This document shows, piece after piece, positions 1 through 53,686 of a stretch of DNA of 53,686 nucleotides (within the stretch, counting starts at the first letter, position 1; the number at the start of each line of letters is the position of its first letter). The translations under genes were made by a program, and so were the position numbers. The notes under the pieces were generated by a model, which searched no databases, was not told the DNA's origin, and saw nothing but the letters and a program-made list of their open reading frames with translations. The stretch is from Lachnospiraceae bacterium (GTDB lineage: Bacteria; Bacillota; Clostridia; Lachnospirales; Lachnospiraceae), in NCBI GenBank assembly GCA_024697065.1, contig JAILGE010000007.1:116658-170343 (forward strand), given 5' to 3'.

Positions 1-225
1 GCATTCGTGCTTGACGGTAATATCCAGAGAGGATGCAAAGTACGTATCACCCGTGAAGGTGAGCAGATCTTCGAAGGACCTCTTGCTTCACTTAAGCGTT
101 TCAAGGATGACGTTAAGGAAGTCAAGGAAGGCTTCGAATGCGGACTTGTATTTGAAGGATTTGACAAGATGCAGGAACTTGATATGGTTGAAGCGTATAT
201 CATGGTTGAGGTTCCCAGAGAATGA
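1..225 (+). CDS. infB: Translation initiation factor IF-2, C-terminal fragment (5' end outside window)
   Basis: The frame is open from base 1 and encodes the last 74 residues of a protein matching the end of IF-2 domain IV (C2), the part that binds the formyl-Met-tRNA acceptor end. Visible hallmarks are the G-N-I-Q-R-G-C-K-V-R-I-T-R-E-G stretch, a region of the ASLKRFKDDVKEV type, the E-C-G-L motif and the C-terminal VEAYIMVEVPRE. Most of the protein lies upstream of the window. Its stop overlaps the rbfA start by 4 bases (ATGA), as in the conserved infB-rbfA operon, which implies translational coupling. Confidence 0.95.
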   Translation, partial: AFVLDGNIQRGCKVRITREGEQIFEGPLASLKRFKDDVKEVKEGFECGLVFEGFDKMQELDMVEAYIMVEVPRE

Positions 226-620
226 GAAAAGACAGTATCAAAAATACAAGGATAAACTCTGAAGTAATGAAGATACTTGCGGAGCTTATCAGAAGCGAGA
301 TCAAGGATCCGAGAGTACCGCAGTTCACTTCTGTGACGGATGCGGTGGTTGCTCCGGATCTCAAGACCTGTAAAGTCTGGGTCAGCTTCTTATGTGATGA
401 GGATCAGGAGAAGGAGGCTCTAAAGGGACTTAAGAGCGCCGAAGGATTTCTCAGGAGAGAGCTGGCAAGACAGCTTAATCTCAGAAATACTCCCGAACTT
501 ACATTTGTTGCCGATCACTCGATTTCCTATGGCAATCATATGTCTTCAGTGATCGACCGTGTTGCAAAGGAAGATGCCGAAAGACGCAAAAGCAGAGGGG
601 AAACAGAAGATGACGTTTGA
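222..620 (+). CDS. rbfA: Ribosome-binding factor A
   Basis: Encodes a 132 aa KH-like protein of the usual RbfA length. RbfA binds the 30S subunit during late 16S maturation and helps growth in the cold. Typical features are the N-terminal INSEVMKILAELIRSEIKDPRV segment (which carries the family's E-I-K-D-P-R-V signature) and the helix with FLRRELARQLNLRNTPELTFV. The start overlaps the infB stop by 4 bases, and the 3' end overlaps the likely nrnA start by 11 bases, so the genes are probably co-translated. The C-terminal tail is charged and low complexity, which is normal for the family. Confidence 0.96.
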   Translation: MRKDSIKNTRINSEVMKILAELIRSEIKDPRVPQFTSVTDAVVAPDLKTCKVWVSFLCDEDQEKEALKGLKSAEGFLRRELARQLNLRNTPELTFVADHSISYGNHMSSVIDRVAKEDAERRKSRGETEDDV

Positions 621-1572
621 TCTTTTACAGGAAACAAAAGATGCAAAACGAATAGGTATCACCGGACACATAAAGCCGGACGGGGACTGCATAGGTTCCT
701 GTCTGGCTCTTTTGCACTATCTGGAGTTGTGTTACCCGGATAAGAAGTGCGAAGTTTTTCTTGAGGATCCCGGGCGTTCATTTAAAGATATTCCCCTCAG
801 GGATCGTATCAATTCGGATTATCCCGACAGGGAACCCTTTGATGTGTTCATTGTCTGCGATACCAACAGGGAACGCACCGGTGCTGCCAATAAATATTTT
901 GATAAGGCAAAGAAAACCATTAATATAGATCATCATGTCAGCAATAAAAACGGTACGGGCGATGTGAATCATGTAGTGGCAGGCATGTCATCCTGTGCGG
1001 AAGTATTGTATGATCTGATGGATCATTCTAAGATCGATGCTGTAATGGCAGAGCTTATATATATGGCTATAGCTCATGATACGGGAGTGTTCAGGTTCTC
1101 CAATACGACCCCCGAGACCATGAGAAAAGCCGGCTCTCTTCTGGAATTCGGATTCGATTTTCCGAAGCTTCTTGATGAGACATATTACGTTAAGACATTC
1201 CTTCAGAGCAGATTTCAGGCGCAGATCGTACTTGATGCCAAGAGGTATTTAAAAGGACAGGTAATTATCGGGACTGCCGATAAGCGAATGATGGATCTTT
1301 TCGGCGCCGGCAAGGACGACACAGACGGTGCGGTAGGAGAACTCAGAAACACCGAAGGCGTGGAGTGTGCGATCTTTATCTATGAGAGGACTCCGGGAAA
1401 TTTCAAAGCAAGTCTCAGAGCATCATCAGACAAGGTGAATGTTGCAAAAATAGCGGAGAAATTCGGGGGCGGAGGACATGTAAGAGCGGCCGGATGTGAG
1501 TATGAGGGAGCGATGGAAGACTTTATCTATATGCTCCTTTCCGAAGCGGCTTTGCAATTGGGAACTGACTGA
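610..1572 (+). CDS. nrnA: DHH-family oligoribonuclease / pAp phosphatase
   Basis: A 321 aa DHH/DHHA1 phosphoesterase matching NrnA, which degrades 2-5 nt RNA (nanoRNA) and dephosphorylates pAp. The N-terminal DHH domain shows G-H-I-K-P-D-G-D-C-I-G-S, the metal-binding CDT, and the D-H-H-V-S-N motif. The C-terminal DHHA1 domain carries the nucleic-acid-binding G-G-G-G-H-V-R-A-A-G loop. I place the start at ATG 610, with AGAGGGG about 9 bases upstream; an in-frame TTG at 559 would add residues unlike the family and overlap rbfA heavily. It belongs to the infB operon. Confidence 0.92.
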   Translation: MTFDLLQETKDAKRIGITGHIKPDGDCIGSCLALLHYLELCYPDKKCEVFLEDPGRSFKDIPLRDRINSDYPDREPFDVFIVCDTNRERTGAANKYFDKAKKTINIDHHVSNKNGTGDVNHVVAGMSSCAEVLYDLMDHSKIDAVMAELIYMAIAHDTGVFRFSNTTPETMRKAGSLLEFGFDFPKLLDETYYVKTFLQSRFQAQIVLDAKRYLKGQVIIGTADKRMMDLFGAGKDDTDGAVGELRNTEGVECAIFIYERTPGNFKASLRASSDKVNVAKIAEKFGGGGHVRAAGCEYEGAMEDFIYMLLSEAALQLGTD

Positions 1573-1574
1573 AT

Positions 1575-2483
1575 ATGTATCACGGAATAATAAATATATA
1601 TAAAGAATCGGGATATACCTCATTCGATGTAGTAGCGAAGTTAAGAGGTATCCTGCATCAGAAGAAAATAGGACATACCGGAACACTTGACCCGGATGCA
1701 GAGGGCGTGCTTCCGGTATGTTTGGGTAATGGGACAAAGCTTGTAGAAGACCTTACGGAAAAGACCAAGGTCTATGAGTGTATCATGAAACTCGGCGTGG
1801 AGACTGACACGGAAGATATGAGCGGAAAAGTTCTCTCCACCGGGGCTGTAACATGCTCTGAGGAAGAGATCAAAACAGCCTGTCTTTCTTTTATCGGCGA
1901 TTATGATCAGATACCGCCCATGTATTCTGCCATCAAGGTGGATGGAAGAAAGTTATATGAACTGGCTCGAAGCGGCGTAGAGATAGAACGTAAAGCAAGA
2001 CCGGTACGTATTATCGGCCTGGAAGTGAATAAGATCCTTGGAGATGAAGTGACTATGACAGTCACCTGCTCGAGAGGCACTTATATCAGATCTCTTTGCA
2101 GGGACATAGGAAAGAAGCTTGGCTGTGGAGCTGCAATGGCTCATCTTCTCAGAGTCCGGAGCGGTGAGTTCGGATTGGAAGGGAGTATGAAGCTTTCCGA
2201 AGTGGAAGCTTTGGCTGCAGCCGGGAAAGCAGAGGATGCCATAATACCGGTTGAGTATTTTTATTCTGCTTATCCCTCCGTACATGTGAAGCCGGAAGCA
2301 AAGAAGCTTATAGACAACGGTAACCCGCTGGACAATTGCGATCTTGAAGAGGGTGAAGGGCTTAAGGCTCCGTATCCGGAGAAGATACGTGTTTTCAATG
2401 TGGAAGGGAAGTTTGCGGGAGTATATTCTTATGATCCCGTCAAGAGAAAATTTATGCCCGACAAGATGTTTATGGCTGATTAG
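1575..2483 (+). CDS. truB: tRNA pseudouridine-55 synthase
   Basis: A 302 aa TruB that makes pseudouridine 55 in the T-loop of tRNAs. The catalytic aspartate is D39 in the GHTGTLDPDAEGVLP motif. Other family blocks are Y-x-S-A-I-K-V-D-G-R-K-L-Y-E-L-A-R and C-S-R-G-T-Y-I-R-S-L-C-R-D-I-G. The C-terminal part corresponds to the PUA-like extension. The ATG follows the nrnA stop after 2 bases with no strong Shine-Dalgarno site, so translation probably depends on coupling to nrnA. Confidence 0.96.
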   Translation: MYHGIINIYKESGYTSFDVVAKLRGILHQKKIGHTGTLDPDAEGVLPVCLGNGTKLVEDLTEKTKVYECIMKLGVETDTEDMSGKVLSTGAVTCSEEEIKTACLSFIGDYDQIPPMYSAIKVDGRKLYELARSGVEIERKARPVRIIGLEVNKILGDEVTMTVTCSRGTYIRSLCRDIGKKLGCGAAMAHLLRVRSGEFGLEGSMKLSEVEALAAAGKAEDAIIPVEYFYSAYPSVHVKPEAKKLIDNGNPLDNCDLEEGEGLKAPYPEKIRVFNVEGKFAGVYSYDPVKRKFMPDKMFMAD

Positions 2484-2500
2484 AAAAGAGTGCCGTTATC

Positions 2501-3427
2501 ATGCGAATAATTACAAGCCTTGATGAACTTCATATAGATGAGCATTCGGCAGTGGCAGTGGGAAAATTTGACGGGATACACGTTGGTCATAAAAAGATAA
2601 TCGACGAGATACTTGCCGCAAAGGCAGATGGACTTCTTTCTGTCATATTTACCTTTGATCCTGCTCCGGAGATCTTTTTTGGCTTTCAGGATGCTTTTGA
2701 GCTTATGACCAAGCAGGAAAAGAGGGATTATTTTGAGGCTTCCGGAATCGATGTTCTCATTGAGTATCCGATGAATCCCGTTACTGCGGCACTGGATCCC
2801 GAAGTATTTGTAAGAGAGTATATTTCCCGCAGGATGAATGCTTCTTTGGTTGTGGCGGGATCAGATCTTTCTTTCGGAGCAAAGGGCAGAGGTGATTTTA
2901 ATCTGTTGAATGCATTAAAGAAAGAGCTGGGGTTTGAGACTCTCCGGATAGAAAAAGTCAGTATGGACGGGGATGTGGTAAGCTCCACCCGTATCAGATC
3001 TCTTGTACAGGAAGGCAGGATGAAGGAAGCGGCAAGGCTTCTTGGCAGGCCTTATTCCTTTAAGGGGATAGTAAGGCACGGAAGGCAGCTGGGACGGACC
3101 ATCGGAATGCCAACCGCCAATATCATCCCGGAGGACGGCAAGATACTTCCTCCTTACGGGGTTTATCATTCGAGATGTATCCTGGACGGTAAAGAGATTT
3201 TGAAGGGGATAAGCAATATAGGCAGAAAGCCCACCGTTAAGAATGATACTGCCGTAAACATTGAGACCTTTCTTTTTGACTGGGATAAAGATATATACGG
3301 ATGCAGCCTGGAAGTTGAGTTTATGCATTTTGCACGGCCTGAAAAGAAGTTTGGCAGTGTAGAGGAATTAAAGGCGGCGATGCAGGCCGATATAGAAACT
3401 TGTCGGAAAGATACTTGCCTAATTTGA
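2501..3427 (+). CDS. ribF: Bifunctional riboflavin kinase / FAD synthetase
   Basis: A 308 aa two-domain enzyme converting riboflavin to FMN and then FAD. The N-terminal nucleotidyltransferase domain shows VGKFDGIHVGHKKI (HxGH-type, residues about 21-34) and S-S-T-R-I-R-S-L-V. The C-terminal flavokinase domain (about residues 185-305) shows G-x-x-L-G-R-T-I-G-M-P-T-A-N-I and I-G-R-K-P-T-V. It lies 17 bases after truB in the order truB-ribF that is standard for this operon. It is the last gene of the operon before an 86-base gap. Confidence 0.96.
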   Translation: MRIITSLDELHIDEHSAVAVGKFDGIHVGHKKIIDEILAAKADGLLSVIFTFDPAPEIFFGFQDAFELMTKQEKRDYFEASGIDVLIEYPMNPVTAALDPEVFVREYISRRMNASLVVAGSDLSFGAKGRGDFNLLNALKKELGFETLRIEKVSMDGDVVSSTRIRSLVQEGRMKEAARLLGRPYSFKGIVRHGRQLGRTIGMPTANIIPEDGKILPPYGVYHSRCILDGKEILKGISNIGRKPTVKNDTAVNIETFLFDWDKDIYGCSLEVEFMHFARPEKKFGSVEELKAAMQADIETCRKDTCLI

Positions 3428-3513
3428 GCTTTTCATTTATATTTATTAACGTGCGTTTTTAGGAAGTTTTATTCTGTTAGTCTTGTTTTAAGACAGATTG
3501 AAAAGAGGAGAAT

Positions 3514-5175
3514 ATGGGTCTGAAAGAGATAATGTCACTTTGCGGAGGTCTTGGTCTGTTCCTCCTTGGAATGACGATCATGAGCGAAGGTATTGAGAAA
3601 GCGGCGGGTGCCAAGCTTCGTGGCGTGCTGGAGGTATTTACCACCAATCGCGTGACAGGTATGATAGTCGGACTTATCTTCACGGCCATAATGCAGTCTT
3701 CGTCGGCATGTACCTCTCTTGTTGTCAGTTTTGTTAACTCAGGCCTTATGAGTCTTTATCAGGCCGCAGGCGTTATCTTCGGTGCCAATATCGGTACTAC
3801 GGTCACTTCACAGCTCGTCAGCTTTAATTTATCTGCATATGCGCCTATAATCCTTTTACTTGGCGTAGTAACGGCCATGGTGAGCAAAAACCAGATGGTA
3901 TCCCGTATAGCGGATATCTTTGCCGGATTTGGTGTTCTTTTCCTTGGAATATCCACTATGTCATCGGGAATGAGTGAGATGAAGAGTTCTCCTCAGATCA
4001 TCGGCATTCTTTCAGGTCTTACCAATCCTTTTCTCGCGGTCCTTACCGGACTTGTTATCACTGCAATAGTTCAGAGTTCATCAGTAACAGTTTCACTTAC
4101 GCTCCTTATGGCACAGCAGGGGCTTTTTAAGGATGTTAACGGCGATCCGAATGTTAACATCTGTCTTTTCATAATACTCGGCTGTAACATTGGTGCATGT
4201 ACCACTGCTCTTATCGCATCTCTTGCAGGTAAGAAAGAGGCTAAGAGGGCAGCGCTCATACATTTGCTTTTTAATATTATAGGAACTGTCCTTATGTTCA
4301 TCATATTTGAGATCGCCATGGATCCCATATCCGCATGGCTTCATTCTTTCTCAAGTGATGACGGACGATTCGTTGCAAATGCCCATACCATCATTAAGAT
4401 CTTCCAGGTACTGATACTGCTTCCGTTCTCAAGCCAGATCGTTAAGCTTACATATCTCATTGTGCCCGGTAACGATCAGAAGGTCGGATACAGAGATACA
4501 TTCCAGCTTAAGTACATCGGAGATAAGGTCATCTTCAATCCGTCCACTGCTGTTGTAGACGGCTTGAAGGAGCTTGAGAGAATGGCTTCTCTTGCAAGCG
4601 ACAATCTCAACCGTGCCATGAATGCCCTCATAACACTTGATGAGGAAGATATCAAAGAAGTTCATGAGATGGAAGAGAATATCAACTTCCTTAACAGATC
4701 CATCACTGCCTACCTTATCAAGATCAACCAGTCACCCCTTCCTATCGAAGATCTGCAGGGGATAGGTGCTCTTTTCCATGTGGCTAACGATATCGAGAGA
4801 ATAGGCGACCATGCGGAAAATATCGCGGAATTTGCGGAACGCAGAAAAAATGTCGGAGCATCATTCAGTGATGAGGCTATAGAGGAGATGACAGAGATGC
4901 TCGATCTGGTTAACAATCTCATGCAGAGATCCATTAAAGTTATTGTCGGAACGGAATCTCCCGACTATATCGATCAGCTTTCAGGTATGGAAGATAAGAT
5001 AGATGATATGGAAAAGAAGGTTCAGCAGAATCATATCGATCGTCTTACAAGACAGGAATGCTCGCCTGAAGCGGGAATGATCTTTTCTGACGTGGCAACG
5101 GCACTTGAACGTGTCGGTGACCATGCATTTAACATCGCGGTATACATAATCAAGAGAGATAATTCAGTCGCATGA
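3514..5175 (+). CDS. Na/phosphate cotransporter with C-terminal PhoU-like domain
   Basis: A 553 aa membrane protein of the Na/Pi-II cotransporter family. The inverted-repeat transport core is visible as two QSSS motifs (MQSSSACTSLVVSFVNSG and VQSSSVTVSLTLLMAQQG), each followed by a GANIGTTVT- or GCNIGACTT-type segment. About eight hydrophobic helices fill residues 1-320. From about 340 to the end it is a soluble helical PhoU-like domain with two E-R-I/V-G-D-H-A repeats (ERIGDHAENIAEFAE and ERVGDHAFNIAVYII). It probably imports phosphate or exports it with Na+. The start has a good Shine-Dalgarno site (AAGAGGAGA). It overlaps the next gene by 4 bases. Confidence 0.9.
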   Translation: MGLKEIMSLCGGLGLFLLGMTIMSEGIEKAAGAKLRGVLEVFTTNRVTGMIVGLIFTAIMQSSSACTSLVVSFVNSGLMSLYQAAGVIFGANIGTTVTSQLVSFNLSAYAPIILLLGVVTAMVSKNQMVSRIADIFAGFGVLFLGISTMSSGMSEMKSSPQIIGILSGLTNPFLAVLTGLVITAIVQSSSVTVSLTLLMAQQGLFKDVNGDPNVNICLFIILGCNIGACTTALIASLAGKKEAKRAALIHLLFNIIGTVLMFIIFEIAMDPISAWLHSFSSDDGRFVANAHTIIKIFQVLILLPFSSQIVKLTYLIVPGNDQKVGYRDTFQLKYIGDKVIFNPSTAVVDGLKELERMASLASDNLNRAMNALITLDEEDIKEVHEMEENINFLNRSITAYLIKINQSPLPIEDLQGIGALFHVANDIERIGDHAENIAEFAERRKNVGASFSDEAIEEMTEMLDLVNNLMQRSIKVIVGTESPDYIDQLSGMEDKIDDMEKKVQQNHIDRLTRQECSPEAGMIFSDVATALERVGDHAFNIAVYIIKRDNSVA

Positions 5176-6326
5176 ATAAGAAAAAACTGACCTATGCGGT
5201 TTTTACCGGATTAGTCTTTATTATCTGTATCATATTTATTGTTATTCTCAATAAAACCGTTTCGCAGGATAACGGTTCGGTTTCCTCCGGTGCGCTTGCC
5301 GTGTCCGGGGATCTTTCACAGCCTCAGATAGTAGATCTGTCCATATTACAGACATTAAGCAGAAATGCTGCAGTGGGCGTAGGCTCATTTTATGAGGAAG
5401 AGGAGAATATGCTTCCCACTGCGGGATTTGAAAAGAATGTCGCCCTTATTGTCGCAAGGCAGGACGCCATTGAGGACGAAATCAACTATTGGGGATACAG
5501 CAATCTGGGTATTGCCGAAGTTGAAAACCACCTCAATATCAGGGAAACACCTGTTGACGGCAAATTAGTCGGAAAGATGGCCAACGGTGCAGCCTGCGAG
5601 ATCCTGGATGTGGATGAAGAGGGATGGGCTCATATCAAATCCGGTAAAGTCGAGGGATACGTAAGCACGGAATATCTGCTTACGGGAGCTGCAGGTCTGT
5701 CAAAGGCCAGAGATGTCATTCAGACAGTGGCGGAAGTAAATACCACGTCCCTGAGAGTCCGAGAGCAGCCAAACACCGATTCACCGGTAATAACCCTGAT
5801 CCCCAGAGGTGAGGAGATACTGGTTACGGGTTATGCCGACGGTTGGGTTCAGTTTGAGCTTGATGATGAACTGGCATATGTTTCATCGGATTACGTGGAT
5901 ATAGAAGAAAAGCTTTCCACCGCCATAACCATGAAGGAACTGTATTATGGCTCCGGAATATCGGATACAAGAGTAAAGCTTGTTGAATATGCAAAGCAGT
6001 TTGTGGGAAATCCTTACGTATGGGGTGGAATATCTCTTACAAAGGGCTGCGACTGCTCGGGATTTGTACTGAGTGTTTATAAGAATATCGCCGGTGTAAG
6101 CCTGCCGCATCATGCGGCTACGCAGGCCACCAGGGGGAAGACGGTCACTGCTTCCACCATAAAACCTGGAGATCTGATATTTTATTCGAAGGGCGGCAAG
6201 ATCAATCATGTGGGGATCTATATCGGTAACGGCCAGGTGTGTCATGCATCCAGTCCCAAGACAGGAATCAAGATCTCAAGCATGTATTATCGAACCCCTG
6301 CAAAGATGGTAAGTCTGCTTGATTGA
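5172..6326 (+). CDS. SH3-domain NlpC/P60 peptidoglycan hydrolase
   Basis: A 384 aa exported wall hydrolase. Residues about 8-27 form a membrane anchor or signal segment. Two bacterial SH3 domains follow (about 110-170, with the LNIRETP motif, and about 185-245, with SLRVREQP). The C-terminal NlpC/P60 domain (about 265-384) carries the catalytic Cys295 in CDCSGFV, His346 in NHVGIYIG and a second His at 358. Enzymes of this kind cut D-Glu-DAP bonds of stem peptides. The ATG overlaps the stop of the phosphate transporter gene, so the two are one operon. The region between residues 30 and 105 is not a known domain to me. Confidence 0.9.
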   Translation: MNKKKLTYAVFTGLVFIICIIFIVILNKTVSQDNGSVSSGALAVSGDLSQPQIVDLSILQTLSRNAAVGVGSFYEEEENMLPTAGFEKNVALIVARQDAIEDEINYWGYSNLGIAEVENHLNIRETPVDGKLVGKMANGAACEILDVDEEGWAHIKSGKVEGYVSTEYLLTGAAGLSKARDVIQTVAEVNTTSLRVREQPNTDSPVITLIPRGEEILVTGYADGWVQFELDDELAYVSSDYVDIEEKLSTAITMKELYYGSGISDTRVKLVEYAKQFVGNPYVWGGISLTKGCDCSGFVLSVYKNIAGVSLPHHAATQATRGKTVTASTIKPGDLIFYSKGGKINHVGIYIGNGQVCHASSPKTGIKISSMYYRTPAKMVSLLD

Positions 6327-6334
6327 TAATTCGG

Positions 6335-6363
6335 TTTACAAATAATAAATGCCGTGTTATAAT
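6335..6363 (+). promoter_or_regulatory. Promoter of rpsO
   Basis: TTTACA (6335-6340) and a perfect TATAAT (6358-6363) are separated by 17 bases, a near-consensus housekeeping promoter. Transcription would start near 6370, leaving a leader of about 108 bases before rpsO. The leader has short inverted repeats (for example TCTG/CAGA around 6411-6426, and CCG/CGG pairs near 6433-6454). A leader of this length before rpsO is compatible with S15 autoregulation, but I cannot assign a known leader family. Confidence 0.85.
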
Positions 6364-6477
6364 CAGCAATTGTGTGGGCAAAAAGCTCATATTACGTTAA
6401 CCTAACCGAGTCTGAGAAAACAGATTTCCTGACCGTTTTCCCGGATACGGCCGAATCATTAACAGGAGGAAAAGGAA

Positions 6478-6744
6478 ATGATTTCAGCAGAAAAGAAACA
6501 GGCAATCATGAAGGAATACGCTCGTACAGAGGGAGATACAGGTTCACCTGAGGTACAGATCGCAGTTCTTTCAGCAAGGATCGAAGAGCTTACAGCTCAT
6601 CTTAAGAGTCATGCAAATGATCATCATTCAAGACGTGGTATGTACCAGATGATCGGTCGCAGAAGAGGTCTTCTCAATTACCTTCAGAAGGTTGATATCG
6701 AGAGATATCGTGCTATCGTTGAGAAGCTCGGCCTCAGAAAATAA
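6478..6744 (+). CDS. rpsO: 30S ribosomal protein S15
   Basis: An 88 aa S15 of normal length, a primary 16S rRNA-binding protein of the small subunit. Family blocks are the [17 protein letters not shown] region, [17 protein letters not shown] and the [13 protein letters not shown] segment. It has an exceptionally strong ribosome site (AGGAGGAAAAGGAAATG). It is followed by a terminator and then pnp, the classical rpsO-pnp pair. Confidence 0.99.
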
Positions 6745-6760
6745 TTGTCTTGTTAACCCG

Positions 6761-6803
6761 GTCGGCTGGCGGAAGGATTTATCTTTCTGTCAGCTGGCTT
6801 TTT
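6761..6803 (+). terminator. Rho-independent terminator after rpsO
   Basis: A 15-bp stem with several G-U pairs (6763-6777 with 6782-6796) and a 4-base loop is followed by five T residues. It would end or attenuate transcription between rpsO and pnp. The many G-U pairs suggest a leaky terminator, which would set a lower pnp level by read-through. Confidence 0.8.
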
Positions 6804-6805
6804 AT

Positions 6806-6885
6806 AGGAAGAAGTATTCTGCGAGACCACTGAAAAATCTATTTGACCAAACGGACTTTTCAGTGTTTTCGGGTTACTTCTTCCT
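6806..6885 (+). promoter_or_regulatory. Long stem-loop in the pnp leader
   Basis: Two nested perfect inverted repeats form a long hairpin just before pnp: the outer arm is 11 bp (6806-6816 with 6875-6885), the inner arm 9 bp (6828-6836 with 6857-6865), and a 5-bp helix can form between them (6822-6826 with 6867-6871). It ends about 20 bases before the pnp ribosome site. In E. coli a leader hairpin cut by RNase III mediates PNPase autoregulation; a similar role here is inference from position. Confidence 0.6.
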
Positions 6886-6917
6886 TAGAAGAAACAAAGA
6901 ATAAAAGGAGGAGTAAA

Positions 6918-9011
6918 ATGTTTAAGACCTACAGTATTGAAGTTGGCGGCAGAACACTTTCCGTTGATATCGGAAGAGTTTCCGCTCAGGCAAACGGTGC
7001 TGCATTCATGCACTACGGTGATACCACAGTGCTTTCCACAGCAACCGCATCAGAGAAGCCCCGTGACGGGATCGATTTCTTCCCGCTTTCGGTTGAGTAT
7101 GAGGAGAAGTACTACTCGGTAGGAAAGCTTCCCGGAGGTTTCAATAAGCGTGAAGGAAAGGCATCCGAGAATGCGGTCCTTACAAGCCGTGTTATCGACC
7201 GTCCCATGAGACCGCTTTTCCCCAAGGATTACAGAAATGATGTTACACTCAACAACCTTGTAATGAGTGTTGATACGAACTGCCGTCCCGAGCTTGTTGC
7301 AATGCTTGGTTCTGCTATAGCTACAAGTATTTCCGATATCCCCTTTGACGGTCCCTGCTCAACAACACAGGTTGGTCTTGATGAGAACGGTAACTTCATA
7401 ATCAACCCCGGTCAGGAAGCATGGGATAATGGAGATCTTAAGCTTACCGTTGCTTCTACATCCAAGAAGGTTATCATGATCGAGGCAGGAGCAAATGAGA
7501 TCCCCGAGTCCAAGATGATCGAAGCTATTTATATGGCTCATGAAGAGAACCAGAAGATCATCGCATGGATCAATCAGATCGTTGCCGAAGCCGGCAAGGA
7601 AAAGCATTCGTATGTAAGCTATGCTGTACCTGAGGAAATGTTCGAGGCAATGAAGAAGGTCACATCTCCCGAAGAGATGGAAGTAGCCGTATTCACAGAT
7701 GAGAAGCAGATCAGAGAAGCTAATATCTCTGCTATCCGCGATAAGATGGCTGAAGCATTTGCCGATAACGAAGCATATCTTGCAAAGCTTGACGAGGCTC
7801 TTTACCAGTATCAGAAGAAGGTTGTTCGTAAGATGATCCTCAAGGATCATAAGCGTCCTGACGGAAGAGAGATCACACAGATCAGACCTCTTGCTGCTGA
7901 AGTTGATCTTATTCCCAGAGTTCACGGTTCTGCCATGTTCACAAGAGGACAGACTCAGATCTGTGACGTTGTAACTCTTGCACCTCTTTCTGAGGCTCAG
8001 AAGGTTGAGGGTCTTGATGAGTTCGTTAAGACAAAGAGATACATCCACCAGTATAATTTCCCTGCTTATTCAGTAGGTGAGACAAAGGTTTCAAGAGGAC
8101 CCGGAAGAAGAGAGATCGGTCACGGTGCACTTGCAGAGAGAGCTCTGCTTCCCGTACTTCCTTCAGAGGAAGAGTTCCCTTATGCTATCAGAGCCGTATC
8201 CGAGACTTTTGAATCCAACGGTTCCACATCCATGGCATCTACATGTGCTTCCTGTATGTCACTTATGGCTGCAGGTGTTCCCATCAAGAAGATGGTTGCA
8301 GGTATCAGCTGCGGTCTTGTAACAGGTGAGACTGATGATGATTTCGTACTTCTTACAGATATCCAGGGACTCGAAGATTTCTTCGGCGATATGGACTTCA
8401 AGGTAACAGGTACAACAGACGGTATCACAGCGATCCAGATGGATATCAAGATCCATGGTCTTACACGTGATATTGTTGAAGGCGCTATTGCAAGATGCCG
8501 TGATGCAAGACTCTTCATTATGGAGAACTGCATGAAGAAGGCAATTGCAGAGCCCAGAAAAGAAGTCAATGCATATGCACCCAAGATCATCCGTATGCAG
8601 ATCGATCCCGATAAGATCGGTGATGTGGTTGGTCAGCGCGGTAAGACAATCAACGAGATCATCGGCCGTACAGGCGTTAAGATCGATATCGATGATACAG
8701 GTGCAGTAAGTGTTTGCGGTACAGATAAGGATGCTATGGCTGAGGCTAAGAGAATGGTTGAGACCATAGTTACAGATTTCGAAGCCGGTCAGATCTTCTC
8801 CGGTAAAGTTGTTTCCATTAAGGAATTCGGATGCTTTGTTGAGTTTGCACCCGGCAAGGAAGGTATGGTTCATATCTCAAGGATCGCAGATCACAGAGTA
8901 GATAAGGTTGAAGACGTACTTAAGATCGGTGATGAGGTTAAGGTTGTATGCCTTGGCAAGGACAAGATGGGACGCATGAGCTTCTCCATCAAGGACTGCC
9001 CTCAGGACTGA
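6918..9011 (+). CDS. pnp: Polyribonucleotide nucleotidyltransferase (PNPase)
   Basis: A 697 aa 3'-5' phosphorolytic exoribonuclease that degrades mRNA. Visible parts are two RNase PH cores (first with FFPLSVEYEEKYYSVGKLPGGFNKREG, second with H-G-S-A-M-F-T-R-G-Q-T-Q and the catalytic-site region around GTTDGITAIQMDIK), a KH domain (IGDVVGQRGKTINEIIGRTG) and an S1 domain (FSGKVVSIKEFGCFVEFAPGKEGMVHIS). I chose ATG 6918, preceded by AAAGGAGGAG; an in-frame start at 6843 lies inside the leader hairpin. Length and order are normal for the family. Confidence 0.98.
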   Translation: MFKTYSIEVGGRTLSVDIGRVSAQANGAAFMHYGDTTVLSTATASEKPRDGIDFFPLSVEYEEKYYSVGKLPGGFNKREGKASENAVLTSRVIDRPMRPLFPKDYRNDVTLNNLVMSVDTNCRPELVAMLGSAIATSISDIPFDGPCSTTQVGLDENGNFIINPGQEAWDNGDLKLTVASTSKKVIMIEAGANEIPESKMIEAIYMAHEENQKIIAWINQIVAEAGKEKHSYVSYAVPEEMFEAMKKVTSPEEMEVAVFTDEKQIREANISAIRDKMAEAFADNEAYLAKLDEALYQYQKKVVRKMILKDHKRPDGREITQIRPLAAEVDLIPRVHGSAMFTRGQTQICDVVTLAPLSEAQKVEGLDEFVKTKRYIHQYNFPAYSVGETKVSRGPGRREIGHGALAERALLPVLPSEEEFPYAIRAVSETFESNGSTSMASTCASCMSLMAAGVPIKKMVAGISCGLVTGETDDDFVLLTDIQGLEDFFGDMDFKVTGTTDGITAIQMDIKIHGLTRDIVEGAIARCRDARLFIMENCMKKAIAEPRKEVNAYAPKIIRMQIDPDKIGDVVGQRGKTINEIIGRTGVKIDIDDTGAVSVCGTDKDAMAEAKRMVETIVTDFEAGQIFSGKVVSIKEFGCFVEFAPGKEGMVHISRIADHRVDKVEDVLKIGDEVKVVCLGKDKMGRMSFSIKDCPQD

Positions 9012-9034
9012 TCGGAATCTTAAGTTGAACTGGC

Positions 9035-9056
9035 GTGCCGGGATCATTCCCGGCAC
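9035..9056 (+). terminator. Hairpin between pnp and nrdR
   Basis: A perfect 9-bp stem (9035-9043 with 9048-9056) with a 4-base loop lies 24 bases after the pnp stop. The bases that follow (TTGATTAA) are a poor T-run, so it is either a weak terminator or an mRNA 3'-end stabiliser that lets some transcripts reach nrdR. Confidence 0.5.
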
Positions 9057-9082
9057 TTGATTAAACGGAAGGAGTAAACCAT

Positions 9083-9538
9083 ATGAAATGCCCGTTCTGT
9101 GCACATGAAAATACGCGCGTTGTTGATTCGCGACCTGCCGAGGATAATACGTCCATCAGGCGCAGACGTATTTGCGATGAGTGCGGCAAGAGGTTTACAA
9201 CATATGAGAAGGTTGAAACCATCCCTCTTATCATCATAAAGAAGGATAACAACCGTGAAACATATAACAGGAAAAAGATCGAAGCGGGTATTCTTCGTGC
9301 ATGTCACAAGAGACCTGTAAGTGCTGCCCAGATCGAGAAACTTGTTGATGATATCGAAAATGATATCTTCAAGCTCGAGGATAAGGAGATATCCAGCTCT
9401 GTCATTGGAGAGATCGTAATGCAGAAGCTTAAGGATATCGATGCGGTTGCTTATGTAAGATTCGCTTCCGTTTACAGAGAGTTCAAGGATGTTAATACTT
9501 TCATGGATGAGCTCAAGAAGATGATGCTCAGCAAATGA
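9083..9538 (+). CDS. nrdR: Transcriptional repressor NrdR
   Basis: A 151 aa NrdR, the nucleotide-sensing repressor of ribonucleotide reductase genes. The N-terminal zinc ribbon has Cys3, Cys6, Cys31 and Cys34, with the DNA-contacting S-I-R-R-R-R-x-C block. An ATP-cone domain (about residues 49-139, starting LIIIKKDNNRETYNRKKIEAG) binds ATP or dATP. The start has AAGGAG at good spacing. The length matches the family. No NrdR box was identified in the window. Confidence 0.97.
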   Translation: MKCPFCAHENTRVVDSRPAEDNTSIRRRRICDECGKRFTTYEKVETIPLIIIKKDNNRETYNRKKIEAGILRACHKRPVSAAQIEKLVDDIENDIFKLEDKEISSSVIGEIVMQKLKDIDAVAYVRFASVYREFKDVNTFMDELKKMMLSK

Positions 9539-9551
9539 TAAATCTTTTATT

Positions 9552-9582
9552 ATCTCCCGCTTGATGCGGGAGATTTTTTTTG
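9552..9582 (+). terminator. Rho-independent terminator after nrdR
   Basis: A perfect 9-bp GC-rich stem (9552-9560 with 9566-9574), a 5-base loop and a run of eight T residues make a textbook terminator 13 bases after the nrdR stop. Confidence 0.93.
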
Positions 9583-9662
9583 TATCATCTGCTAAAATAT
9601 ATTCGGACAATGTAAGTCAAGTTCTGAACAACTACAACTATAGAGATCAAGGATGATGTGTT

Positions 9663-10334
9663 ATGGCTGAGAATGAGAAGAAGAACTTAAAAGAGAGCAT
9701 GGTCGGAGAGGCTGTGGACAGTTACAAAAAAACAGTCCGCATAGAACAGGGTTTCTTTTCCTACAAAAGCAAAGAAGAGGCGCAGGCTGCTGCGGCAGAA
9801 GCTGATGCAATAGGGAAACTTAACGGAAAGATCGATTACAACAGACCTCAGACGGTCCATATGTTCTATGACAAGATCATTGACCAGAATATGCTTCACA
9901 GCCCGGAGGGCACGACATTTCTGATCGAGCTCCGTACATATCTTGAAGACAATCTGTCAGCTCTTGACCATCCCATAAAAGGCATACCTTCGGAGAAGTT
10001 CGATGATCCGGATACAGAGAGAAAAGGTAAATTAAAAGGTAAACTTATTACCGTTGCGGATGCGGAAAAAAGACTTGACCGTATCAGAAATGCCAGAAAA
10101 AGGGATGCGGAGAATTTCAGAAAGAGCAAACTTACAAGAGACATAGTAATAGTATTTCTTGCAGCCTGTATCCTGGCAATGCTTGTTATCAGCGGCCTCA
10201 GCGATACTCCCAGCATACTTAATTACGAAAATGAGCTGCAGGATAAATATGCTGACTGGGAAACCGAACTGACAGAACGTGAATCTGCAGTCCGCGCCAA
10301 GGAAAAAGAACTCGGTATCATAAGCCGTGAATAA
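9663..10334 (+). CDS. Membrane-anchored coiled-coil protein of unknown function
   Basis: A 223 aa protein I do not recognise. Residues 1-160 are soluble and charged, with an Ala/Glu-rich stretch (about 38-52) and basic clusters. One transmembrane helix (about 160-178, IVIVFLAACILAMLVI) is followed by a short coiled-coil tail rich in Glu and Arg (ELQDKYADWETELTERESAV). It has no signal peptide, so a cytoplasmic N-terminus with a short outside tail is likely. It sits between the nrdR terminator and a two-component system, in the same direction, 57 bases before the response regulator. Confidence 0.75.
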   Translation: MAENEKKNLKESMVGEAVDSYKKTVRIEQGFFSYKSKEEAQAAAAEADAIGKLNGKIDYNRPQTVHMFYDKIIDQNMLHSPEGTTFLIELRTYLEDNLSALDHPIKGIPSEKFDDPDTERKGKLKGKLITVADAEKRLDRIRNARKRDAENFRKSKLTRDIVIVFLAACILAMLVISGLSDTPSILNYENELQDKYADWETELTERESAVRAKEKELGIISRE

Positions 10335-10391
10335 ATCACAGAATTTACATAATTATCTGCTATATTGGGCTCAAGCGGAGGAAATTTTTGT

Positions 10392-11099
10392 ATGGAAAAA
10401 CCTGTGATTTTAGTAGTTGATGACGAGAGCAGAATGAGGAAACTGGTCAAGGACTTCCTTTTAAGGAGCGGATATTCTGTGGTTGAAGCTGTTGATGGAA
10501 GAGACGCACTTGACCAATTCTATCAGAACAGATCTATATCGCTGATAATCCTTGATGTTATGATGCCGAATCTTGACGGATGGGAAGTCTGCAGGGAGAT
10601 CCGTAAGGAATCACGTATTCCCATAATCATGCTTACGGCTAAATCGGAAGAACAGGATGAGCTGATGGGTTTTGAACTTGGTGTAGATGAATATATATCT
10701 AAACCATTTTCACCCAAGATCCTTGTGGCAAGGGTTGAAGCTATATTGAGACGTGCGGGCGGCGATTTATCCGCAGATAAGGTTGTGGCCGGTGCCATCA
10801 CAGTTGATAAGGCTGCTCATGTTGTATATGTGGATGACAAACCTATAGAGCTCAGCTATAAAGAATTTGAACTCCTGGCATATTTTATTGATAACGAGGG
10901 CCTCGCTCTTTCCAGAGAAAAGATCCTGAGCAGTGTATGGAATTATGACTATTTCGGTGATGCCAGGACGATAGATACACATGTTAAGAAATTAAGGAGC
11001 AAGCTCGGTACGAGAGGCAACTATATACATACCATATGGGGGCTCGGGTATAAATTTGATACAAAGGAAAGCCAGCCTGATGCGCAAGAACGGGAATAA
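10392..11099 (+). CDS. OmpR/PhoB-family response regulator
   Basis: A 235 aa regulator. The N-terminal receiver domain has the acidic pair VVDDE, the phosphorylated Asp in LIILDVMMPNLDGWE, the conserved Thr in MLTAK and Lys in YISKPFSP. The C-terminal winged helix (about residues 135-228) carries L-S-x-K-E-F-E-L-L and RTIDTHVKKLRSKLG. ATG 10392 is chosen because GGAGG lies about 10 bases upstream; an in-frame TTG at 10365 is earlier. A TGC-TATATT extended -10 (10358-10366) lies upstream. It overlaps the kinase gene by 20 bases, so the two form one unit. Confidence 0.92.
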   Translation: MEKPVILVVDDESRMRKLVKDFLLRSGYSVVEAVDGRDALDQFYQNRSISLIILDVMMPNLDGWEVCREIRKESRIPIIMLTAKSEEQDELMGFELGVDEYISKPFSPKILVARVEAILRRAGGDLSADKVVAGAITVDKAAHVVYVDDKPIELSYKEFELLAYFIDNEGLALSREKILSSVWNYDYFGDARTIDTHVKKLRSKLGTRGNYIHTIWGLGYKFDTKESQPDAQERE

Positions 11100-12564
11100 A
11101 ACAATTTCATTAAGTCTTGAGCTGACGTTGCTTTTTATAGGACTTACTTTTTTTACGTTCTTTTTGTGCTGGGTACTGAACTGTGCCCTTTCCGGAAAAT
11201 TCTACACTTATTCCAAAGAAAAGAAGATCAAAGAAGTTTACGAAGAGTTAAATCAGGAATTCAATTCCAATGATATCGGATCGGAAAAATTTGCATTGCG
11301 GATGAGCTATCTCTGCAATGTAAACAATATGGATCTGGTCATTTCCGATTCGGATTCCAACACGCGGTTTTCCACCATGTGGGATGCGGCTCCGGTTATC
11401 GAGCAGTTACGTGAGATCATTCTTACGGCCAGAGACAAGTCTGCGGATATCATAGAGGAATCCGACAGTTATACCATTTGCACAGTCCGTGACTGCTGCA
11501 TGAAAGGTGACTATATCGTAATGTGGGGAAATCTTGACGAGGATAATTTCTTCATGATACGTACCCCTTTGGAAAGCGTGAGAGAATACGCAAAGCTTTC
11601 AAACACCTTTCTGCTTTATGTGGGTATTTTCTCCGTAGTATTGTCATGTCTGATAGTCTGCGTGGTATCGGTCAAGGTGAGCAAGCCCATCAAGGAGCTG
11701 TCGGAGATAGCCAGAGAAGTCAGTGAACTTAAATTCGAGAAAATATTTAATTCACGAGGTGCCTGCGAGATCACGATGCTTGGCAGAGATATCAACGCCA
11801 TGTCGGAGAAATTAAAGAGTACCATATCCGATCTGAAAAGTGTTAATCTCGAACTTCAAAAAGATGTTGAGGCCAGAGATCAGGCGGATAAGCGACGCGC
11901 GGAATTCATTTCAGATATATCTCATGAACTTAAGACTCCCATAGCACTTATTCAGGGATATGCGGAGGGACTTAAGGAAGGCATCATAGAGGATAAAGAA
12001 AACAGGGATTATTATTGTGATGTCATAGTTGATGAGACGCAGAAGATGAACCATCTGGTAAAGCGCCTGATTCTTTTAAATCAGGTTGAAAGCGGCGCTG
12101 ACGCCATGACAATGGTACGTTTTGATCTGAATGCTTTGATATCCAACTGTATCCACTCCTATGCGCTCCTTACGGACGAACAGGGGATAAAGGTCTTGTT
12201 TGACAATACTCCGGGGCTTTTTGTATGGGCGGATGAATACCGGACAGAGGAAGTATTTCGAAATTATTTCAGCAATGCGGTGCATTATTGCAAAGGTGAA
12301 AAAGAGATCAGAATACGTTCCGAACTGACAGAAGGTCATATCAAGATCGGCGTTTTCAATACAGGTGATCCCATCCCCGAGGAACATATGGGTAAATTAT
12401 GGGACAAGTTCTATAAAGTTGACAAATCGAGATCCAGGGAATACGGCGGAAGCGGTCTTGGACTTTCCATAGTTAAAGCCATAATGGATTCAATGAACGG
12501 AAGATACGGCGCCATCAATTATGATGACGGAGTAGAATTTTGGTTTGAGCTTGAGACGAAGTGA
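11080..12564 (+). CDS. Membrane sensor histidine kinase
   Basis: A 494 aa kinase paired with the preceding regulator. Two transmembrane helices (about residues 12-35 and 178-203) flank an extracellular sensor domain of about 140 residues. A HAMP linker follows, then the HisKA box FISDISHELKTPIALIQGY with the phosphorylated His, and the HATPase domain with N, G1 (FNTGDPIPEE) and G2 (YGGSGLGLSIVKAIM) boxes. I place the start at ATG 11080 (AAAGGAA upstream) and not at the earlier in-frame TTG 11056. The signal sensed cannot be told from the sequence. Confidence 0.92.
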   Translation: MRKNGNKTISLSLELTLLFIGLTFFTFFLCWVLNCALSGKFYTYSKEKKIKEVYEELNQEFNSNDIGSEKFALRMSYLCNVNNMDLVISDSDSNTRFSTMWDAAPVIEQLREIILTARDKSADIIEESDSYTICTVRDCCMKGDYIVMWGNLDEDNFFMIRTPLESVREYAKLSNTFLLYVGIFSVVLSCLIVCVVSVKVSKPIKELSEIAREVSELKFEKIFNSRGACEITMLGRDINAMSEKLKSTISDLKSVNLELQKDVEARDQADKRRAEFISDISHELKTPIALIQGYAEGLKEGIIEDKENRDYYCDVIVDETQKMNHLVKRLILLNQVESGADAMTMVRFDLNALISNCIHSYALLTDEQGIKVLFDNTPGLFVWADEYRTEEVFRNYFSNAVHYCKGEKEIRIRSELTEGHIKIGVFNTGDPIPEEHMGKLWDKFYKVDKSRSREYGGSGLGLSIVKAIMDSMNGRYGAINYDDGVEFWFELETK

Positions 12565-12587
12565 TAAGTCTGATAAAATCTTTAAGT

Positions 12588-13367
12588 ATGAAAAAGAAAA
12601 ATATTAAAACAATTTCTTTTTTAACCCTCATATCAGCTGCTTTCCTTAGCGGCTGTACAACCAATGCCATCCCCGACCTGCCGGAAGATGAGATGAAGCA
12701 GGTGGAGGAATATGCTGCGGGACTTCTTTTGGAGAAAGCTACTGATCACAAGTCTACTCTTGTTTCCGATGAAGAGATTGCGGATGCGTTAGAGGATGCC
12801 AAACATAAGGCGGAACTCAGAAAACAGGCCGAAGAGATGCGCAGGCAGGAGCAGGAAGCAAAAGAGAATAAGCAGGATAAGGAAGATAAGGATGGAAACG
12901 GTTCTTCGGATCCTGTAGCTGCCACACCTGTTTATACGGATATTGATGATTTTTTGGGGATCGACGATCTTGAAATAGAATATTCCGGCTATGATATCTG
13001 CGAACAGTATCCCGAACAGACTGAATCAGATGACTGGCAGGGAGTGGCTAAAGCTACTGCCGGATGCAAGTTTGCGGTATTTAAGTTCAAAGTGAACAAT
13101 CCCTCGGATGAGCCGGTTTATTTTGATATGGCTTCTATTGATGCACATTTCGGTTTCCGTTTTAATGATCAGGTCTCCAAGTCGGCTTTGACAACTCTTC
13201 TTTTAAATGACCTTGCTATGTTCAGAGGTGAGATCCCTTCGGGGGATACGGAGCTGGTGCTGCTGTCTGAAATGACAGCTGCGGAAGCAGAGAATCTGCA
13301 GTCTGCTGTATTGATAATGCGATTAGACGATCAACGCTCCGAGAACACGCTTTTTTCGTCACAGTGA
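12588..13367 (+). CDS. Predicted lipoprotein with DUF5067/telokin-like domain
   Basis: A 259 aa lipoprotein. The N-terminus has a basic start, a hydrophobic core and the lipobox L-S-G-C. A Lys/Glu/Gln-rich linker (about residues 75-105) leads to a C-terminal beta-rich domain containing FAVFKFKVNNPSDEPVYFDM, a pattern typical of DUF4352/DUF5067 proteins in Firmicutes. An in-frame GTG at 12561 overlaps the kinase stop, but ATG 12588 puts the signal peptide at the start; neither has a strong ribosome site. It may be a sensor partner or a target of the adjacent two-component system (inference). Confidence 0.75.
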   Translation: MKKKNIKTISFLTLISAAFLSGCTTNAIPDLPEDEMKQVEEYAAGLLLEKATDHKSTLVSDEEIADALEDAKHKAELRKQAEEMRRQEQEAKENKQDKEDKDGNGSSDPVAATPVYTDIDDFLGIDDLEIEYSGYDICEQYPEQTESDDWQGVAKATAGCKFAVFKFKVNNPSDEPVYFDMASIDAHFGFRFNDQVSKSALTTLLLNDLAMFRGEIPSGDTELVLLSEMTAAEAENLQSAVLIMRLDDQRSENTLFSSQ

Positions 13368-13378
13368 CGTAAAAAAGA

Positions 13379-13407
13379 TAGACTTTTATATGTTTTTTTA
13401 TTATAAT
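13379..13407 (+). promoter_or_regulatory. Promoter of cheV with upstream palindrome
   Basis: TAGACT (13379-13384) and TATAAT (13402-13407) are 17 bases apart. Just upstream, around 13350-13377, a near-palindrome centred on CGTCACAGTGACG is flanked by T6 and A6 runs; its tight centre fits a DNA operator or a bidirectional terminator. The start of cheV lies about 92 bases downstream of the predicted transcription start. Confidence 0.7.
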
Positions 13408-13505
13408 TATCCAAGATAGTTTTGTGTGAAGAGATGGTTGCCTGATTACAGGATTTCTTCGGGAACAGGGGTTGCAGTACGCAAAAAAAACAGAGGTGGC
13501 GGGTT

Positions 13506-14420
13506 ATGGATACTAAGATTTTACTTGAAAACGGAACGAATGAACTTGAAATTCTGGAATTCACGCTTGCGGGAAATTCTTATGGAATTAATGTTGCCAA
13601 GATCCGTGAGATCATTCCCTATCAGGCGGTTACACCGGTGCCTAATGCACATCCTTCGGTTGAAGGCGTGTTTATGCCACGTGATCAGATGATCACTGCT
13701 ATCGATCTTAAGAATTGCCTTCAGAGGGGGCAGTCAGATCCTCACGGCTTATTTATCATCACAAATTTCAACCTGTTAAATATTGCATTCCACGTTGATA
13801 CCGTTATCGGTATACATCGTGTATCATGGACTGAGATCATTAAACCGGATACTACCATTTCCAGTACGGAAGACGGTATTTCAACCGGTATCATCAAGAA
13901 GAACGGGAAGCTTATCATTATCCTGGACTTCGAGAAGATAGTTACCGATATAAATCCCGAGACAGGACTTAAAGTTGCCGAAATCGATGAGATGGGTGAA
14001 CGTTCCAGAAATAATACACCCATATTGATTGCTGAGGATTCAGCACTTCTTAATAAGCTGATCGTTGAAAGTCTCAGACGTGCCGGTTATGTTAATACAA
14101 CTCATACGGAGAACGGACAGCAGGCATGGGATCAGCTTTCCCTTTGGAAGAGCGCCGGAACTGTTAAGAAGAATTGTCAGTGTGTCATCACTGATATCGA
14201 AATGCCTCAGATGGACGGTCACAGACTTACCAAGCTTATCAAAGAGGATGATGAGCTTAAAGATATTCCCGTTATCATCTTTTCATCGCTGATCAATACA
14301 GAGATGCGCCGCAAGGGTGAGCAGCTTGGTGCGGATGCCCAGCTTACCAAACCGGAGATAGGCAATCTTGTAAGGACGATCGATCAGGTTTTGGATATCA
14401 AGGAAAAAGATGCTGAATGA
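13506..14420 (+). CDS. cheV: Chemotaxis coupling protein CheV (CheW-receiver fusion)
   Basis: A 304 aa fusion of a CheW domain (about residues 12-155, with FTLAGNSYGINVAKIREIIPY and GVFMPRDQMITAIDL) and a CheY-like receiver (about 175-298, with LIAEDSALLN, the phosphorylated Asp in CVITDIEMPQMDGH, and LTKPEIG). CheV couples methyl-accepting receptors to CheA and helps adaptation. The presence of cheV, together with the ylqG/ylqH pair, indicates a motile organism. It is monocistronic: a clear terminator follows. The ribosome site is AGGTGG. Confidence 0.95.
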   Translation: MDTKILLENGTNELEILEFTLAGNSYGINVAKIREIIPYQAVTPVPNAHPSVEGVFMPRDQMITAIDLKNCLQRGQSDPHGLFIITNFNLLNIAFHVDTVIGIHRVSWTEIIKPDTTISSTEDGISTGIIKKNGKLIIILDFEKIVTDINPETGLKVAEIDEMGERSRNNTPILIAEDSALLNKLIVESLRRAGYVNTTHTENGQQAWDQLSLWKSAGTVKKNCQCVITDIEMPQMDGHRLTKLIKEDDELKDIPVIIFSSLINTEMRRKGEQLGADAQLTKPEIGNLVRTIDQVLDIKEKDAE

Positions 14421-14451
14421 TCATTTCATAGTTGGATTGTTGATATAAGTC

Positions 14452-14483
14452 AAAAACCGGGACACTAATCAGCCCCGGTTTTT
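14452..14483. terminator. Bidirectional-type terminator after cheV
   Basis: A perfect 10-bp inverted repeat (AAAAACCGGG at 14452-14461 with its complement at 14474-14483) with a 12-base loop. The A-run and T-run on the two sides allow it to end transcription from either strand. It sits only 12 bases before the next start codon. Confidence 0.88.
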
Positions 14484-14495
14484 AATCTTTTAATT

Positions 14496-15410
14496 ATGAG
14501 CACAGAAGAAGAATATCTTGACAGGTTGCTTGCACAGGCAATGCAGCCGAAGAAACCGAATAATGATAAGGATGCCGCAGCTGATAAGGTGATAATTACT
14601 GAGGCTCCTGTTTCTGTGTCTTCAGGAAAAGGGGCTCGTGGCCCTAAAGGAAATTCTGTTAAAAATCCTAAGGGCAATAAAGATTTTTCACTGGATGATG
14701 TGGACGCAGAGCAGCTGGCAAAGGAAATCGCGGATTTTGAAGCTGATGCGGATGCGAGCTTATTACCGGGTAATTCCGAATTAAGTGAGGAGGCTTTGTC
14801 TGAAGCAGAAGCTGATCCGGCCGGGGCCGGAGCAGAGCCTACAGAAGAAACCGGATTTGCTGAAAATGAGCCTGCTGATGAAATTCAGGAAATAGCGCCT
14901 GTTCAGGATACTGAGAATAAAGAATTCTCGGAAGAGGCTCTTCTTGCAGCATTAAATGAGACAGGACCCGTAGGCGGAGAAATTGATGCCTTATTTGAGT
15001 CAGCACCCGAGGCGTCACCTGAAGCATCATTTGATGCGGCAGAGCTTTCGGAACTTGATGCAGTATTTGGAGATGAGACTGCACAGGAAGCGGATTTCGG
15101 AACAGAAGAAGTTGCTGAAGCTGCGCCGGACGCAGATTTTGTTGAGACATCTGAACTTGAGACAGATGCAGAGTCCGTTGCTGAAATCGACGCATCACCT
15201 GAGGCAGAGATTGAGTCCGCATCTGAAGTCGAGATCGAGTCAGCACCTGAGGCATCACCTGAAGCATCATTTGATGCGGCAGAGCTTTCGGAGCTTGATG
15301 CAGCGCCTGAGGCATCACTTGAAGCATCATTTGATGCGGCAGAGCTTTCGGAACTTGATGCGGCATTCGTGGTGTCACGGGAAGCATCGAGTGCTGCGGC
15401 AGAGCCCTAG
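14496..15410 (+). CDS. Acidic Ala/Glu repeat protein, N-terminal part, ended by an in-frame amber codon
   Basis: A 304 aa frame ending at TAG 15408-15410. The protein begins with an ordinary segment (MSTEEEYLDRLLAQAMQPKK) and becomes extremely acidic, with 20-residue repeats such as APEASPEASFDAAELSELDA. The same frame continues after the stop, with the same repeats, into the gene at 15420. The TAG falls in a degenerate repeat copy at the place where other copies read TCG (Ser). So this looks like the first part of one long gene. No ribosome site is visible before ATG 14496, and a terminator lies just upstream. Function unknown; there is no membrane segment in this part. Confidence 0.7.
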   Translation: MSTEEEYLDRLLAQAMQPKKPNNDKDAAADKVIITEAPVSVSSGKGARGPKGNSVKNPKGNKDFSLDDVDAEQLAKEIADFEADADASLLPGNSELSEEALSEAEADPAGAGAEPTEETGFAENEPADEIQEIAPVQDTENKEFSEEALLAALNETGPVGGEIDALFESAPEASPEASFDAAELSELDAVFGDETAQEADFGTEEVAEAAPDADFVETSELETDAESVAEIDASPEAEIESASEVEIESAPEASPEASFDAAELSELDAAPEASLEASFDAAELSELDAAFVVSREASSAAAEP

Positions 15411-15720
15411 GCGCTGGACGTGGGATCTGGAGATGAGGCTGCACTGGAAGAGGATTTAGGAACCGAAGAAGCTGCTGAAGCAGCGCCGGACGCGGATCTT
15501 GGTGCGGCGTTCGAACTTGAGACAGGCACAGAGTCCGTTGCTGAAATCGACGCATCACCTGAGGCAGAGATTGAGTCAGCACCTGAAGTCGAGATAGAGT
15601 CAGCACCCGAGGCGTCACCTGAAGCATCATTTGATGCGGCAGAGCTTTCGGAGCTTGATGCAGCGCCCGATGTATCACCTGAAGCATCATTTGATGCGGC
15701 AGAACTTTCGGAGCTTGATG
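15001..15720 (+). repeat. In-frame 60-bp repeats inside a 360-bp tandem duplication
   Basis: Copies of a 60-bp, 20-codon unit start at 15001, 15241, 15301, 15361 (degenerate, carrying the TAG), 15601 and 15661. In addition, the block around 15181-15300 recurs at 15541-15660 with an offset of exactly 360 bp and few changes. Units and duplication stay in frame, so they expand a coding region. Each unit encodes a variant of APEASPEASFDAAELSELDA. Confidence 0.92.
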
Positions 15721-17744
15721 CGGCATTTGGAGATGAGACTGCACAGGAGGCGGATGCAGATCCTGTTGAATCTGAGATCGATACAGATGATCTTCCGAAC
15801 GCAAATATGGAATCCGCAGATTCTGTTGATTCCGACGTGGAAGGAGCCGGTCAGAATGATGCATTAGAAACTCCGGATATGGCCGATCTTTCTGATGCCA
15901 GTGATATGGATGAACTGGCTTCCATGGATCTGGATGATATAGAAGCCCGAATGGCGGAAGCGGAAGCAGCGGGCGATGAAGAGATACAGATTCCCGGTGC
16001 AGACGGGGATATTACGGACATCCTGGGGGCGATGGAAGGTCTTGATCCCGGACTTGCGGATGTCAAAGAAGTGCTTGATAAATCAGATCAGAATATTGCC
16101 GTAGATGCGGGATTATTTGATGAACCGGATATTCCCGATCCTTTGGCCGCTCTTGAAGATGAAGCAGAAAGCGATGCTGAAGCCGATGCTTCAACCAAGT
16201 CCGGTAAAAAGGGTAAAAAAGAGAAGAAGAAAAAGGGCGGTTTCTTCTCAAAGCTTTTCAAGAAGAAAAAGAAAGATGTCGGCAAAGACGGGCAGAATGA
16301 AGAAAACTTCCCGGATGAAGATGAACTTGATCTTGCTTCAAAATTAGATCCGGATGATTTTGTTCATGAAGACATTGCAGATAGGCCTCGTGAAGAATCA
16401 GATGAGGCTGTTGCTGCTATGTTCTCCGGACTTGACAGCATTTTTTCGGATGGCGGAAACGGTGCGCAGACACCTGAGGGTGGTTCTGAAGGCGATATCC
16501 CTTCCGTGGATGAGTCATCATTCGGAGAAGCTGCTATGGGAGAACCTTCAATAGGAGCCTCTTCATCAGACGACGCAGTATCAGAAGAGCCCGATGCTGA
16601 AGATAAACCGAATAAGAGCGGCGGTTCCGGCGGCGGAAGCTCTTCAGCCGATGAAGGCGCAGATGGAGAAGACAAAGGGAAAAAGAAGAAACCCAAGAGG
16701 GATAATATCTTTAAACGTATATTTGCCGCATTACTTGAAGATCCCGACGAGGATCTTGGTGCTGTTCCCGAGGAGCAGGAGACTAAGCTCAGCGAAGAGA
16801 ATAAGCAGATCTTAAATGAGCTGGACGGCGAAGAAGAAAATCCCAAAAAAGAAAAGAAAAAGAAACAGCCAAAAGAAAAAAAAGAAAAGAAGCCAAAGGT
16901 AAAAAAGCCCAAGAAGGAAAAGGAAAAAAAGCCTGAGGAACCCGGGGTAAAGATACCGAAAAAGTATAAGATAAGGACTTTCATGGTGGCAGCTTCTGTT
17001 CTGGCTGCGATCCTTGTGCTTACGGTACTTGTTCCTTCTGCTAATGTTATGAGCTCGGCAAGAGCTGCGTATTACGACAAGAATTACAAGGATGCTTTCC
17101 TATCCATGTATGGAAAGGATCTTAACGAAAGCGATAAGCTTATTTACGACAGATCCAAGACCATCATTTTACTGGACAGAAAGTATGAATCCTACACCCA
17201 GTATAAAGCCATGGGGATGCGTGATAAGGCACTTGATTCACTGCTTCAGGGACTTGTAAGATATGATGCCTTAAAAGACACCGCAACAGAGCTTGATGTC
17301 ATCGATACTCTTGATGCAACAAAAGATAATATCCTGGCAGCTCTTTGGGATGAATATCAGATTTCCGAAGAAGAGGCTGCAGAAATATTGAAATACTCTC
17401 CGGCTGATTATACCGGTAAGATAAAAGCTTCGGCAGAGATGCTTCCTTATACCACCATCGAGGAACAGGTGTCTTCGTTATACGGCTATCCGGAAAATAC
17501 CGATAATGGAGGGAGCGTTGAACCGGCTGTCCCCGATGATGCCGGGAACGATAACGGTGAAGAGGAGCTTTATCCGGATCTCCTTCCGGAAGAACAGGAA
17601 CACATAGAAAGTAATAATAATGCAGAGAATCCCGATATACCCGAAGATACGCCTGACGATACTGATCAGAGAAGACGTGAAGGGTATGGGGAAAAAGAAG
17701 ACGGTACCAATGTTCCGGTGGAAATTGAGAGCGAGCAGTTTTGA
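15420..17744 (+). CDS. Acidic repeat protein, C-terminal part, with Lys-rich linkers and one membrane segment
   Basis: A 774 aa frame from GTG 15420, in the same frame as the preceding gene. Layout: acidic repeats (to about residue 115); acidic linker; a Lys-rich patch (about 260-290, KKGKKEKKKKGGFFSKLFKKKKK); a Ser/Gly/Glu segment; a second Lys-rich stretch (about 475-510); a transmembrane helix (about 520-542, MVAASVLAAILVLTVLVP); a helical, TPR-like domain outside (about 545-690); and an acidic tail. Alternating acidic and basic blocks look disordered. GTG 15420 has no ribosome site, so expression may need read-through of TAG. It lies next to cheV but has no proven link to chemotaxis. Confidence 0.7.
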   Translation: MGSGDEAALEEDLGTEEAAEAAPDADLGAAFELETGTESVAEIDASPEAEIESAPEVEIESAPEASPEASFDAAELSELDAAPDVSPEASFDAAELSELDAAFGDETAQEADADPVESEIDTDDLPNANMESADSVDSDVEGAGQNDALETPDMADLSDASDMDELASMDLDDIEARMAEAEAAGDEEIQIPGADGDITDILGAMEGLDPGLADVKEVLDKSDQNIAVDAGLFDEPDIPDPLAALEDEAESDAEADASTKSGKKGKKEKKKKGGFFSKLFKKKKKDVGKDGQNEENFPDEDELDLASKLDPDDFVHEDIADRPREESDEAVAAMFSGLDSIFSDGGNGAQTPEGGSEGDIPSVDESSFGEAAMGEPSIGASSSDDAVSEEPDAEDKPNKSGGSGGGSSSADEGADGEDKGKKKKPKRDNIFKRIFAALLEDPDEDLGAVPEEQETKLSEENKQILNELDGEEENPKKEKKKKQPKEKKEKKPKVKKPKKEKEKKPEEPGVKIPKKYKIRTFMVAASVLAAILVLTVLVPSANVMSSARAAYYDKNYKDAFLSMYGKDLNESDKLIYDRSKTIILLDRKYESYTQYKAMGMRDKALDSLLQGLVRYDALKDTATELDVIDTLDATKDNILAALWDEYQISEEEAAEILKYSPADYTGKIKASAEMLPYTTIEEQVSSLYGYPENTDNGGSVEPAVPDDAGNDNGEEELYPDLLPEEQEHIESNNNAENPDIPEDTPDDTDQRRREGYGEKEDGTNVPVEIESEQF

Positions 17745-17766
17745 ACCGGTCATTGATTTTTCTGCT

Positions 17767-17788
17767 CGAAGATATAATAATATCTTCG
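17767..17788 (+). promoter_or_regulatory. Hairpin/palindrome with -10-like core before hisH
   Basis: A 9-bp inverted repeat (17767-17775 with 17780-17788, loop of 4) is 19 bases before hisH and contains TATAAT at 17773-17778. No -35 at proper spacing is present (TTGATT at 17753 is only 14 bases away). It may be a weak promoter under an operator or a weak terminator of the preceding gene. Confidence 0.35.
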
Positions 17789-17807
17789 GGTTTAAGAGGT
17801 ATATAAA

Positions 17808-18419
17808 ATGATAGCTATATTAGATTACGATGCGGGTAATATAAGAAGCGTTGAAAAAGCGCTTCTTTCTCTTGGGCAGGATGTTATAGTGACCAGAGAT
17901 GCAGAGACCATTTTGAAAGCCGACAGGGTAGTTCTGCCGGGAGTCGGAGTATTCGGAGATGCTATGGGCAATCTCGAAAAATACGGACTGGTTCCTGTCA
18001 TCAAAAAGGTAATTGATAACAACACGCCGTTTATGGCCATATGTGTAGGTATCCAGCTGCTTTTTGAAGAGAGCGAAGAATCTCCCGGTGCAAAAGGTCT
18101 GGGGATATTCAGGGGAAAGATCTTAAGGATCCCGCCCTCGGAGGATATCAAGGTTCCTCAGATAGGCTGGAATTCTCTCCATATAGAGAAACCTTCGGTT
18201 TTACTTAACGGCATAAAAGAAAATGCATATGTGTATTTTGTTCATTCCTTTTATGTAAGATCCGAAGAAGAAGATATCGTCACATCTTCCACTGAATACG
18301 GAGTTCATATCCATGCATCCGTAGAGAGGGGGAATGTGTTTGCGACACAGTTCCATCCCGAGAAGAGCTCATCGGTGGGATTAAAGATACTTAAGAATTT
18401 CGTAGAATACAAAGGATGA
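17808..18419 (+). CDS. hisH: Imidazole glycerol phosphate synthase, glutaminase subunit
   Basis: A 203 aa class I glutamine amidotransferase that feeds ammonia to HisF in histidine synthesis. The catalytic Cys lies in [13 protein letters not shown] and the catalytic His-Glu pair in [10 protein letters not shown]. The N-terminal [18 protein letters not shown] and PQIGWNSL motifs are typical. Family proteins usually have G-x-C-L-G at the nucleophile elbow; here it is I-C-V-G, a common variant. It is 4 bases ahead of hisF, and the two make a heterodimer. The other his genes are not nearby. Confidence 0.97.
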
Positions 18420-18423
18420 TAAA

Positions 18424-19185
18424 ATGCACACAAAGCGTATAATACCCTGCCTTGATGTTAATAACGGACGTGTTGTAAAGGGAGTAAAGTTTGTAGATCT
18501 TATAGATGCCGGTGATCCCGTGGAAGCAGCTAAGGCTTATGATGCGGCCGGCGCAGATGAACTTGTTTTTCTGGATATTACAGCTTCAAGCGATTCGAGA
18601 GAGACTGTTATCGATATGGTAAGCCGTGTGGCAGAGCAGGTTTTTATTCCTTTCACTGTGGGCGGCGGAATAAGGAGCGTGGATAATTTCAGACAGCTTC
18701 TTCGTGCGGGTGCGGACAAGGTTGCAGTCAATTCCGCGGCCATCATGAATCCGGCATTGATATCAGAAGCAGCGGACAAATTCGGCTCACAATGCGTTGT
18801 ACTTGCCATAGATGCAAAGAGACGTGCAGACGGCAGCGGATGGAATATCTTTAAAAACGGCGGCAGGGTAGATATGGGGATCGATGCCGTTGAGTGGGCT
18901 GTAAAAGCTGTGGAACTGGGAGCCGGCGAGGTGCTGCTTACAAGCATGGACTGCGACGGGACCAAGGCCGGATATGATATTGAGCTTACCAGAAGAGTTT
19001 CCGAAAGCGTATCGGTACCCGTAATAGCATCGGGCGGAGCCGGTTCAAAAGAACATTTTTATGAAGCTCTTACAGACGGCAAGGCTGATGCGGCTCTTGC
19101 AGCATCACTTTTTCACTTCAAAGAACTTGAAATTAGAGAAGTGAAGGAGTATCTTAAAGAGCGTAATGTTTCCGTAAGACTGTAA
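18424..19185 (+). CDS. hisF: Imidazole glycerol phosphate synthase, cyclase subunit
   Basis: A 253 aa (beta-alpha)8 barrel that uses ammonia from HisH to form imidazole glycerol phosphate and AICAR. Catalytic Asp11 ([15 protein letters not shown]) and Asp in VVLAIDAKR are present, and the phosphate-binding glycine motifs (FTVGGGIRS and VIASGGAGS) are intact. It overlaps nothing but follows hisH by 4 bases and precedes ung by 13, so hisH-hisF-ung are probably cotranscribed. Confidence 0.98.
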
Positions 19186-19198
19186 GGCGGATATTTGT

Positions 19199-19870
19199 AT
19201 GCCTCCTATTTCTAATGATTGGCAGGAAGCACTGTCAGAGGAATTTAAGAAACCGTATTATAAAAGGCTGTATGATAAGGTAAATAGCGAATATCATACG
19301 GGACGTGTTTTTCCGCCTGCGCAGGACATCTTTAATGCATTTCATCTTACTCCACTTCATGAAGTTAAAGCGGTCATACTTGGACAGGATCCTTATATCA
19401 ATGAAGGTCAGGCCCACGGACTGTGTTTTTCCGTAAAGGCAGGCAATGATCTTCCTCCTTCTCTTGTTAATATCTATAAAGAGATACATGATGACATAGG
19501 CTGCGATATACCAAAGTCAGGCGATCTGACCAAATGGGCGAAGCAGGGTGTTCTGCTTCTCAATACGGTTCTTACCGTCAGAGCGCATCAGTCAATGTCA
19601 CATCAGGGTATAGGCTGGGAAGTGTTTACTGATGCAGTCATCGAAAAGATCAATAAAGAAAACAGGCCGATAGTTTTTCTGCTTTGGGGGGCACCCGCGG
19701 GCAGGAAGGCTGCAATGCTCGATAATCCGGCTCATCTTGTTTTGAAAGCGCCTCATCCGAGTCCGCTTTCGGCTTACAGAGGGTTCTTTGGATGCAGGCA
19801 TTTCAGCAAGACCAATGAATTCCTTAAGGAGCACGGAGCAGAACCTATCGACTGGCAAATAGAAGACTAA
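19199..19870 (+). CDS. ung: Uracil-DNA glycosylase
   Basis: A 223 aa family 1 UDG that removes uracil from DNA. The water-activating motif VILGQDPYINEGQAHGL places the catalytic Asp at residue 64. The HPSPLSAYRGFFGCRHFS leucine loop with catalytic His, and LLNTVLTVR, complete the family signature. The length is normal. It sits between hisF and a PLP decarboxylase with short gaps. Confidence 0.97.
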   Translation: MPPISNDWQEALSEEFKKPYYKRLYDKVNSEYHTGRVFPPAQDIFNAFHLTPLHEVKAVILGQDPYINEGQAHGLCFSVKAGNDLPPSLVNIYKEIHDDIGCDIPKSGDLTKWAKQGVLLLNTVLTVRAHQSMSHQGIGWEVFTDAVIEKINKENRPIVFLLWGAPAGRKAAMLDNPAHLVLKAPHPSPLSAYRGFFGCRHFSKTNEFLKEHGAEPIDWQIED

Positions 19871-19897
19871 TCTACATAAAGAAAGCAGGGCTTAAAA

Positions 19898-21169
19898 ATG
19901 GACAAAAAGGCATTCGTAACAAAAGAACAGATCGAAGAGATAGTTAAGACCTATCCCACACCTTTTCATATCTATGATGAGAAGGGGATCCGTGAAAATG
20001 CAAAGGCTGTAAAAGATGCTTTTGCATGGAATAAAGGATATAAGGAATTCTTTGCCGTAAAGGCTCTTCCCAATCCCTTTATCATGAATATACTCAAGGA
20101 ATACGGCGTAGGAAGTGACTGTTCATCATATACAGAGCTTATGCTTGCGGATAAATGCGGTATAAGAGGCAATGACATCATGTTCTCTTCAAATGATACA
20201 CCCGCTGCAGATTTTATCCTTGCGGATAAGGTTGGCGCAACTATCAATCTTGATGATTTTTCACATATCGAATTTCTCGAGAAGACTCTCGGAAAGCTGC
20301 CGGAGCGCCTTTCCATGCGTTATAATCCGGGCGGAGTCGTTACTATCAGTAATGGTATCATGGATAACCCCGGAGATGCCAAGTACGGAATGACAAAAGA
20401 GCAACTCATTGAAGGTTATAAGATCCTTAAGTCCAAAGGAGTTAAGGAATTCGGTATGCATGCATTCATCGTAAGCAATACCGTTACCAATGATTATTAT
20501 CCTTTCCTTGCGAAGCAGCTTTTCGAGCTTGCGGTAGAGATCAAGGAAAAGACCGGCGTAGAGCTTAGCTTTATCAATCTTTCCGGCGGTGTCGGAATAG
20601 CTTATAAGCCCGAGCAGACTCCCAATGATATAAAGATCATCGGCGAGGGAGTTCACAAGGTATTTGACGAAATTCTTGTACCTGCAGGATTGGGCGATGT
20701 TTCGATCTATACAGAGATGGGAAGATTCATGACAGGACCTTACGGAATGCTTGTAACAAAGGCTATCCATGAGAAGAAGATCTATAAGGATTACATCGGT
20801 GTAGATGCATGTGCCGTAAATCTCATGAGACCTGCCATCTATGGCGCTTATCATCACATTACCGTTCTCGGCAAGGAAGATAAGGCCTGCGATCATAAAT
20901 ATGATGTTACAGGTTCCCTTTGCGAGAATAATGATAAATTTGCCATAGACAGGATGCTTCCCGAGATCGAGATCGGCGACTATCTCGCCATCCATGATAC
21001 GGGAGCACATGGATTTGCAATGGGATATAACTATAACGGAAAGCTCAAGAGCGCAGAACTGCTGCTTAAGGAAGACGGAAGCGTTCAGCTCATCAGACGT
21101 GCGGAGAAGCCTTCCGATTACTTCTCTACATTTGACTGCTTCCCGGAATTTGCAGATCTTGCAAAGTGA
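19898..21169 (+). CDS. lysA: Diaminopimelate decarboxylase (PLP-dependent fold III)
   Basis: A 423 aa alanine-racemase-fold decarboxylase making L-lysine from meso-DAP. The PLP lysine lies in EFFAVKALPNP near residue 52. The phosphate-binding and substrate parts are GGVGI and, near the C-terminus, the C-E-N-N-D and D-T-G-A-H-G-F-A-M-G-Y-N-Y-N-G region. The last block is characteristic of DapDC rather than of arginine or ornithine decarboxylases (C-E-S/N-D). A carboxynorspermidine decarboxylase is less likely. The RBS is AAAGCAGGG. No lysine riboswitch is seen in the 27-base gap before it. Confidence 0.85.
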   Translation: MDKKAFVTKEQIEEIVKTYPTPFHIYDEKGIRENAKAVKDAFAWNKGYKEFFAVKALPNPFIMNILKEYGVGSDCSSYTELMLADKCGIRGNDIMFSSNDTPAADFILADKVGATINLDDFSHIEFLEKTLGKLPERLSMRYNPGGVVTISNGIMDNPGDAKYGMTKEQLIEGYKILKSKGVKEFGMHAFIVSNTVTNDYYPFLAKQLFELAVEIKEKTGVELSFINLSGGVGIAYKPEQTPNDIKIIGEGVHKVFDEILVPAGLGDVSIYTEMGRFMTGPYGMLVTKAIHEKKIYKDYIGVDACAVNLMRPAIYGAYHHITVLGKEDKACDHKYDVTGSLCENNDKFAIDRMLPEIEIGDYLAIHDTGAHGFAMGYNYNGKLKSAELLLKEDGSVQLIRRAEKPSDYFSTFDCFPEFADLAK

Positions 21170-21182
21170 TCGGGGTTGGATT

Positions 21183-22085
21183 ATGGATGGAAAGACGAGA
21201 CTGAACAAATATCTGGCCGAATGCGGCGTCGCTTCAAGACGTGAATCTGACAGACTTATCGAAGAGGGTCGTGTCATGATAAACGGCAAAAAAGCCGTTC
21301 TGGGAGACATGGTTGACGGAAGCGAGAGGATTACCGTTAACGGCAGGCGTATTGGGGCACCTGAGAGAAAAGTCGTGGTGGCCTTCTATAAACCTGTGGG
21401 TGTAGCGGTTACTGAATCGGATCCTCACGCAAACGAGACGGTCATGGATTACATCGATCTTCCGGAGCGTCTTACCTATGCAGGCAGGCTGGATAAGGAT
21501 TCCGAAGGCTTACTCCTTATGACAAATGACGGAGATCTGATCCATTCCATGATGCAGGGAAGCTTCGCGCATGAGAAGGAATATATCGTTTATCTCGATA
21601 AGGAACCGGAGGCTGAGGTTATCGAAAAGCTTTCCGGCGGCGTGTATCTTGTTGATCTTGAGAAGAAGACCAGACCCTGCCGCATAGAAAAGATCAGACG
21701 GCAGGTGGTAAGGATGGTCCTTACGGAAGGGTTAAACCGCCAGATCAGACGCATGTGGAAGCAGGAAGGCATAGAAGTTAAGGCGCTAAAGCGGACCAGA
21801 GTAGTGAATATTACTTTGGGGGATCTTGAACCCGGCGAATACAGCATCCTTTCCGACAAGCAGGTGGCGGACTTAAGAAAAGCACTTGAAAAGGATTCTC
21901 TTGCTCCAAGACCCAAAAGAACTCCTCGTAAGTTTGCACACAATGTTATGAAGACAGGGGAAGGCAGACTTAAGACTGTTCCGGCGGGGCCGCGCAAAAC
22001 TTCTCTCAGGGGGGCAAATCCAAGACTTAAAGAGCTTGCCGAAAAAAGCGGAAAGGTTAAACAGGGACCCGGTAAGAAAAGATGA
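21183..22085 (+). CDS. rluB: RsuA/RluB-family 23S/16S rRNA pseudouridine synthase
   Basis: A 300 aa enzyme. An N-terminal S4 RNA-binding domain (RLNKYLAECGVASRRESDRLI) precedes the catalytic domain with the Asp in AGRLDKDSEGLLLMTNDGDL and the R-Q-I-R-R-M block. RluB-like enzymes modify U2605 of 23S rRNA. The C-terminal 60 residues are Lys/Arg/Pro-rich and probably disordered. I set the start at ATG 21183, 14 bases after lysA; the longer open frame upstream overlaps lysA and is not part of the family. The RluB versus RluE/RsuA subtype is uncertain. Confidence 0.9.
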   Translation: MDGKTRLNKYLAECGVASRRESDRLIEEGRVMINGKKAVLGDMVDGSERITVNGRRIGAPERKVVVAFYKPVGVAVTESDPHANETVMDYIDLPERLTYAGRLDKDSEGLLLMTNDGDLIHSMMQGSFAHEKEYIVYLDKEPEAEVIEKLSGGVYLVDLEKKTRPCRIEKIRRQVVRMVLTEGLNRQIRRMWKQEGIEVKALKRTRVVNITLGDLEPGEYSILSDKQVADLRKALEKDSLAPRPKRTPRKFAHNVMKTGEGRLKTVPAGPRKTSLRGANPRLKELAEKSGKVKQGPGKKR

Positions 22086-22882
22086 AGATAGGTATGTTTG
22101 ATTCCGGTGTGGGGGGACTGACTCTCCTGCACAAGGCGATACAGATGATGCCTGAAGAAGCATATTTTTACTATGCCGATACGGATCATGTTCCTTACGG
22201 CAAAAAGCCTGTAGAGGATGTGATCTCTTATTCGGATGATGCTGTTTCTTTTTTGCAGGGGATGGGTTGTGAAGCCATAGTCATCGCCTGTAATACCGCT
22301 ACCTCTGTTGCTGCCGAATATCTCAGACATAAATATGATATTCCCATCATTGGTATCGAGCCTGCCGTAAAACCCGCAGTGGAGAATAATAACGGCGGAA
22401 GGATACTGGTTATTGCAACTCCACTTACCGTTAAAGAACGGAAGCTTATCGAACTGGTTGGCCGGGTTGATGAAGAACACAAGGTAGATATGCTGGCTTT
22501 ACCCGAACTGGTCTCTTTCGCCGAAAGGGGCGAATTTGATTCGGGACCGGTCAGCGAATATCTTAAGACCAGTCTTGATTCATTCTTCGAGCAGAATAAA
22601 CAAAGCGGGCGGGAAGGTATATCTCCGGAAAAATATGATGTACTGGTTTTCGGCTGTACGCATTTTAATCACTTTGAGGCCACACTCAGAAGGTATTTTG
22701 GCAATTCCATATCAATGATAGACGGTGCGGAAGGTACCATAAAGAATCTGAAAAACATCATGAAAGAAAGAGGTTCTGTAAGCGAAGGCGCTCTTTCCGT
22801 TGATTTTTTTGAATCGGGGAGACCTGTGACCGATAAGTCCAGACTTGATTTTTACAAAGTACTTTTATCGCATCTCGACTGA
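22082..22882 (+). CDS. murI: Glutamate racemase
   Basis: A 266 aa enzyme making D-glutamate for the cell wall. The pair of catalytic cysteines is Cys70 (VIACNTATS) and Cys192 (VFGCTHFNHF), with Asp7 in FDSGVGGLTLL. Length and motifs fit MurI. The ATG overlaps the stop of the pseudouridine synthase (ATGA), so it is the last gene of this run. Confidence 0.96.
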   Translation: MKIGMFDSGVGGLTLLHKAIQMMPEEAYFYYADTDHVPYGKKPVEDVISYSDDAVSFLQGMGCEAIVIACNTATSVAAEYLRHKYDIPIIGIEPAVKPAVENNNGGRILVIATPLTVKERKLIELVGRVDEEHKVDMLALPELVSFAERGEFDSGPVSEYLKTSLDSFFEQNKQSGREGISPEKYDVLVFGCTHFNHFEATLRRYFGNSISMIDGAEGTIKNLKNIMKERGSVSEGALSVDFFESGRPVTDKSRLDFYKVLLSHLD

Positions 22883-22918
22883 TAAAGCATGGAGCGATAA
22901 AGTGAGTATAAATTCTGC

Positions 22919-22947
22919 TTGCATTTTGTAAGACAATATAGTAAGAT
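22919..22947 (+). promoter_or_regulatory. Promoter of rplS with leader
   Basis: TTGCAT (22919-22924) and TAAGAT (22942-22947) are 17 bases apart. The resulting leader is about 75 bases and contains an imperfect inverted repeat (GTGATGATC near 22982-22990, with GATTGATCAC near 23003-23012) just before the AAGGAGG ribosome site. Firmicutes often have an autoregulatory L19 leader at this place; I cannot confirm the consensus here. Confidence 0.72.
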
Positions 22948-23028
22948 TGCAATGTTGCGAAAAGAGACGGTCCGCTGATCCGTGTGATGATCAAGAACGT
23001 CCGATTGATCACAAGGAGGAAATAAACA

Positions 23029-23376
23029 ATGCATGAGATTATCGAAGAGATCGAAAAAGAGCAGTTAAAGGAACAGGTACCTGAGTTCTCAGTTGGTGAT
23101 ACAGTTAAAGTATCTAACCGTATCAAGGAAGGTGAAAAGTCACGTATTCAGATCTTTGAAGGTGTTGTAATCAAGGTTCAGAACGAGAGCAACCGTGCTA
23201 CTTTCACTGTAAGAAAGCTTTCAAACGGTGTTGGCGTAGAAAAGACATGGCCTATTCACAGCCCTAACGTAGAAAAGGTTGAGGTTGTTCGCAGAGGTAA
23301 GGTAAGACGTGCAAGACTTAACTACTTAAGAAACCGTGTCGGTAAGGACGCTAAGGTTAAGGAAGTTATCAGATAA
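23029..23376 (+). CDS. rplS: 50S ribosomal protein L19
   Basis: A 115 aa L19 of normal length, located at the 30S-50S interface. Typical blocks are [22 protein letters not shown], the [12 protein letters not shown] segment and the basic [14 protein letters not shown]. It has a perfect AAGGAGG ribosome site and is followed by a strong terminator. Confidence 0.99.
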
Positions 23377-23391
23377 TCAAAAATATCTTCG

Positions 23392-23423
23392 CAGCTCCGG
23401 GATTCTCCCGGAGCTGTTTTTTT
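23392..23423 (+). terminator. Rho-independent terminator after rplS
   Basis: A perfect 11-bp stem (23392-23402 with 23406-23416), a 3-base loop and seven T residues. Confidence 0.95.
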
Positions 23424-23573
23424 GCCGTAATCAGACGGGAAAAGATCAGACGGGAAAAAACGAGACAAGGATGTCGAGTACCGTCTGATTATGGTATAAC
23501 AAGGATGTTTTGCCGTAATCAGACGGAAATAAACGAGACAAGGATGTCGAGTACCGTCTGATTATGGTATAAT
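23424..23573 (+). repeat. Two tandem copies of an inverted-repeat promoter element before lepB
   Basis: Two copies of a block of about 65-77 bp occur head to tail. Each has a left arm ending TAATCAGACGG, a central segment with GACAAGGATGTC, a right arm CCGTCTGATTA, and then TGG-TATAAC (copy 1, -10 at 23495-23500) or TGG-TATAAT (copy 2, -10 at 23568-23573). Copy 1 has 15 extra bases in which ATCAGACGGGAAAA is repeated. The arms can form an 11-bp stem as RNA, or bind a protein as DNA. The extended -10 of copy 2 would drive lepB. See findings. Confidence 0.8.
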
Positions 23574-23616
23574 AGATTTTTATTAAAAATATTACATTCA
23601 ACGTTTACAGGATATT

Positions 23617-24207
23617 ATGGCCAGAAAACGAGGCGGTCTCAGCTTTTACAAAAGAGAGAGAAAATTTAATACAAAGATTTTTGCGGAGATAATGTCCTGG
23701 GTGTTCTGGGGCGTTGTAATGAGTCTTATAGCATTTGTTTTCGTTTACCTGTTCGGGATCAGGACCAGTATAATAGGCCCTTCCATGGAACCGGGACTGT
23801 ACAACGCTCAGGAGATCCTCATAGACCGCTTTACTTATATACTTTTCTCACCCAAGCAGGGGGATGTGGTGGTTTTCAGACCTAACGGTAATGAGAATGC
23901 ACATTATTACGTGAAGCGTGTCATAGGATGCCCTGGAGATACTGTCCTTATCAAAGACGGGGTAATTTATATCAACAATGTTATCTATGATGAGAATGGT
24001 ATGTTCGATCATGCAGAATATGCAGGTATCGCGGAAAATATGCTGACTCTCGGAGATGATGAGTATTTTGTCCTGGGAGATAATCTGAATGACAGTGAAG
24101 ACAGCAGATCCAGTAATATCGGATTTGTTAAGAAGGACTATATCATAGGAAAAGCCTGGTTTCATTTTTCTTCTGTGAACGGTGATCCGGCTGGATTTAT
24201 TAAATAA
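23617..24207 (+). CDS. lepB: Type I signal peptidase (first copy)
   Basis: A 196 aa membrane signal peptidase. A basic N-terminus and one transmembrane helix (about 27-48) precede the extracytoplasmic protease domain with catalytic Ser56 (SIIGPSMEPGL) and Lys100 (YYVKRVIGCPGD), and the GDNLNDSEDSR box. It removes signal peptides of secreted proteins. It begins a run with rbgA, a second signal peptidase and rnhB. The short form with a single N-terminal helix is typical for Gram-positives. Confidence 0.95.
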   Translation: MARKRGGLSFYKRERKFNTKIFAEIMSWVFWGVVMSLIAFVFVYLFGIRTSIIGPSMEPGLYNAQEILIDRFTYILFSPKQGDVVVFRPNGNENAHYYVKRVIGCPGDTVLIKDGVIYINNVIYDENGMFDHAEYAGIAENMLTLGDDEYFVLGDNLNDSEDSRSSNIGFVKKDYIIGKAWFHFSSVNGDPAGFIK

Positions 24208-24216
24208 GGATTGATT

Positions 24217-25071
24217 ATGGACATACAATGGTTTCCGGGTCATATGACCAAGGCCATCAGGCAGATGGAAGAAGATGTAAAACTGGTAGATCTTATCATA
24301 GAGATCATCGATGCCAGGATACCTGTATCATCAAGAAATCCCGAGCTTGATAAGATAGGCAGGAATAAGGCAAGAGTGATAATCATGAATAAGTTCGATC
24401 TTGCTGATGAGGGAATAAGCAGGCAGTGGGCAAAATATTTCGAAGAACAGGGCGCCGGTTGCGTGCTGATGGATGCACGTAATAAAAAAGGCATCGCTGA
24501 AGTCAAGAAAGTCATCGCTACAACTGTTGCAGCCAAGAAAGCCAGAGATCTGGCCAGAGGCATCAAAAACAGGCCTGTGAGAGCCATGGTGGCCGGAATA
24601 CCGAATTGTGGCAAGTCCACATTTATAAATACTTATACAGGCAAATCTGCGGCAAAGACCGGGGATAAACCGGGTGTGACGAAGGGAAAGCAATGGATCA
24701 GGCTTGGATCGGATCTGGAGCTTCTTGATACTCCGGGGATATTATGGCCGAAGTTTGAGGATAAAGAGATAGGAGCTCATCTCGCAATGATAGGATCCGT
24801 TAATTCGGATATCCTGGATATGAGCGAGGTCGCATATGAGATAATAGAATTTTTAAAGAAAGAATATCCAGGAAGAGTATCCGAAAGGTACAGCGTGGAC
24901 GAATCCCATGACAGTGCAGCGCTTCTGGAAGAGATCGCTGTGGAAAAAGGCTGGATAAAGAAAGGCGCTGAAGCCGATACGGTAAAATGCTCTCAGATGA
25001 TCGCAGGCGATTTTAAGAGCGGAAGACTTGGAAGGATCTCTCTGGACAGACCGGAGCAGAACAGAGGATAA
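24217..25071 (+). CDS. rbgA: Ribosome-biogenesis GTPase A
   Basis: A 284 aa circularly permuted GTPase (YlqF/RbgA) needed for late 50S assembly. The order G4 (NKFD 58-61), G1 (GIPNCGKST 127-135), G2 and G3 (DTPG near 171) is the permuted order. The N-terminus is MDIQWFPGHMTKAIRQ. I prefer ATG 217 bases in, at 24217, over the TTG at 24211. The C-terminal RNA-binding helical domain is present. It follows lepB by 9 bases. Confidence 0.95.
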   Translation: MDIQWFPGHMTKAIRQMEEDVKLVDLIIEIIDARIPVSSRNPELDKIGRNKARVIIMNKFDLADEGISRQWAKYFEEQGAGCVLMDARNKKGIAEVKKVIATTVAAKKARDLARGIKNRPVRAMVAGIPNCGKSTFINTYTGKSAAKTGDKPGVTKGKQWIRLGSDLELLDTPGILWPKFEDKEIGAHLAMIGSVNSDILDMSEVAYEIIEFLKKEYPGRVSERYSVDESHDSAALLEEIAVEKGWIKKGAEADTVKCSQMIAGDFKSGRLGRISLDRPEQNRG

Positions 25072-25073
25072 TA

Positions 25074-25802
25074 ATGAAACGTTTAGAAGATGATAATGAC
25101 CTTGAGCTGATAAGACTTGATTCCGATGATGACTGGAGCAGCAGACGTCCACGCAGACATCTGAAGGATAACCGGTCTGCAGAAGATGAGGATGAAGACA
25201 ACTACGACGAAGAAGACAAGGATGACGAAGAGGATGTACCCGTTGAACAGCAAAGCAGAGGGCAGGCTATCTTAAGAGAGATACTCCACGACAGTCTCTT
25301 TTTGCTTGCGGTATTCCTCATCACGCTGCTTCTTGTAAAATTTGTGGGACAACGTACGGTTGTTGTTGGCGAGAGTATGGAGACCACGCTGCAGGATGGC
25401 GATAATCTCATAGTTGATAAGATATCTTACAGATTCAGACAGCCTGAAAGATTTGAAATCATTGTATTTCCGTATATTTATCAGGACGAGACCTATTATA
25501 TTAAACGTGTGATAGGACTTCCCGGAGAGACTGTAAGGATAGACGAGAACGGTACGATCTTTATTAATGACGTGCCTCTTGAAGAGCATTACGGTAGAGA
25601 AGTTATCAATGATCCGGGAAATGCATTTAACGGGATCACTCTGGGGGAGGATCAGTATTTTGTCCTGGGTGATAACAGAAATCATTCTTCCGACAGCAGA
25701 TTTGCGGCGGTAGGAATAATACAGGGTGACAGGATAATCGGCAGAGCTGTATGTCGTATCTATCCTTTTTCAAAATTCGGGAGCATGACTCCGGGAAAAT
25801 AA
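25074..25802 (+). CDS. lepB: Type I signal peptidase (second copy) with acidic N-terminal extension
   Basis: A 242 aa signal peptidase. Residues 1-62 are a very acidic cytoplasmic extension that the first copy lacks (about residues 35-55 are almost all Asp/Glu). A transmembrane helix (about 72-90) is followed by Ser101 (GESMETTL), Lys144 (YYIKRVIGLPGE) and the GDNRNHSSDSR box. Having two genes suggests division of labour between substrates. It starts 2 bases after rbgA, so coupling is likely. Confidence 0.93.
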   Translation: MKRLEDDNDLELIRLDSDDDWSSRRPRRHLKDNRSAEDEDEDNYDEEDKDDEEDVPVEQQSRGQAILREILHDSLFLLAVFLITLLLVKFVGQRTVVVGESMETTLQDGDNLIVDKISYRFRQPERFEIIVFPYIYQDETYYIKRVIGLPGETVRIDENGTIFINDVPLEEHYGREVINDPGNAFNGITLGEDQYFVLGDNRNHSSDSRFAAVGIIQGDRIIGRAVCRIYPFSKFGSMTPGK

Positions 25803-25816
25803 ATACCGAGGTTATT

Positions 25817-26581
25817 ATGGCTGACAAACTGACCATTGCAGATATAAAAAAAGAATTCGATTCCCTTTCGTATGATGACCTGAAGTCTTTTATCACAAGG
25901 TTCGAAAGTGATGAGAGATCACAGGTTAAGACTCTTGTGGCTCGTGCAGGAAAGAAGATAACTGCACTTGAAAAAGAAAAGGACCGAATGTACAAAATGT
26001 TCGAATTCGAACGTAAATACTCGGATTATACTTACATATGCGGTATTGACGAGGTGGGGAGAGGTCCTCTTGCGGGACCGGTTGTAGCCGGTGCGGTGAT
26101 ACTTCCGAAAGACTGTGACATTTTATATCTAAATGATTCAAAGCAATTATCCGAAAAAAAGAGAGAAGAGCTTTATTCGGTCATCATGGAAAAGGCTGTA
26201 TCGGTGGGACTGGGATTTTCGTCTCACGAATTGATAGATGAGATCAATATCTTACAGGCTACATATGCAGCCATGAGAGAAGCAATATCGAAGCTTGATC
26301 CCGCTCCGGATCTTCTTCTTAATGATGCGGTAAAGATCCCCGAGGTGACTGTGGCTCAGATCCCCATAATAAAGGGGGATACGCTTTCAGCATCAATATC
26401 TGCTGCAAGTATCGTAGCAAAGGTTACCAGAGACCGGATGATGGTCAAATATGACGAGATATATCCGGAATACGGATTCGCAAAGAACAAGGGGTATGGA
26501 AGCAGCGAGCATATTGAGGCTCTAAAAAAATACGGACCCACACCCATACACAGAAGAACATTTATAAAAAACTTTATCTAA
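25817..26581 (+). CDS. rnhB: Ribonuclease HII
   Basis: A 254 aa RNase HII that cuts RNA in RNA/DNA hybrids and single ribonucleotides. The catalytic Asp78-Glu79 is in the CGIDEVGRGPLAGPVVAGAV motif, with further acidic residues in LLLNDAV and the Lys-Gly-Tyr-Gly-Ser block near the C-terminus. The N-terminal helical extension of about 70 residues is common in Firmicutes. ATG 25817 follows CCGAGG; the longer frame from 25751 would overlap lepB. It is in the same place relative to ylqG and ylqH as in Bacillus subtilis. Confidence 0.95.
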   Translation: MADKLTIADIKKEFDSLSYDDLKSFITRFESDERSQVKTLVARAGKKITALEKEKDRMYKMFEFERKYSDYTYICGIDEVGRGPLAGPVVAGAVILPKDCDILYLNDSKQLSEKKREELYSVIMEKAVSVGLGFSSHELIDEINILQATYAAMREAISKLDPAPDLLLNDAVKIPEVTVAQIPIIKGDTLSASISAASIVAKVTRDRMMVKYDEIYPEYGFAKNKGYGSSEHIEALKKYGPTPIHRRTFIKNFI

Positions 26582-26608
26582 ATCATCAGATTTCTACGGA
26601 GAAGACAT

Positions 26609-28522
26609 ATGAGTCTGTTTGGACAGGTATTCAGTACTGGAACGGTAACAAAACCGCAAAATATACAGAATACTGCAGTAGGCAGAAATAACGACGGTTC
26701 TGCTGTTCTGTCTTCTCTTTCCAATGGTCAGACTATCTCAGGAAAGATTTCTTCCGTAAGCGGTTCCAATGTCTCCATCGATCTTGGAGGCGGAACTATG
26801 ATAAATGCAAAGCTGGACAGCTCCATGGCTCTTTCCGAGGGACAGACAGTCACTTTTGAAGTTCGTTCCAACGGAAATGATCAGATTTCTCTTTCACCTT
26901 TATATACCAATGTCGCACAGGGAATAACTGCGGAAAATGCACTATCCTCAGCGGGGATGGCTGTCAATTCCGATACATTATCAATGACTCTTGCCATGAT
27001 GAATTCGGGTATGGGAATAGACAGAGAATCATTGGGAGATATGTATCATGCGATCAATTCTTTTCCCGGAGAAAATATCACCAATCTTGTGGAGATGAAG
27101 TCTTTGGGTATTCCGTTGAATCCGGAAAATGTAGAGCAATACGGAGCTTTTAAGAATTATGAGAACAGCATATCAGAGGGACTCAGAGATATCGCAGAGA
27201 ATGCCATAAAGCTCTATGATGAGCTGAATGCTTCGGGAGATGGGGATAAAGCCATATCATTCATGAGGCAGTTTACGGATATCATAAGCGGCGACGGGCT
27301 AAGCACGATTCAGAGTGCGGCGCAGCAAAGCAGCGAGATTTCCGAATCGGGGAAAGAAAGCGGCGGAAAGATCATTATTACCGAAAACGGTGAGATAAGC
27401 GCAACGGAGAATATCGCAGGCAAGGCAGAGGCGGTAATCAAAGATGCTGCATCGGAAGTAATGGAACTTACTGATGCCAAAGTACAGGAAGGTGTTTTAC
27501 AGGAGAAACTGAATGTGCAAAGTGGCAATGCGGTTCCAAATGATCCGATGGGAAGTCTTATAACGGAGCTTAGGGAATTTGCCGATAAAACCGAAATACC
27601 GGAACAGTCCGTCATAAATCAGGATGAAACAGAGCCGGCAGAGAAAACAAAATATATGTCTGACGACACACAGACTGCGGCAGATACTCCTGCAGCAAGA
27701 CTTAAAGACCGGATGATAAATCTGCTTAAAGATAATAATGCACCGGAGTCGCTCATCAGATCCTTTGAAAAGATGACGCCGGATGATACGGGAATGATGA
27801 AGGCTGCAGGCGAATTCTTAAAGATGCTGGATGAAAATGCCCCCGCCTTAAAGCAGGGCTTTCTTAAGAGCGATATTAAGCGGATGCTGGCATCAGATGA
27901 TTTTAAGCAGACTGCCGTCAATGCCATGAAGCAAAGTCTGTCTCTCGCACCCGAAGAGGTGGCGGACAAATCAAATGTCAGGGAATTGTATCAAAAAATT
28001 GATATGCAGGTTAAAAACCTGACGGGGATGTTAAGCAATATAGCACATCCCGAGTCCTCAATGATGCAAAGCCTGGGGCAGATGAATCAGAGCATGGATT
28101 TTATGAACCAGATGAATCAGGCAATGCAATATGTTCAGATCCCGCTTAAAATGGCCGGCGGGGAAGCTACAGGCGATCTGTTTGTATATACTGACAGGAA
28201 GAGCCTGGCTGCAAAGGACGGAAATATAAGCGCTCTGTTGCATCTTGATATGAGATATCTGGGACCCTTAGATGTATATGCATCCATCAACAGTGCTAAT
28301 CATGTTAATACCAAATTCTATCTTGAGAGTGATGAGATGATAGATTTTATCGCTGAACATATCGATATGCTCACAAAAAGACTTGAGGAAAGAGGTTATC
28401 ATACGAGCGCGGATATGGTGACAAGAGATAAATTAAAAAGCGGAGGCGGCGGTGAAAGACCCGTTAAGGATCCCGAGAATACAACAGTGATATCCAAACA
28501 GCGTTTTGATATGCGGGCTTGA
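26609..28522 (+). CDS. ylqG: YlqG-like protein with FliK hook-length-control C-terminal domain
   Basis: A 637 aa protein. The N-terminal two thirds is Gly/Asn/Ser/Glu-rich and low complexity. The last ~110 residues (IPLKMAGGEATGDLFVYTD to TKRLEERGYHTSADM) match the FliK C-terminal (Flg_hook) domain, which in FliK contacts FlhB and switches export specificity. The equivalent Bacillus gene, ylqG, lies in the same rbgA-rnhB-ylqG-ylqH order and has no assigned function. It is not inside a flagellar operon. The RBS is ACGGAGAAG. The stop is just before ylqH. Confidence 0.8.
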   Translation: MSLFGQVFSTGTVTKPQNIQNTAVGRNNDGSAVLSSLSNGQTISGKISSVSGSNVSIDLGGGTMINAKLDSSMALSEGQTVTFEVRSNGNDQISLSPLYTNVAQGITAENALSSAGMAVNSDTLSMTLAMMNSGMGIDRESLGDMYHAINSFPGENITNLVEMKSLGIPLNPENVEQYGAFKNYENSISEGLRDIAENAIKLYDELNASGDGDKAISFMRQFTDIISGDGLSTIQSAAQQSSEISESGKESGGKIIITENGEISATENIAGKAEAVIKDAASEVMELTDAKVQEGVLQEKLNVQSGNAVPNDPMGSLITELREFADKTEIPEQSVINQDETEPAEKTKYMSDDTQTAADTPAARLKDRMINLLKDNNAPESLIRSFEKMTPDDTGMMKAAGEFLKMLDENAPALKQGFLKSDIKRMLASDDFKQTAVNAMKQSLSLAPEEVADKSNVRELYQKIDMQVKNLTGMLSNIAHPESSMMQSLGQMNQSMDFMNQMNQAMQYVQIPLKMAGGEATGDLFVYTDRKSLAAKDGNISALLHLDMRYLGPLDVYASINSANHVNTKFYLESDEMIDFIAEHIDMLTKRLEERGYHTSADMVTRDKLKSGGGGERPVKDPENTTVISKQRFDMRA

Positions 28523-28524
28523 TA

Positions 28525-28839
28525 ATGGCAGATATTAAGAAGACAAAGAAAAGAACAGCAGTAGCTCTTGAATATGATCCGGAAGATGCGGCCCCCAAGA
28601 TCTTAGCTTCCGGACAGGGCATCATTGCGGATAAGATCATTGAAAAGGCAAAAGAGGCCAAGGTTCCCGTACATAAGGACGGAAGACTGGCTGATACTTT
28701 ATCACGACTGGAGATCGGCGAGATGATACCTCCGGAGCTTTATGAAGTGGTGGCAGAAATACTTGTTTTTGTCGATGCCATGGATAAGATCAGGGCCAAG
28801 ATGGATAAGGCAGGAAAACTTCCACCCGGCAGAAAATAA
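28525..28839 (+). CDS. ylqH: FlhB-like C-terminal domain protein (FhlB/YlqH)
   Basis: A 104 aa protein matching the cytoplasmic C-terminal part of FlhB (EscU/YscU/HrcU family), as in the stand-alone FhlB proteins. Motifs A-V-A-L-E-Y-D-P-E, A-P-K-I-L-A-S-G-Q-G and the helices through PPELYEVVAEILVFV are present. The NPTH autocleavage site of full FlhB is absent. ATG 28525 is chosen; a TTG 6 bases earlier overlaps the ylqG stop. It follows the FliK-domain gene, consistent with a pair that interacts like FliK and FlhB. Confidence 0.85.
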   Translation: MADIKKTKKRTAVALEYDPEDAAPKILASGQGIIADKIIEKAKEAKVPVHKDGRLADTLSRLEIGEMIPPELYEVVAEILVFVDAMDKIRAKMDKAGKLPPGRK

Positions 28840-28907
28840 GTTGTAACAGACCGGAAAATTGATCGGAATAAAACAGGATCGGGACAGATTCTTCCGGAAA
28901 GGACACT

Positions 28908-29279
28908 ATCACGGATTTAGATACCAGAAAAAAAGGAAATATTTTTGAAGATAAAGCAGTCTCATTTCTGGAAGAAAAAGGCTGCAGGATACTGGAGAGA
29001 AATTACAGAAACCGGGCCGGAGAGATCGATATTATCGGAAAAGACGGGCAGTGCCTTGTCTTTTTTGAGGTCAAGGCCAGGATAAATCAAAATTCCGGAT
29101 ATGCCGCCGAAGCGGTGACTCGCTCCAAACAAAGGAAGATATGCAAAGTGTCGGATCATTACAGGACGGAGATGGGGATCAGGGAGGATACTCAGATCAG
29201 ATTTGATGTGATCGCAGTTGACGGAAATGAGATTAGCTGGATAAAGAATGCATTCGATTACATTGGAAGCGGCTTTTGA
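28908..29279 (+). CDS. yraN: YraN/UPF0102 endonuclease-like protein, apparently with a non-standard start codon
   Basis: An open frame encoding the YraN/UPF0102 fold: KKGNIFEDKAVSFLEEKG, the RNRAGEIDIIG metal-ligand motif, FFEVKAR (E-x-K) and a C-terminal RFDVIAVD. These form a PD-(D/E)xK nuclease-like core. The frame has no ATG, GTG or TTG upstream of the conserved part (an in-frame TAA lies at 28869-28871). The best match to a start is ATC at 28908, 7 bases after a GGAAAGG ribosome site; ACG at 28911 is another option. The total is 123 residues, the family's normal size. Some annotators would miss this gene. It lies in the usual place after rnhB-ylqG-ylqH. Confidence 0.8.
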   Translation: MTDLDTRKKGNIFEDKAVSFLEEKGCRILERNYRNRAGEIDIIGKDGQCLVFFEVKARINQNSGYAAEAVTRSKQRKICKVSDHYRTEMGIREDTQIRFDVIAVDGNEISWIKNAFDYIGSGF

Positions 29280-29281
29280 TT

Positions 29282-29310
29282 TTGCAATAAAGTTTTGGGT
29301 GTGATAGAAT
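29282..29310 (+). promoter_or_regulatory. Promoter of the SGNH hydrolase gene
   Basis: TTGCAA (29282-29287) and TAGAAT (29305-29310) are 17 bases apart, with TGA immediately before the -10, making an extended -10. The predicted start site near 29317 supports TTG 29373 as the translational start. Confidence 0.82.
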
Positions 29311-29372
29311 TAATTCGTTTTGTTGATCACCGGTTACAAGGTAATTTTTTAATTACAGACAGGAGTAATATT

Positions 29373-30500
29373 TTGAGTAATAATAATTCAGAGAAAAATG
29401 AGAACAAAAGCAGTGTGTTTACTGTATTATTCTTTATAGCGCTGGTTCTTTTCATCGTCGCGGCAGCGGGATGCACCTTATTATATACAGGCAGGAAAAG
29501 AGCGGATAAAGCCTATGCACAACAGCTCGAACAGCTGCAGGCAAGTGTTGACAGGACAACTTCTGAAAATGTTGTTTTGACACAGATCAACAGTGATCTT
29601 AAAGAGCAGATAGGTACTCTTTCGGGAAATGCCCAAGCAGCGTCCGATCCGGCTGATATTCAGGACCCAGTTGATGCAGGTGAAGGTGATGTAGTGACCG
29701 AGGTCAGCGAGAGAGAACCCGGTGAATACGAGATAGATTTCGAAAGTCTTGTGTTCCGTCCTTTTGAAGACGGAAAATATAAGGATTTCTGCAGAGCCGA
29801 GGACGAATATGACAAGATGGTATACCAGTTCGGAAGCATGTATTCATATCCTACCGATGTTGTATTTGCCGGCGACAGTCTTATCGCAAGATGTGCATGG
29901 AATGAGATATATCCCGGCATGGATGTTAAGAACAGAGGTATCGGCGGTGATACTGTAAACGGCTTTATCGCCAGACTTGGACAGATTGAGAATACCGAAC
30001 CTTCAAAACTCTTTATCCTTATAGGAGTAAATGATATCCTGGCAGGAGCAAATCCTGATGTTATGAGAGGCAGATACAGCGACCTCATGAACGCACTTGA
30101 TGATGAGTTTGAAGATTCCGATACGGAGATCTACTTCCTTTCTCTTCTTCCTGTGGGTGCAGGCGTGATCGATCACTATGGTCTGTCAGTTGACTGGTTT
30201 ACAGAGAGCAATGCTTCTCTTAAAGAGCTTTGTGAAGAGAACGGTTATACATTCATCAATGTTTTCGATACACTCGGAAACGGTTCGGGAACACTTACTG
30301 ATGATCAGAGCATAGACGGTATCCATCTTAAGGGTGAACAGTATGAAAAGATCAAAGAGATCCTGGATCCCTATGTACTGGATGATGATGCAGACTCAGA
30401 AGACAGCAGTTCCGATGATGATTCCGATGACGATTCGGAAGACGATTCGGAAGATGATTCCGATGACGAGTCGGAAGATGATTCGGAAGATGATGAATAA
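29373..30500 (+). CDS. Membrane-anchored SGNH/GDSL hydrolase with Asp/Ser/Glu tail
   Basis: A 375 aa protein starting at TTG with AGGAG 7 bases upstream; a longer frame from 29295 would begin inside the promoter. Residues about 15-40 are a membrane helix, then a coiled-coil segment (about 45-85). The SGNH hydrolase domain has block I GDSLIAR, the Gly of block II in NRGIGGDTVNGF, block III GVNDILAG and the D-G-I-H-L-K-G block V. These suit a surface esterase or an acetyl-xylan/lipase-type enzyme. The last ~40 residues are nearly all Asp, Ser and Glu, like a divalent-ion-binding or spacer tail. No partner is apparent. Confidence 0.82.
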   Translation: MSNNNSEKNENKSSVFTVLFFIALVLFIVAAAGCTLLYTGRKRADKAYAQQLEQLQASVDRTTSENVVLTQINSDLKEQIGTLSGNAQAASDPADIQDPVDAGEGDVVTEVSEREPGEYEIDFESLVFRPFEDGKYKDFCRAEDEYDKMVYQFGSMYSYPTDVVFAGDSLIARCAWNEIYPGMDVKNRGIGGDTVNGFIARLGQIENTEPSKLFILIGVNDILAGANPDVMRGRYSDLMNALDDEFEDSDTEIYFLSLLPVGAGVIDHYGLSVDWFTESNASLKELCEENGYTFINVFDTLGNGSGTLTDDQSIDGIHLKGEQYEKIKEILDPYVLDDDADSEDSSSDDDSDDDSEDDSEDDSDDESEDDSEDDE

Positions 30501-30530
30501 TAAAGGATATTTTTAAACCGGAGGTTAATC

Positions 30531-31757
30531 ATGGGTATTTATGAAGAATTACAGGCCAGAGGCCTAATAGCACAGACAACGGATGAACCTGAGATCAGGG
30601 AACTTGTTAACAGCGGTAAGGCTGTATTCTATATCGGATTTGATCCTACTGCAGACAGTCTGCATGTAGGGCATTTCATGGCTCTTTGCCTTATGAAGAG
30701 ACTTCAGAGCGCGGGAAACAAGCCCATAGCTCTTCTTGGCGGAGGTACCGGTATGATCGGCGATCCCTCCGGTAAGACAGATATGCGTAAGATGCTTACG
30801 GAAGAGACCATAAATCATAATATCGAATGCTTTAAGAAGCAGATGAGCAGATTTATCGAATTCGGCGAAGATAAGGCAAGAGTGGTAAATAATGCTGACT
30901 GGCTCCTTAAGCTTAATTATGTGGATCTTCTCAGAGAAGTGGGACCTCATTTCTCTGTAAACAATATGCTCCGTGCAGAGTGCTACAAGCAGCGTATGGA
31001 GAGAGGACTTACTTTCTTCGAGTTTAACTACATGATCATGCAGGCGTACGATTTCTACGTTTTATACCAGAAGTACGGATGCAACATGGAGTTCGGCGGA
31101 GATGATCAGTGGTCCAATATGTTAGCGGGTACCGAGCTCATCAGAAGAAAGCTCGGCGGAGATGCTTACGCCATGACCCAGGTGCTGCTTCTTAATTCTG
31201 AAGGCAAGAAGATGGGTAAGACAGAGAAGGGGGCTGTATGGCTTGATGCCGAAAAGACCACTCCTTTCGAGTTCTACCAGTACTGGAGAAATATAGGTGA
31301 TTCCGATGTACTTAAATGCATCAGAATGCTCACATTCCTTCCTCTTGAGCAGATCAGCGAAATGGATAGCTGGGAAGGGGAAAAATTAAATGAGGCAAAG
31401 CAGATCCTTGCATGGGAGCTTACAAATCTCGTTCACGGTAAGGAAGAGGCTGATAAGGCCAAGGAAGCCAGCCTTGCACTTTTCTCCGGCGGCGGAAATT
31501 CCGAAAACATGCCTAAGACCATTATAAATACAGAAGATCTTCGTGACGGAAGGGTTGATATCGTGACTCTCATCTGCAAGGCAGGACTTGCTTCAACCAG
31601 ATCGGATGCAAGACGTAATGTTGAGCAGGGCGGTGTAACAGTTAACGGCGAGAAGATCACGGATCCCAAGACAAGTTTTGCTCCTTCGGATCTTGAATCT
31701 GATTTTGTACTTAAGAAGGGCAAGAAGAACTTCATGAAGTATACCTTTGGAAAGTGA
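30531..31757 (+). CDS. tyrS: Tyrosyl-tRNA synthetase
   Basis: A 408 aa class I synthetase charging tRNA-Tyr. The HIGH-like HVGH (in DSLHVGHFMAL), the KMSKS-like KMGKT, and Y/D tyrosine-pocket residues (Q-A-Y-D-F-Y, Q-W-S-N) are present, followed by a C-terminal S4 RNA-binding domain (SDARRNVEQGGVTVNGEKI). The CCGGAGG ribosome site is strong. The gap upstream is only 30 bases, so no T-box leader precedes it. Confidence 0.98.
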   Translation: MGIYEELQARGLIAQTTDEPEIRELVNSGKAVFYIGFDPTADSLHVGHFMALCLMKRLQSAGNKPIALLGGGTGMIGDPSGKTDMRKMLTEETINHNIECFKKQMSRFIEFGEDKARVVNNADWLLKLNYVDLLREVGPHFSVNNMLRAECYKQRMERGLTFFEFNYMIMQAYDFYVLYQKYGCNMEFGGDDQWSNMLAGTELIRRKLGGDAYAMTQVLLLNSEGKKMGKTEKGAVWLDAEKTTPFEFYQYWRNIGDSDVLKCIRMLTFLPLEQISEMDSWEGEKLNEAKQILAWELTNLVHGKEEADKAKEASLALFSGGGNSENMPKTIINTEDLRDGRVDIVTLICKAGLASTRSDARRNVEQGGVTVNGEKITDPKTSFAPSDLESDFVLKKGKKNFMKYTFGK

Positions 31758-31783
31758 TCCGGAATCTGATCATTAACCATATT

Positions 31784-31826
31784 GCTCCGGCTACGACATT
31801 TTTTGCCGCGGCCGGAGCTGTTTTAT
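31784..31826 (+). terminator. Rho-independent terminator after tyrS
   Basis: An 8-bp GC-rich stem (31784-31791 with 31811-31818) with a 19-base loop is followed by TGTTTTAT. It separates tyrS from the DUF512 gene. Confidence 0.72.
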
Positions 31827-31841
31827 AAAACAGGGAAGCTA

Positions 31842-33173
31842 ATGCATAAGAAACACATCGTCAAAGAAGTTAAACCGGGAAGCATCGCTGAAGAGATGGA
31901 GATAGAACCCGGTGATGAGATAGTAAGGATCGGAGATAACGATATTGAAGATATCTTCGATTATGACTATCTGTGCATGGATTCTTATCTTGAAGTCTTA
32001 GTCAGAAAGAAGAACGGAGAAGAAGAGATCCTCGAGATCGATAAGGACGAAGATGAGGATCTGGGGATAGTTTTTGACAGCGGGCTGATGGATGAATGCA
32101 GATCTTGCAGGAACCGGTGTGTATTCTGCTTCATAGATCAGAATCCTCGCGGGATGCGTAAGACCATTTATTTCAAAGACGATGATACGAGACTGTCATT
32201 CTTACAGGGAAATTATGTAACAATGACAAACTGGTCCGAGGAAGAGATCGACAGGATTATCCGTTACAGGATGGAGCCTATAAATATATCCGTCCAGACC
32301 ATGAATCCGGAACTCAGGGTAAAGATGCTCAGAAACAAGACAGCGGGAGATGTGCTGAAATTTCTGGACAGACTGTATGAAGCCGGTATCACCATGAACG
32401 GTCAGATAGTATTATGCAAGGGCTTAAATGACGGAGATGAGCTGAGGTTCAGTCTGCAAAAGCTCATGGGATATATGCCTGTTATGCAGAGCGTATCCGT
32501 GGTTCCTGTAGGATTGTCAAAATACAGAGAGAAGCTTTATCCGCTCGTCCCTTTTGAGAAGGAAGATGCAAGAGAGGTCATCGATATCATCGAATCTTTC
32601 CAGAAGAAAGCCATGGAAAAATACGGAACACATTTTGTCCAGGCGTCGGATGAATGGTATATAAAGGCAGGGATAGACGTTCCGGAAGAAGAACGCTACG
32701 ACGGATATCTCCAGCTTGAAAATGGTGTGGGGATGATCAGGCTCCTTATGGAAGAAGTCAGGGAGGTTGTAAGAGAAGAAAAGAAAAAAAGAGCGAAGAA
32801 GAGCGGCACCCCCAAAAAAAGAACAGTCACCATTGCCACGGCATACAGCGTGTATGAAACCATAGTGATGCTTGCCGGTGAGATAATGGAAGCTTTTCCC
32901 GAAGTAAAGGTCAATGTTGAGCGTATCAGAAATGATTTCTTCGGAGAGCAGATCACGGTCTCGGGACTTATCACCGGACAGGATCTGACGGCACAGCTTA
33001 AAGGTAAAGATCTTGGTGATGCGCTTCTCATAACACATTATATGCTTCGCAGCGGCGAGGAAGTTTTCCTGGATGATATGACCGTCACACAGGTCCGGGA
33101 AACTTTACAATGCCCTGTGGTTATTGTAAAATCTAGCGGTAAGGACCTGCTTGATGCAGTTTTAAAGGGGTAA
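31842..33173 (+). CDS. DUF512-family Fe-S protein with N-terminal PDZ domain
   Basis: A 443 aa protein of the DUF512 family found beside der in many clostridia. A PDZ-like domain (about residues 3-65, VKPGSIAEEMEIEPGDEI) is followed by a cysteine cluster C86, C89, C93, C96 (CRSCRNRCVFCFIDQNP), typical of an Fe-S or radical-SAM-like site, and by a long C-terminal domain ending in an unusual Rossmann-like part. The RBS is AGGGAAG, and I start at ATG 31842. It is 1 base ahead of der, so coupled. Its reaction is not known. Confidence 0.9.
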   Translation: MHKKHIVKEVKPGSIAEEMEIEPGDEIVRIGDNDIEDIFDYDYLCMDSYLEVLVRKKNGEEEILEIDKDEDEDLGIVFDSGLMDECRSCRNRCVFCFIDQNPRGMRKTIYFKDDDTRLSFLQGNYVTMTNWSEEEIDRIIRYRMEPINISVQTMNPELRVKMLRNKTAGDVLKFLDRLYEAGITMNGQIVLCKGLNDGDELRFSLQKLMGYMPVMQSVSVVPVGLSKYREKLYPLVPFEKEDAREVIDIIESFQKKAMEKYGTHFVQASDEWYIKAGIDVPEEERYDGYLQLENGVGMIRLLMEEVREVVREEKKKRAKKSGTPKKRTVTIATAYSVYETIVMLAGEIMEAFPEVKVNVERIRNDFFGEQITVSGLITGQDLTAQLKGKDLGDALLITHYMLRSGEEVFLDDMTVTQVRETLQCPVVIVKSSGKDLLDAVLKG

Positions 33174-33174
33174 A

Positions 33175-34524
33175 ATGAGTAGAAGAAGAAAACCGGTCGT
33201 TGCTATCGTAGGCAGACCGAATGTTGGAAAATCCACACTGTTCAATGTACTCGCAGGAGAGAGACTTTCCATAGTCAAGGATACGCCCGGAGTAACAAGA
33301 GACAGATTGTATACAGATACCGACTGGCTTGATAAGGAATTCACGCTTATCGATACAGGCGGAATAGAGCCTGATTCAAAGGATATCATCCTGTCACAGA
33401 TGCGTGAACAGGCACAGATCGCCATAGATACGGCGGATGTGATCATATTCCTTACTGATGTAAAGCAGGGAATTGTCGACGCGGATCATCAGGTGGCTGT
33501 TATGCTCAGAAAATCGGGCAAGCCTGTTGTACTTGCGGTTAACAAGACTGACAATTATAACAAGCAGATGGCTGATGTCTTTGAATTTTATAATCTGGGA
33601 CTCGGCGAGCCTTATGCTATTTCATCCGCGGAAAGAACAGGCATAGGAGAATTGCTCGACAAAGTTATCGAGTACTTTCCGGATATACCTGACAACGGAG
33701 AGGATGATGATGAGACGGTTAGGATCGCAGTAGTCGGAAAGCCGAATGTTGGAAAGAGCTCTATCATAAACAAGCTTATCGGCGAGAACAGAGTCATAGT
33801 TTCCGATATTGCCGGTACCACAAGAGATGCGGTGGATACTAAGGTCAGACATAACGGCAAGGATTATATCTTTGTTGATACTGCGGGACTTCGCCGTAAG
33901 AATAAGATCAAGGAAGATCTGGAACATTATATGATCATAAGGACCGTGGGGGCTGTAGAAAAGGCCGATGTCACGGTGCTTGTAATAGATGGTGCGGAAG
34001 GCATCACCGAGCAGGATGCGAAGATCGCCGGCATTGCTCATGAACGCGGAAAAGGAATGATCATCGCGGTCAACAAATGGGATGCCGTTGAGAAGAATGA
34101 TAAGACACAGAATGATTACAAGAAGAAGATCCGGGATATCCTCTCGTTTATGCCTTATGCTGAGATAATCTTTATTTCGGCACTTACGGGACAGAGACTT
34201 CCCAAGCTGTATGACACTATAGATGCCGTTGTGGCAAATCATGCCATGAGAGTTCAGACCGGAGTATTGAATGAGATCATGAGCCAGGCTGTGGTAATGC
34301 AGCAGCCTCCTTCGGATAAGGGCAAACAGCTCAGGCTCTATTACATCACACAGGTATCCGTTAAGCCTCCTACCTTTGTCATATTTGTAAATGATAAAGA
34401 ACTCATGCATTTCTCATATACTCGATATATCGAGAATCAGATACGCGGTGCCTTCGGATTTGCGGGAACGCCTCTGAGATTCATTATCAGAGAGCGCAGC
34501 GAAAAAAATGCGGGAATAAAATAA
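33175..34524 (+). CDS. der: Ribosome-associated GTPase Der (EngA)
   Basis: A 449 aa tandem-GTPase for 50S biogenesis. G domain 1 has GRPNVGKSTLFN (about residues 11-22) and G3 DTGG; domain 2 has GKPNVGKSSIIN (about 184-195), DTAG and NKWD; the C-terminal KH-like domain follows (YITQVSVKPPTFVIFVNDKELMHFSYTRYI). It starts after DUF512 with a single base gap. Length is normal. Confidence 0.98.
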   Translation: MSRRRKPVVAIVGRPNVGKSTLFNVLAGERLSIVKDTPGVTRDRLYTDTDWLDKEFTLIDTGGIEPDSKDIILSQMREQAQIAIDTADVIIFLTDVKQGIVDADHQVAVMLRKSGKPVVLAVNKTDNYNKQMADVFEFYNLGLGEPYAISSAERTGIGELLDKVIEYFPDIPDNGEDDDETVRIAVVGKPNVGKSSIINKLIGENRVIVSDIAGTTRDAVDTKVRHNGKDYIFVDTAGLRRKNKIKEDLEHYMIIRTVGAVEKADVTVLVIDGAEGITEQDAKIAGIAHERGKGMIIAVNKWDAVEKNDKTQNDYKKKIRDILSFMPYAEIIFISALTGQRLPKLYDTIDAVVANHAMRVQTGVLNEIMSQAVVMQQPPSDKGKQLRLYYITQVSVKPPTFVIFVNDKELMHFSYTRYIENQIRGAFGFAGTPLRFIIRERSEKNAGIK

Positions 34525-34543
34525 TTTCCGGGTAAGGATAAAT

Positions 34544-35230
34544 ATGAATTTTATCGCAGTAAGATTGATCTGTCTTGTCGTAGGTTATTTATTCGGCATG
34601 TTTGAAACTGCATATTTTGTTGGCAAAGCCTATGGCGTAGACATCAGAAAGCAGGGATCCGGTAATACAGGGACCACCAATACGTTAAGAGTGCTGGGGA
34701 AGAAGGCCGGGCTTTATGTTTTCCTTGGAGATATTTTTAAGACCATTTTTGCGGTTCTGATCTGTTATTTCATTTTCAGAAATATGTTCCCGGATAAGAC
34801 TTTTCTTATCAAATTATATGCAGGACTTGGGAGCGTACTCGGTCATAATTTCCCTTTTTATCTTAAATTCAAAGGGGGCAAAGGTATAGCCGCTACCAGC
34901 GGAATGATACTTTCTTTCCATTGGTTGTACGTGCCCGTTGATCTGCTCTTATTCTTCGGGACTTTTGCTCTTACCAATTATGTTTCACTTGCGTCACTGA
35001 TATTGATGGCAGGATTTTTTATCCAGACTGTCATCATGGGACAGCTTGGTTTATTCGTGGGATTTGGCGGTACAGCCATCCCTGCTGCGGTTTTGTATGA
35101 AATGTATGTCATCGCTTTTATCATTTCGGCACTTGGCTTTATCAGACACCGTTCTAATATAGTAAAGCTCGCTCAGGGAAAAGAGCGTAAAACATATTTA
35201 TTTAAAAAGAACAAGGAGGAGATACATTAA
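34544..35230 (+). CDS. plsY: Acyl-phosphate:glycerol-3-phosphate acyltransferase
   Basis: A 228 aa integral membrane protein with about five to six helices, making lysophosphatidic acid. The active-site motif GSGNTGTTNTLRVLG (usual form GSGNxGATNxLR), GHNFPFYLKFKGGKGIAAT and the C-terminal RHRSNI motif identify PlsY. It overlaps gpsA by 1 base (TAATG), linking acylation to the enzyme that makes its substrate. Confidence 0.96.
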   Translation: MNFIAVRLICLVVGYLFGMFETAYFVGKAYGVDIRKQGSGNTGTTNTLRVLGKKAGLYVFLGDIFKTIFAVLICYFIFRNMFPDKTFLIKLYAGLGSVLGHNFPFYLKFKGGKGIAATSGMILSFHWLYVPVDLLLFFGTFALTNYVSLASLILMAGFFIQTVIMGQLGLFVGFGGTAIPAAVLYEMYVIAFIISALGFIRHRSNIVKLAQGKERKTYLFKKNKEEIH

Positions 35231-36243
35231 TGGCAGAAATCGGGGTTATAGGAGCAGGAAGCTGGGGAATAGCTTTATCATGGCTGCTTTCAAACAACGG
35301 TCATCAGGTTACTGTCTGGTCTGTCATAGACAGCGAGATCGAGATGTTAAAGACATCTCACGAGCATAAGGATAAACTTCCCGGTGTTAAGCTTCAGGAT
35401 TCCATGCAGTTCACAACGGATCTTGAGAGCACATGCAAAGATAAAGATCTTCTTGTATTTGCTGTTCCTTCCATCTTTACCAGAAGTACCGCAAAGCAGA
35501 TGAAAGATTTTGTAAAAGACGGTCAGATAATAACCAGTGTTGCAAAAGGTGTAGAAGAAACAACGCTTATGAGACTCTCTGAGATAATAAAGCAGGAGAT
35601 CCCTCAGTCCAGAGTGACCGTTTTATGCGGACCGTCCCACGCAGAAGAGGTTGGCCGAGGCCTTCCCACAACCTGTGTTGCCGGTGCCGACAGAAAAGCT
35701 GATGCTGAATTTGTTCAGAATCTTTTCGCTTCGGATGTTTTCCGTGTATATACTTCTCCTGATATGTTGGGAATGGAGCTTGGAGCGGCACTTAAGAATG
35801 TGGTTGCTCTTGCTGCCGGAATGGCTGACGGTATGGGATTCGGAGATAATACCAAGGCTGCGCTCATCACCAGAGGAATGGCTGAGATAACAAGGCTTGG
35901 TACCGCAATGGGTGGCGCTGCAGAGACCTTCTCGGGCCTTACAGGAATCGGTGATCTTATAGTTACATGTGCCAGTGTTCATTCCAGAAACAGAAAGGCC
36001 GGATATTTAATGGGCCAGGGAAAGTCTGCGGATGAGGCAATGGCAGAGGTTAAGATGGTGGTTGAAGGTGTGTATTCCGCTAAGGCAGCTTTGCAGCTTG
36101 CTAAGAAGTATAATGTCGAAATGCCTATAGTTGAACAGGTCAATGATATTCTTTTTAATGGCAAGACCCCAAAAGAAGCGCTTCCTGAGCTTATGATGAG
36201 AGATAAGAAATCGGAGCATTCGGCACTTCCCTGGAAGGAATGA
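35230..36243 (+). CDS. gpsA: NAD(P)-dependent glycerol-3-phosphate dehydrogenase
   Basis: A 337 aa enzyme producing sn-glycerol 3-phosphate for phospholipids. The Rossmann fingerprint is GAGSWGIALSWLLSNNGH; the catalytic Lys lies in GAALKNVVALAAG; the R-N-R-K-A and N-D-I-L-F blocks are near the C-terminus. It pairs with plsY. The RBS is AAGGAGGAG. Confidence 0.97.
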   Translation: MAEIGVIGAGSWGIALSWLLSNNGHQVTVWSVIDSEIEMLKTSHEHKDKLPGVKLQDSMQFTTDLESTCKDKDLLVFAVPSIFTRSTAKQMKDFVKDGQIITSVAKGVEETTLMRLSEIIKQEIPQSRVTVLCGPSHAEEVGRGLPTTCVAGADRKADAEFVQNLFASDVFRVYTSPDMLGMELGAALKNVVALAAGMADGMGFGDNTKAALITRGMAEITRLGTAMGGAAETFSGLTGIGDLIVTCASVHSRNRKAGYLMGQGKSADEAMAEVKMVVEGVYSAKAALQLAKKYNVEMPIVEQVNDILFNGKTPKEALPELMMRDKKSEHSALPWKE

Positions 36244-36266
36244 ATCCGATCATAATGGTTTAGATA

Positions 36267-36312
36267 CGGCGGTCTTACTGTAACTTAAGAGTTGCGGTAA
36301 GCCGCTTTTTAT
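36267..36312 (+). terminator. Rho-independent terminator after gpsA
   Basis: A 9-bp stem with one bulge (36269-36278 with 36297-36305) and an 18-base loop, followed by TTTTT. The loop contains a TTAAGA sequence. Confidence 0.82.
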
Positions 36313-36323
36313 CATATCGTCCG

Positions 36324-36453
36324 GAACCGTTCAATTGAAGGTGGGACCGTTCGCCGGGCAGTTCTTGTTATATTCTTAAGAGTAAATTAAGAGTTTACTA
36401 AATTCGGGTTAAAGACTGTTTTTCTTTGTTGAGTTATCATCTGATCATAAGAT
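36324..36453 (+). promoter_or_regulatory. Promoter/operator region of the ABC-two-component operon
   Basis: Signals in order: direct repeats of CCGTTC (36327-36332 and 36347-36352); an extended -10, TGT-TATATT (36366-36374); a direct repeat TTAAGAGT (36376-36383 and 36387-36394) with an 11-bp period; and a possible second promoter TTGTTG/TAAGAT (36426-36431 and 36448-36453, 16 apart). The 11-bp-period repeat is the shape bound by OmpR-family dimers, and this operon encodes such a regulator. Assignment to that regulator is inference. Confidence 0.55.
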
Positions 36454-36474
36454 CGGAGATCAAGGGAGGTCTTT

Positions 36475-37236
36475 ATGTCAGAGGAAGTCATATTAAAAAC
36501 AACAAATCTTTCAAAATCCTTTTCTTCGGGCGGTGCGATCCAGCATATCCTGAAGAATCTTAATATCGAGATCTATAAGGGGGAGTTTCTTGTCATCATG
36601 GGTAGTTCCGGTGCGGGAAAATCCACTCTTTTATATTCCGTTTCAGGTATGGATAAGCCTTCTCTGGGTGAAGTAGTCTGCTGTGGCGAGGATATCACAA
36701 AATATAATATGGATAAGCTGGCTGATTTCAGGAGCAGGCATTGCGGTTTTGTTTTCCAGCAGATCAACCTCGTAGGTTCAATGAGCCTTATGGATAATGT
36801 TCTTACTCTTGGGCTGCTGGGAAAGAAATCCCGCCGGGAGATAGTCCAGAGAGCCGAAGCTTTATTTGAAAAGGTTGATATTCCTGCGATCACAAGAGCA
36901 AAATTTCCAAATCAGGTGAGCGGCGGAGAAGCACAAAGATCTGCGATAGTAAGAGCACTTATCAACGATCCCGACATCCTTTTTGCAGATGAGCCCACGG
37001 GTGCGCTCAATGCCGCCAATACGCAGGCTGTTCTTGATATATTTACGGAATTCAACAGAGAAGGACAGACTGTTGTAATGGTCACTCATGATATCAAATC
37101 GGCCAGAAGAGGTGACAGGATCATTTATCTGGATGACGGTAAGATCGCCGGAGAATGCAGACTGGGAAGATATATGAGCGGAGATAAGGATCGCCATGAC
37201 AGGCTGGGTGCGTTCTTAGCCGAGATGGGATGGTAA
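36475..37236 (+). CDS. ABC transporter ATPase (LolD/MacB-type)
   Basis: A 253 aa ATPase of the type that drives FtsX-like permeases. Walker A GSSGAGKS (43-50), Q-loop FVFQQINLV, signature VSGGEAQRSAI, Walker B DILFADEPT and the H-switch VTHD are intact. The next gene encodes the matching permease, and the two-component genes follow, resembling the peptide-sensing (Bce/Vex-type) resistance operons. The RBS is AGGGAGG. The cargo is not known. Confidence 0.92.
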   Translation: MSEEVILKTTNLSKSFSSGGAIQHILKNLNIEIYKGEFLVIMGSSGAGKSTLLYSVSGMDKPSLGEVVCCGEDITKYNMDKLADFRSRHCGFVFQQINLVGSMSLMDNVLTLGLLGKKSRREIVQRAEALFEKVDIPAITRAKFPNQVSGGEAQRSAIVRALINDPDILFADEPTGALNAANTQAVLDIFTEFNREGQTVVMVTHDIKSARRGDRIIYLDDGKIAGECRLGRYMSGDKDRHDRLGAFLAEMGW

Positions 37237-37245
37237 GGAGGATAT

Positions 37246-39690
37246 ATGATTAATAAGATAAAAAGATTATATATCCTTATACGATCAAATTTCGCTAAGA
37301 ATAAGAGCAGACTCCTTGTTTTCCTCTTTATCACTTTGATCTGTTCAACACTCATCAGTCTTGGCGCAGAATTAAAGATAGGTTTTAAGAGCTTTATAGA
37401 AAGTAAATTCGTTAAGTATGATTCGTCGGATATCATCATGATCGCACATGGAGTGAGTGATGGATACTCTTCAGGCAAGATCGGTAAGAATAAATTAAAA
37501 AGGAAACTTTTATCGGATGATGTGACTGAAAGTGTGGATTCAATCGAATATATAGAATCCGTCGCGGAATATGAGGATTTTGGAGCATGGGAAGAAAGAG
37601 CCATCAGCATTGTGGATATAAATGAACTGAGAGCTCTTGGTCATGACAGGTTTGAGATCGTTGAAAAATATGATTCTGATATTCCGGAGGGGGATGGTAT
37701 TTATCTGCCGGCCTATATGAAATATACGGGGCATAATGTCGGTGAAGATTTTGAATTTACTCTCAAGGAACGAGGCAACGATCCAAAAGAAACAGATTAT
37801 TCTTATAAGATAGCGGGATTCTACGAGATGCCCTTATTTGATTCACCGGCTATCGATATAGTAACCATGCTCATTGTTCCCGATGAAATATATAAAGAGA
37901 TCGAAGATGATATCGGATCCGATCACGGGAGACATTCATCTGTATTCTATATTACGCTGAAAGAAAAGAATACGGATACAGAATTATTGACCACCAGATT
38001 CAATAAAATGTTTTCGGATAATGGGATAAGCTCAGGCAGCTGCAGCAGAGACAATTATGTTATGATCTGTACATTCTATCCCTCATTTACATCTGTTTTC
38101 TTCCTGGTTGTGGCTGTGATCGCAGCTCTTATCATGATGATAATGACGGGTTTCCGTATTTCAACCGAGATCGAAGAGAATCTGGCGGAATACGGATCTC
38201 TAAAGGGAGGCGGGATGAAGAGTACTGAAATCCGTGCGTCCATCATACTTACGTTTATTATTATTACTTTGGCAGCTGCTGTTCCCGGTATCATCGCAGG
38301 ATGGCTTATTACACCCGGAGTATCGGATATCTTTGCTTTTCACAGCGGACAGATCTGGAAACCGGAGTTTGATCTTTCTTTATCACTTACCATATTATTA
38401 CTGCTTTTGGCTTCGGTCTTAATCATATCCGTGCTGACAACGATAAGGATCGCGGTTATATCTCCGCTTTCCGCTATAAGAGAAGGTATAGCTGCACATA
38501 ATTTCAGACGTAATCCTTTCCCTTTGGATAAGACTAAGGGTGGGTTGAATTACCTGCTTGCTTTAAAGCTTTATTCAATAAATATGAAACAGAACATGCT
38601 TTTGATAATAAGCTGTATACTGATCGGACTGATAGGATCTGTTGCAACCGTATATGGTTATAATCTTGCCGCAAGCCCTTCGGATCTTATCAGATGTATA
38701 GCTCCGGGTTCACCGGATATGAGTTTTACAATGAAAAAAGAAGGTGGTAACGATAGCCCTGTAAAGCGGTATCTTGAGAGCCTTGATAATGTTCATTGTG
38801 TTGAATTTCAGTTACACAGACTTGAGTGCAGTGATTACGAAGTCTATGCAAGATCTTTTGATGATATAGATAATGCAAGACTGTCGCTGCTTAATGAGGG
38901 GCGTTTCCCAAAACATGCGAATGAAGTTGCGATCAATGTGATATTCGCCGACGCACTGAGAGTCGGTGTGGGTGATACTATTGAACTCAAAAAAGATAAT
39001 AAATCCATGGGGTATATCGTCACAGGTATATACCAGGATACAATCGTAGATAAATGTATATACATTACGCAAAGGGGAATGGACAGACTGGGCGATTTTG
39101 ATGGTTTACACTCGAAGAATAATGTTTATATAGATTATGAGAGTATGGGGATAGAGATGTATTCTCCTGAAATGTTTAAACTGTCCGGAGAACTTGAGGA
39201 TGACCTGAGATCTCGCTTCGGAGATAAGATAGATATATCCGATTGTATGGCATCAGCTGAGCAGGAGACAAAAGTTGAGATCGTAGCCTTTAAGACTATT
39301 GCGATCCTTATAATGGCTATATTGGGTACTTTATCTGCAGCGATCATTGTTCTGATAGCAAAGACTGTGATGATATCCAGAAGAAGATATTTCGGTATCC
39401 TTTCGGCAGGCGGATTCCCATCGAAAATGCTTAGAAAGCAACTGGCATTAAGCTTCATCCCGAATGTGATCATAGGAACGATATTGGGAGCGGTACCGGG
39501 AACCATCTTCGGCGCAGATGTTGTAGCAAGACTTCTCAGATATGTTGGCGTGGCAAAGCTTAATATGAGAACCTGCTGGTGGATGCCTGTTGCAGATGTC
39601 ATATTCTTTTCTTTGATATGCTTTGCTGCTGCATATATAATATCAAGTAAGCTTAAAAAATTATCTGTTTACGAACTTGTATCGGAGTGA
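37246..39690 (+). CDS. FtsX-like ABC permease
   Basis: An 814 aa permease with one N-terminal helix (about 20-40), a large extracytoplasmic domain, three helices (about 275-400), a further helix and second outside domain (about 440-460 then to 670), and three C-terminal helices (about 680-800), the MacB/FtsX arrangement duplicated as in BceB-like or lipoprotein-exporting permeases. It starts 9 bases after the ATPase, and its stop overlaps the region of the response-regulator start. It likely extracts or exports a hydrophobic molecule or peptide. Confidence 0.85.
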   Translation: MINKIKRLYILIRSNFAKNKSRLLVFLFITLICSTLISLGAELKIGFKSFIESKFVKYDSSDIIMIAHGVSDGYSSGKIGKNKLKRKLLSDDVTESVDSIEYIESVAEYEDFGAWEERAISIVDINELRALGHDRFEIVEKYDSDIPEGDGIYLPAYMKYTGHNVGEDFEFTLKERGNDPKETDYSYKIAGFYEMPLFDSPAIDIVTMLIVPDEIYKEIEDDIGSDHGRHSSVFYITLKEKNTDTELLTTRFNKMFSDNGISSGSCSRDNYVMICTFYPSFTSVFFLVVAVIAALIMMIMTGFRISTEIEENLAEYGSLKGGGMKSTEIRASIILTFIIITLAAAVPGIIAGWLITPGVSDIFAFHSGQIWKPEFDLSLSLTILLLLLASVLIISVLTTIRIAVISPLSAIREGIAAHNFRRNPFPLDKTKGGLNYLLALKLYSINMKQNMLLIISCILIGLIGSVATVYGYNLAASPSDLIRCIAPGSPDMSFTMKKEGGNDSPVKRYLESLDNVHCVEFQLHRLECSDYEVYARSFDDIDNARLSLLNEGRFPKHANEVAINVIFADALRVGVGDTIELKKDNKSMGYIVTGIYQDTIVDKCIYITQRGMDRLGDFDGLHSKNNVYIDYESMGIEMYSPEMFKLSGELEDDLRSRFGDKIDISDCMASAEQETKVEIVAFKTIAILIMAILGTLSAAIIVLIAKTVMISRRRYFGILSAGGFPSKMLRKQLALSFIPNVIIGTILGAVPGTIFGADVVARLLRYVGVAKLNMRTCWWMPVADVIFFSLICFAAAYIISSKLKKLSVYELVSE

Positions 39691-39698
39691 GAGAGCGT

Positions 39699-40385
39699 AT
39701 GGATTGCCTGATCATTGATGATGAAAAAAATCTTGCAGAAGCCATAAGTGAATATTTCAATATGTTCGGCCTTGAGACCGGGTGTGCATTTGATTATGAC
39801 AGCGCACTTAAGATGATAAAAGAAAATGAAGTCCGTATGATCATACTTGATATCAATCTCGGGGACAGGTCAGGTTTTAAACTCTGTGAGGAGATCAGAA
39901 ATATCACTGATGTTCCGGTCATGTTTTTGAGTGCAAGGAAGATGGATGATGATATTCTGGCCGCTCTTTCCATCGGCGGCGATGATTATATGATAAAGCC
40001 CTGCTCGTCCAGCGTCCTGCTTGCTAAGGCTAAAGTAATATTAAAGCGTACTTCAGGCGAAAAAAAGAGTGAGATACTTTCTGTAGGAAAAATACTGTTA
40101 AATAAAAATGATATGACACTGACAGTGAACGGATCGTCCTCAAGGCTTCCGTCACTTGAATATAAGCTGCTTTTATATTTCATGGAGAATCCGGACAGGG
40201 TAGTCAGCAAGGATGAACTGTTCCAAAAAGTATGGCAGGACGCCATTACCGGAGACGGTACTTTAAATGTTCATATATTCAGACTGAGAGAAAAGATAGA
40301 AAAGAATATATCCAAGCCTGAAGTTATCACTACTGTCTACAGAACCGGTTATATTTTTAATACTGCTGCGGCGGAGCTTTTATGA
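39699..40385 (+). CDS. OmpR-family response regulator of the ABC operon
   Basis: A 228 aa regulator: receiver domain with LIIDDEKN, the Asp in MIILDINLGD, FLSAR and MIKPCSS; C-terminal winged helix with LEYKLLLYFMENPDRVVSKDEL and GTLNVHIFRLREKI. ATG 39699 has GGAG at suitable spacing; a GTG at 39687 overlaps the permease stop and could be used instead. The kinase gene overlaps its stop by 4 bases. Confidence 0.9.
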   Translation: MDCLIIDDEKNLAEAISEYFNMFGLETGCAFDYDSALKMIKENEVRMIILDINLGDRSGFKLCEEIRNITDVPVMFLSARKMDDDILAALSIGGDDYMIKPCSSSVLLAKAKVILKRTSGEKKSEILSVGKILLNKNDMTLTVNGSSSRLPSLEYKLLLYFMENPDRVVSKDELFQKVWQDAITGDGTLNVHIFRLREKIEKNISKPEVITTVYRTGYIFNTAAAELL

Positions 40386-41677
40386 GAGCGTCATCAAATG
40401 AAAAAAAACTGATGGCTTTTATAGCTTTTCTGATCTTAGTTGCAATTTCTGTTGCGGCAAGTATATTTTTTTATCCTTTGGATAAGGTGGAGGCTGAATA
40501 TGATATCGTTGAGATCAATGATATTGCAAATACGGCCTTCGACAATTGGAATGAAATATCAGAGCACGGAAACGAAATACTTCCTGCAGGCAGTTATGAA
40601 TATGCTATCGTATCAACAGACGGAACGCTTGTTTATAAAACAGGAGAAGATGTTCCCTGTATTGTCAATGAGGCAGTCAGGAAGGGCTGCATCATATTTG
40701 ATGTTGCTTCTGATGAAACGGTGCTGGGAAAGCTTATAATCCTTCCAATCAATTCACAGAAATACATCTGTGCCGTCAATTCGGCAAGACTTGCTGCGGG
40801 AATAACTCTTATCATTACTGTTTTATTACTTTCTGCCTTAGTCTATCGGATATCCGTAAGGATATTAAAACCCTTTAATAAATTAAAAGAATTTGCTCAG
40901 AACGTTGCTGAGGGTGATCTGGACACTCCTCTTCAAATGGATAAAGCCAATTATTTCGGAGCTTTTACTGAGAGCTTTGATATGATGCGTACAGAGCTTA
41001 AGGCATCCAGGAAGAGAGAAGATGAACTTATCCGGGACAGAGCCGATATGGTGGCACAGCTCTCTCATGATATCAAGACGCCGGTTGCGTCCATAATAGC
41101 TACATCAGAGCTTTTAAATGCAAAAACAGATGATGATCTATATAAGGCCAAACTGGATATTATCATTGCCAAAGCTACCCAGCTCTCCGATCTTTCAGAT
41201 GAATTAAATAAGATCACAAAGGCGGAGCAGGATAAGCTGAATGTGGAATGCAGTACTTTTTCTACTGTTGATCTTATGGAAATGATAAAAAAGTGCGATT
41301 ATCTGGGTAAGATAAAGCCCTTTGATATGCCTGAGGCTTTGGTTCTCTTAGATCGTGGGAGAATGAAACAGGTCATTGATAATGTGATCTCCAATTCATA
41401 TAAATATGCCGGTACGGATATAGAGTTAAATGCAGGTCTCAGTGATGAATTCCTGATATTAAGGATCAAAGATCACGGCCCGGGTATAAAACCCGAAGAA
41501 ATCTCCGGAATATGCGGAAAATATGTCAGAGGTAAAGAGGTGGGTGACAAGGAAGGGGCAGGACTCGGACTGTTTACCGCAAGACAGCTTATGAACCGCA
41601 TGGGCGGAGATTTTCAGGTGGCAAGTGAGTATGGCGAATACTTTGAGGCGATAATCATTGTAGCACTGGATATATAA
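40382..41677 (+). CDS. Sensor histidine kinase of the ABC operon
   Basis: A 431 aa kinase with helices at about 10-30 and 137-158 and an outer loop of about 105 residues, a HAMP region, the HisKA box MVAQLSHDIKTPVASIIATSE, N-box NVISNSYKYA, G1 KDHGPGI and G2 GAGLGLFTARQLM. Unlike BceS-type kinases it has a real outer domain, so it may bind ligand directly. It is the last gene of this operon; the oppositely oriented operon ends 16 bases away. Confidence 0.9.
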   Translation: MRASSNEKKLMAFIAFLILVAISVAASIFFYPLDKVEAEYDIVEINDIANTAFDNWNEISEHGNEILPAGSYEYAIVSTDGTLVYKTGEDVPCIVNEAVRKGCIIFDVASDETVLGKLIILPINSQKYICAVNSARLAAGITLIITVLLLSALVYRISVRILKPFNKLKEFAQNVAEGDLDTPLQMDKANYFGAFTESFDMMRTELKASRKREDELIRDRADMVAQLSHDIKTPVASIIATSELLNAKTDDDLYKAKLDIIIAKATQLSDLSDELNKITKAEQDKLNVECSTFSTVDLMEMIKKCDYLGKIKPFDMPEALVLLDRGRMKQVIDNVISNSYKYAGTDIELNAGLSDEFLILRIKDHGPGIKPEEISGICGKYVRGKEVGDKEGAGLGLFTARQLMNRMGGDFQVASEYGEYFEAIIIVALDI

Positions 41678-41678
41678 G

Positions 41679-41699
41679 CTGTGATAATTATGATCACAG
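41679..41699. terminator. Hairpin between convergent operons
   Basis: A 7-bp inverted repeat (41679-41685 with 41693-41699) lies between convergent stop codons and overlaps the last codons of the minus-strand permease. There is no clear T-run, so its role as a terminator is tentative. Confidence 0.4.
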
Positions 41700-42758
41700 A
41701 TACCAGTGTGGAGTAAAGAACACCGAGATCTTACGGACTAAGGGGAGTAATGCTCCGGCATCGATGAACACAGGCGTAAAGACAAGACAGCCTAAAAGAT
41801 AAACGGGCATCACTGCGCAAAAGACAGATCTGCTCTTTATGATATAAGAAAGTATCGTAAGGAACAGAGTATTTATCAAAAGATAGGATACTATATCAAG
41901 CAGTTCTGTTGGCGGACATATGTGAAGTATCAGCATGCAGAATTCAGCCGTTACCGTAAAGATGATCATAGGGACCGTGATATTGACTATCCTGAATCTG
42001 AATTTTGAAAATACCGGAGACTCGGAGATATCGTAGTATTTCAATACACCGATGAATCCCGCAAGTAATATCAATACAGCAAAGAGCCCTCTCAACGCAG
42101 ATCCCATTACACCTGCAGAAGAGCGAGCCTGAGCTTTCTCATTTTCTTCGGACACATCTGTTTTACCTGATTCAATATTGATGGAAAAAGTACTTCCGTC
42201 ATGCGTATACTGATCAAACAGTTCATATACTTTCTCATCAGATATATTTTTCATATCATCCTTAATAGCAGAATGTTTACGCAGATAATTATCCAGAAGA
42301 ACAGGCGCGAGTCTGTTAAATACTGACGCATAGACACTTTCATTCACAATGGCAGACTGAGCCGATTGAGGAGAAATATATACAGTGATACTTTCTTCCT
42401 TATCTCCGGTTGAAAGGATATCAAGTATATCCGATGGGATAACATATCCGCATTCGGCATGTCCGGAAGCCACATCTTTTATAAGTTCATCTTTTGAGCT
42501 GCATTCATGAAAATAATACATGCTGTCTTCTGTCACGGGCATCTGATCAAATTCATGATCGGGATCTTCTTTTGTACCTTCAAAGTAATAATCAATATAT
42601 GCGGCGCTGCCTTCGCCTTCCGTATCGATGGCGCTATCCGAAGATTTGATCAGAACATGAGCGATGGTAAGGATCGGCAGCAAAAGAATAAGAGCTGCAA
42701 AAAGCGGCATCTTGATATATCTTTTGAATGTGTAGAAAAAGAGTCTGTATAATTTCAT
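41694..42758 (-). CDS. ABC-2 type permease subunit, second
   Basis: A 354 aa permease. Start at ATG on the minus strand (complement of 42756-42758) with AAGGAAC upstream; the longer frame is an artefact. Topology: one helix (about 20-40), a large outer domain with acidic stretches (about 45-230), then about five helices to the end (RGLFAVLILLAGFIGVL to ALLPLVRKI). It overlaps the preceding permease by one base. The pair forms a heterodimeric exporter with the ATPase at 46519. Confidence 0.85.
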   Translation of the reverse strand: MKLYRLFFYTFKRYIKMPLFAALILLLPILTIAHVLIKSSDSAIDTEGEGSAAYIDYYFEGTKEDPDHEFDQMPVTEDSMYYFHECSSKDELIKDVASGHAECGYVIPSDILDILSTGDKEESITVYISPQSAQSAIVNESVYASVFNRLAPVLLDNYLRKHSAIKDDMKNISDEKVYELFDQYTHDGSTFSINIESGKTDVSEENEKAQARSSAGVMGSALRGLFAVLILLAGFIGVLKYYDISESPVFSKFRFRIVNITVPMIIFTVTAEFCMLILHICPPTELLDIVSYLLINTLFLTILSYIIKSRSVFCAVMPVYLLGCLVFTPVFIDAGALLPLVRKISVFFTPHWYL

Positions 42759-44020
42759 CAAAGAGTTCCTTTTTTGCTTCTGTATGTAAGTATTCCCATA
42801 GTTCCCGCTAAGAGTATAAGGATCCATATGATCAAATGTAATGCGGAATTAACGGAACTGTGAGGAAAGCCAAGCATTCCTAGTATCATATTATGTTGAA
42901 GATGATAAGTGGGTAAAAATCTACCGATATTACGTATGGCGACGGGCATAAATGATGAGGGGATAATGCCGCCGGATATGAGCAGCATAGCTGTGCCTAG
43001 CAGAAATTGAAACAGAACTGCCAAAGGAGCGTTCTTTGCAGCGATATTCAAAAAGATACCGAGGGTCGATGTAAATGCTGTAAGCAAAAGAAAAGCAGTA
43101 TAAGAAGGAAGTTCAAAAACTGTTTTTTCCGAAATTGCAAAACCTGCGATAAATCTTATAACAAAGCAAAAGAGTGCGAAAACCAGAGTGTTTGTAATAA
43201 ATCGGATCAATACAAAGATTACGGGATTGGTCTTCCTGACAAAAAGACAGGCATAGAACGAACTGTTCTCATATTTTAGAGTCTGTATAAAACAGGTTCC
43301 TAAAAAGATGATAAAAAGTATCAGTCCCGATGAGAGATAGTAGATAAGAGTAACGGGGACCGATGTGTCTCCATTTATATTATCGCCTTTTACCGTTTCG
43401 ATATCCGGGTCAAGTCCGGGAATGAGGAGAACTGTCTTAAAAACCTTTTCACGCTCTGCGACATGACTTAAGTTGATCAGATCGATCCTGTTATAGGCAT
43501 CATCTAGTTTATCACCTTTTTCAAAGCTGTAATACAGCTCGGCTGCGGTATATGTATCCCCCTGGGCAGATGAGAGAAGGGAGACGGAATCTTTTAAAAG
43601 TTCAGATAAAAACAGAGATGACAGTGAGTCGCCATCGGGAATGGTAACTTCCGCAGGGATATTGGATCCGTAGAGGATCCCGGATATCATCCCCTCCGGG
43701 AACGTGATGATGGCTATTACATCTCCTGATGAAAGATTTTTTTCGGCTGTTTCGGCATCCGTAAGCTCAAAGTCCAGGACAAGAGATGCAGATGTCATAT
43801 TGGAAAGATAGTCCATGGCATATTCAACGTATTCATCTGCGCCTGAATTATTTACAACTGCAACGTTGGCTCTGACCAGTGGTTCAGATCTGTAGAGTAT
43901 GGATGAAGCCGTAAAGATCAGTGCGGCGATAAGAGCGCCGAGAAGTACAGCCCCGGCTAATACGGCAGGGAGAGAATATAGGTTTCTTTTTAATTCTGTT
44001 TTGATAAGTTTAAATGTCAT
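42758..44020 (-). CDS. ABC-2 type permease subunit, first
   Basis: A 420 aa permease with the same layout as its neighbour: an N-terminal helix (about 18-40), outer domain to about residue 225, then helices around 230-250, 270-300, 310-360 and at the end (LLISGGIIPSSFMPVAIRNIGRFLPTYHLQHN). The segment GGIIPSSFMPVAIRNIGRFLPTYH is typical of ABC-2 (YhgE/Pip-like) permeases. It follows the 581 aa protein gene after one base and has GGACTG as a ribosome site. Confidence 0.88.
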   Translation of the reverse strand: MTFKLIKTELKRNLYSLPAVLAGAVLLGALIAALIFTASSILYRSEPLVRANVAVVNNSGADEYVEYAMDYLSNMTSASLVLDFELTDAETAEKNLSSGDVIAIITFPEGMISGILYGSNIPAEVTIPDGDSLSSLFLSELLKDSVSLLSSAQGDTYTAAELYYSFEKGDKLDDAYNRIDLINLSHVAEREKVFKTVLLIPGLDPDIETVKGDNINGDTSVPVTLIYYLSSGLILFIIFLGTCFIQTLKYENSSFYACLFVRKTNPVIFVLIRFITNTLVFALFCFVIRFIAGFAISEKTVFELPSYTAFLLLTAFTSTLGIFLNIAAKNAPLAVLFQFLLGTAMLLISGGIIPSSFMPVAIRNIGRFLPTYHLQHNMILGMLGFPHSSVNSALHLIIWILILLAGTMGILTYRSKKGTL

Positions 44021-44021
44021 A

Positions 44022-45767
44022 TTACAGTCCTGAGCGTAAAAGATATAGGAGCAACGGGTTTGAAAACATATCTTCCACCTGGTCCGGAGTTACGGTGGCA
44101 CCTCCGGATGAACCGGATGAGCCGAAAGCCCATGTGTTATCAAGATAGTTATTTACGCCGTCACTTACTGCAGAGTAGAATTCGTTGCGGCTCATTTTAA
44201 ATAACGGTGTACCTGCAGAGGGGAGTTCTTCATATACAGCATTCTCCAGACCTGAAAATGTAAACTCATCGGAAATATCCATATTTCCTATCTCATTCCC
44301 GTTTTCATAATATGTAAAATTAATATGATCGAAATCAAAAGTGATCATAGGTCCGTTTTTGTTATCTGTCGTAACATCACATTCTCCATCGAATGTAAGC
44401 CTTGTATCTTCAAATGTTGTGGATCCGTTAATGATCATGGTATCCGCTTCACAATCGTATTCGGAAAGAAAAGAGATATTTATAAGTTCTTTTTCTTCAG
44501 ATATATCATCGATACGGATGCTGTATTCCGATTTGTTGCTTTTTGCTTTTGTCTTATTCTTTATAAATGTATTTTTTCTGCTGATGATAATGTCAAGATC
44601 ATTGTTTGTCTCATCTCTGTAACTGAAGGAAAGCAGATAGGAACCTTCGGATTCTCCTGCTCCTGCTATCTCCCAGGTGAACAGATCGCATTCCGCTTTT
44701 TTAAGTTCATCATTTTTATTTAACCATACCGTCAAAGTTATATCTTCTGTAAAAAGCTCATCTGCCTTTTTCATAAATGAGTCGAGTTCATTACTGTATC
44801 CGGATAAAAGAGAATCTATATCACTTCCGTTGATCATGCATAATGCGGATATAAGATCATGGTTATCTTTAATAAAATCTTCGTTTTTCTTATCATATGA
44901 TTCAATGATGGGTAATATGATCTTACCCAGTTTATCTTCGGGGAGAGTAACCAGATATTCACTGCATTCCTCGCTTTGTCCTACGGAAGAGGAGATAAGT
45001 TCTTTGTTACCTGTCTTTTTAACCTCGATCGCATCATAAAGAGCCTTAAGATCGCTTTTATCGAAATTATCGGTAAGCGAACCGTCTGCGCTTTCATATG
45101 CTTCGGTCATGTCAAATATATTGAATTTAATATCATCTTCCGCATTGGCCGGAAAACGGTAGCCGATAATATCGGCAAATTCCGAGGCGTTATAATCCGG
45201 CCCGAAATTCTCCGTATCGATGGTAAACGGAGTATCGATCAATGAAGGGGAGTGGAATGAAAAGATATTATCCTCCTGTGTAAAAATAAACTGTGGACCT
45301 TTAATTATAAGATATCCGGGTGTAAGTCTGTATTGTATGCGGCGGCCGGGTTTATCTACATACAGGGCGCTGTCTAACTTTATGCCGGAGAGATCCGCAG
45401 TATATGTTGAACCGTTGTTTGTTTTTACAGAGTTTAATTTAAAGCTGTTTTCGGAATAGAACTGTCGATTATCGCAGGCTTCTTTTAGCTGTTCAATTGT
45501 CTGTGCATCGTCAAAAAAGGAAGTCTTTTTTGATGTCACGGGATTAATACTCTTTATGTATTCGGCAAAAGGAAAACTGTCGCCAAGAGCCACTGCAAAG
45601 GCGCGCATTACTTTATTCTTTGGACTGTTAAAGAAGATAAGAGCTGCAACCACAGCGATGGCAACCATAAGTAATACGGCAGAGGGTATGAAGATCAATA
45701 ACGGATTGATCTTTTTCCTGTTGCTTTTATCATCGGCAATTGTCATATATTCGTTTTCAGTTTGCAT
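44022..45767 (-). CDS. Membrane-anchored protein of unknown function in the ABC operon
   Basis: A 581 aa protein I do not recognise. A short cytoplasmic N-terminus precedes one transmembrane helix (about residues 20-45, LLIFIPSAVLLMVAIAVVAALIFF). The rest is a large outer domain with a beta-rich pattern and many Asp, Ser and Asn. The end has GSSGSSGG, then a short helix. Cotranslation with the ATPase and permease genes suggests it is a dedicated outside subunit of the exporter. The ribosome site is GGAGG at proper spacing. Confidence 0.75.
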   Translation of the reverse strand: MQTENEYMTIADDKSNRKKINPLLIFIPSAVLLMVAIAVVAALIFFNSPKNKVMRAFAVALGDSFPFAEYIKSINPVTSKKTSFFDDAQTIEQLKEACDNRQFYSENSFKLNSVKTNNGSTYTADLSGIKLDSALYVDKPGRRIQYRLTPGYLIIKGPQFIFTQEDNIFSFHSPSLIDTPFTIDTENFGPDYNASEFADIIGYRFPANAEDDIKFNIFDMTEAYESADGSLTDNFDKSDLKALYDAIEVKKTGNKELISSSVGQSEECSEYLVTLPEDKLGKIILPIIESYDKKNEDFIKDNHDLISALCMINGSDIDSLLSGYSNELDSFMKKADELFTEDITLTVWLNKNDELKKAECDLFTWEIAGAGESEGSYLLSFSYRDETNNDLDIIISRKNTFIKNKTKAKSNKSEYSIRIDDISEEKELINISFLSEYDCEADTMIINGSTTFEDTRLTFDGECDVTTDNKNGPMITFDFDHINFTYYENGNEIGNMDISDEFTFSGLENAVYEELPSAGTPLFKMSRNEFYSAVSDGVNNYLDNTWAFGSSGSSGGATVTPDQVEDMFSNPLLLYLLRSGL

Positions 45768-45793
45768 CCGTATTCCTCCGTAAGGGCCCGTTA

Positions 45794-46519
45794 TTAATTC
45801 TTAAGCTTTGAAAGAAGTTCATCGCCCCTGAGGTCATTGGGGACTGCAGATAAATGACTGCCCTTTAACAGCAGGATCTTGTTGCAGATATCCAGATCTG
45901 CCTCATCGTGGGTGCTGAGTATAAAGGTCCCGCCTGATCTATGGAAAAGATCAAGATAATCACGGATCTCGGATCTGAAGTTCAGATCAAGAGCCGATGC
46001 AGGTTCATCGAGTATCAGGATATCCGGAGAATTGATCATGGCACAGGCGATGGTCACACGCCGTCTCATTCCGCCGGAAAGCGCTCTTACAGGTTTCTTT
46101 AAAAAGGATGTGATATCCAGTGCTTTAATTGCAGGACCGGAAAGAAGCTCTTCCAGTTTAGAAGCCGGTGAATCAGACCATAGGAGTAAGTTGTCTCTTA
46201 CAGTCAGCTCAGGCATAAGAGGGTCGTCCTGAGGAACATATCCGATCAGTTTGGATGCACTCTTCTTATCCTTAAACAGATCAAAGGTCTTATCGCCCCT
46301 TGTAAACTTAAATGAGGCATTACCTGTGCTGCCTTTCCTTACACCTGCCAGGATGGAGAGCAGAGTGGACTTTCCGCTTCCGTTGGCGCCGATAAGGGCT
46401 GCGCATTCCCCGGCCTCAAGCTTAAAGGAAACATTATCCAGGATTTTTTGATTTCTGTATGAAAAGGACAGAGCGTCCAATTGGATCTCTGTCCTTTGAA
46501 TATTTGAAATATCTGTCAT
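45794..46519 (-). CDS. ABC transporter ATPase (ABC-2 exporter)
   Basis: A 241 aa ATPase: Walker A GANGSGKSTLLSILAG, signature ALSGGMRRRVTIACAM, Walker B DILILDEPASALD, H-switch STHDEAD. It belongs to the CcmA/YadG-type ABC-2 drivers. It begins 15 bases behind the fprA stop, so the whole minus-strand run (fprA, ATPase, unknown outer protein, two permeases) is probably one transcript. Confidence 0.92.
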   Translation of the reverse strand: MTDISNIQRTEIQLDALSFSYRNQKILDNVSFKLEAGECAALIGANGSGKSTLLSILAGVRKGSTGNASFKFTRGDKTFDLFKDKKSASKLIGYVPQDDPLMPELTVRDNLLLWSDSPASKLEELLSGPAIKALDITSFLKKPVRALSGGMRRRVTIACAMINSPDILILDEPASALDLNFRSEIRDYLDLFHRSGGTFILSTHDEADLDICNKILLLKGSHLSAVPNDLRGDELLSKLKN

Positions 46520-46534
46520 TTTGCCGATACCATA

Positions 46535-47737
46535 TTACTTTAATGATGCGGCAATACTGCTTGCCAGTTCTTCCAGTGAAGCAAGGGATGCTTCATCGGG
46601 AGTAGATCTTACGGTTGCAGTGGGTTCGAGTACTGTACAGTTCTTAAATCCTGCCAATTCATCTTTTATAAGCTTGCCTGATAAAGGAGCCCAGGAGCCG
46701 TTTTCAATAACAGCGAAAGTCCTGTTCTGCAGACTTCTGTATTTCATTTCGGAAAGGAAGACTTCAATACCGAGCAACATATTGCCGTCATGAGTGGGTG
46801 AGGCTATAACTATATGGCTTACACGGAAGGCTTCGGATACCAGCTCGGAGACATGTGTCTTGCTGACATCTGCGATACGTATCTTCTTTACTCCCAGGGC
46901 GGAAAGTTTTGATGCCAGGATCTCAGCTGCATTTTCCGTTCCACCGTATACCGAACCGTATGCAATGAGAACCGTCTTATCTTCGGGGGTATATGAACTC
47001 CACTTAAGATAGAGATCTATATATTTTCCAAGATCCTCTCTTAATACAGGACCGTGAAGAGGGCAGATCATACTGATATCGAGAGCGGCTGCCTTCTTTA
47101 ATACATTCTGAACATTATTTCCGTATTTACCTACGATATTTGTATAATACCTTCTGGCATCATCGGGATCTTCTGCCCAAAGTCCTGCCTCGTCTTCAAA
47201 TATATTACCTGAGAGGGCACCAAATCTACCGAAAGCATCGGCAGAGAAAAGGATCTTATCCGTTTCATCATAGGTCATCATTACTTCAGGCCAGTGAACC
47301 ATGGGAGCCATGGTAAAATGAAGAGTGTGTCTTCCTGTATTTAAGGTATCGCCTTCTTTTACTGCGGTAAAACGATCCTTGATATCCAGACCGTGGAACT
47401 GCTTAATAAGGTCGGCAACTTTTAGTGTGCCGTATACTTTTGCTTCCGGGAATTTCTCAAGGATAAGTCCAAGTGTAGCAGCGTGGTCGGGCTCCATATG
47501 ATCAACGATCACATAATCAAGAGGGCGACCTGAAAGAACATGTAAGACATTCTCCATGAAACCGCGGGCAGCTGACCAGTCGACGGTATCAAGCAATACG
47601 GTTTTCTCATCATTTATAATATAAGAATTGTAGGATACTCCGTTCTTTACAGGATAGGCGTTCTCAAAAAGCTCGATACGTCTGTCATTTAAACCGATAT
47701 AATATATGTCATCTGTGATGTTGGTTATGTTATACAT
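46535..47737 (-). CDS. fprA: FprA-type flavodiiron protein (oxygen/NO reductase)
   Basis: A 400 aa soluble enzyme reducing O2 to water or NO to N2O in anaerobes. The metallo-lactamase-like domain has the di-iron ligands in DHMEPDHAA, HWPEVMMTYDE, the Asp in FSADAFG and the His in CPLHGPVL. The flavodoxin domain begins with AYGSVYGGTENAAEILA. I start at ATG complement 47735-47737, after AGGAGG; the longer frame adds an unrelated N-terminus. A promoter lies at 47782-47810. Confidence 0.96.
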   Translation of the reverse strand: MYNITNITDDIYYIGLNDRRIELFENAYPVKNGVSYNSYIINDEKTVLLDTVDWSAARGFMENVLHVLSGRPLDYVIVDHMEPDHAATLGLILEKFPEAKVYGTLKVADLIKQFHGLDIKDRFTAVKEGDTLNTGRHTLHFTMAPMVHWPEVMMTYDETDKILFSADAFGRFGALSGNIFEDEAGLWAEDPDDARRYYTNIVGKYGNNVQNVLKKAAALDISMICPLHGPVLREDLGKYIDLYLKWSSYTPEDKTVLIAYGSVYGGTENAAEILASKLSALGVKKIRIADVSKTHVSELVSEAFRVSHIVIASPTHDGNMLLGIEVFLSEMKYRSLQNRTFAVIENGSWAPLSGKLIKDELAGFKNCTVLEPTATVRSTPDEASLASLEELASSIAASLK

Positions 47738-47781
47738 AAATACCTCCTGAAAGTGTTTGATTTTTGCTTTAAACAAGGTAA

Positions 47782-47810
47782 ATTCTACCATAAACCGCTT
47801 ATTTTTTTAA
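47782..47810 (-). promoter_or_regulatory. Promoter of fprA operon
   Basis: On the minus strand, TGG-TAGAAT (the -10 lies at 47782-47787) has an extended -10 form with TTAAAA 17 bases upstream (47805-47810). The -35 is weak, which would suit an activated or derepressed promoter. Confidence 0.6.
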
Positions 47811-47817
47811 GTTTAAG

Positions 47818-47829
47818 ATTGTATACAAT
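47818..47829. promoter_or_regulatory. 12-bp perfect palindrome between divergent promoters
   Basis: ATTGTATACAAT, a perfect palindrome of 12 bp, lies between the fprA promoter and the MATE promoter, 5 bases before the MATE -35. The GT/AC half-sites resemble sites of GntR-family regulators; the binding protein is not in this window. Confidence 0.5.
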
Positions 47830-47834
47830 GTTTG

Positions 47835-47863
47835 TTGACGGATATATATATTGGTGTTAGCAT
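47835..47863 (+). promoter_or_regulatory. Promoter of the MATE exporter
   Basis: TTGACG (47835-47840) and TAGCAT (47858-47863) are 17 bases apart with TGT just before the -10. Confidence 0.8.
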
Positions 47864-47911
47864 TTTCAAACCAAAAAGAAAAAACGTTTTATTTTTCGGG
47901 AAAGGAGAACC

Positions 47912-49249
47912 ATGGGAACAGATATGACTAAAGGCTCGCCGTCAGCCATAATACTCAGATTTATGATACCGTTGCTTCTGGGAAACATTTTTCAGCAACT
48001 CTATAACATGGCAGATACCGTTATTGTCGGAAATTATGTCGGACAGAATGCTGTGGCCGCGGTCAGTTCTACCGGGACGGTAATGTTCCTTATCATGGGG
48101 ATCTGTCTGGGACTTACTAACGGATTCGCTGTACTTACCAGCCAAAGATACGGAGCAAAGGATTATGAGGGCTCAAGACGTTCGGTAGCCAACGGCATAA
48201 TGCTTGCGTTCATCATCATTGTTGTGATGACAGCATTGAGTCTTTTGTTTACAGATAATCTGCTTACGGCCATGAATACTCCTGCGGATATATATGAAGA
48301 TGCCAGGACTTATCTTTCCATAATATTCATGGGAATAATCTGCAGTGTATATTATAACCTGCTCAGTGCTTTCCTGCGTTCGTCGGGTAACAGCGTGGTG
48401 CCTCTTGGATTCCTTGTTTTTTCAGCATTCTTAAATGTCGGTCTCGATCTGGTATTTATCATTAATTTCGGTATGGGAGTGGCAGGGGCAGCTCTTGCAA
48501 CAGATATATCACAGGGAGTATCTGCAGTTCTTTGCTGGATCTATATAGTTAAGAAGGTACCGGAACTTTCGCCGAAAAAGAATGAGTGGAGGCTTTCAAA
48601 ACATATATCCAAAAATCAGCTCCATATCGGATTGCCTATGGCTATCCAGTTCGGTATCACTGCATCCGGAACCATCATAATGCAGTCTGCCATCAATCTT
48701 TTTGATTCCACTGCAGTGGCAGCTGTGGGTGCGGCTAATAAATTCCACAGCCTGCTTACTCAGGGCATGCTTGCCATCGGTCAGACAATGACAGCATATT
48801 CCGGACAGAACTATGGTGTGGCTGATTACGGAAGAGTTAGAAAGGGTATAAGATCTGCTCTTGTTATAATGTTTATCTATTCAGTGATTACGGGAGTATT
48901 GGCAATACTTCTTTATGAACCTATCCTGCCGCATTTCTTCAAGGAGGATGCGGATATAGCAGGGATGATGCCCTTTGCCAAGATCTATATATGGCAATGT
49001 GCATCCATGTATTTTCCTCTTTCTGCTATCTTTATCTTCAGAAATTCCATACAGGGATGTAACTATGCGCTGCTGCCTACCTGCTGTGGGGTGGTGGAAT
49101 TCGTTGCAAGAGGTATCTGTGCATTTGTATCCATCAAACTTCACAGCTTTTCACTGGCAGTCGGATGTGATCCCATAGCATGGGTAGCTGCCGGTATCTT
49201 TGGCGCTGTTGCGTGGCTCTGGGTCAGAAAAGATTTAGAGCGGGCATAA
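47912..49249 (+). CDS. MATE-family multidrug/Na+ antiporter
   Basis: A 445 aa, 12-helix transporter of the MATE (NorM/DinF-like) family. Typical are the N-terminal MTKGSPSAIILRFMIPLLLGNIFQQLYNMADTVIVG and the repeated inner segment VGAANKFHSLLTQGMLAIGQTM with A-Y-S-G-Q-N-Y-G. It exports drugs or toxic cations with H+ or Na+. RBS GGAAAGGAG. It is single, followed by an intergenic hairpin. Confidence 0.94.
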   Translation: MGTDMTKGSPSAIILRFMIPLLLGNIFQQLYNMADTVIVGNYVGQNAVAAVSSTGTVMFLIMGICLGLTNGFAVLTSQRYGAKDYEGSRRSVANGIMLAFIIIVVMTALSLLFTDNLLTAMNTPADIYEDARTYLSIIFMGIICSVYYNLLSAFLRSSGNSVVPLGFLVFSAFLNVGLDLVFIINFGMGVAGAALATDISQGVSAVLCWIYIVKKVPELSPKKNEWRLSKHISKNQLHIGLPMAIQFGITASGTIIMQSAINLFDSTAVAAVGAANKFHSLLTQGMLAIGQTMTAYSGQNYGVADYGRVRKGIRSALVIMFIYSVITGVLAILLYEPILPHFFKEDADIAGMMPFAKIYIWQCASMYFPLSAIFIFRNSIQGCNYALLPTCCGVVEFVARGICAFVSIKLHSFSLAVGCDPIAWVAAGIFGAVAWLWVRKDLERA

Positions 49250-49301
49250 GAATAATATGAAAGACAAGAGCATTTCGTTATGTTAAAATCTCCATTGGTA
49301 G

Positions 49302-49367
49302 AAAGTATATAATACTTTTTGAAAGGTGTTGTGGGGATGCACGCTATCCCGACACAGGGTGTTTTTT
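49302..49367 (+). promoter_or_regulatory. Promoter-like palindrome and attenuator-like hairpin before the secretion ATPase remnant
   Basis: A near-palindrome AAAGTAT-ATA-ATACTTT (49302-49318) contains TATAAT (49308-49313); the -35 is unclear. A 9-bp stem with one mismatch (49330-49338 with 49346-49354) then precedes a run of six T residues. This could be a transcriptional attenuator or a terminator. Confidence 0.4.
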
Positions 49368-49393
49368 ACAAAATACTCTTTGTGGAGGTTTAA

Positions 49394-49999
49394 ATGAATA
49401 ATTCCGGATATGTCTGCCTAATGATCATACTAAAGATGCCGGAGGTGAGATTTGACGGCAGGCATATCGAAGGGAGATTCAAAGAATCCACGGATACCGA
49501 TGTTGGTATCCTTAAAACAGCTAAAGAGCTGGGGCTCAGGGGCAAACTCACCAAATTTAAAGGAAAAGTAATATCACGTCTGACCGTACCTGGTATTTTA
49601 AAAAAGAAGGACGGGGCGTATTTTCTCGTTCTGAGAAAACAAGGGGATTCATGGCTCATTCTTGATCCTGCCAGGAAAAATCCGGAAAAGATATCAAATG
49701 AAGATCTAAGAGACAAGATAAAAGGCGACTGTATAATTATAGGAAAGAAGTCGGCGGGTAACGAATTGTCTTCTGATAAGCGATTTGGTTTCAGATGGTT
49801 TCTTCCCACTATATTCAAGTATAAAAAACAGTTTATAAGCATACTTCTTGCAGCATTTGTTAGTCTGTGCAGAGCGGTTTTATTTGTTCATACTACGAGC
49901 CGGATAGACGTTATATTGAGCGCAAGGTTATTCAGACATCTTTTCTCTCTTCCCTTAAAGTATTTTGAAAACAGAAGAACCGTTGAAACTGTGGCATAA
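49394..49999 (+). pseudogene. HlyB-like type I secretion ATPase remnant
   Basis: A 201 aa frame matching the N-terminal part of RTX-type ABC transporters (HlyB/LapB): a C39-like domain (residues about 1-120, with a LDPARKNPEKI block) that lacks the catalytic Cys and His, then KKQFISIL, then HTTSRIDVILSARLFRHLFSLPLKYFENRRTVETVA. Compared with HlyB it lacks about 50 residues between the first helices and the T-S-R-I-D motif, and everything after V-E-T-V-A, including the whole ATPase domain. It cannot be a working transporter. The start has GGAGG. Confidence 0.8.
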
Positions 50000-50017
50000 G
50001 CTTAATTTTGCAGTAGT

Positions 50018-50098
50018 ATGTCGGAATATATCAAAAATAAAGAATCACGAAGTGAGCAGCCGAACAAGAAGGAGGAAGAAAATGGCTTTTGTATATGA
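50018..50098 (+). pseudogene. Short frame resembling an HlyD N-terminus
   Basis: A 26-codon frame (MSEYIKNKESRSEQPNKKEE...) starts shortly after the ATPase remnant, in the same frame, and overlaps the next gene's start. Similar charged N-termini begin some HlyD membrane-fusion proteins, the normal neighbour of HlyB. Too short for certainty. Confidence 0.25.
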
Positions 50099-50522
50099 AG
50101 AAGTAGGAAAAGAGAACGAAGCTCTTTGGAATGAGATTGGATGGAGAGATTGGGCTGAAAGACCAAAAGGTTTTTATGAAAAAAAACAATGGTGTGCCGA
50201 TAAGGAACGTGGAGTATATATGTTACCAATCGGTAGCTTTAGAGATGAAACGCCAGATTATTATGATTTGGCTTATAAAAAAGTGATTGTTCGAATAGAA
50301 AGAGGATTTGATCCACGTGATATAGGAATAAAAGGATATGTTTTTGTCAGAGTTGATAGAGTTTATATTCCGATATCTATTTGGGAATATCGTGATGATA
50401 TATGCGGATGTATCAAAGAGTCTTTTGTGGCTTATGAGCGCGAGTATAATTCGAATATGAAAGTTGATGTAGAGTTTGAATGCGAGCCTGAATGTGTGGA
50501 GGCTGATTATAATGGTAGATAG
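50082..50522 (+). CDS. MAF-family small protein (immunity-like), copy 1
   Basis: A 146 aa protein, acidic and soluble, with no signal peptide. It starts MAFVYEEV, like the copies below, and shares C-A-D-K-E-R-G-V-Y-M (compare C-T-L-D-R-D-K-K-M-Y) and the C-terminal helix C-I-K-E-S-F-V-A-Y. ATG 50082 is preceded by AAGGAGGAAGAAA; the longer frame from 49965 is rejected because homology starts at 50082. It is the most diverged of the four. A role as immunity protein is inferred from its place before a toxin-tip-like frame. Confidence 0.65.
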   Translation: MAFVYEEVGKENEALWNEIGWRDWAERPKGFYEKKQWCADKERGVYMLPIGSFRDETPDYYDLAYKKVIVRIERGFDPRDIGIKGYVFVRVDRVYIPISIWEYRDDICGCIKESFVAYEREYNSNMKVDVEFECEPECVEADYNGR

Positions 50523-50590
50523 AGATGTTTTGTTGACGAGTTAGTGGGGATGTTATTGACTTATGTGAAAAATCTGGCGGGAAATACTAC

Positions 50591-51109
50591 ATGATAAGTC
50601 AGACTCAGGCGGATACATTGTGGGATGCTCCGTTTCAAAGAGCGGTTATGCATGCGATTGGCGATGATAAACTAACGGATGCAACAACCATACGTGTTCT
50701 TTCTGGCAAAATTGTAGATTCTTCTGGCAATAAGGTTCGGATAAATCAATATGCCACCGACAGCCATGAATTACTTGCACTTGATGATTTCCTGTCTTAT
50801 AAAGTTGCTGAAGCAGGTGCCCAGAAAGGCAATGTATTATACATTGTCGGAGATGAGCTCAGTGATACGTCTGTGGGAATGCTGACTGAGATACCGGAAG
50901 TATTCCGAGAAACGCTTGCTAACGGAGAAGATATTTCAGGGAAACTACAACTTGCAACTAATCTGCGATTGAACAATGCGGGGGAATACGAGTTCGACCT
51001 CGTTGATGCGGATAATATCAAATTATATCTGACGGAAACCGGCGGTGTAAAACTTGTTGATGTTGAAATAGACCATAGCTATAAGAATCAGATTGCACAA
51101 GCAGCGTGA
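50591..51109 (+). CDS. Toxin-tip-like frame, orphan and probably 5'-truncated
   Basis: A 172 aa frame I do not recognise. The protein-like frame continues upstream of ATG 50591 to base 50537 (VIDLCEKSGGKYYMIS...), so the gene probably began elsewhere and lost its front; an in-frame TGA is at 50534-50536. It ends in a short hydrophobic tail (IAQAA), as type I secretion C-termini sometimes do. It lies directly before a MAF-family gene. Toxin identity is inference from layout. A weak RBS (GGCGGG) precedes ATG 50591. Confidence 0.5.
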   Translation: MISQTQADTLWDAPFQRAVMHAIGDDKLTDATTIRVLSGKIVDSSGNKVRINQYATDSHELLALDDFLSYKVAEAGAQKGNVLYIVGDELSDTSVGMLTEIPEVFRETLANGEDISGKLQLATNLRLNNAGEYEFDLVDADNIKLYLTETGGVKLVDVEIDHSYKNQIAQAA

Positions 51110-51146
51110 AATAGAACATATATTGATTAATGTGGAGGAAAAGAAA

Positions 51147-51623
51147 ATGGCCTTTGTAAATGATTATTTGACTGAGGATGAGATTGAGAAATTTAGGAAA
51201 TTGAATATTTCTTATGGGAAAATGATATGTAATGAAGATAATGAAGTCGTGGGAACAGAGTCGGCTTATTACAAAGAAGGGATTCGATGTACTCTCGACA
51301 GAGATAAAAAAATGTATCTATTCTATTGTAACGACGATCAAGCATTTGGAAGAGAGGAATTTTGGTCACCAGAATTTTTTGTTTTCATTCAAGAAAAACA
51401 GAATGAACTAATTGTTACAAGAGTAGGATTGAAAAGAAAACATTTTAACAATTATAGCCGGCAGGTATGGAGTTTATATAGTATTAATTCAAAATGCTAT
51501 AAGACAAATATTGAATATGATTCAAAGAATATACTTGCATATTTGAAGGAAGCACTGACCACCTATGGGTTTGATGGTGATCCCCGAGAAATAGATGATG
51601 AAAGAACCGAATTCGATTTCTAA
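51147..51623 (+). CDS. MAF-family small protein (immunity-like), copy 2
   Basis: A 158 aa protein starting MAFVNDYLTEDEIEKFRKLNI, with motif C-T-L-D-R-D-K-K-M-Y-L-F-Y-C and C-terminus LKEALTTYGFDGDPREIDD. Its last two thirds and about 240 bases after the stop are repeated almost exactly at 52971. The first third differs from the partner at 52762 by more (by eye about 75-80% at DNA level), so the two paralogs look like they exchanged their 3' halves. GGAGGAAAAGAAA is the ribosome site; the start is ATG 51147. Confidence 0.75.
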   Translation: MAFVNDYLTEDEIEKFRKLNISYGKMICNEDNEVVGTESAYYKEGIRCTLDRDKKMYLFYCNDDQAFGREEFWSPEFFVFIQEKQNELIVTRVGLKRKHFNNYSRQVWSLYSINSKCYKTNIEYDSKNILAYLKEALTTYGFDGDPREIDDERTEFDF

Positions 51624-51862
51624 TATTCAAATATATAAGAGACATTTAAACTACAGTGTTATAACTAAACTGAGGATCTTACATAATGAATTTTACTGAT
51701 TATTTAAATAAGATAATAGAAGAGTTATCAGAAAAGGAAACGTATGGGCTGGATGACATTAAGGAAACAATCATAAATGCTAATTATGGCAGCGTAGAAT
51801 TATAGATGAGTAGCCAAACCTATAGAAAATGAAAAGATTGGCTATGACTTATTTAATAGTAG
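51356..51862 (+). repeat. 507-bp direct repeat, copy A
   Basis: Matches 52971-53477 with an offset of exactly 1615 bp, no gaps and about eight base differences counted by eye. It covers the 3' part of a MAF-family gene, its stop, a 39-codon frame and the spacer, ending 10 bases before ATG 51872, just at the ribosome site. Confidence 0.93.
51686..51805 (+). CDS. 39 aa frame downstream of MAF copy 2
   Basis: Encodes MNFTDYLNKIIEELSEKETY and on to ANYGSVEL. It is repeated at 53301-53420. The part D-D-I-K-E-T-I-I-N-A resembles D-E-I-E-E-V-I-S-S-L in the broken gene at 52319, so it may be the N-terminal scrap of a related protein. A GAGGA site is present but spacing is long. It may not be expressed. 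Confidence 0.45.
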   Translation: MNFTDYLNKIIEELSEKETYGLDDIKETIINANYGSVEL

Positions 51863-51871
51863 GAGGAAAAA

Positions 51872-52306
51872 ATGGCTTTTGAATTTATCACATTAACCAA
51901 AGAGGAGAAGGAAGAAATCAATTCCTGGAACATAAAAATACCATATTGTAGTTTGGGACAAACTATTGGTGAGTGGGATATTATTAATCCTGATATATGT
52001 GCCGCAGACAAAGACAGGAAAATATATTTGTTTGGAGCGTATTATGAACCGTTACGCAAGGAAAATAATTTAGCTTTTGCTTTTTTTTGGAAAGAAAAAT
52101 CTTATTTTGTACAATTTACGCGTGCGTTTGAAGATTCACACCATTTCTCTTGGAACATTCCCAACAGATATATGAATAAGGATCTTGTGTTTCCATATTG
52201 CTCAGAAGAAGGATTTATTGATGACCTCAGAGATGCTTTGATTGCGTATGGACCGGGAAGAGAGGGAGCAATAGAAGCGGGTATTATCACAAAGTGTGGA
52301 TTTTAA
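51872..52306 (+). CDS. MAF-family small protein (immunity-like), copy 3
   Basis: A 144 aa protein beginning MAFEFITLTKEEKEEINSWNI, with C-A-A-D-K-D-R-K-I-Y-L-F, F-S-W-N-I-P and L-R-D-A-L-I-A-Y, the same landmarks as the others but with distinct sequence. The strong AGGAGG ribosome site comes from the end of the repeat. No partner tip gene lies immediately before it, only the repeat spacer. Confidence 0.7.
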   Translation: MAFEFITLTKEEKEEINSWNIKIPYCSLGQTIGEWDIINPDICAADKDRKIYLFGAYYEPLRKENNLAFAFFWKEKSYFVQFTRAFEDSHHFSWNIPNRYMNKDLVFPYCSEEGFIDDLRDALIAYGPGREGAIEAGIITKCGF

Positions 52307-52318
52307 AGGGGATGTTCA

Positions 52319-52731
52319 ATGGAAATTTCAAATGAAGAAATTCTTGAATTAATAAAACTGCAACAACTCAGGATGAGATTGAAGAGGTAATATCAAGTTT
52401 ATCTGTGGAAGATAATAAAGAAACAACAATATTATATTCAGGGAGCGTATGTCCAAGAGTTAATTAAGATGAATATAGATATATATTGCATACGGATGCG
52501 GCTAAAGTGCTTGAAAGTGATACTTTTAACACATTAATACTAAATATGGTAAAAAGCAAGCGCTTAAATGGCGAGTATGCAGATGTTGCGGTAGTAAGTA
52601 TTGGCTTTGATGCTGATGGTAAGTCAAATGTCCGTTTTGACCCCAAGGGTATTGTCGCGTCCAAAGAGCTGGATGCCGGCGTAGGCGGCTCAAAGATAGG
52701 TGCACGTGTCGGTGTTGCTATGGCAGTATAA
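52319..52731 (+). pseudogene. Broken tip-like gene with frameshift and in-frame stop
   Basis: A frame starts at ATG 52319 (RBS AAAGGGG), runs MEISNEEILELIK and stops after 23 codons. The sense continues in another frame as TTQDEIEEVISSLS to YSGSVCPRVN, then a TAA at 52465-52467, then DEYRYILHTDAAKVLESDTF through to GVAMAV. A single frameshift near 52360 plus one stop would explain it. The last part from TTG 52486 is an 81 aa frame. It is likely a decayed toxin-tip-like gene ahead of MAF copy 4. Identity unknown. Confidence 0.6.
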
Positions 52732-52761
52732 ATAATTGAAACGTAATAACGAGGTATAAAA

Positions 52762-53238
52762 ATGGCTTTTGTAAATGATTATTTGACAGAGGAAGAGATT
52801 GAGAAATTTAGAAAACTGAATATTTCGTACGGGAAGAAAATATGTATAGTGTCAGATAAAATCGTAGGAACTAAGATCAGTAGAATATTTGGTGGTGTTA
52901 TTTGTACGATAGATAGATCTAATGGAATGTATCTGTTTTACTGTGGGGATGATTCATCTTTTGGAAGGGAGGAATTTTGGTCACCGGAATTCTTTGTTTT
53001 CATTCAAGAAAAACAGAATGAACTAATTGTTACAAGAGTAGGATTGAAAAGAAAACATTTTAACAATTATAGCCGGCAGGTATGGAGTTTATATAGTATT
53101 AATTCAAAATACTATAAGACAAATATTGAATATGATTCAAAGAATATACTTGCATATTTGAAGGAAGCACTGACCACCTATGGGTTTGATGGTGATCCCC
53201 GAGAAATAGATGATGAAAGTACCGAATTCGATTTCTAA
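52762..53238 (+). CDS. MAF-family small protein (immunity-like), copy 4
   Basis: A 158 aa protein, MAFVNDYLTEEEIEKFRKLNI, motif C-T-I-D-R-S-N-G-M-Y-L-F-Y-C; from FGREEFWSPEFF onward nearly identical to copy 2. Residues about 20-65 carry most differences, so specificity could lie there. ATG 52762 has a GAGG site. It follows the broken tip gene by 30 bases. Confidence 0.75.
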   Translation: MAFVNDYLTEEEIEKFRKLNISYGKKICIVSDKIVGTKISRIFGGVICTIDRSNGMYLFYCGDDSSFGREEFWSPEFFVFIQEKQNELIVTRVGLKRKHFNNYSRQVWSLYSINSKYYKTNIEYDSKNILAYLKEALTTYGFDGDPREIDDESTEFDF

Positions 53239-53477
53239 TATTCAAACATATAAGAGACATTTAAACTACAGTATTATAACTAAACTGAGGATCTTACATA
53301 ATGAATTTTACTGATTATTTAAATAAGATAATAGAAGAGTTATCAGAAAAGGAAACGTATGGGTTGGATGACATTAAGGAAACAATCATAAATGCTAATT
53401 ATGGCAGCGTAGAATTATAGATGAGTAGCCAAACCTATAGAAAAGGAAAAGATTGGCTATGACTTATTTAATAGTAG
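52971..53477 (+). repeat. 507-bp direct repeat, copy B
   Basis: Second copy of the repeat at 51356-51862. The match ends at 53477, where copy A continues into the ribosome site and gene of MAF copy 3 while this copy continues into non-coding DNA. Confidence 0.93.
53301..53420 (+). CDS. 39 aa frame downstream of MAF copy 4
   Basis: Second copy of the 51686-51805 frame, same length, one DNA difference that is silent or nearly so. It has the same unclear status. Confidence 0.4.
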   Translation: MNFTDYLNKIIEELSEKETYGLDDIKETIINANYGSVEL

Positions 53478-53686
53478 ACTAACTATTAGAAATAGTCAAT
53501 AAAAAGTATTTAAAACAGAAATGTTTTGAATATAGTGGCGATGACCATATCATCGCAATCAGTACATTGAAAATTGCATGACAAATAGAGCATCAGATAT
53601 GGTGCTCTGACAAGAAGATATGATATTGGAATGATTAATTAGCTTTTATGTATTGCTGACCAGATGATTCAAGTTGATATATGACT
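53478..53686. other. Non-coding end of window
   Basis: No coding frame is supported. The stretch is AT-rich and holds several short inverted repeats: GACTA/TAGTC (about 53476-53496), a perfect 7-bp stem GCGATGA/TCATCGC with a 5-base loop near 53538, and GAGCA/TGCTC near 53589. They could be remnants of another cassette or structured RNA. Confidence 0.4.

Follow-up and report, generated by a model that had tools for sequence, protein, structure and literature searches.

In the frpDC operon of Neisseria meningitidis, frpD and frpC are consecutive and FrpD binds the N-terminal domain of the RTX protein FrpC with a Kd of ~0.2 nM, according to the extract of the report used here (PMC5233953). Smlt3024 and Smlt3025 of Stenotrophomonas maltophilia are described as an antibacterial effector homologous to RTX N-terminal domains and an immunity protein whose topology is FrpD-like. 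Orphan cdiA-CT/cdiI and rhs-CT/rhsI modules are detached toxin fragments, generally without start signals, each with a small immunity gene and arrayed by the main toxin gene (PMC3150448, in extract), and rows of immunity paralogues, which recombination reshuffles by way of common sequence blocks, are reported for EsaG and TipC of the type VII secretion systems of Firmicutes (PMC9484751, in extract). RTX type I secretion has been published for Gram-positive Streptococcus sanguinis, and in Filifactor alocis, a Gram-positive anaerobe, FtxA-FtxB-FtxD joins an RTX protein to counterparts of HlyB and HlyD (PMC7692872, in extract), so the route that the preliminary description of the present DNA had called non-standard for such a host already has precedents in print.

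The window, i.e., the whole stretch of 53,686 nucleotides analysed from a Lachnospiraceae bacterium, ends in what we take, at a probability of roughly 0.6, to be the relic of an RTX/type I secretion (HlyB-HlyD) polymorphic-toxin locus, reduced to an immunity-only remnant. Judged by comparative analysis, its four small genes, termed MAF, probably guard against such toxins. The observed basis consists of an exporter remnant, four open MAF genes, a broken gene for a probable head (B), a congener with a similar relic and, in another genus, an RTX gene immediately preceded by a relative of MAF; the earlier view of the region as a broken-down type I secretion locus that carries toxin/immunity-like cassettes is supported.

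Like FrpD-FrpC, the RTX loci related to the window pair a type I-secreted RTX protein with an adjoining partner gene. FrpD is an outer-membrane lipoprotein; the MAF profiles searched (A2 and A4), like one partner protein from genome G221, gave no significant sequence match to a solved structure in the PDB, and no arrays are described in the extract of PMC5233953. The Smlt3024/Smlt3025 pair differs in its type IV delivery and Gram-negative host. EsaG and TipC, which belong to type VII secretion, are likened to the MAF array by description, and the extract on FtxA-FtxB-FtxD makes no mention of a partner or immunity gene.

Exporter remnant and MAF genes

The HlyB-like remnant that the preliminary description placed at the start of this region was borne out as one frame of 201 aa at 49394-49999 (forward strand, as are all coding and leader features below), the 5' remnant of an HlyB-type exporter gene with a C39-like domain and the start of the membrane region. 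It matched TIGR01846 at E 2.2e-34, with its best stretch at model positions 3-149, and Pfam Peptidase_C39 at E 5.3e-9, and shared 31-36% identity with three HlyB proteins, 705-728 aa long. Since a search of its own genome with TIGR01846 gave a second stretch at model positions 194-244, the remnant corresponds to the N-terminal ~200 residues of a ~700-residue protein and has a gap inside; its score lies far below the cut-off for a whole HlyB, the exporter being present as a remnant only. None of the other rows listed for the window genome in that search begins before model position 86, and therefore no second HlyB with the remnant's N-terminal domain was seen there. No HlyD frame was noticed beside the remnant in the window's frame list, the RTX marker PF06594 had no match in the window genome, and the RTX core is absent from the window.

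Behind the remnant lie MAF1 (50082-50522, 146 aa), MAF2 (51147-51623, 158 aa), MAF3 (51872-52306, 144 aa) and MAF4 (52762-53238, 158 aa), all open in the frame list and its translations. The preliminary description had presented them as four related small proteins with three shared landmarks, of which [MIV]-Y-[LM] and [LI]-[KR]-[ED]-[AS]-[LF]-x-x-Y occur in all four, but C-x-x-D-[KR] in only three, MAF1 having C-x-D-K instead. MAF1 is the weakest member: a profile built without it recovered it at E 0.069, and 4 of 1000 shuffles scored as well. In genome G164, MAF2, MAF3 and MAF4 have relatives at E 5e-6, E 3e-28 (42.5% identity) and E 2e-6, respectively. The genes are more than chance frames, because MAF3 has relatives of 40-43% identity in another genus and because the 5' part of MAF2/MAF4 (residues 1-65) shows an excess of synonymous over nonsynonymous change (Fisher p 2.5e-5). 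A PHROGs search with nine members of alignment A4 and a PADLOC search gave best E values of 0.013 and 0.012.

Part of the array arose as a tandem duplication: 51380-51863 is repeated at 52995-53478, with 477 of 484 bases identical. A leader element with possible RNA structure, one of four copies found in the genome, precedes MAF3 (51811-51864), and a second copy (53426-53478) is cut off by a 138-base repeat (53476-53613, no strand assigned), which recurs at the ends of contigs C44 and C10 in the window genome and is probably the stretch before an rRNA operon. Rfam had no match in 49200-53686 at E <= 5.

A phage or plasmid origin found no support: tblastn detected nothing resembling MAF3 among 50,697 phage and 72,556 plasmid records, or fragment A (see below) among the plasmid records, and viral contigs gave no match to the HlyB remnant, MAF profile A3 or a leader pattern.

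Fragments behind the MAF genes

A coding fragment lies 3' of each of the four MAF genes (50546-51109, 51686-51805, 52319-52731 and 53301-53420). The alternation reported in the preliminary description stands, but it had counted two larger frames without 5' ends where there are four fragments, one after each MAF gene. One of those two frames, 52468-52731, is not simply a frame lacking its start; it forms the 3' portion of a longer gene, which starts near 52319 and is interrupted by a frameshift and an in-frame stop. This gene, B (52319-52731), is a probable RTX head on account of its relative C in another species, the congener G027 (locus L050): no shuffle in 1000 aligned as well as B with C, and C is a single open frame that has a start codon of its own and lies 12 bases downstream of a MAF fragment. 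Compared pairwise with the RTX head of locus L088 (genome G180), C was matched by 25 of 1000 shuffles and B, not significantly, by 200; a profile of B and C missed that head (E 6.5).

Fragment A (50546-51109), from the frame list, may be an RTX head whose 5' end has been lost; a start codon at 50512 overlaps the end of MAF1 and reads for only 10 codons. In a directed pairwise comparison with the L088 RTX head, to which A is weakly similar, 6 of 1000 shuffles did as well, and a profile search left the link unsupported (E 4.2). A is unrelated to B and to C (867 and 705 of 1000 shuffles as good). No significant match to known domains was obtained for A, B or C in library searches, and PDB searches with fragment A, the two MAF profiles, the G221 partner and the L088 head reached E 0.0082 at best, for a designed repeat protein.

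The remaining fragments are a 39-aa frame after MAF2 (51686-51805), possibly the truncated start of a head gene, and its duplicate at a spacing of 1615 (53301-53420). They are assigned as possible heads by position only, the comparison with other head starts not being significant (128 and 271 of 1000 shuffles as good).

Relatives in other genomes

Strong relatives of the HlyB remnant, open frames of 711-732 aa at E 5e-16 or better, were found in five other genomes of the family, ten rows in nine genomes at E 3e-5 or weaker not being counted. At locus L069, one HlyB and one HlyD were scanned, and both score above the curated cut-offs. In two of the five (G215 and G180), HlyB-HlyD follow closely on an RTX C-terminus, and PF06594, present in 5 of 397 family genomes, falls in four of the five (p 2.5e-8 without the window genome). 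Among four RTX proteins the cores matched in 6/6 pairs and the N-terminal heads in 0/6, with head/core boundaries taken from an earlier pairwise comparison; a variable part on a conserved carrier is thereby seen in the relatives only. Wherever the start of an RTX-type gene could be read, in five cases, a small gene immediately precedes it; the five genes include that of G120, whose PF06594 match is only E 4e-5 and which lacks a strong HlyB; in our reading its 3709-aa protein begins with a signal-peptide-like stretch. A doubled unit of partner and truncated head fragment precedes a long gene in G221 (contig C20) and G120, and doubled or tripled partner genes occur in G221 (contig C45) and G367. 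An Mbeg1-like (lipase-type) head is found in L087 and in an orphan fragment of L088.

A MAF relative lies in one of these RTX loci. A MAF3-type profile, run over 704 frames from 12 loci chosen for type I secretion, RTX or relics, placed the G027 fragment first and a G180 gene of L088 second (E 8e-5), and MAF3 alone matched the latter at E 3.6e-4 with 0 of 1000 shuffles as good. This gene lies directly upstream of the RTX gene, its stop overlapping the RTX start codon. Broader MAF profiles gave only E 0.0019-0.0026 (2 of 1000 shuffles as good), MAF1, MAF2 and MAF4 singly were not significant, and the gene escaped the whole-genome search made with the four proteins of the window; the genus of G180 is represented by one genome only. 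A match of MAF2 to a 247-aa neighbour in L088 (pairwise E 0.003) was rejected, as 721 of 1000 shuffles equalled it in the profile test.

Such a position directly before an RTX start would also suit helpers of RTX secretion or folding (chaperone, activator or surface anchor), as hlyC lies upstream of hlyA. That reading is unlikely for MAF: the MAF proteins scanned have no significant Pfam match, the other RTX upstream partners look like different families that change with the head (those compared matched neither MAF nor each other at E <= 0.05), such partners are duplicated, and the MAF genes remain open despite the broken exporter.

Co-occurrence was counted without the window's own genome, the source of both queries, an exclusion with which the MAF figures are much weaker. 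At E <= 1e-3, MAF was found in one of 396 family genomes, G164, which is among the five with strong HlyB (p 0.013), and in one of 34 congeners, G027, the one with an HlyB remnant (p 0.03), i.e., in one further genome per sample. A contig search with MAF profile A3 likewise gave one locus, the G164 array (Lachnospiraceae bacterium RGIG1668, goat cecum). The G027 relic consists of an HlyB N-terminus fused to an HlyD C-terminus (TIGR01843, E 1.6e-13), a MAF 3' fragment and the open frame C, followed by a piece that we take for an RTX C-terminus, its comparisons with RTX ends not being significant (55, 903 and 165 of 1000 shuffles as good). MAF could instead be an unrelated small-protein family beside a dead transporter by chance, in keeping with the absence of a described function in the libraries searched and with G164, where the MAF array and HlyB lie on different contigs; given the co-occurrence in family and genus, albeit over few genomes, and the arrangements of L088 and L050, this is most improbable. 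Of the two signs named earlier as speaking against a toxin/immunity locus, tip frames never fused to longer proteins and small proteins mostly without such partners, the first agrees with fragment A, for which no full-length protein was found at E <= 1e-3 in 397 family genomes, and the second does not, as MAF tends to co-occur with HlyB loci.

Orientation of the cassettes and proposed origin

The preliminary description had regarded the fragments as C-terminal tips with immunity genes downstream, an interpretation not supported by the related loci, in which the RTX head is variable and N-terminal and the partner lies directly upstream. Because cores are common and heads are not, because a small gene stands upstream in 5/5 cases, and because small gene and truncated head recur in tandem, the fragments are most likely N-terminal heads after their MAF gene. 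Pairing them as C-terminal tips with the next immunity gene (A with MAF2, B with MAF4) would fit the recurrence of the B 3' end together with the following MAF gene in contig C36 of the window genome (93% DNA identity over 89 bases across the junction), but is very unlikely, since C, the relative of B, has its own start after a MAF gene, since the MAF relative of L088 precedes the RTX gene, and since A and B differ, yet MAF2 and MAF4 are 84% identical. This identity equally misfits a strict one-to-one pairing of MAF genes with their adjoining fragments, which differ, unless recombination homogenised both genes.

In CDI/Rhs modules, as far as the extract describes them, the variable part is C-terminal and immunity downstream, whereas the order here is reversed, with the partner upstream of an N-terminal variable part; the start of C after a MAF gene and the order in L088 set the locus apart from such modules. 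The arrangement in the window is most likely their mirror image. RTX toxins carry their secretion signal C-terminally, and a type I secretion version would therefore need its variable part at the N-terminus, which should reverse the order of the whole locus.

An intact toxin would be an RTX core with an exchangeable head at its N-terminus and a secretion part at its C-terminus, and HlyB-HlyD would export it. Immediately 5' of each head, a gene (here of the MAF family) would supply the cognate partner, which would bind that head and shield the producer and its kin. Spare cassettes of partner and head start would pile up 5' of the toxin gene and could recombine onto the common core; in the window, exporter, heads and core would have decayed or been lost, and four partner genes would have stayed open. 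By analogy with FrpD/FrpC and Smlt3025/Smlt3024, the MAF proteins may be immunity proteins that act by head binding. Fragment A and the 39-aa frames may be heads, the heads may be toxic to bacteria, and selection for immunity may have kept the MAF genes open. For the family as a whole, we consider it an evenly balanced proposition that Lachnospiraceae possess mirror-image type I secretion polymorphic toxins, with toxic N-terminal heads, upstream immunity and recombining 5' cassettes in an order set by the C-terminal signal, and that the window is a relic of one.

The related loci display the reversed order with respect to CDI/Rhs, an N-terminal variable part with an upstream partner. If the partners are immunity proteins, such loci would add a delivery route for competition among Lachnospiraceae gut bacteria and would bear on the question of the function of FrpC/FrpD-type pairs.

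Anatomy of the locus at the contig end

The anatomy of the locus is directly observed: a putative MATE-type transporter gene (47912-49249) is followed by a HlyB 5' remnant of 201 aa (49394-49999), in which only the N-terminal part of HlyB is matched (TIGR01846, E 2.2e-34) and which shares 31-36% identity with three HlyB proteins (705-728 aa). Behind it stand four small open genes, each with a damaged or short coding piece after it, in the order MAF1-fragment A, MAF2-39-aa frame, MAF3-broken gene B and MAF4-same 39-aa frame. The G+C of the array (0.354 over 50001-52000) lies below that of the other windows computed (0.395-0.489). Contig C33, of which the window is positions 116658-170343, terminates where the window terminates, and a 138-base repeat at the array end (53476-53613), present also at the ends of contigs C44 and C10 (three contigs of this genome in total), is probably the region that leads into an rRNA operon, marking where the assembly breaks.

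Sequence comparison indicates that the small MAF genes are real genes. MAF3 is 42.5% identical (E 3e-28) to a gene of another genus (genome G164), which is matched by MAF4 (E 2e-6) and MAF2 (E 5e-6) as well; MAF1 is the weaker member, with E 0.069 from a profile built without it and 4 of 1000 shuffles equally good. MAF2 and MAF4 form a mosaic, as the block 51380-51863, reaching from inside MAF2 to beyond the 39-aa frame, is duplicated 1615 bases on (477/484 bases equal), and their residues 28-65 diverge strongly. The synonymous excess over residues 1-65 of this pair (23 changes on 37 sites vs 39 nonsynonymous on 158; Fisher p 2.5e-5) indicates past purifying selection on these genes. In Firmicutes, recombination via common blocks has been described among tandem paralogues of the immunity proteins EsaG and TipC (PMC9484751). 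In G164, an array of eleven small genes at a contig end (L047 / L071 on G164:C29, JAFQBM010000056.1) contains four MAF genes and one MAF-like gene, two related 167/179-aa proteins and membrane-type proteins, and no toxin fragment was seen within it.

A leader element has four copies in the genome, located in front of MAF3 (51811-51864), after the second 39-aa frame (53426-53478), and in front of genes putatively named comEC-like and phosphoesterase (L008:17828-17895(-) and L007:384-462). It features a conserved loop CAAACCTAnAGAAAA within a stem varying by paired changes, gives a better fold than most shuffled versions of it (z -2.1 to -2.4) and has no Rfam match. Inspection by eye suggests the Shine-Dalgarno stretch as a possible pairing partner of the loop, and the element is possibly an undescribed regulatory RNA.

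Relics in the genus and intact loci in the family

A second ruin on contig C36 of the same genome comprises the 3' end of a gene resembling B, with 93% DNA identity to the window across 89 bases reaching into the next MAF gene, a frameshift-broken MAF gene and an end piece. In a congener (G027, locus L050), a HlyB start 70% identical to the window remnant across 67 residues is joined to the C-terminal part of HlyD (TIGR01843, E 1.6e-13). A MAF 3' fragment comes next and then, from its own GTG start twelve bases past the MAF stop, the open frame C, which is related to B. The end pieces of C36 and G027 are related at the DNA level (77% across 91 bases and 85% across 54) and are, as a guess, RTX C-termini; directed comparison of the G027 piece with RTX ends gave no significant similarity. 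The HlyB remnant occurs in 2 of 35 genus genomes, the source genome included, and MAF in the same two. Within the source genome, the HlyB-model search gave no other row starting before model position 86, and the RTX marker PF06594 had no match.

Across 397 family genomes the remnant matched in 15, five of which besides the source genome carry strong HlyB (G215, G164, G221, G180 and G367; E 5e-16 or better, open frames of 711-732 aa). PF06594 is found in five of the 397, four of them among these five (p 2.5e-8, window genome left out). The end of an RTX protein immediately precedes HlyB and HlyD in G215 and G180, and a short TolC-like frame comes after HlyD in G180 (261 aa, L069:4432-5217; Pfam OEP, E 8.5e-6) and in G221 (275 aa, L068:9876-10703(-), judged by eye). 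In G367, three related small proteins are encoded after HlyB-HlyD, and an RTX gene comes next across a contig end (55-base exact overlap), so a position of the RTX gene downstream of HlyD is also possible, as the G027 relic likewise suggests.

Order of partner, head and core

Five RTX-type genes had a readable start (L086, L087, L088, L090 and L091), and all five have a small same-strand gene, the partner, immediately upstream. In L088 (G180) the partner is a MAF relative, ranking second among 704 frames with a MAF3-type profile (E 8e-5), found by broader profiles at E 0.0019-0.0026 (2/1000 shuffles equally good) and matching MAF3 pairwise at E 3.6e-4 (0/1000); its stop codon overlaps the RTX start, and an orphan lipase-type head fragment lies farther upstream. 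Locus L087 (G221) reads 260-aa partner, head fragment, 264-aa partner and RTX gene, the fragment being 91% identical over 155 residues to the RTX head that follows. The partner is doubled in L086 (91%) and present in three copies in G367. Among four RTX proteins, the N-terminal heads match in 0 of 6 pairs and the following cores in 6 of 6, the head result being partly definitional since the boundaries came from sequence alignments.

In L091 (L091:1-13936, G120:C13), a membrane-type partner plus N-terminal fragment, doubled in tandem, precedes a protein of 3709 aa whose N-terminus resembles a signal peptide, which is only marginally RTX and which does not appear to be of T1SS type; the reversed orphan arrangement recurs here on apparently another secretion route.

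Proposed reading of the window as a toxin relic

Orphan C-terminal fragments in CDI/Rhs systems are described as having immunity genes after them and generally no start signals (PMC3150448), whereas the partner-head-core order here is the reverse. It resembles the FrpD-FrpC pair, whose FrpD binds the N-terminus of FrpC (PMC5233953). It also resembles Smlt3024, which acts against bacteria as an effector, shows homology to N-terminal domains of RTX proteins and has an FrpD-like immunity protein; the authors of that work hypothesized that FrpC and FrpD form an effector/immunity pair of the T1SS (PMC6759196). Owing to the reversed order and these likenesses, the window is read as an RTX polymorphic-toxin relic. 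RTX proteins with HlyB/HlyD are already known in Gram-positives (PMC7692872, PMC3034196), and for RTX toxins the type I system is named in a survey of polymorphic toxins from 2012 (PMC3482391). No description of the partner-head-core layout was found in the RTX, polymorphic-toxin and FrpD-FrpC literature covered, to which most subscription papers do not belong, so absence is unproven.

Several points count against this reading. The preliminary description had read fragment A as a possible orphan toxin tip; the 397 family genomes gave no further match to it. One of several directed comparisons, with the L088 head, left 6/1000 shuffles equally good, the corresponding profile search was unsupportive (E 4.2), and fragment A has no convincing relative; nor was the L088 head found by the B/C profile (E 6.5). 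The 39-aa frames are assigned as possible head starts by position, and MAF2 and MAF4 are similar despite differing neighbour fragments. MAF genes and HlyB lie on separate contigs in G164, the G180 MAF relative was not recovered by the family-wide MAF search, and, with the window genome left out, co-occurrence of MAF with HlyB comes from a single genome in each sample (p 0.013 and 0.03).

The window would represent an RTX polymorphic-toxin locus that has lost its exporter, heads and core and retained its immunity genes. We infer that the heads would be toxic, that the MAF proteins would confer immunity and that selection for immunity would have retained the MAF genes.
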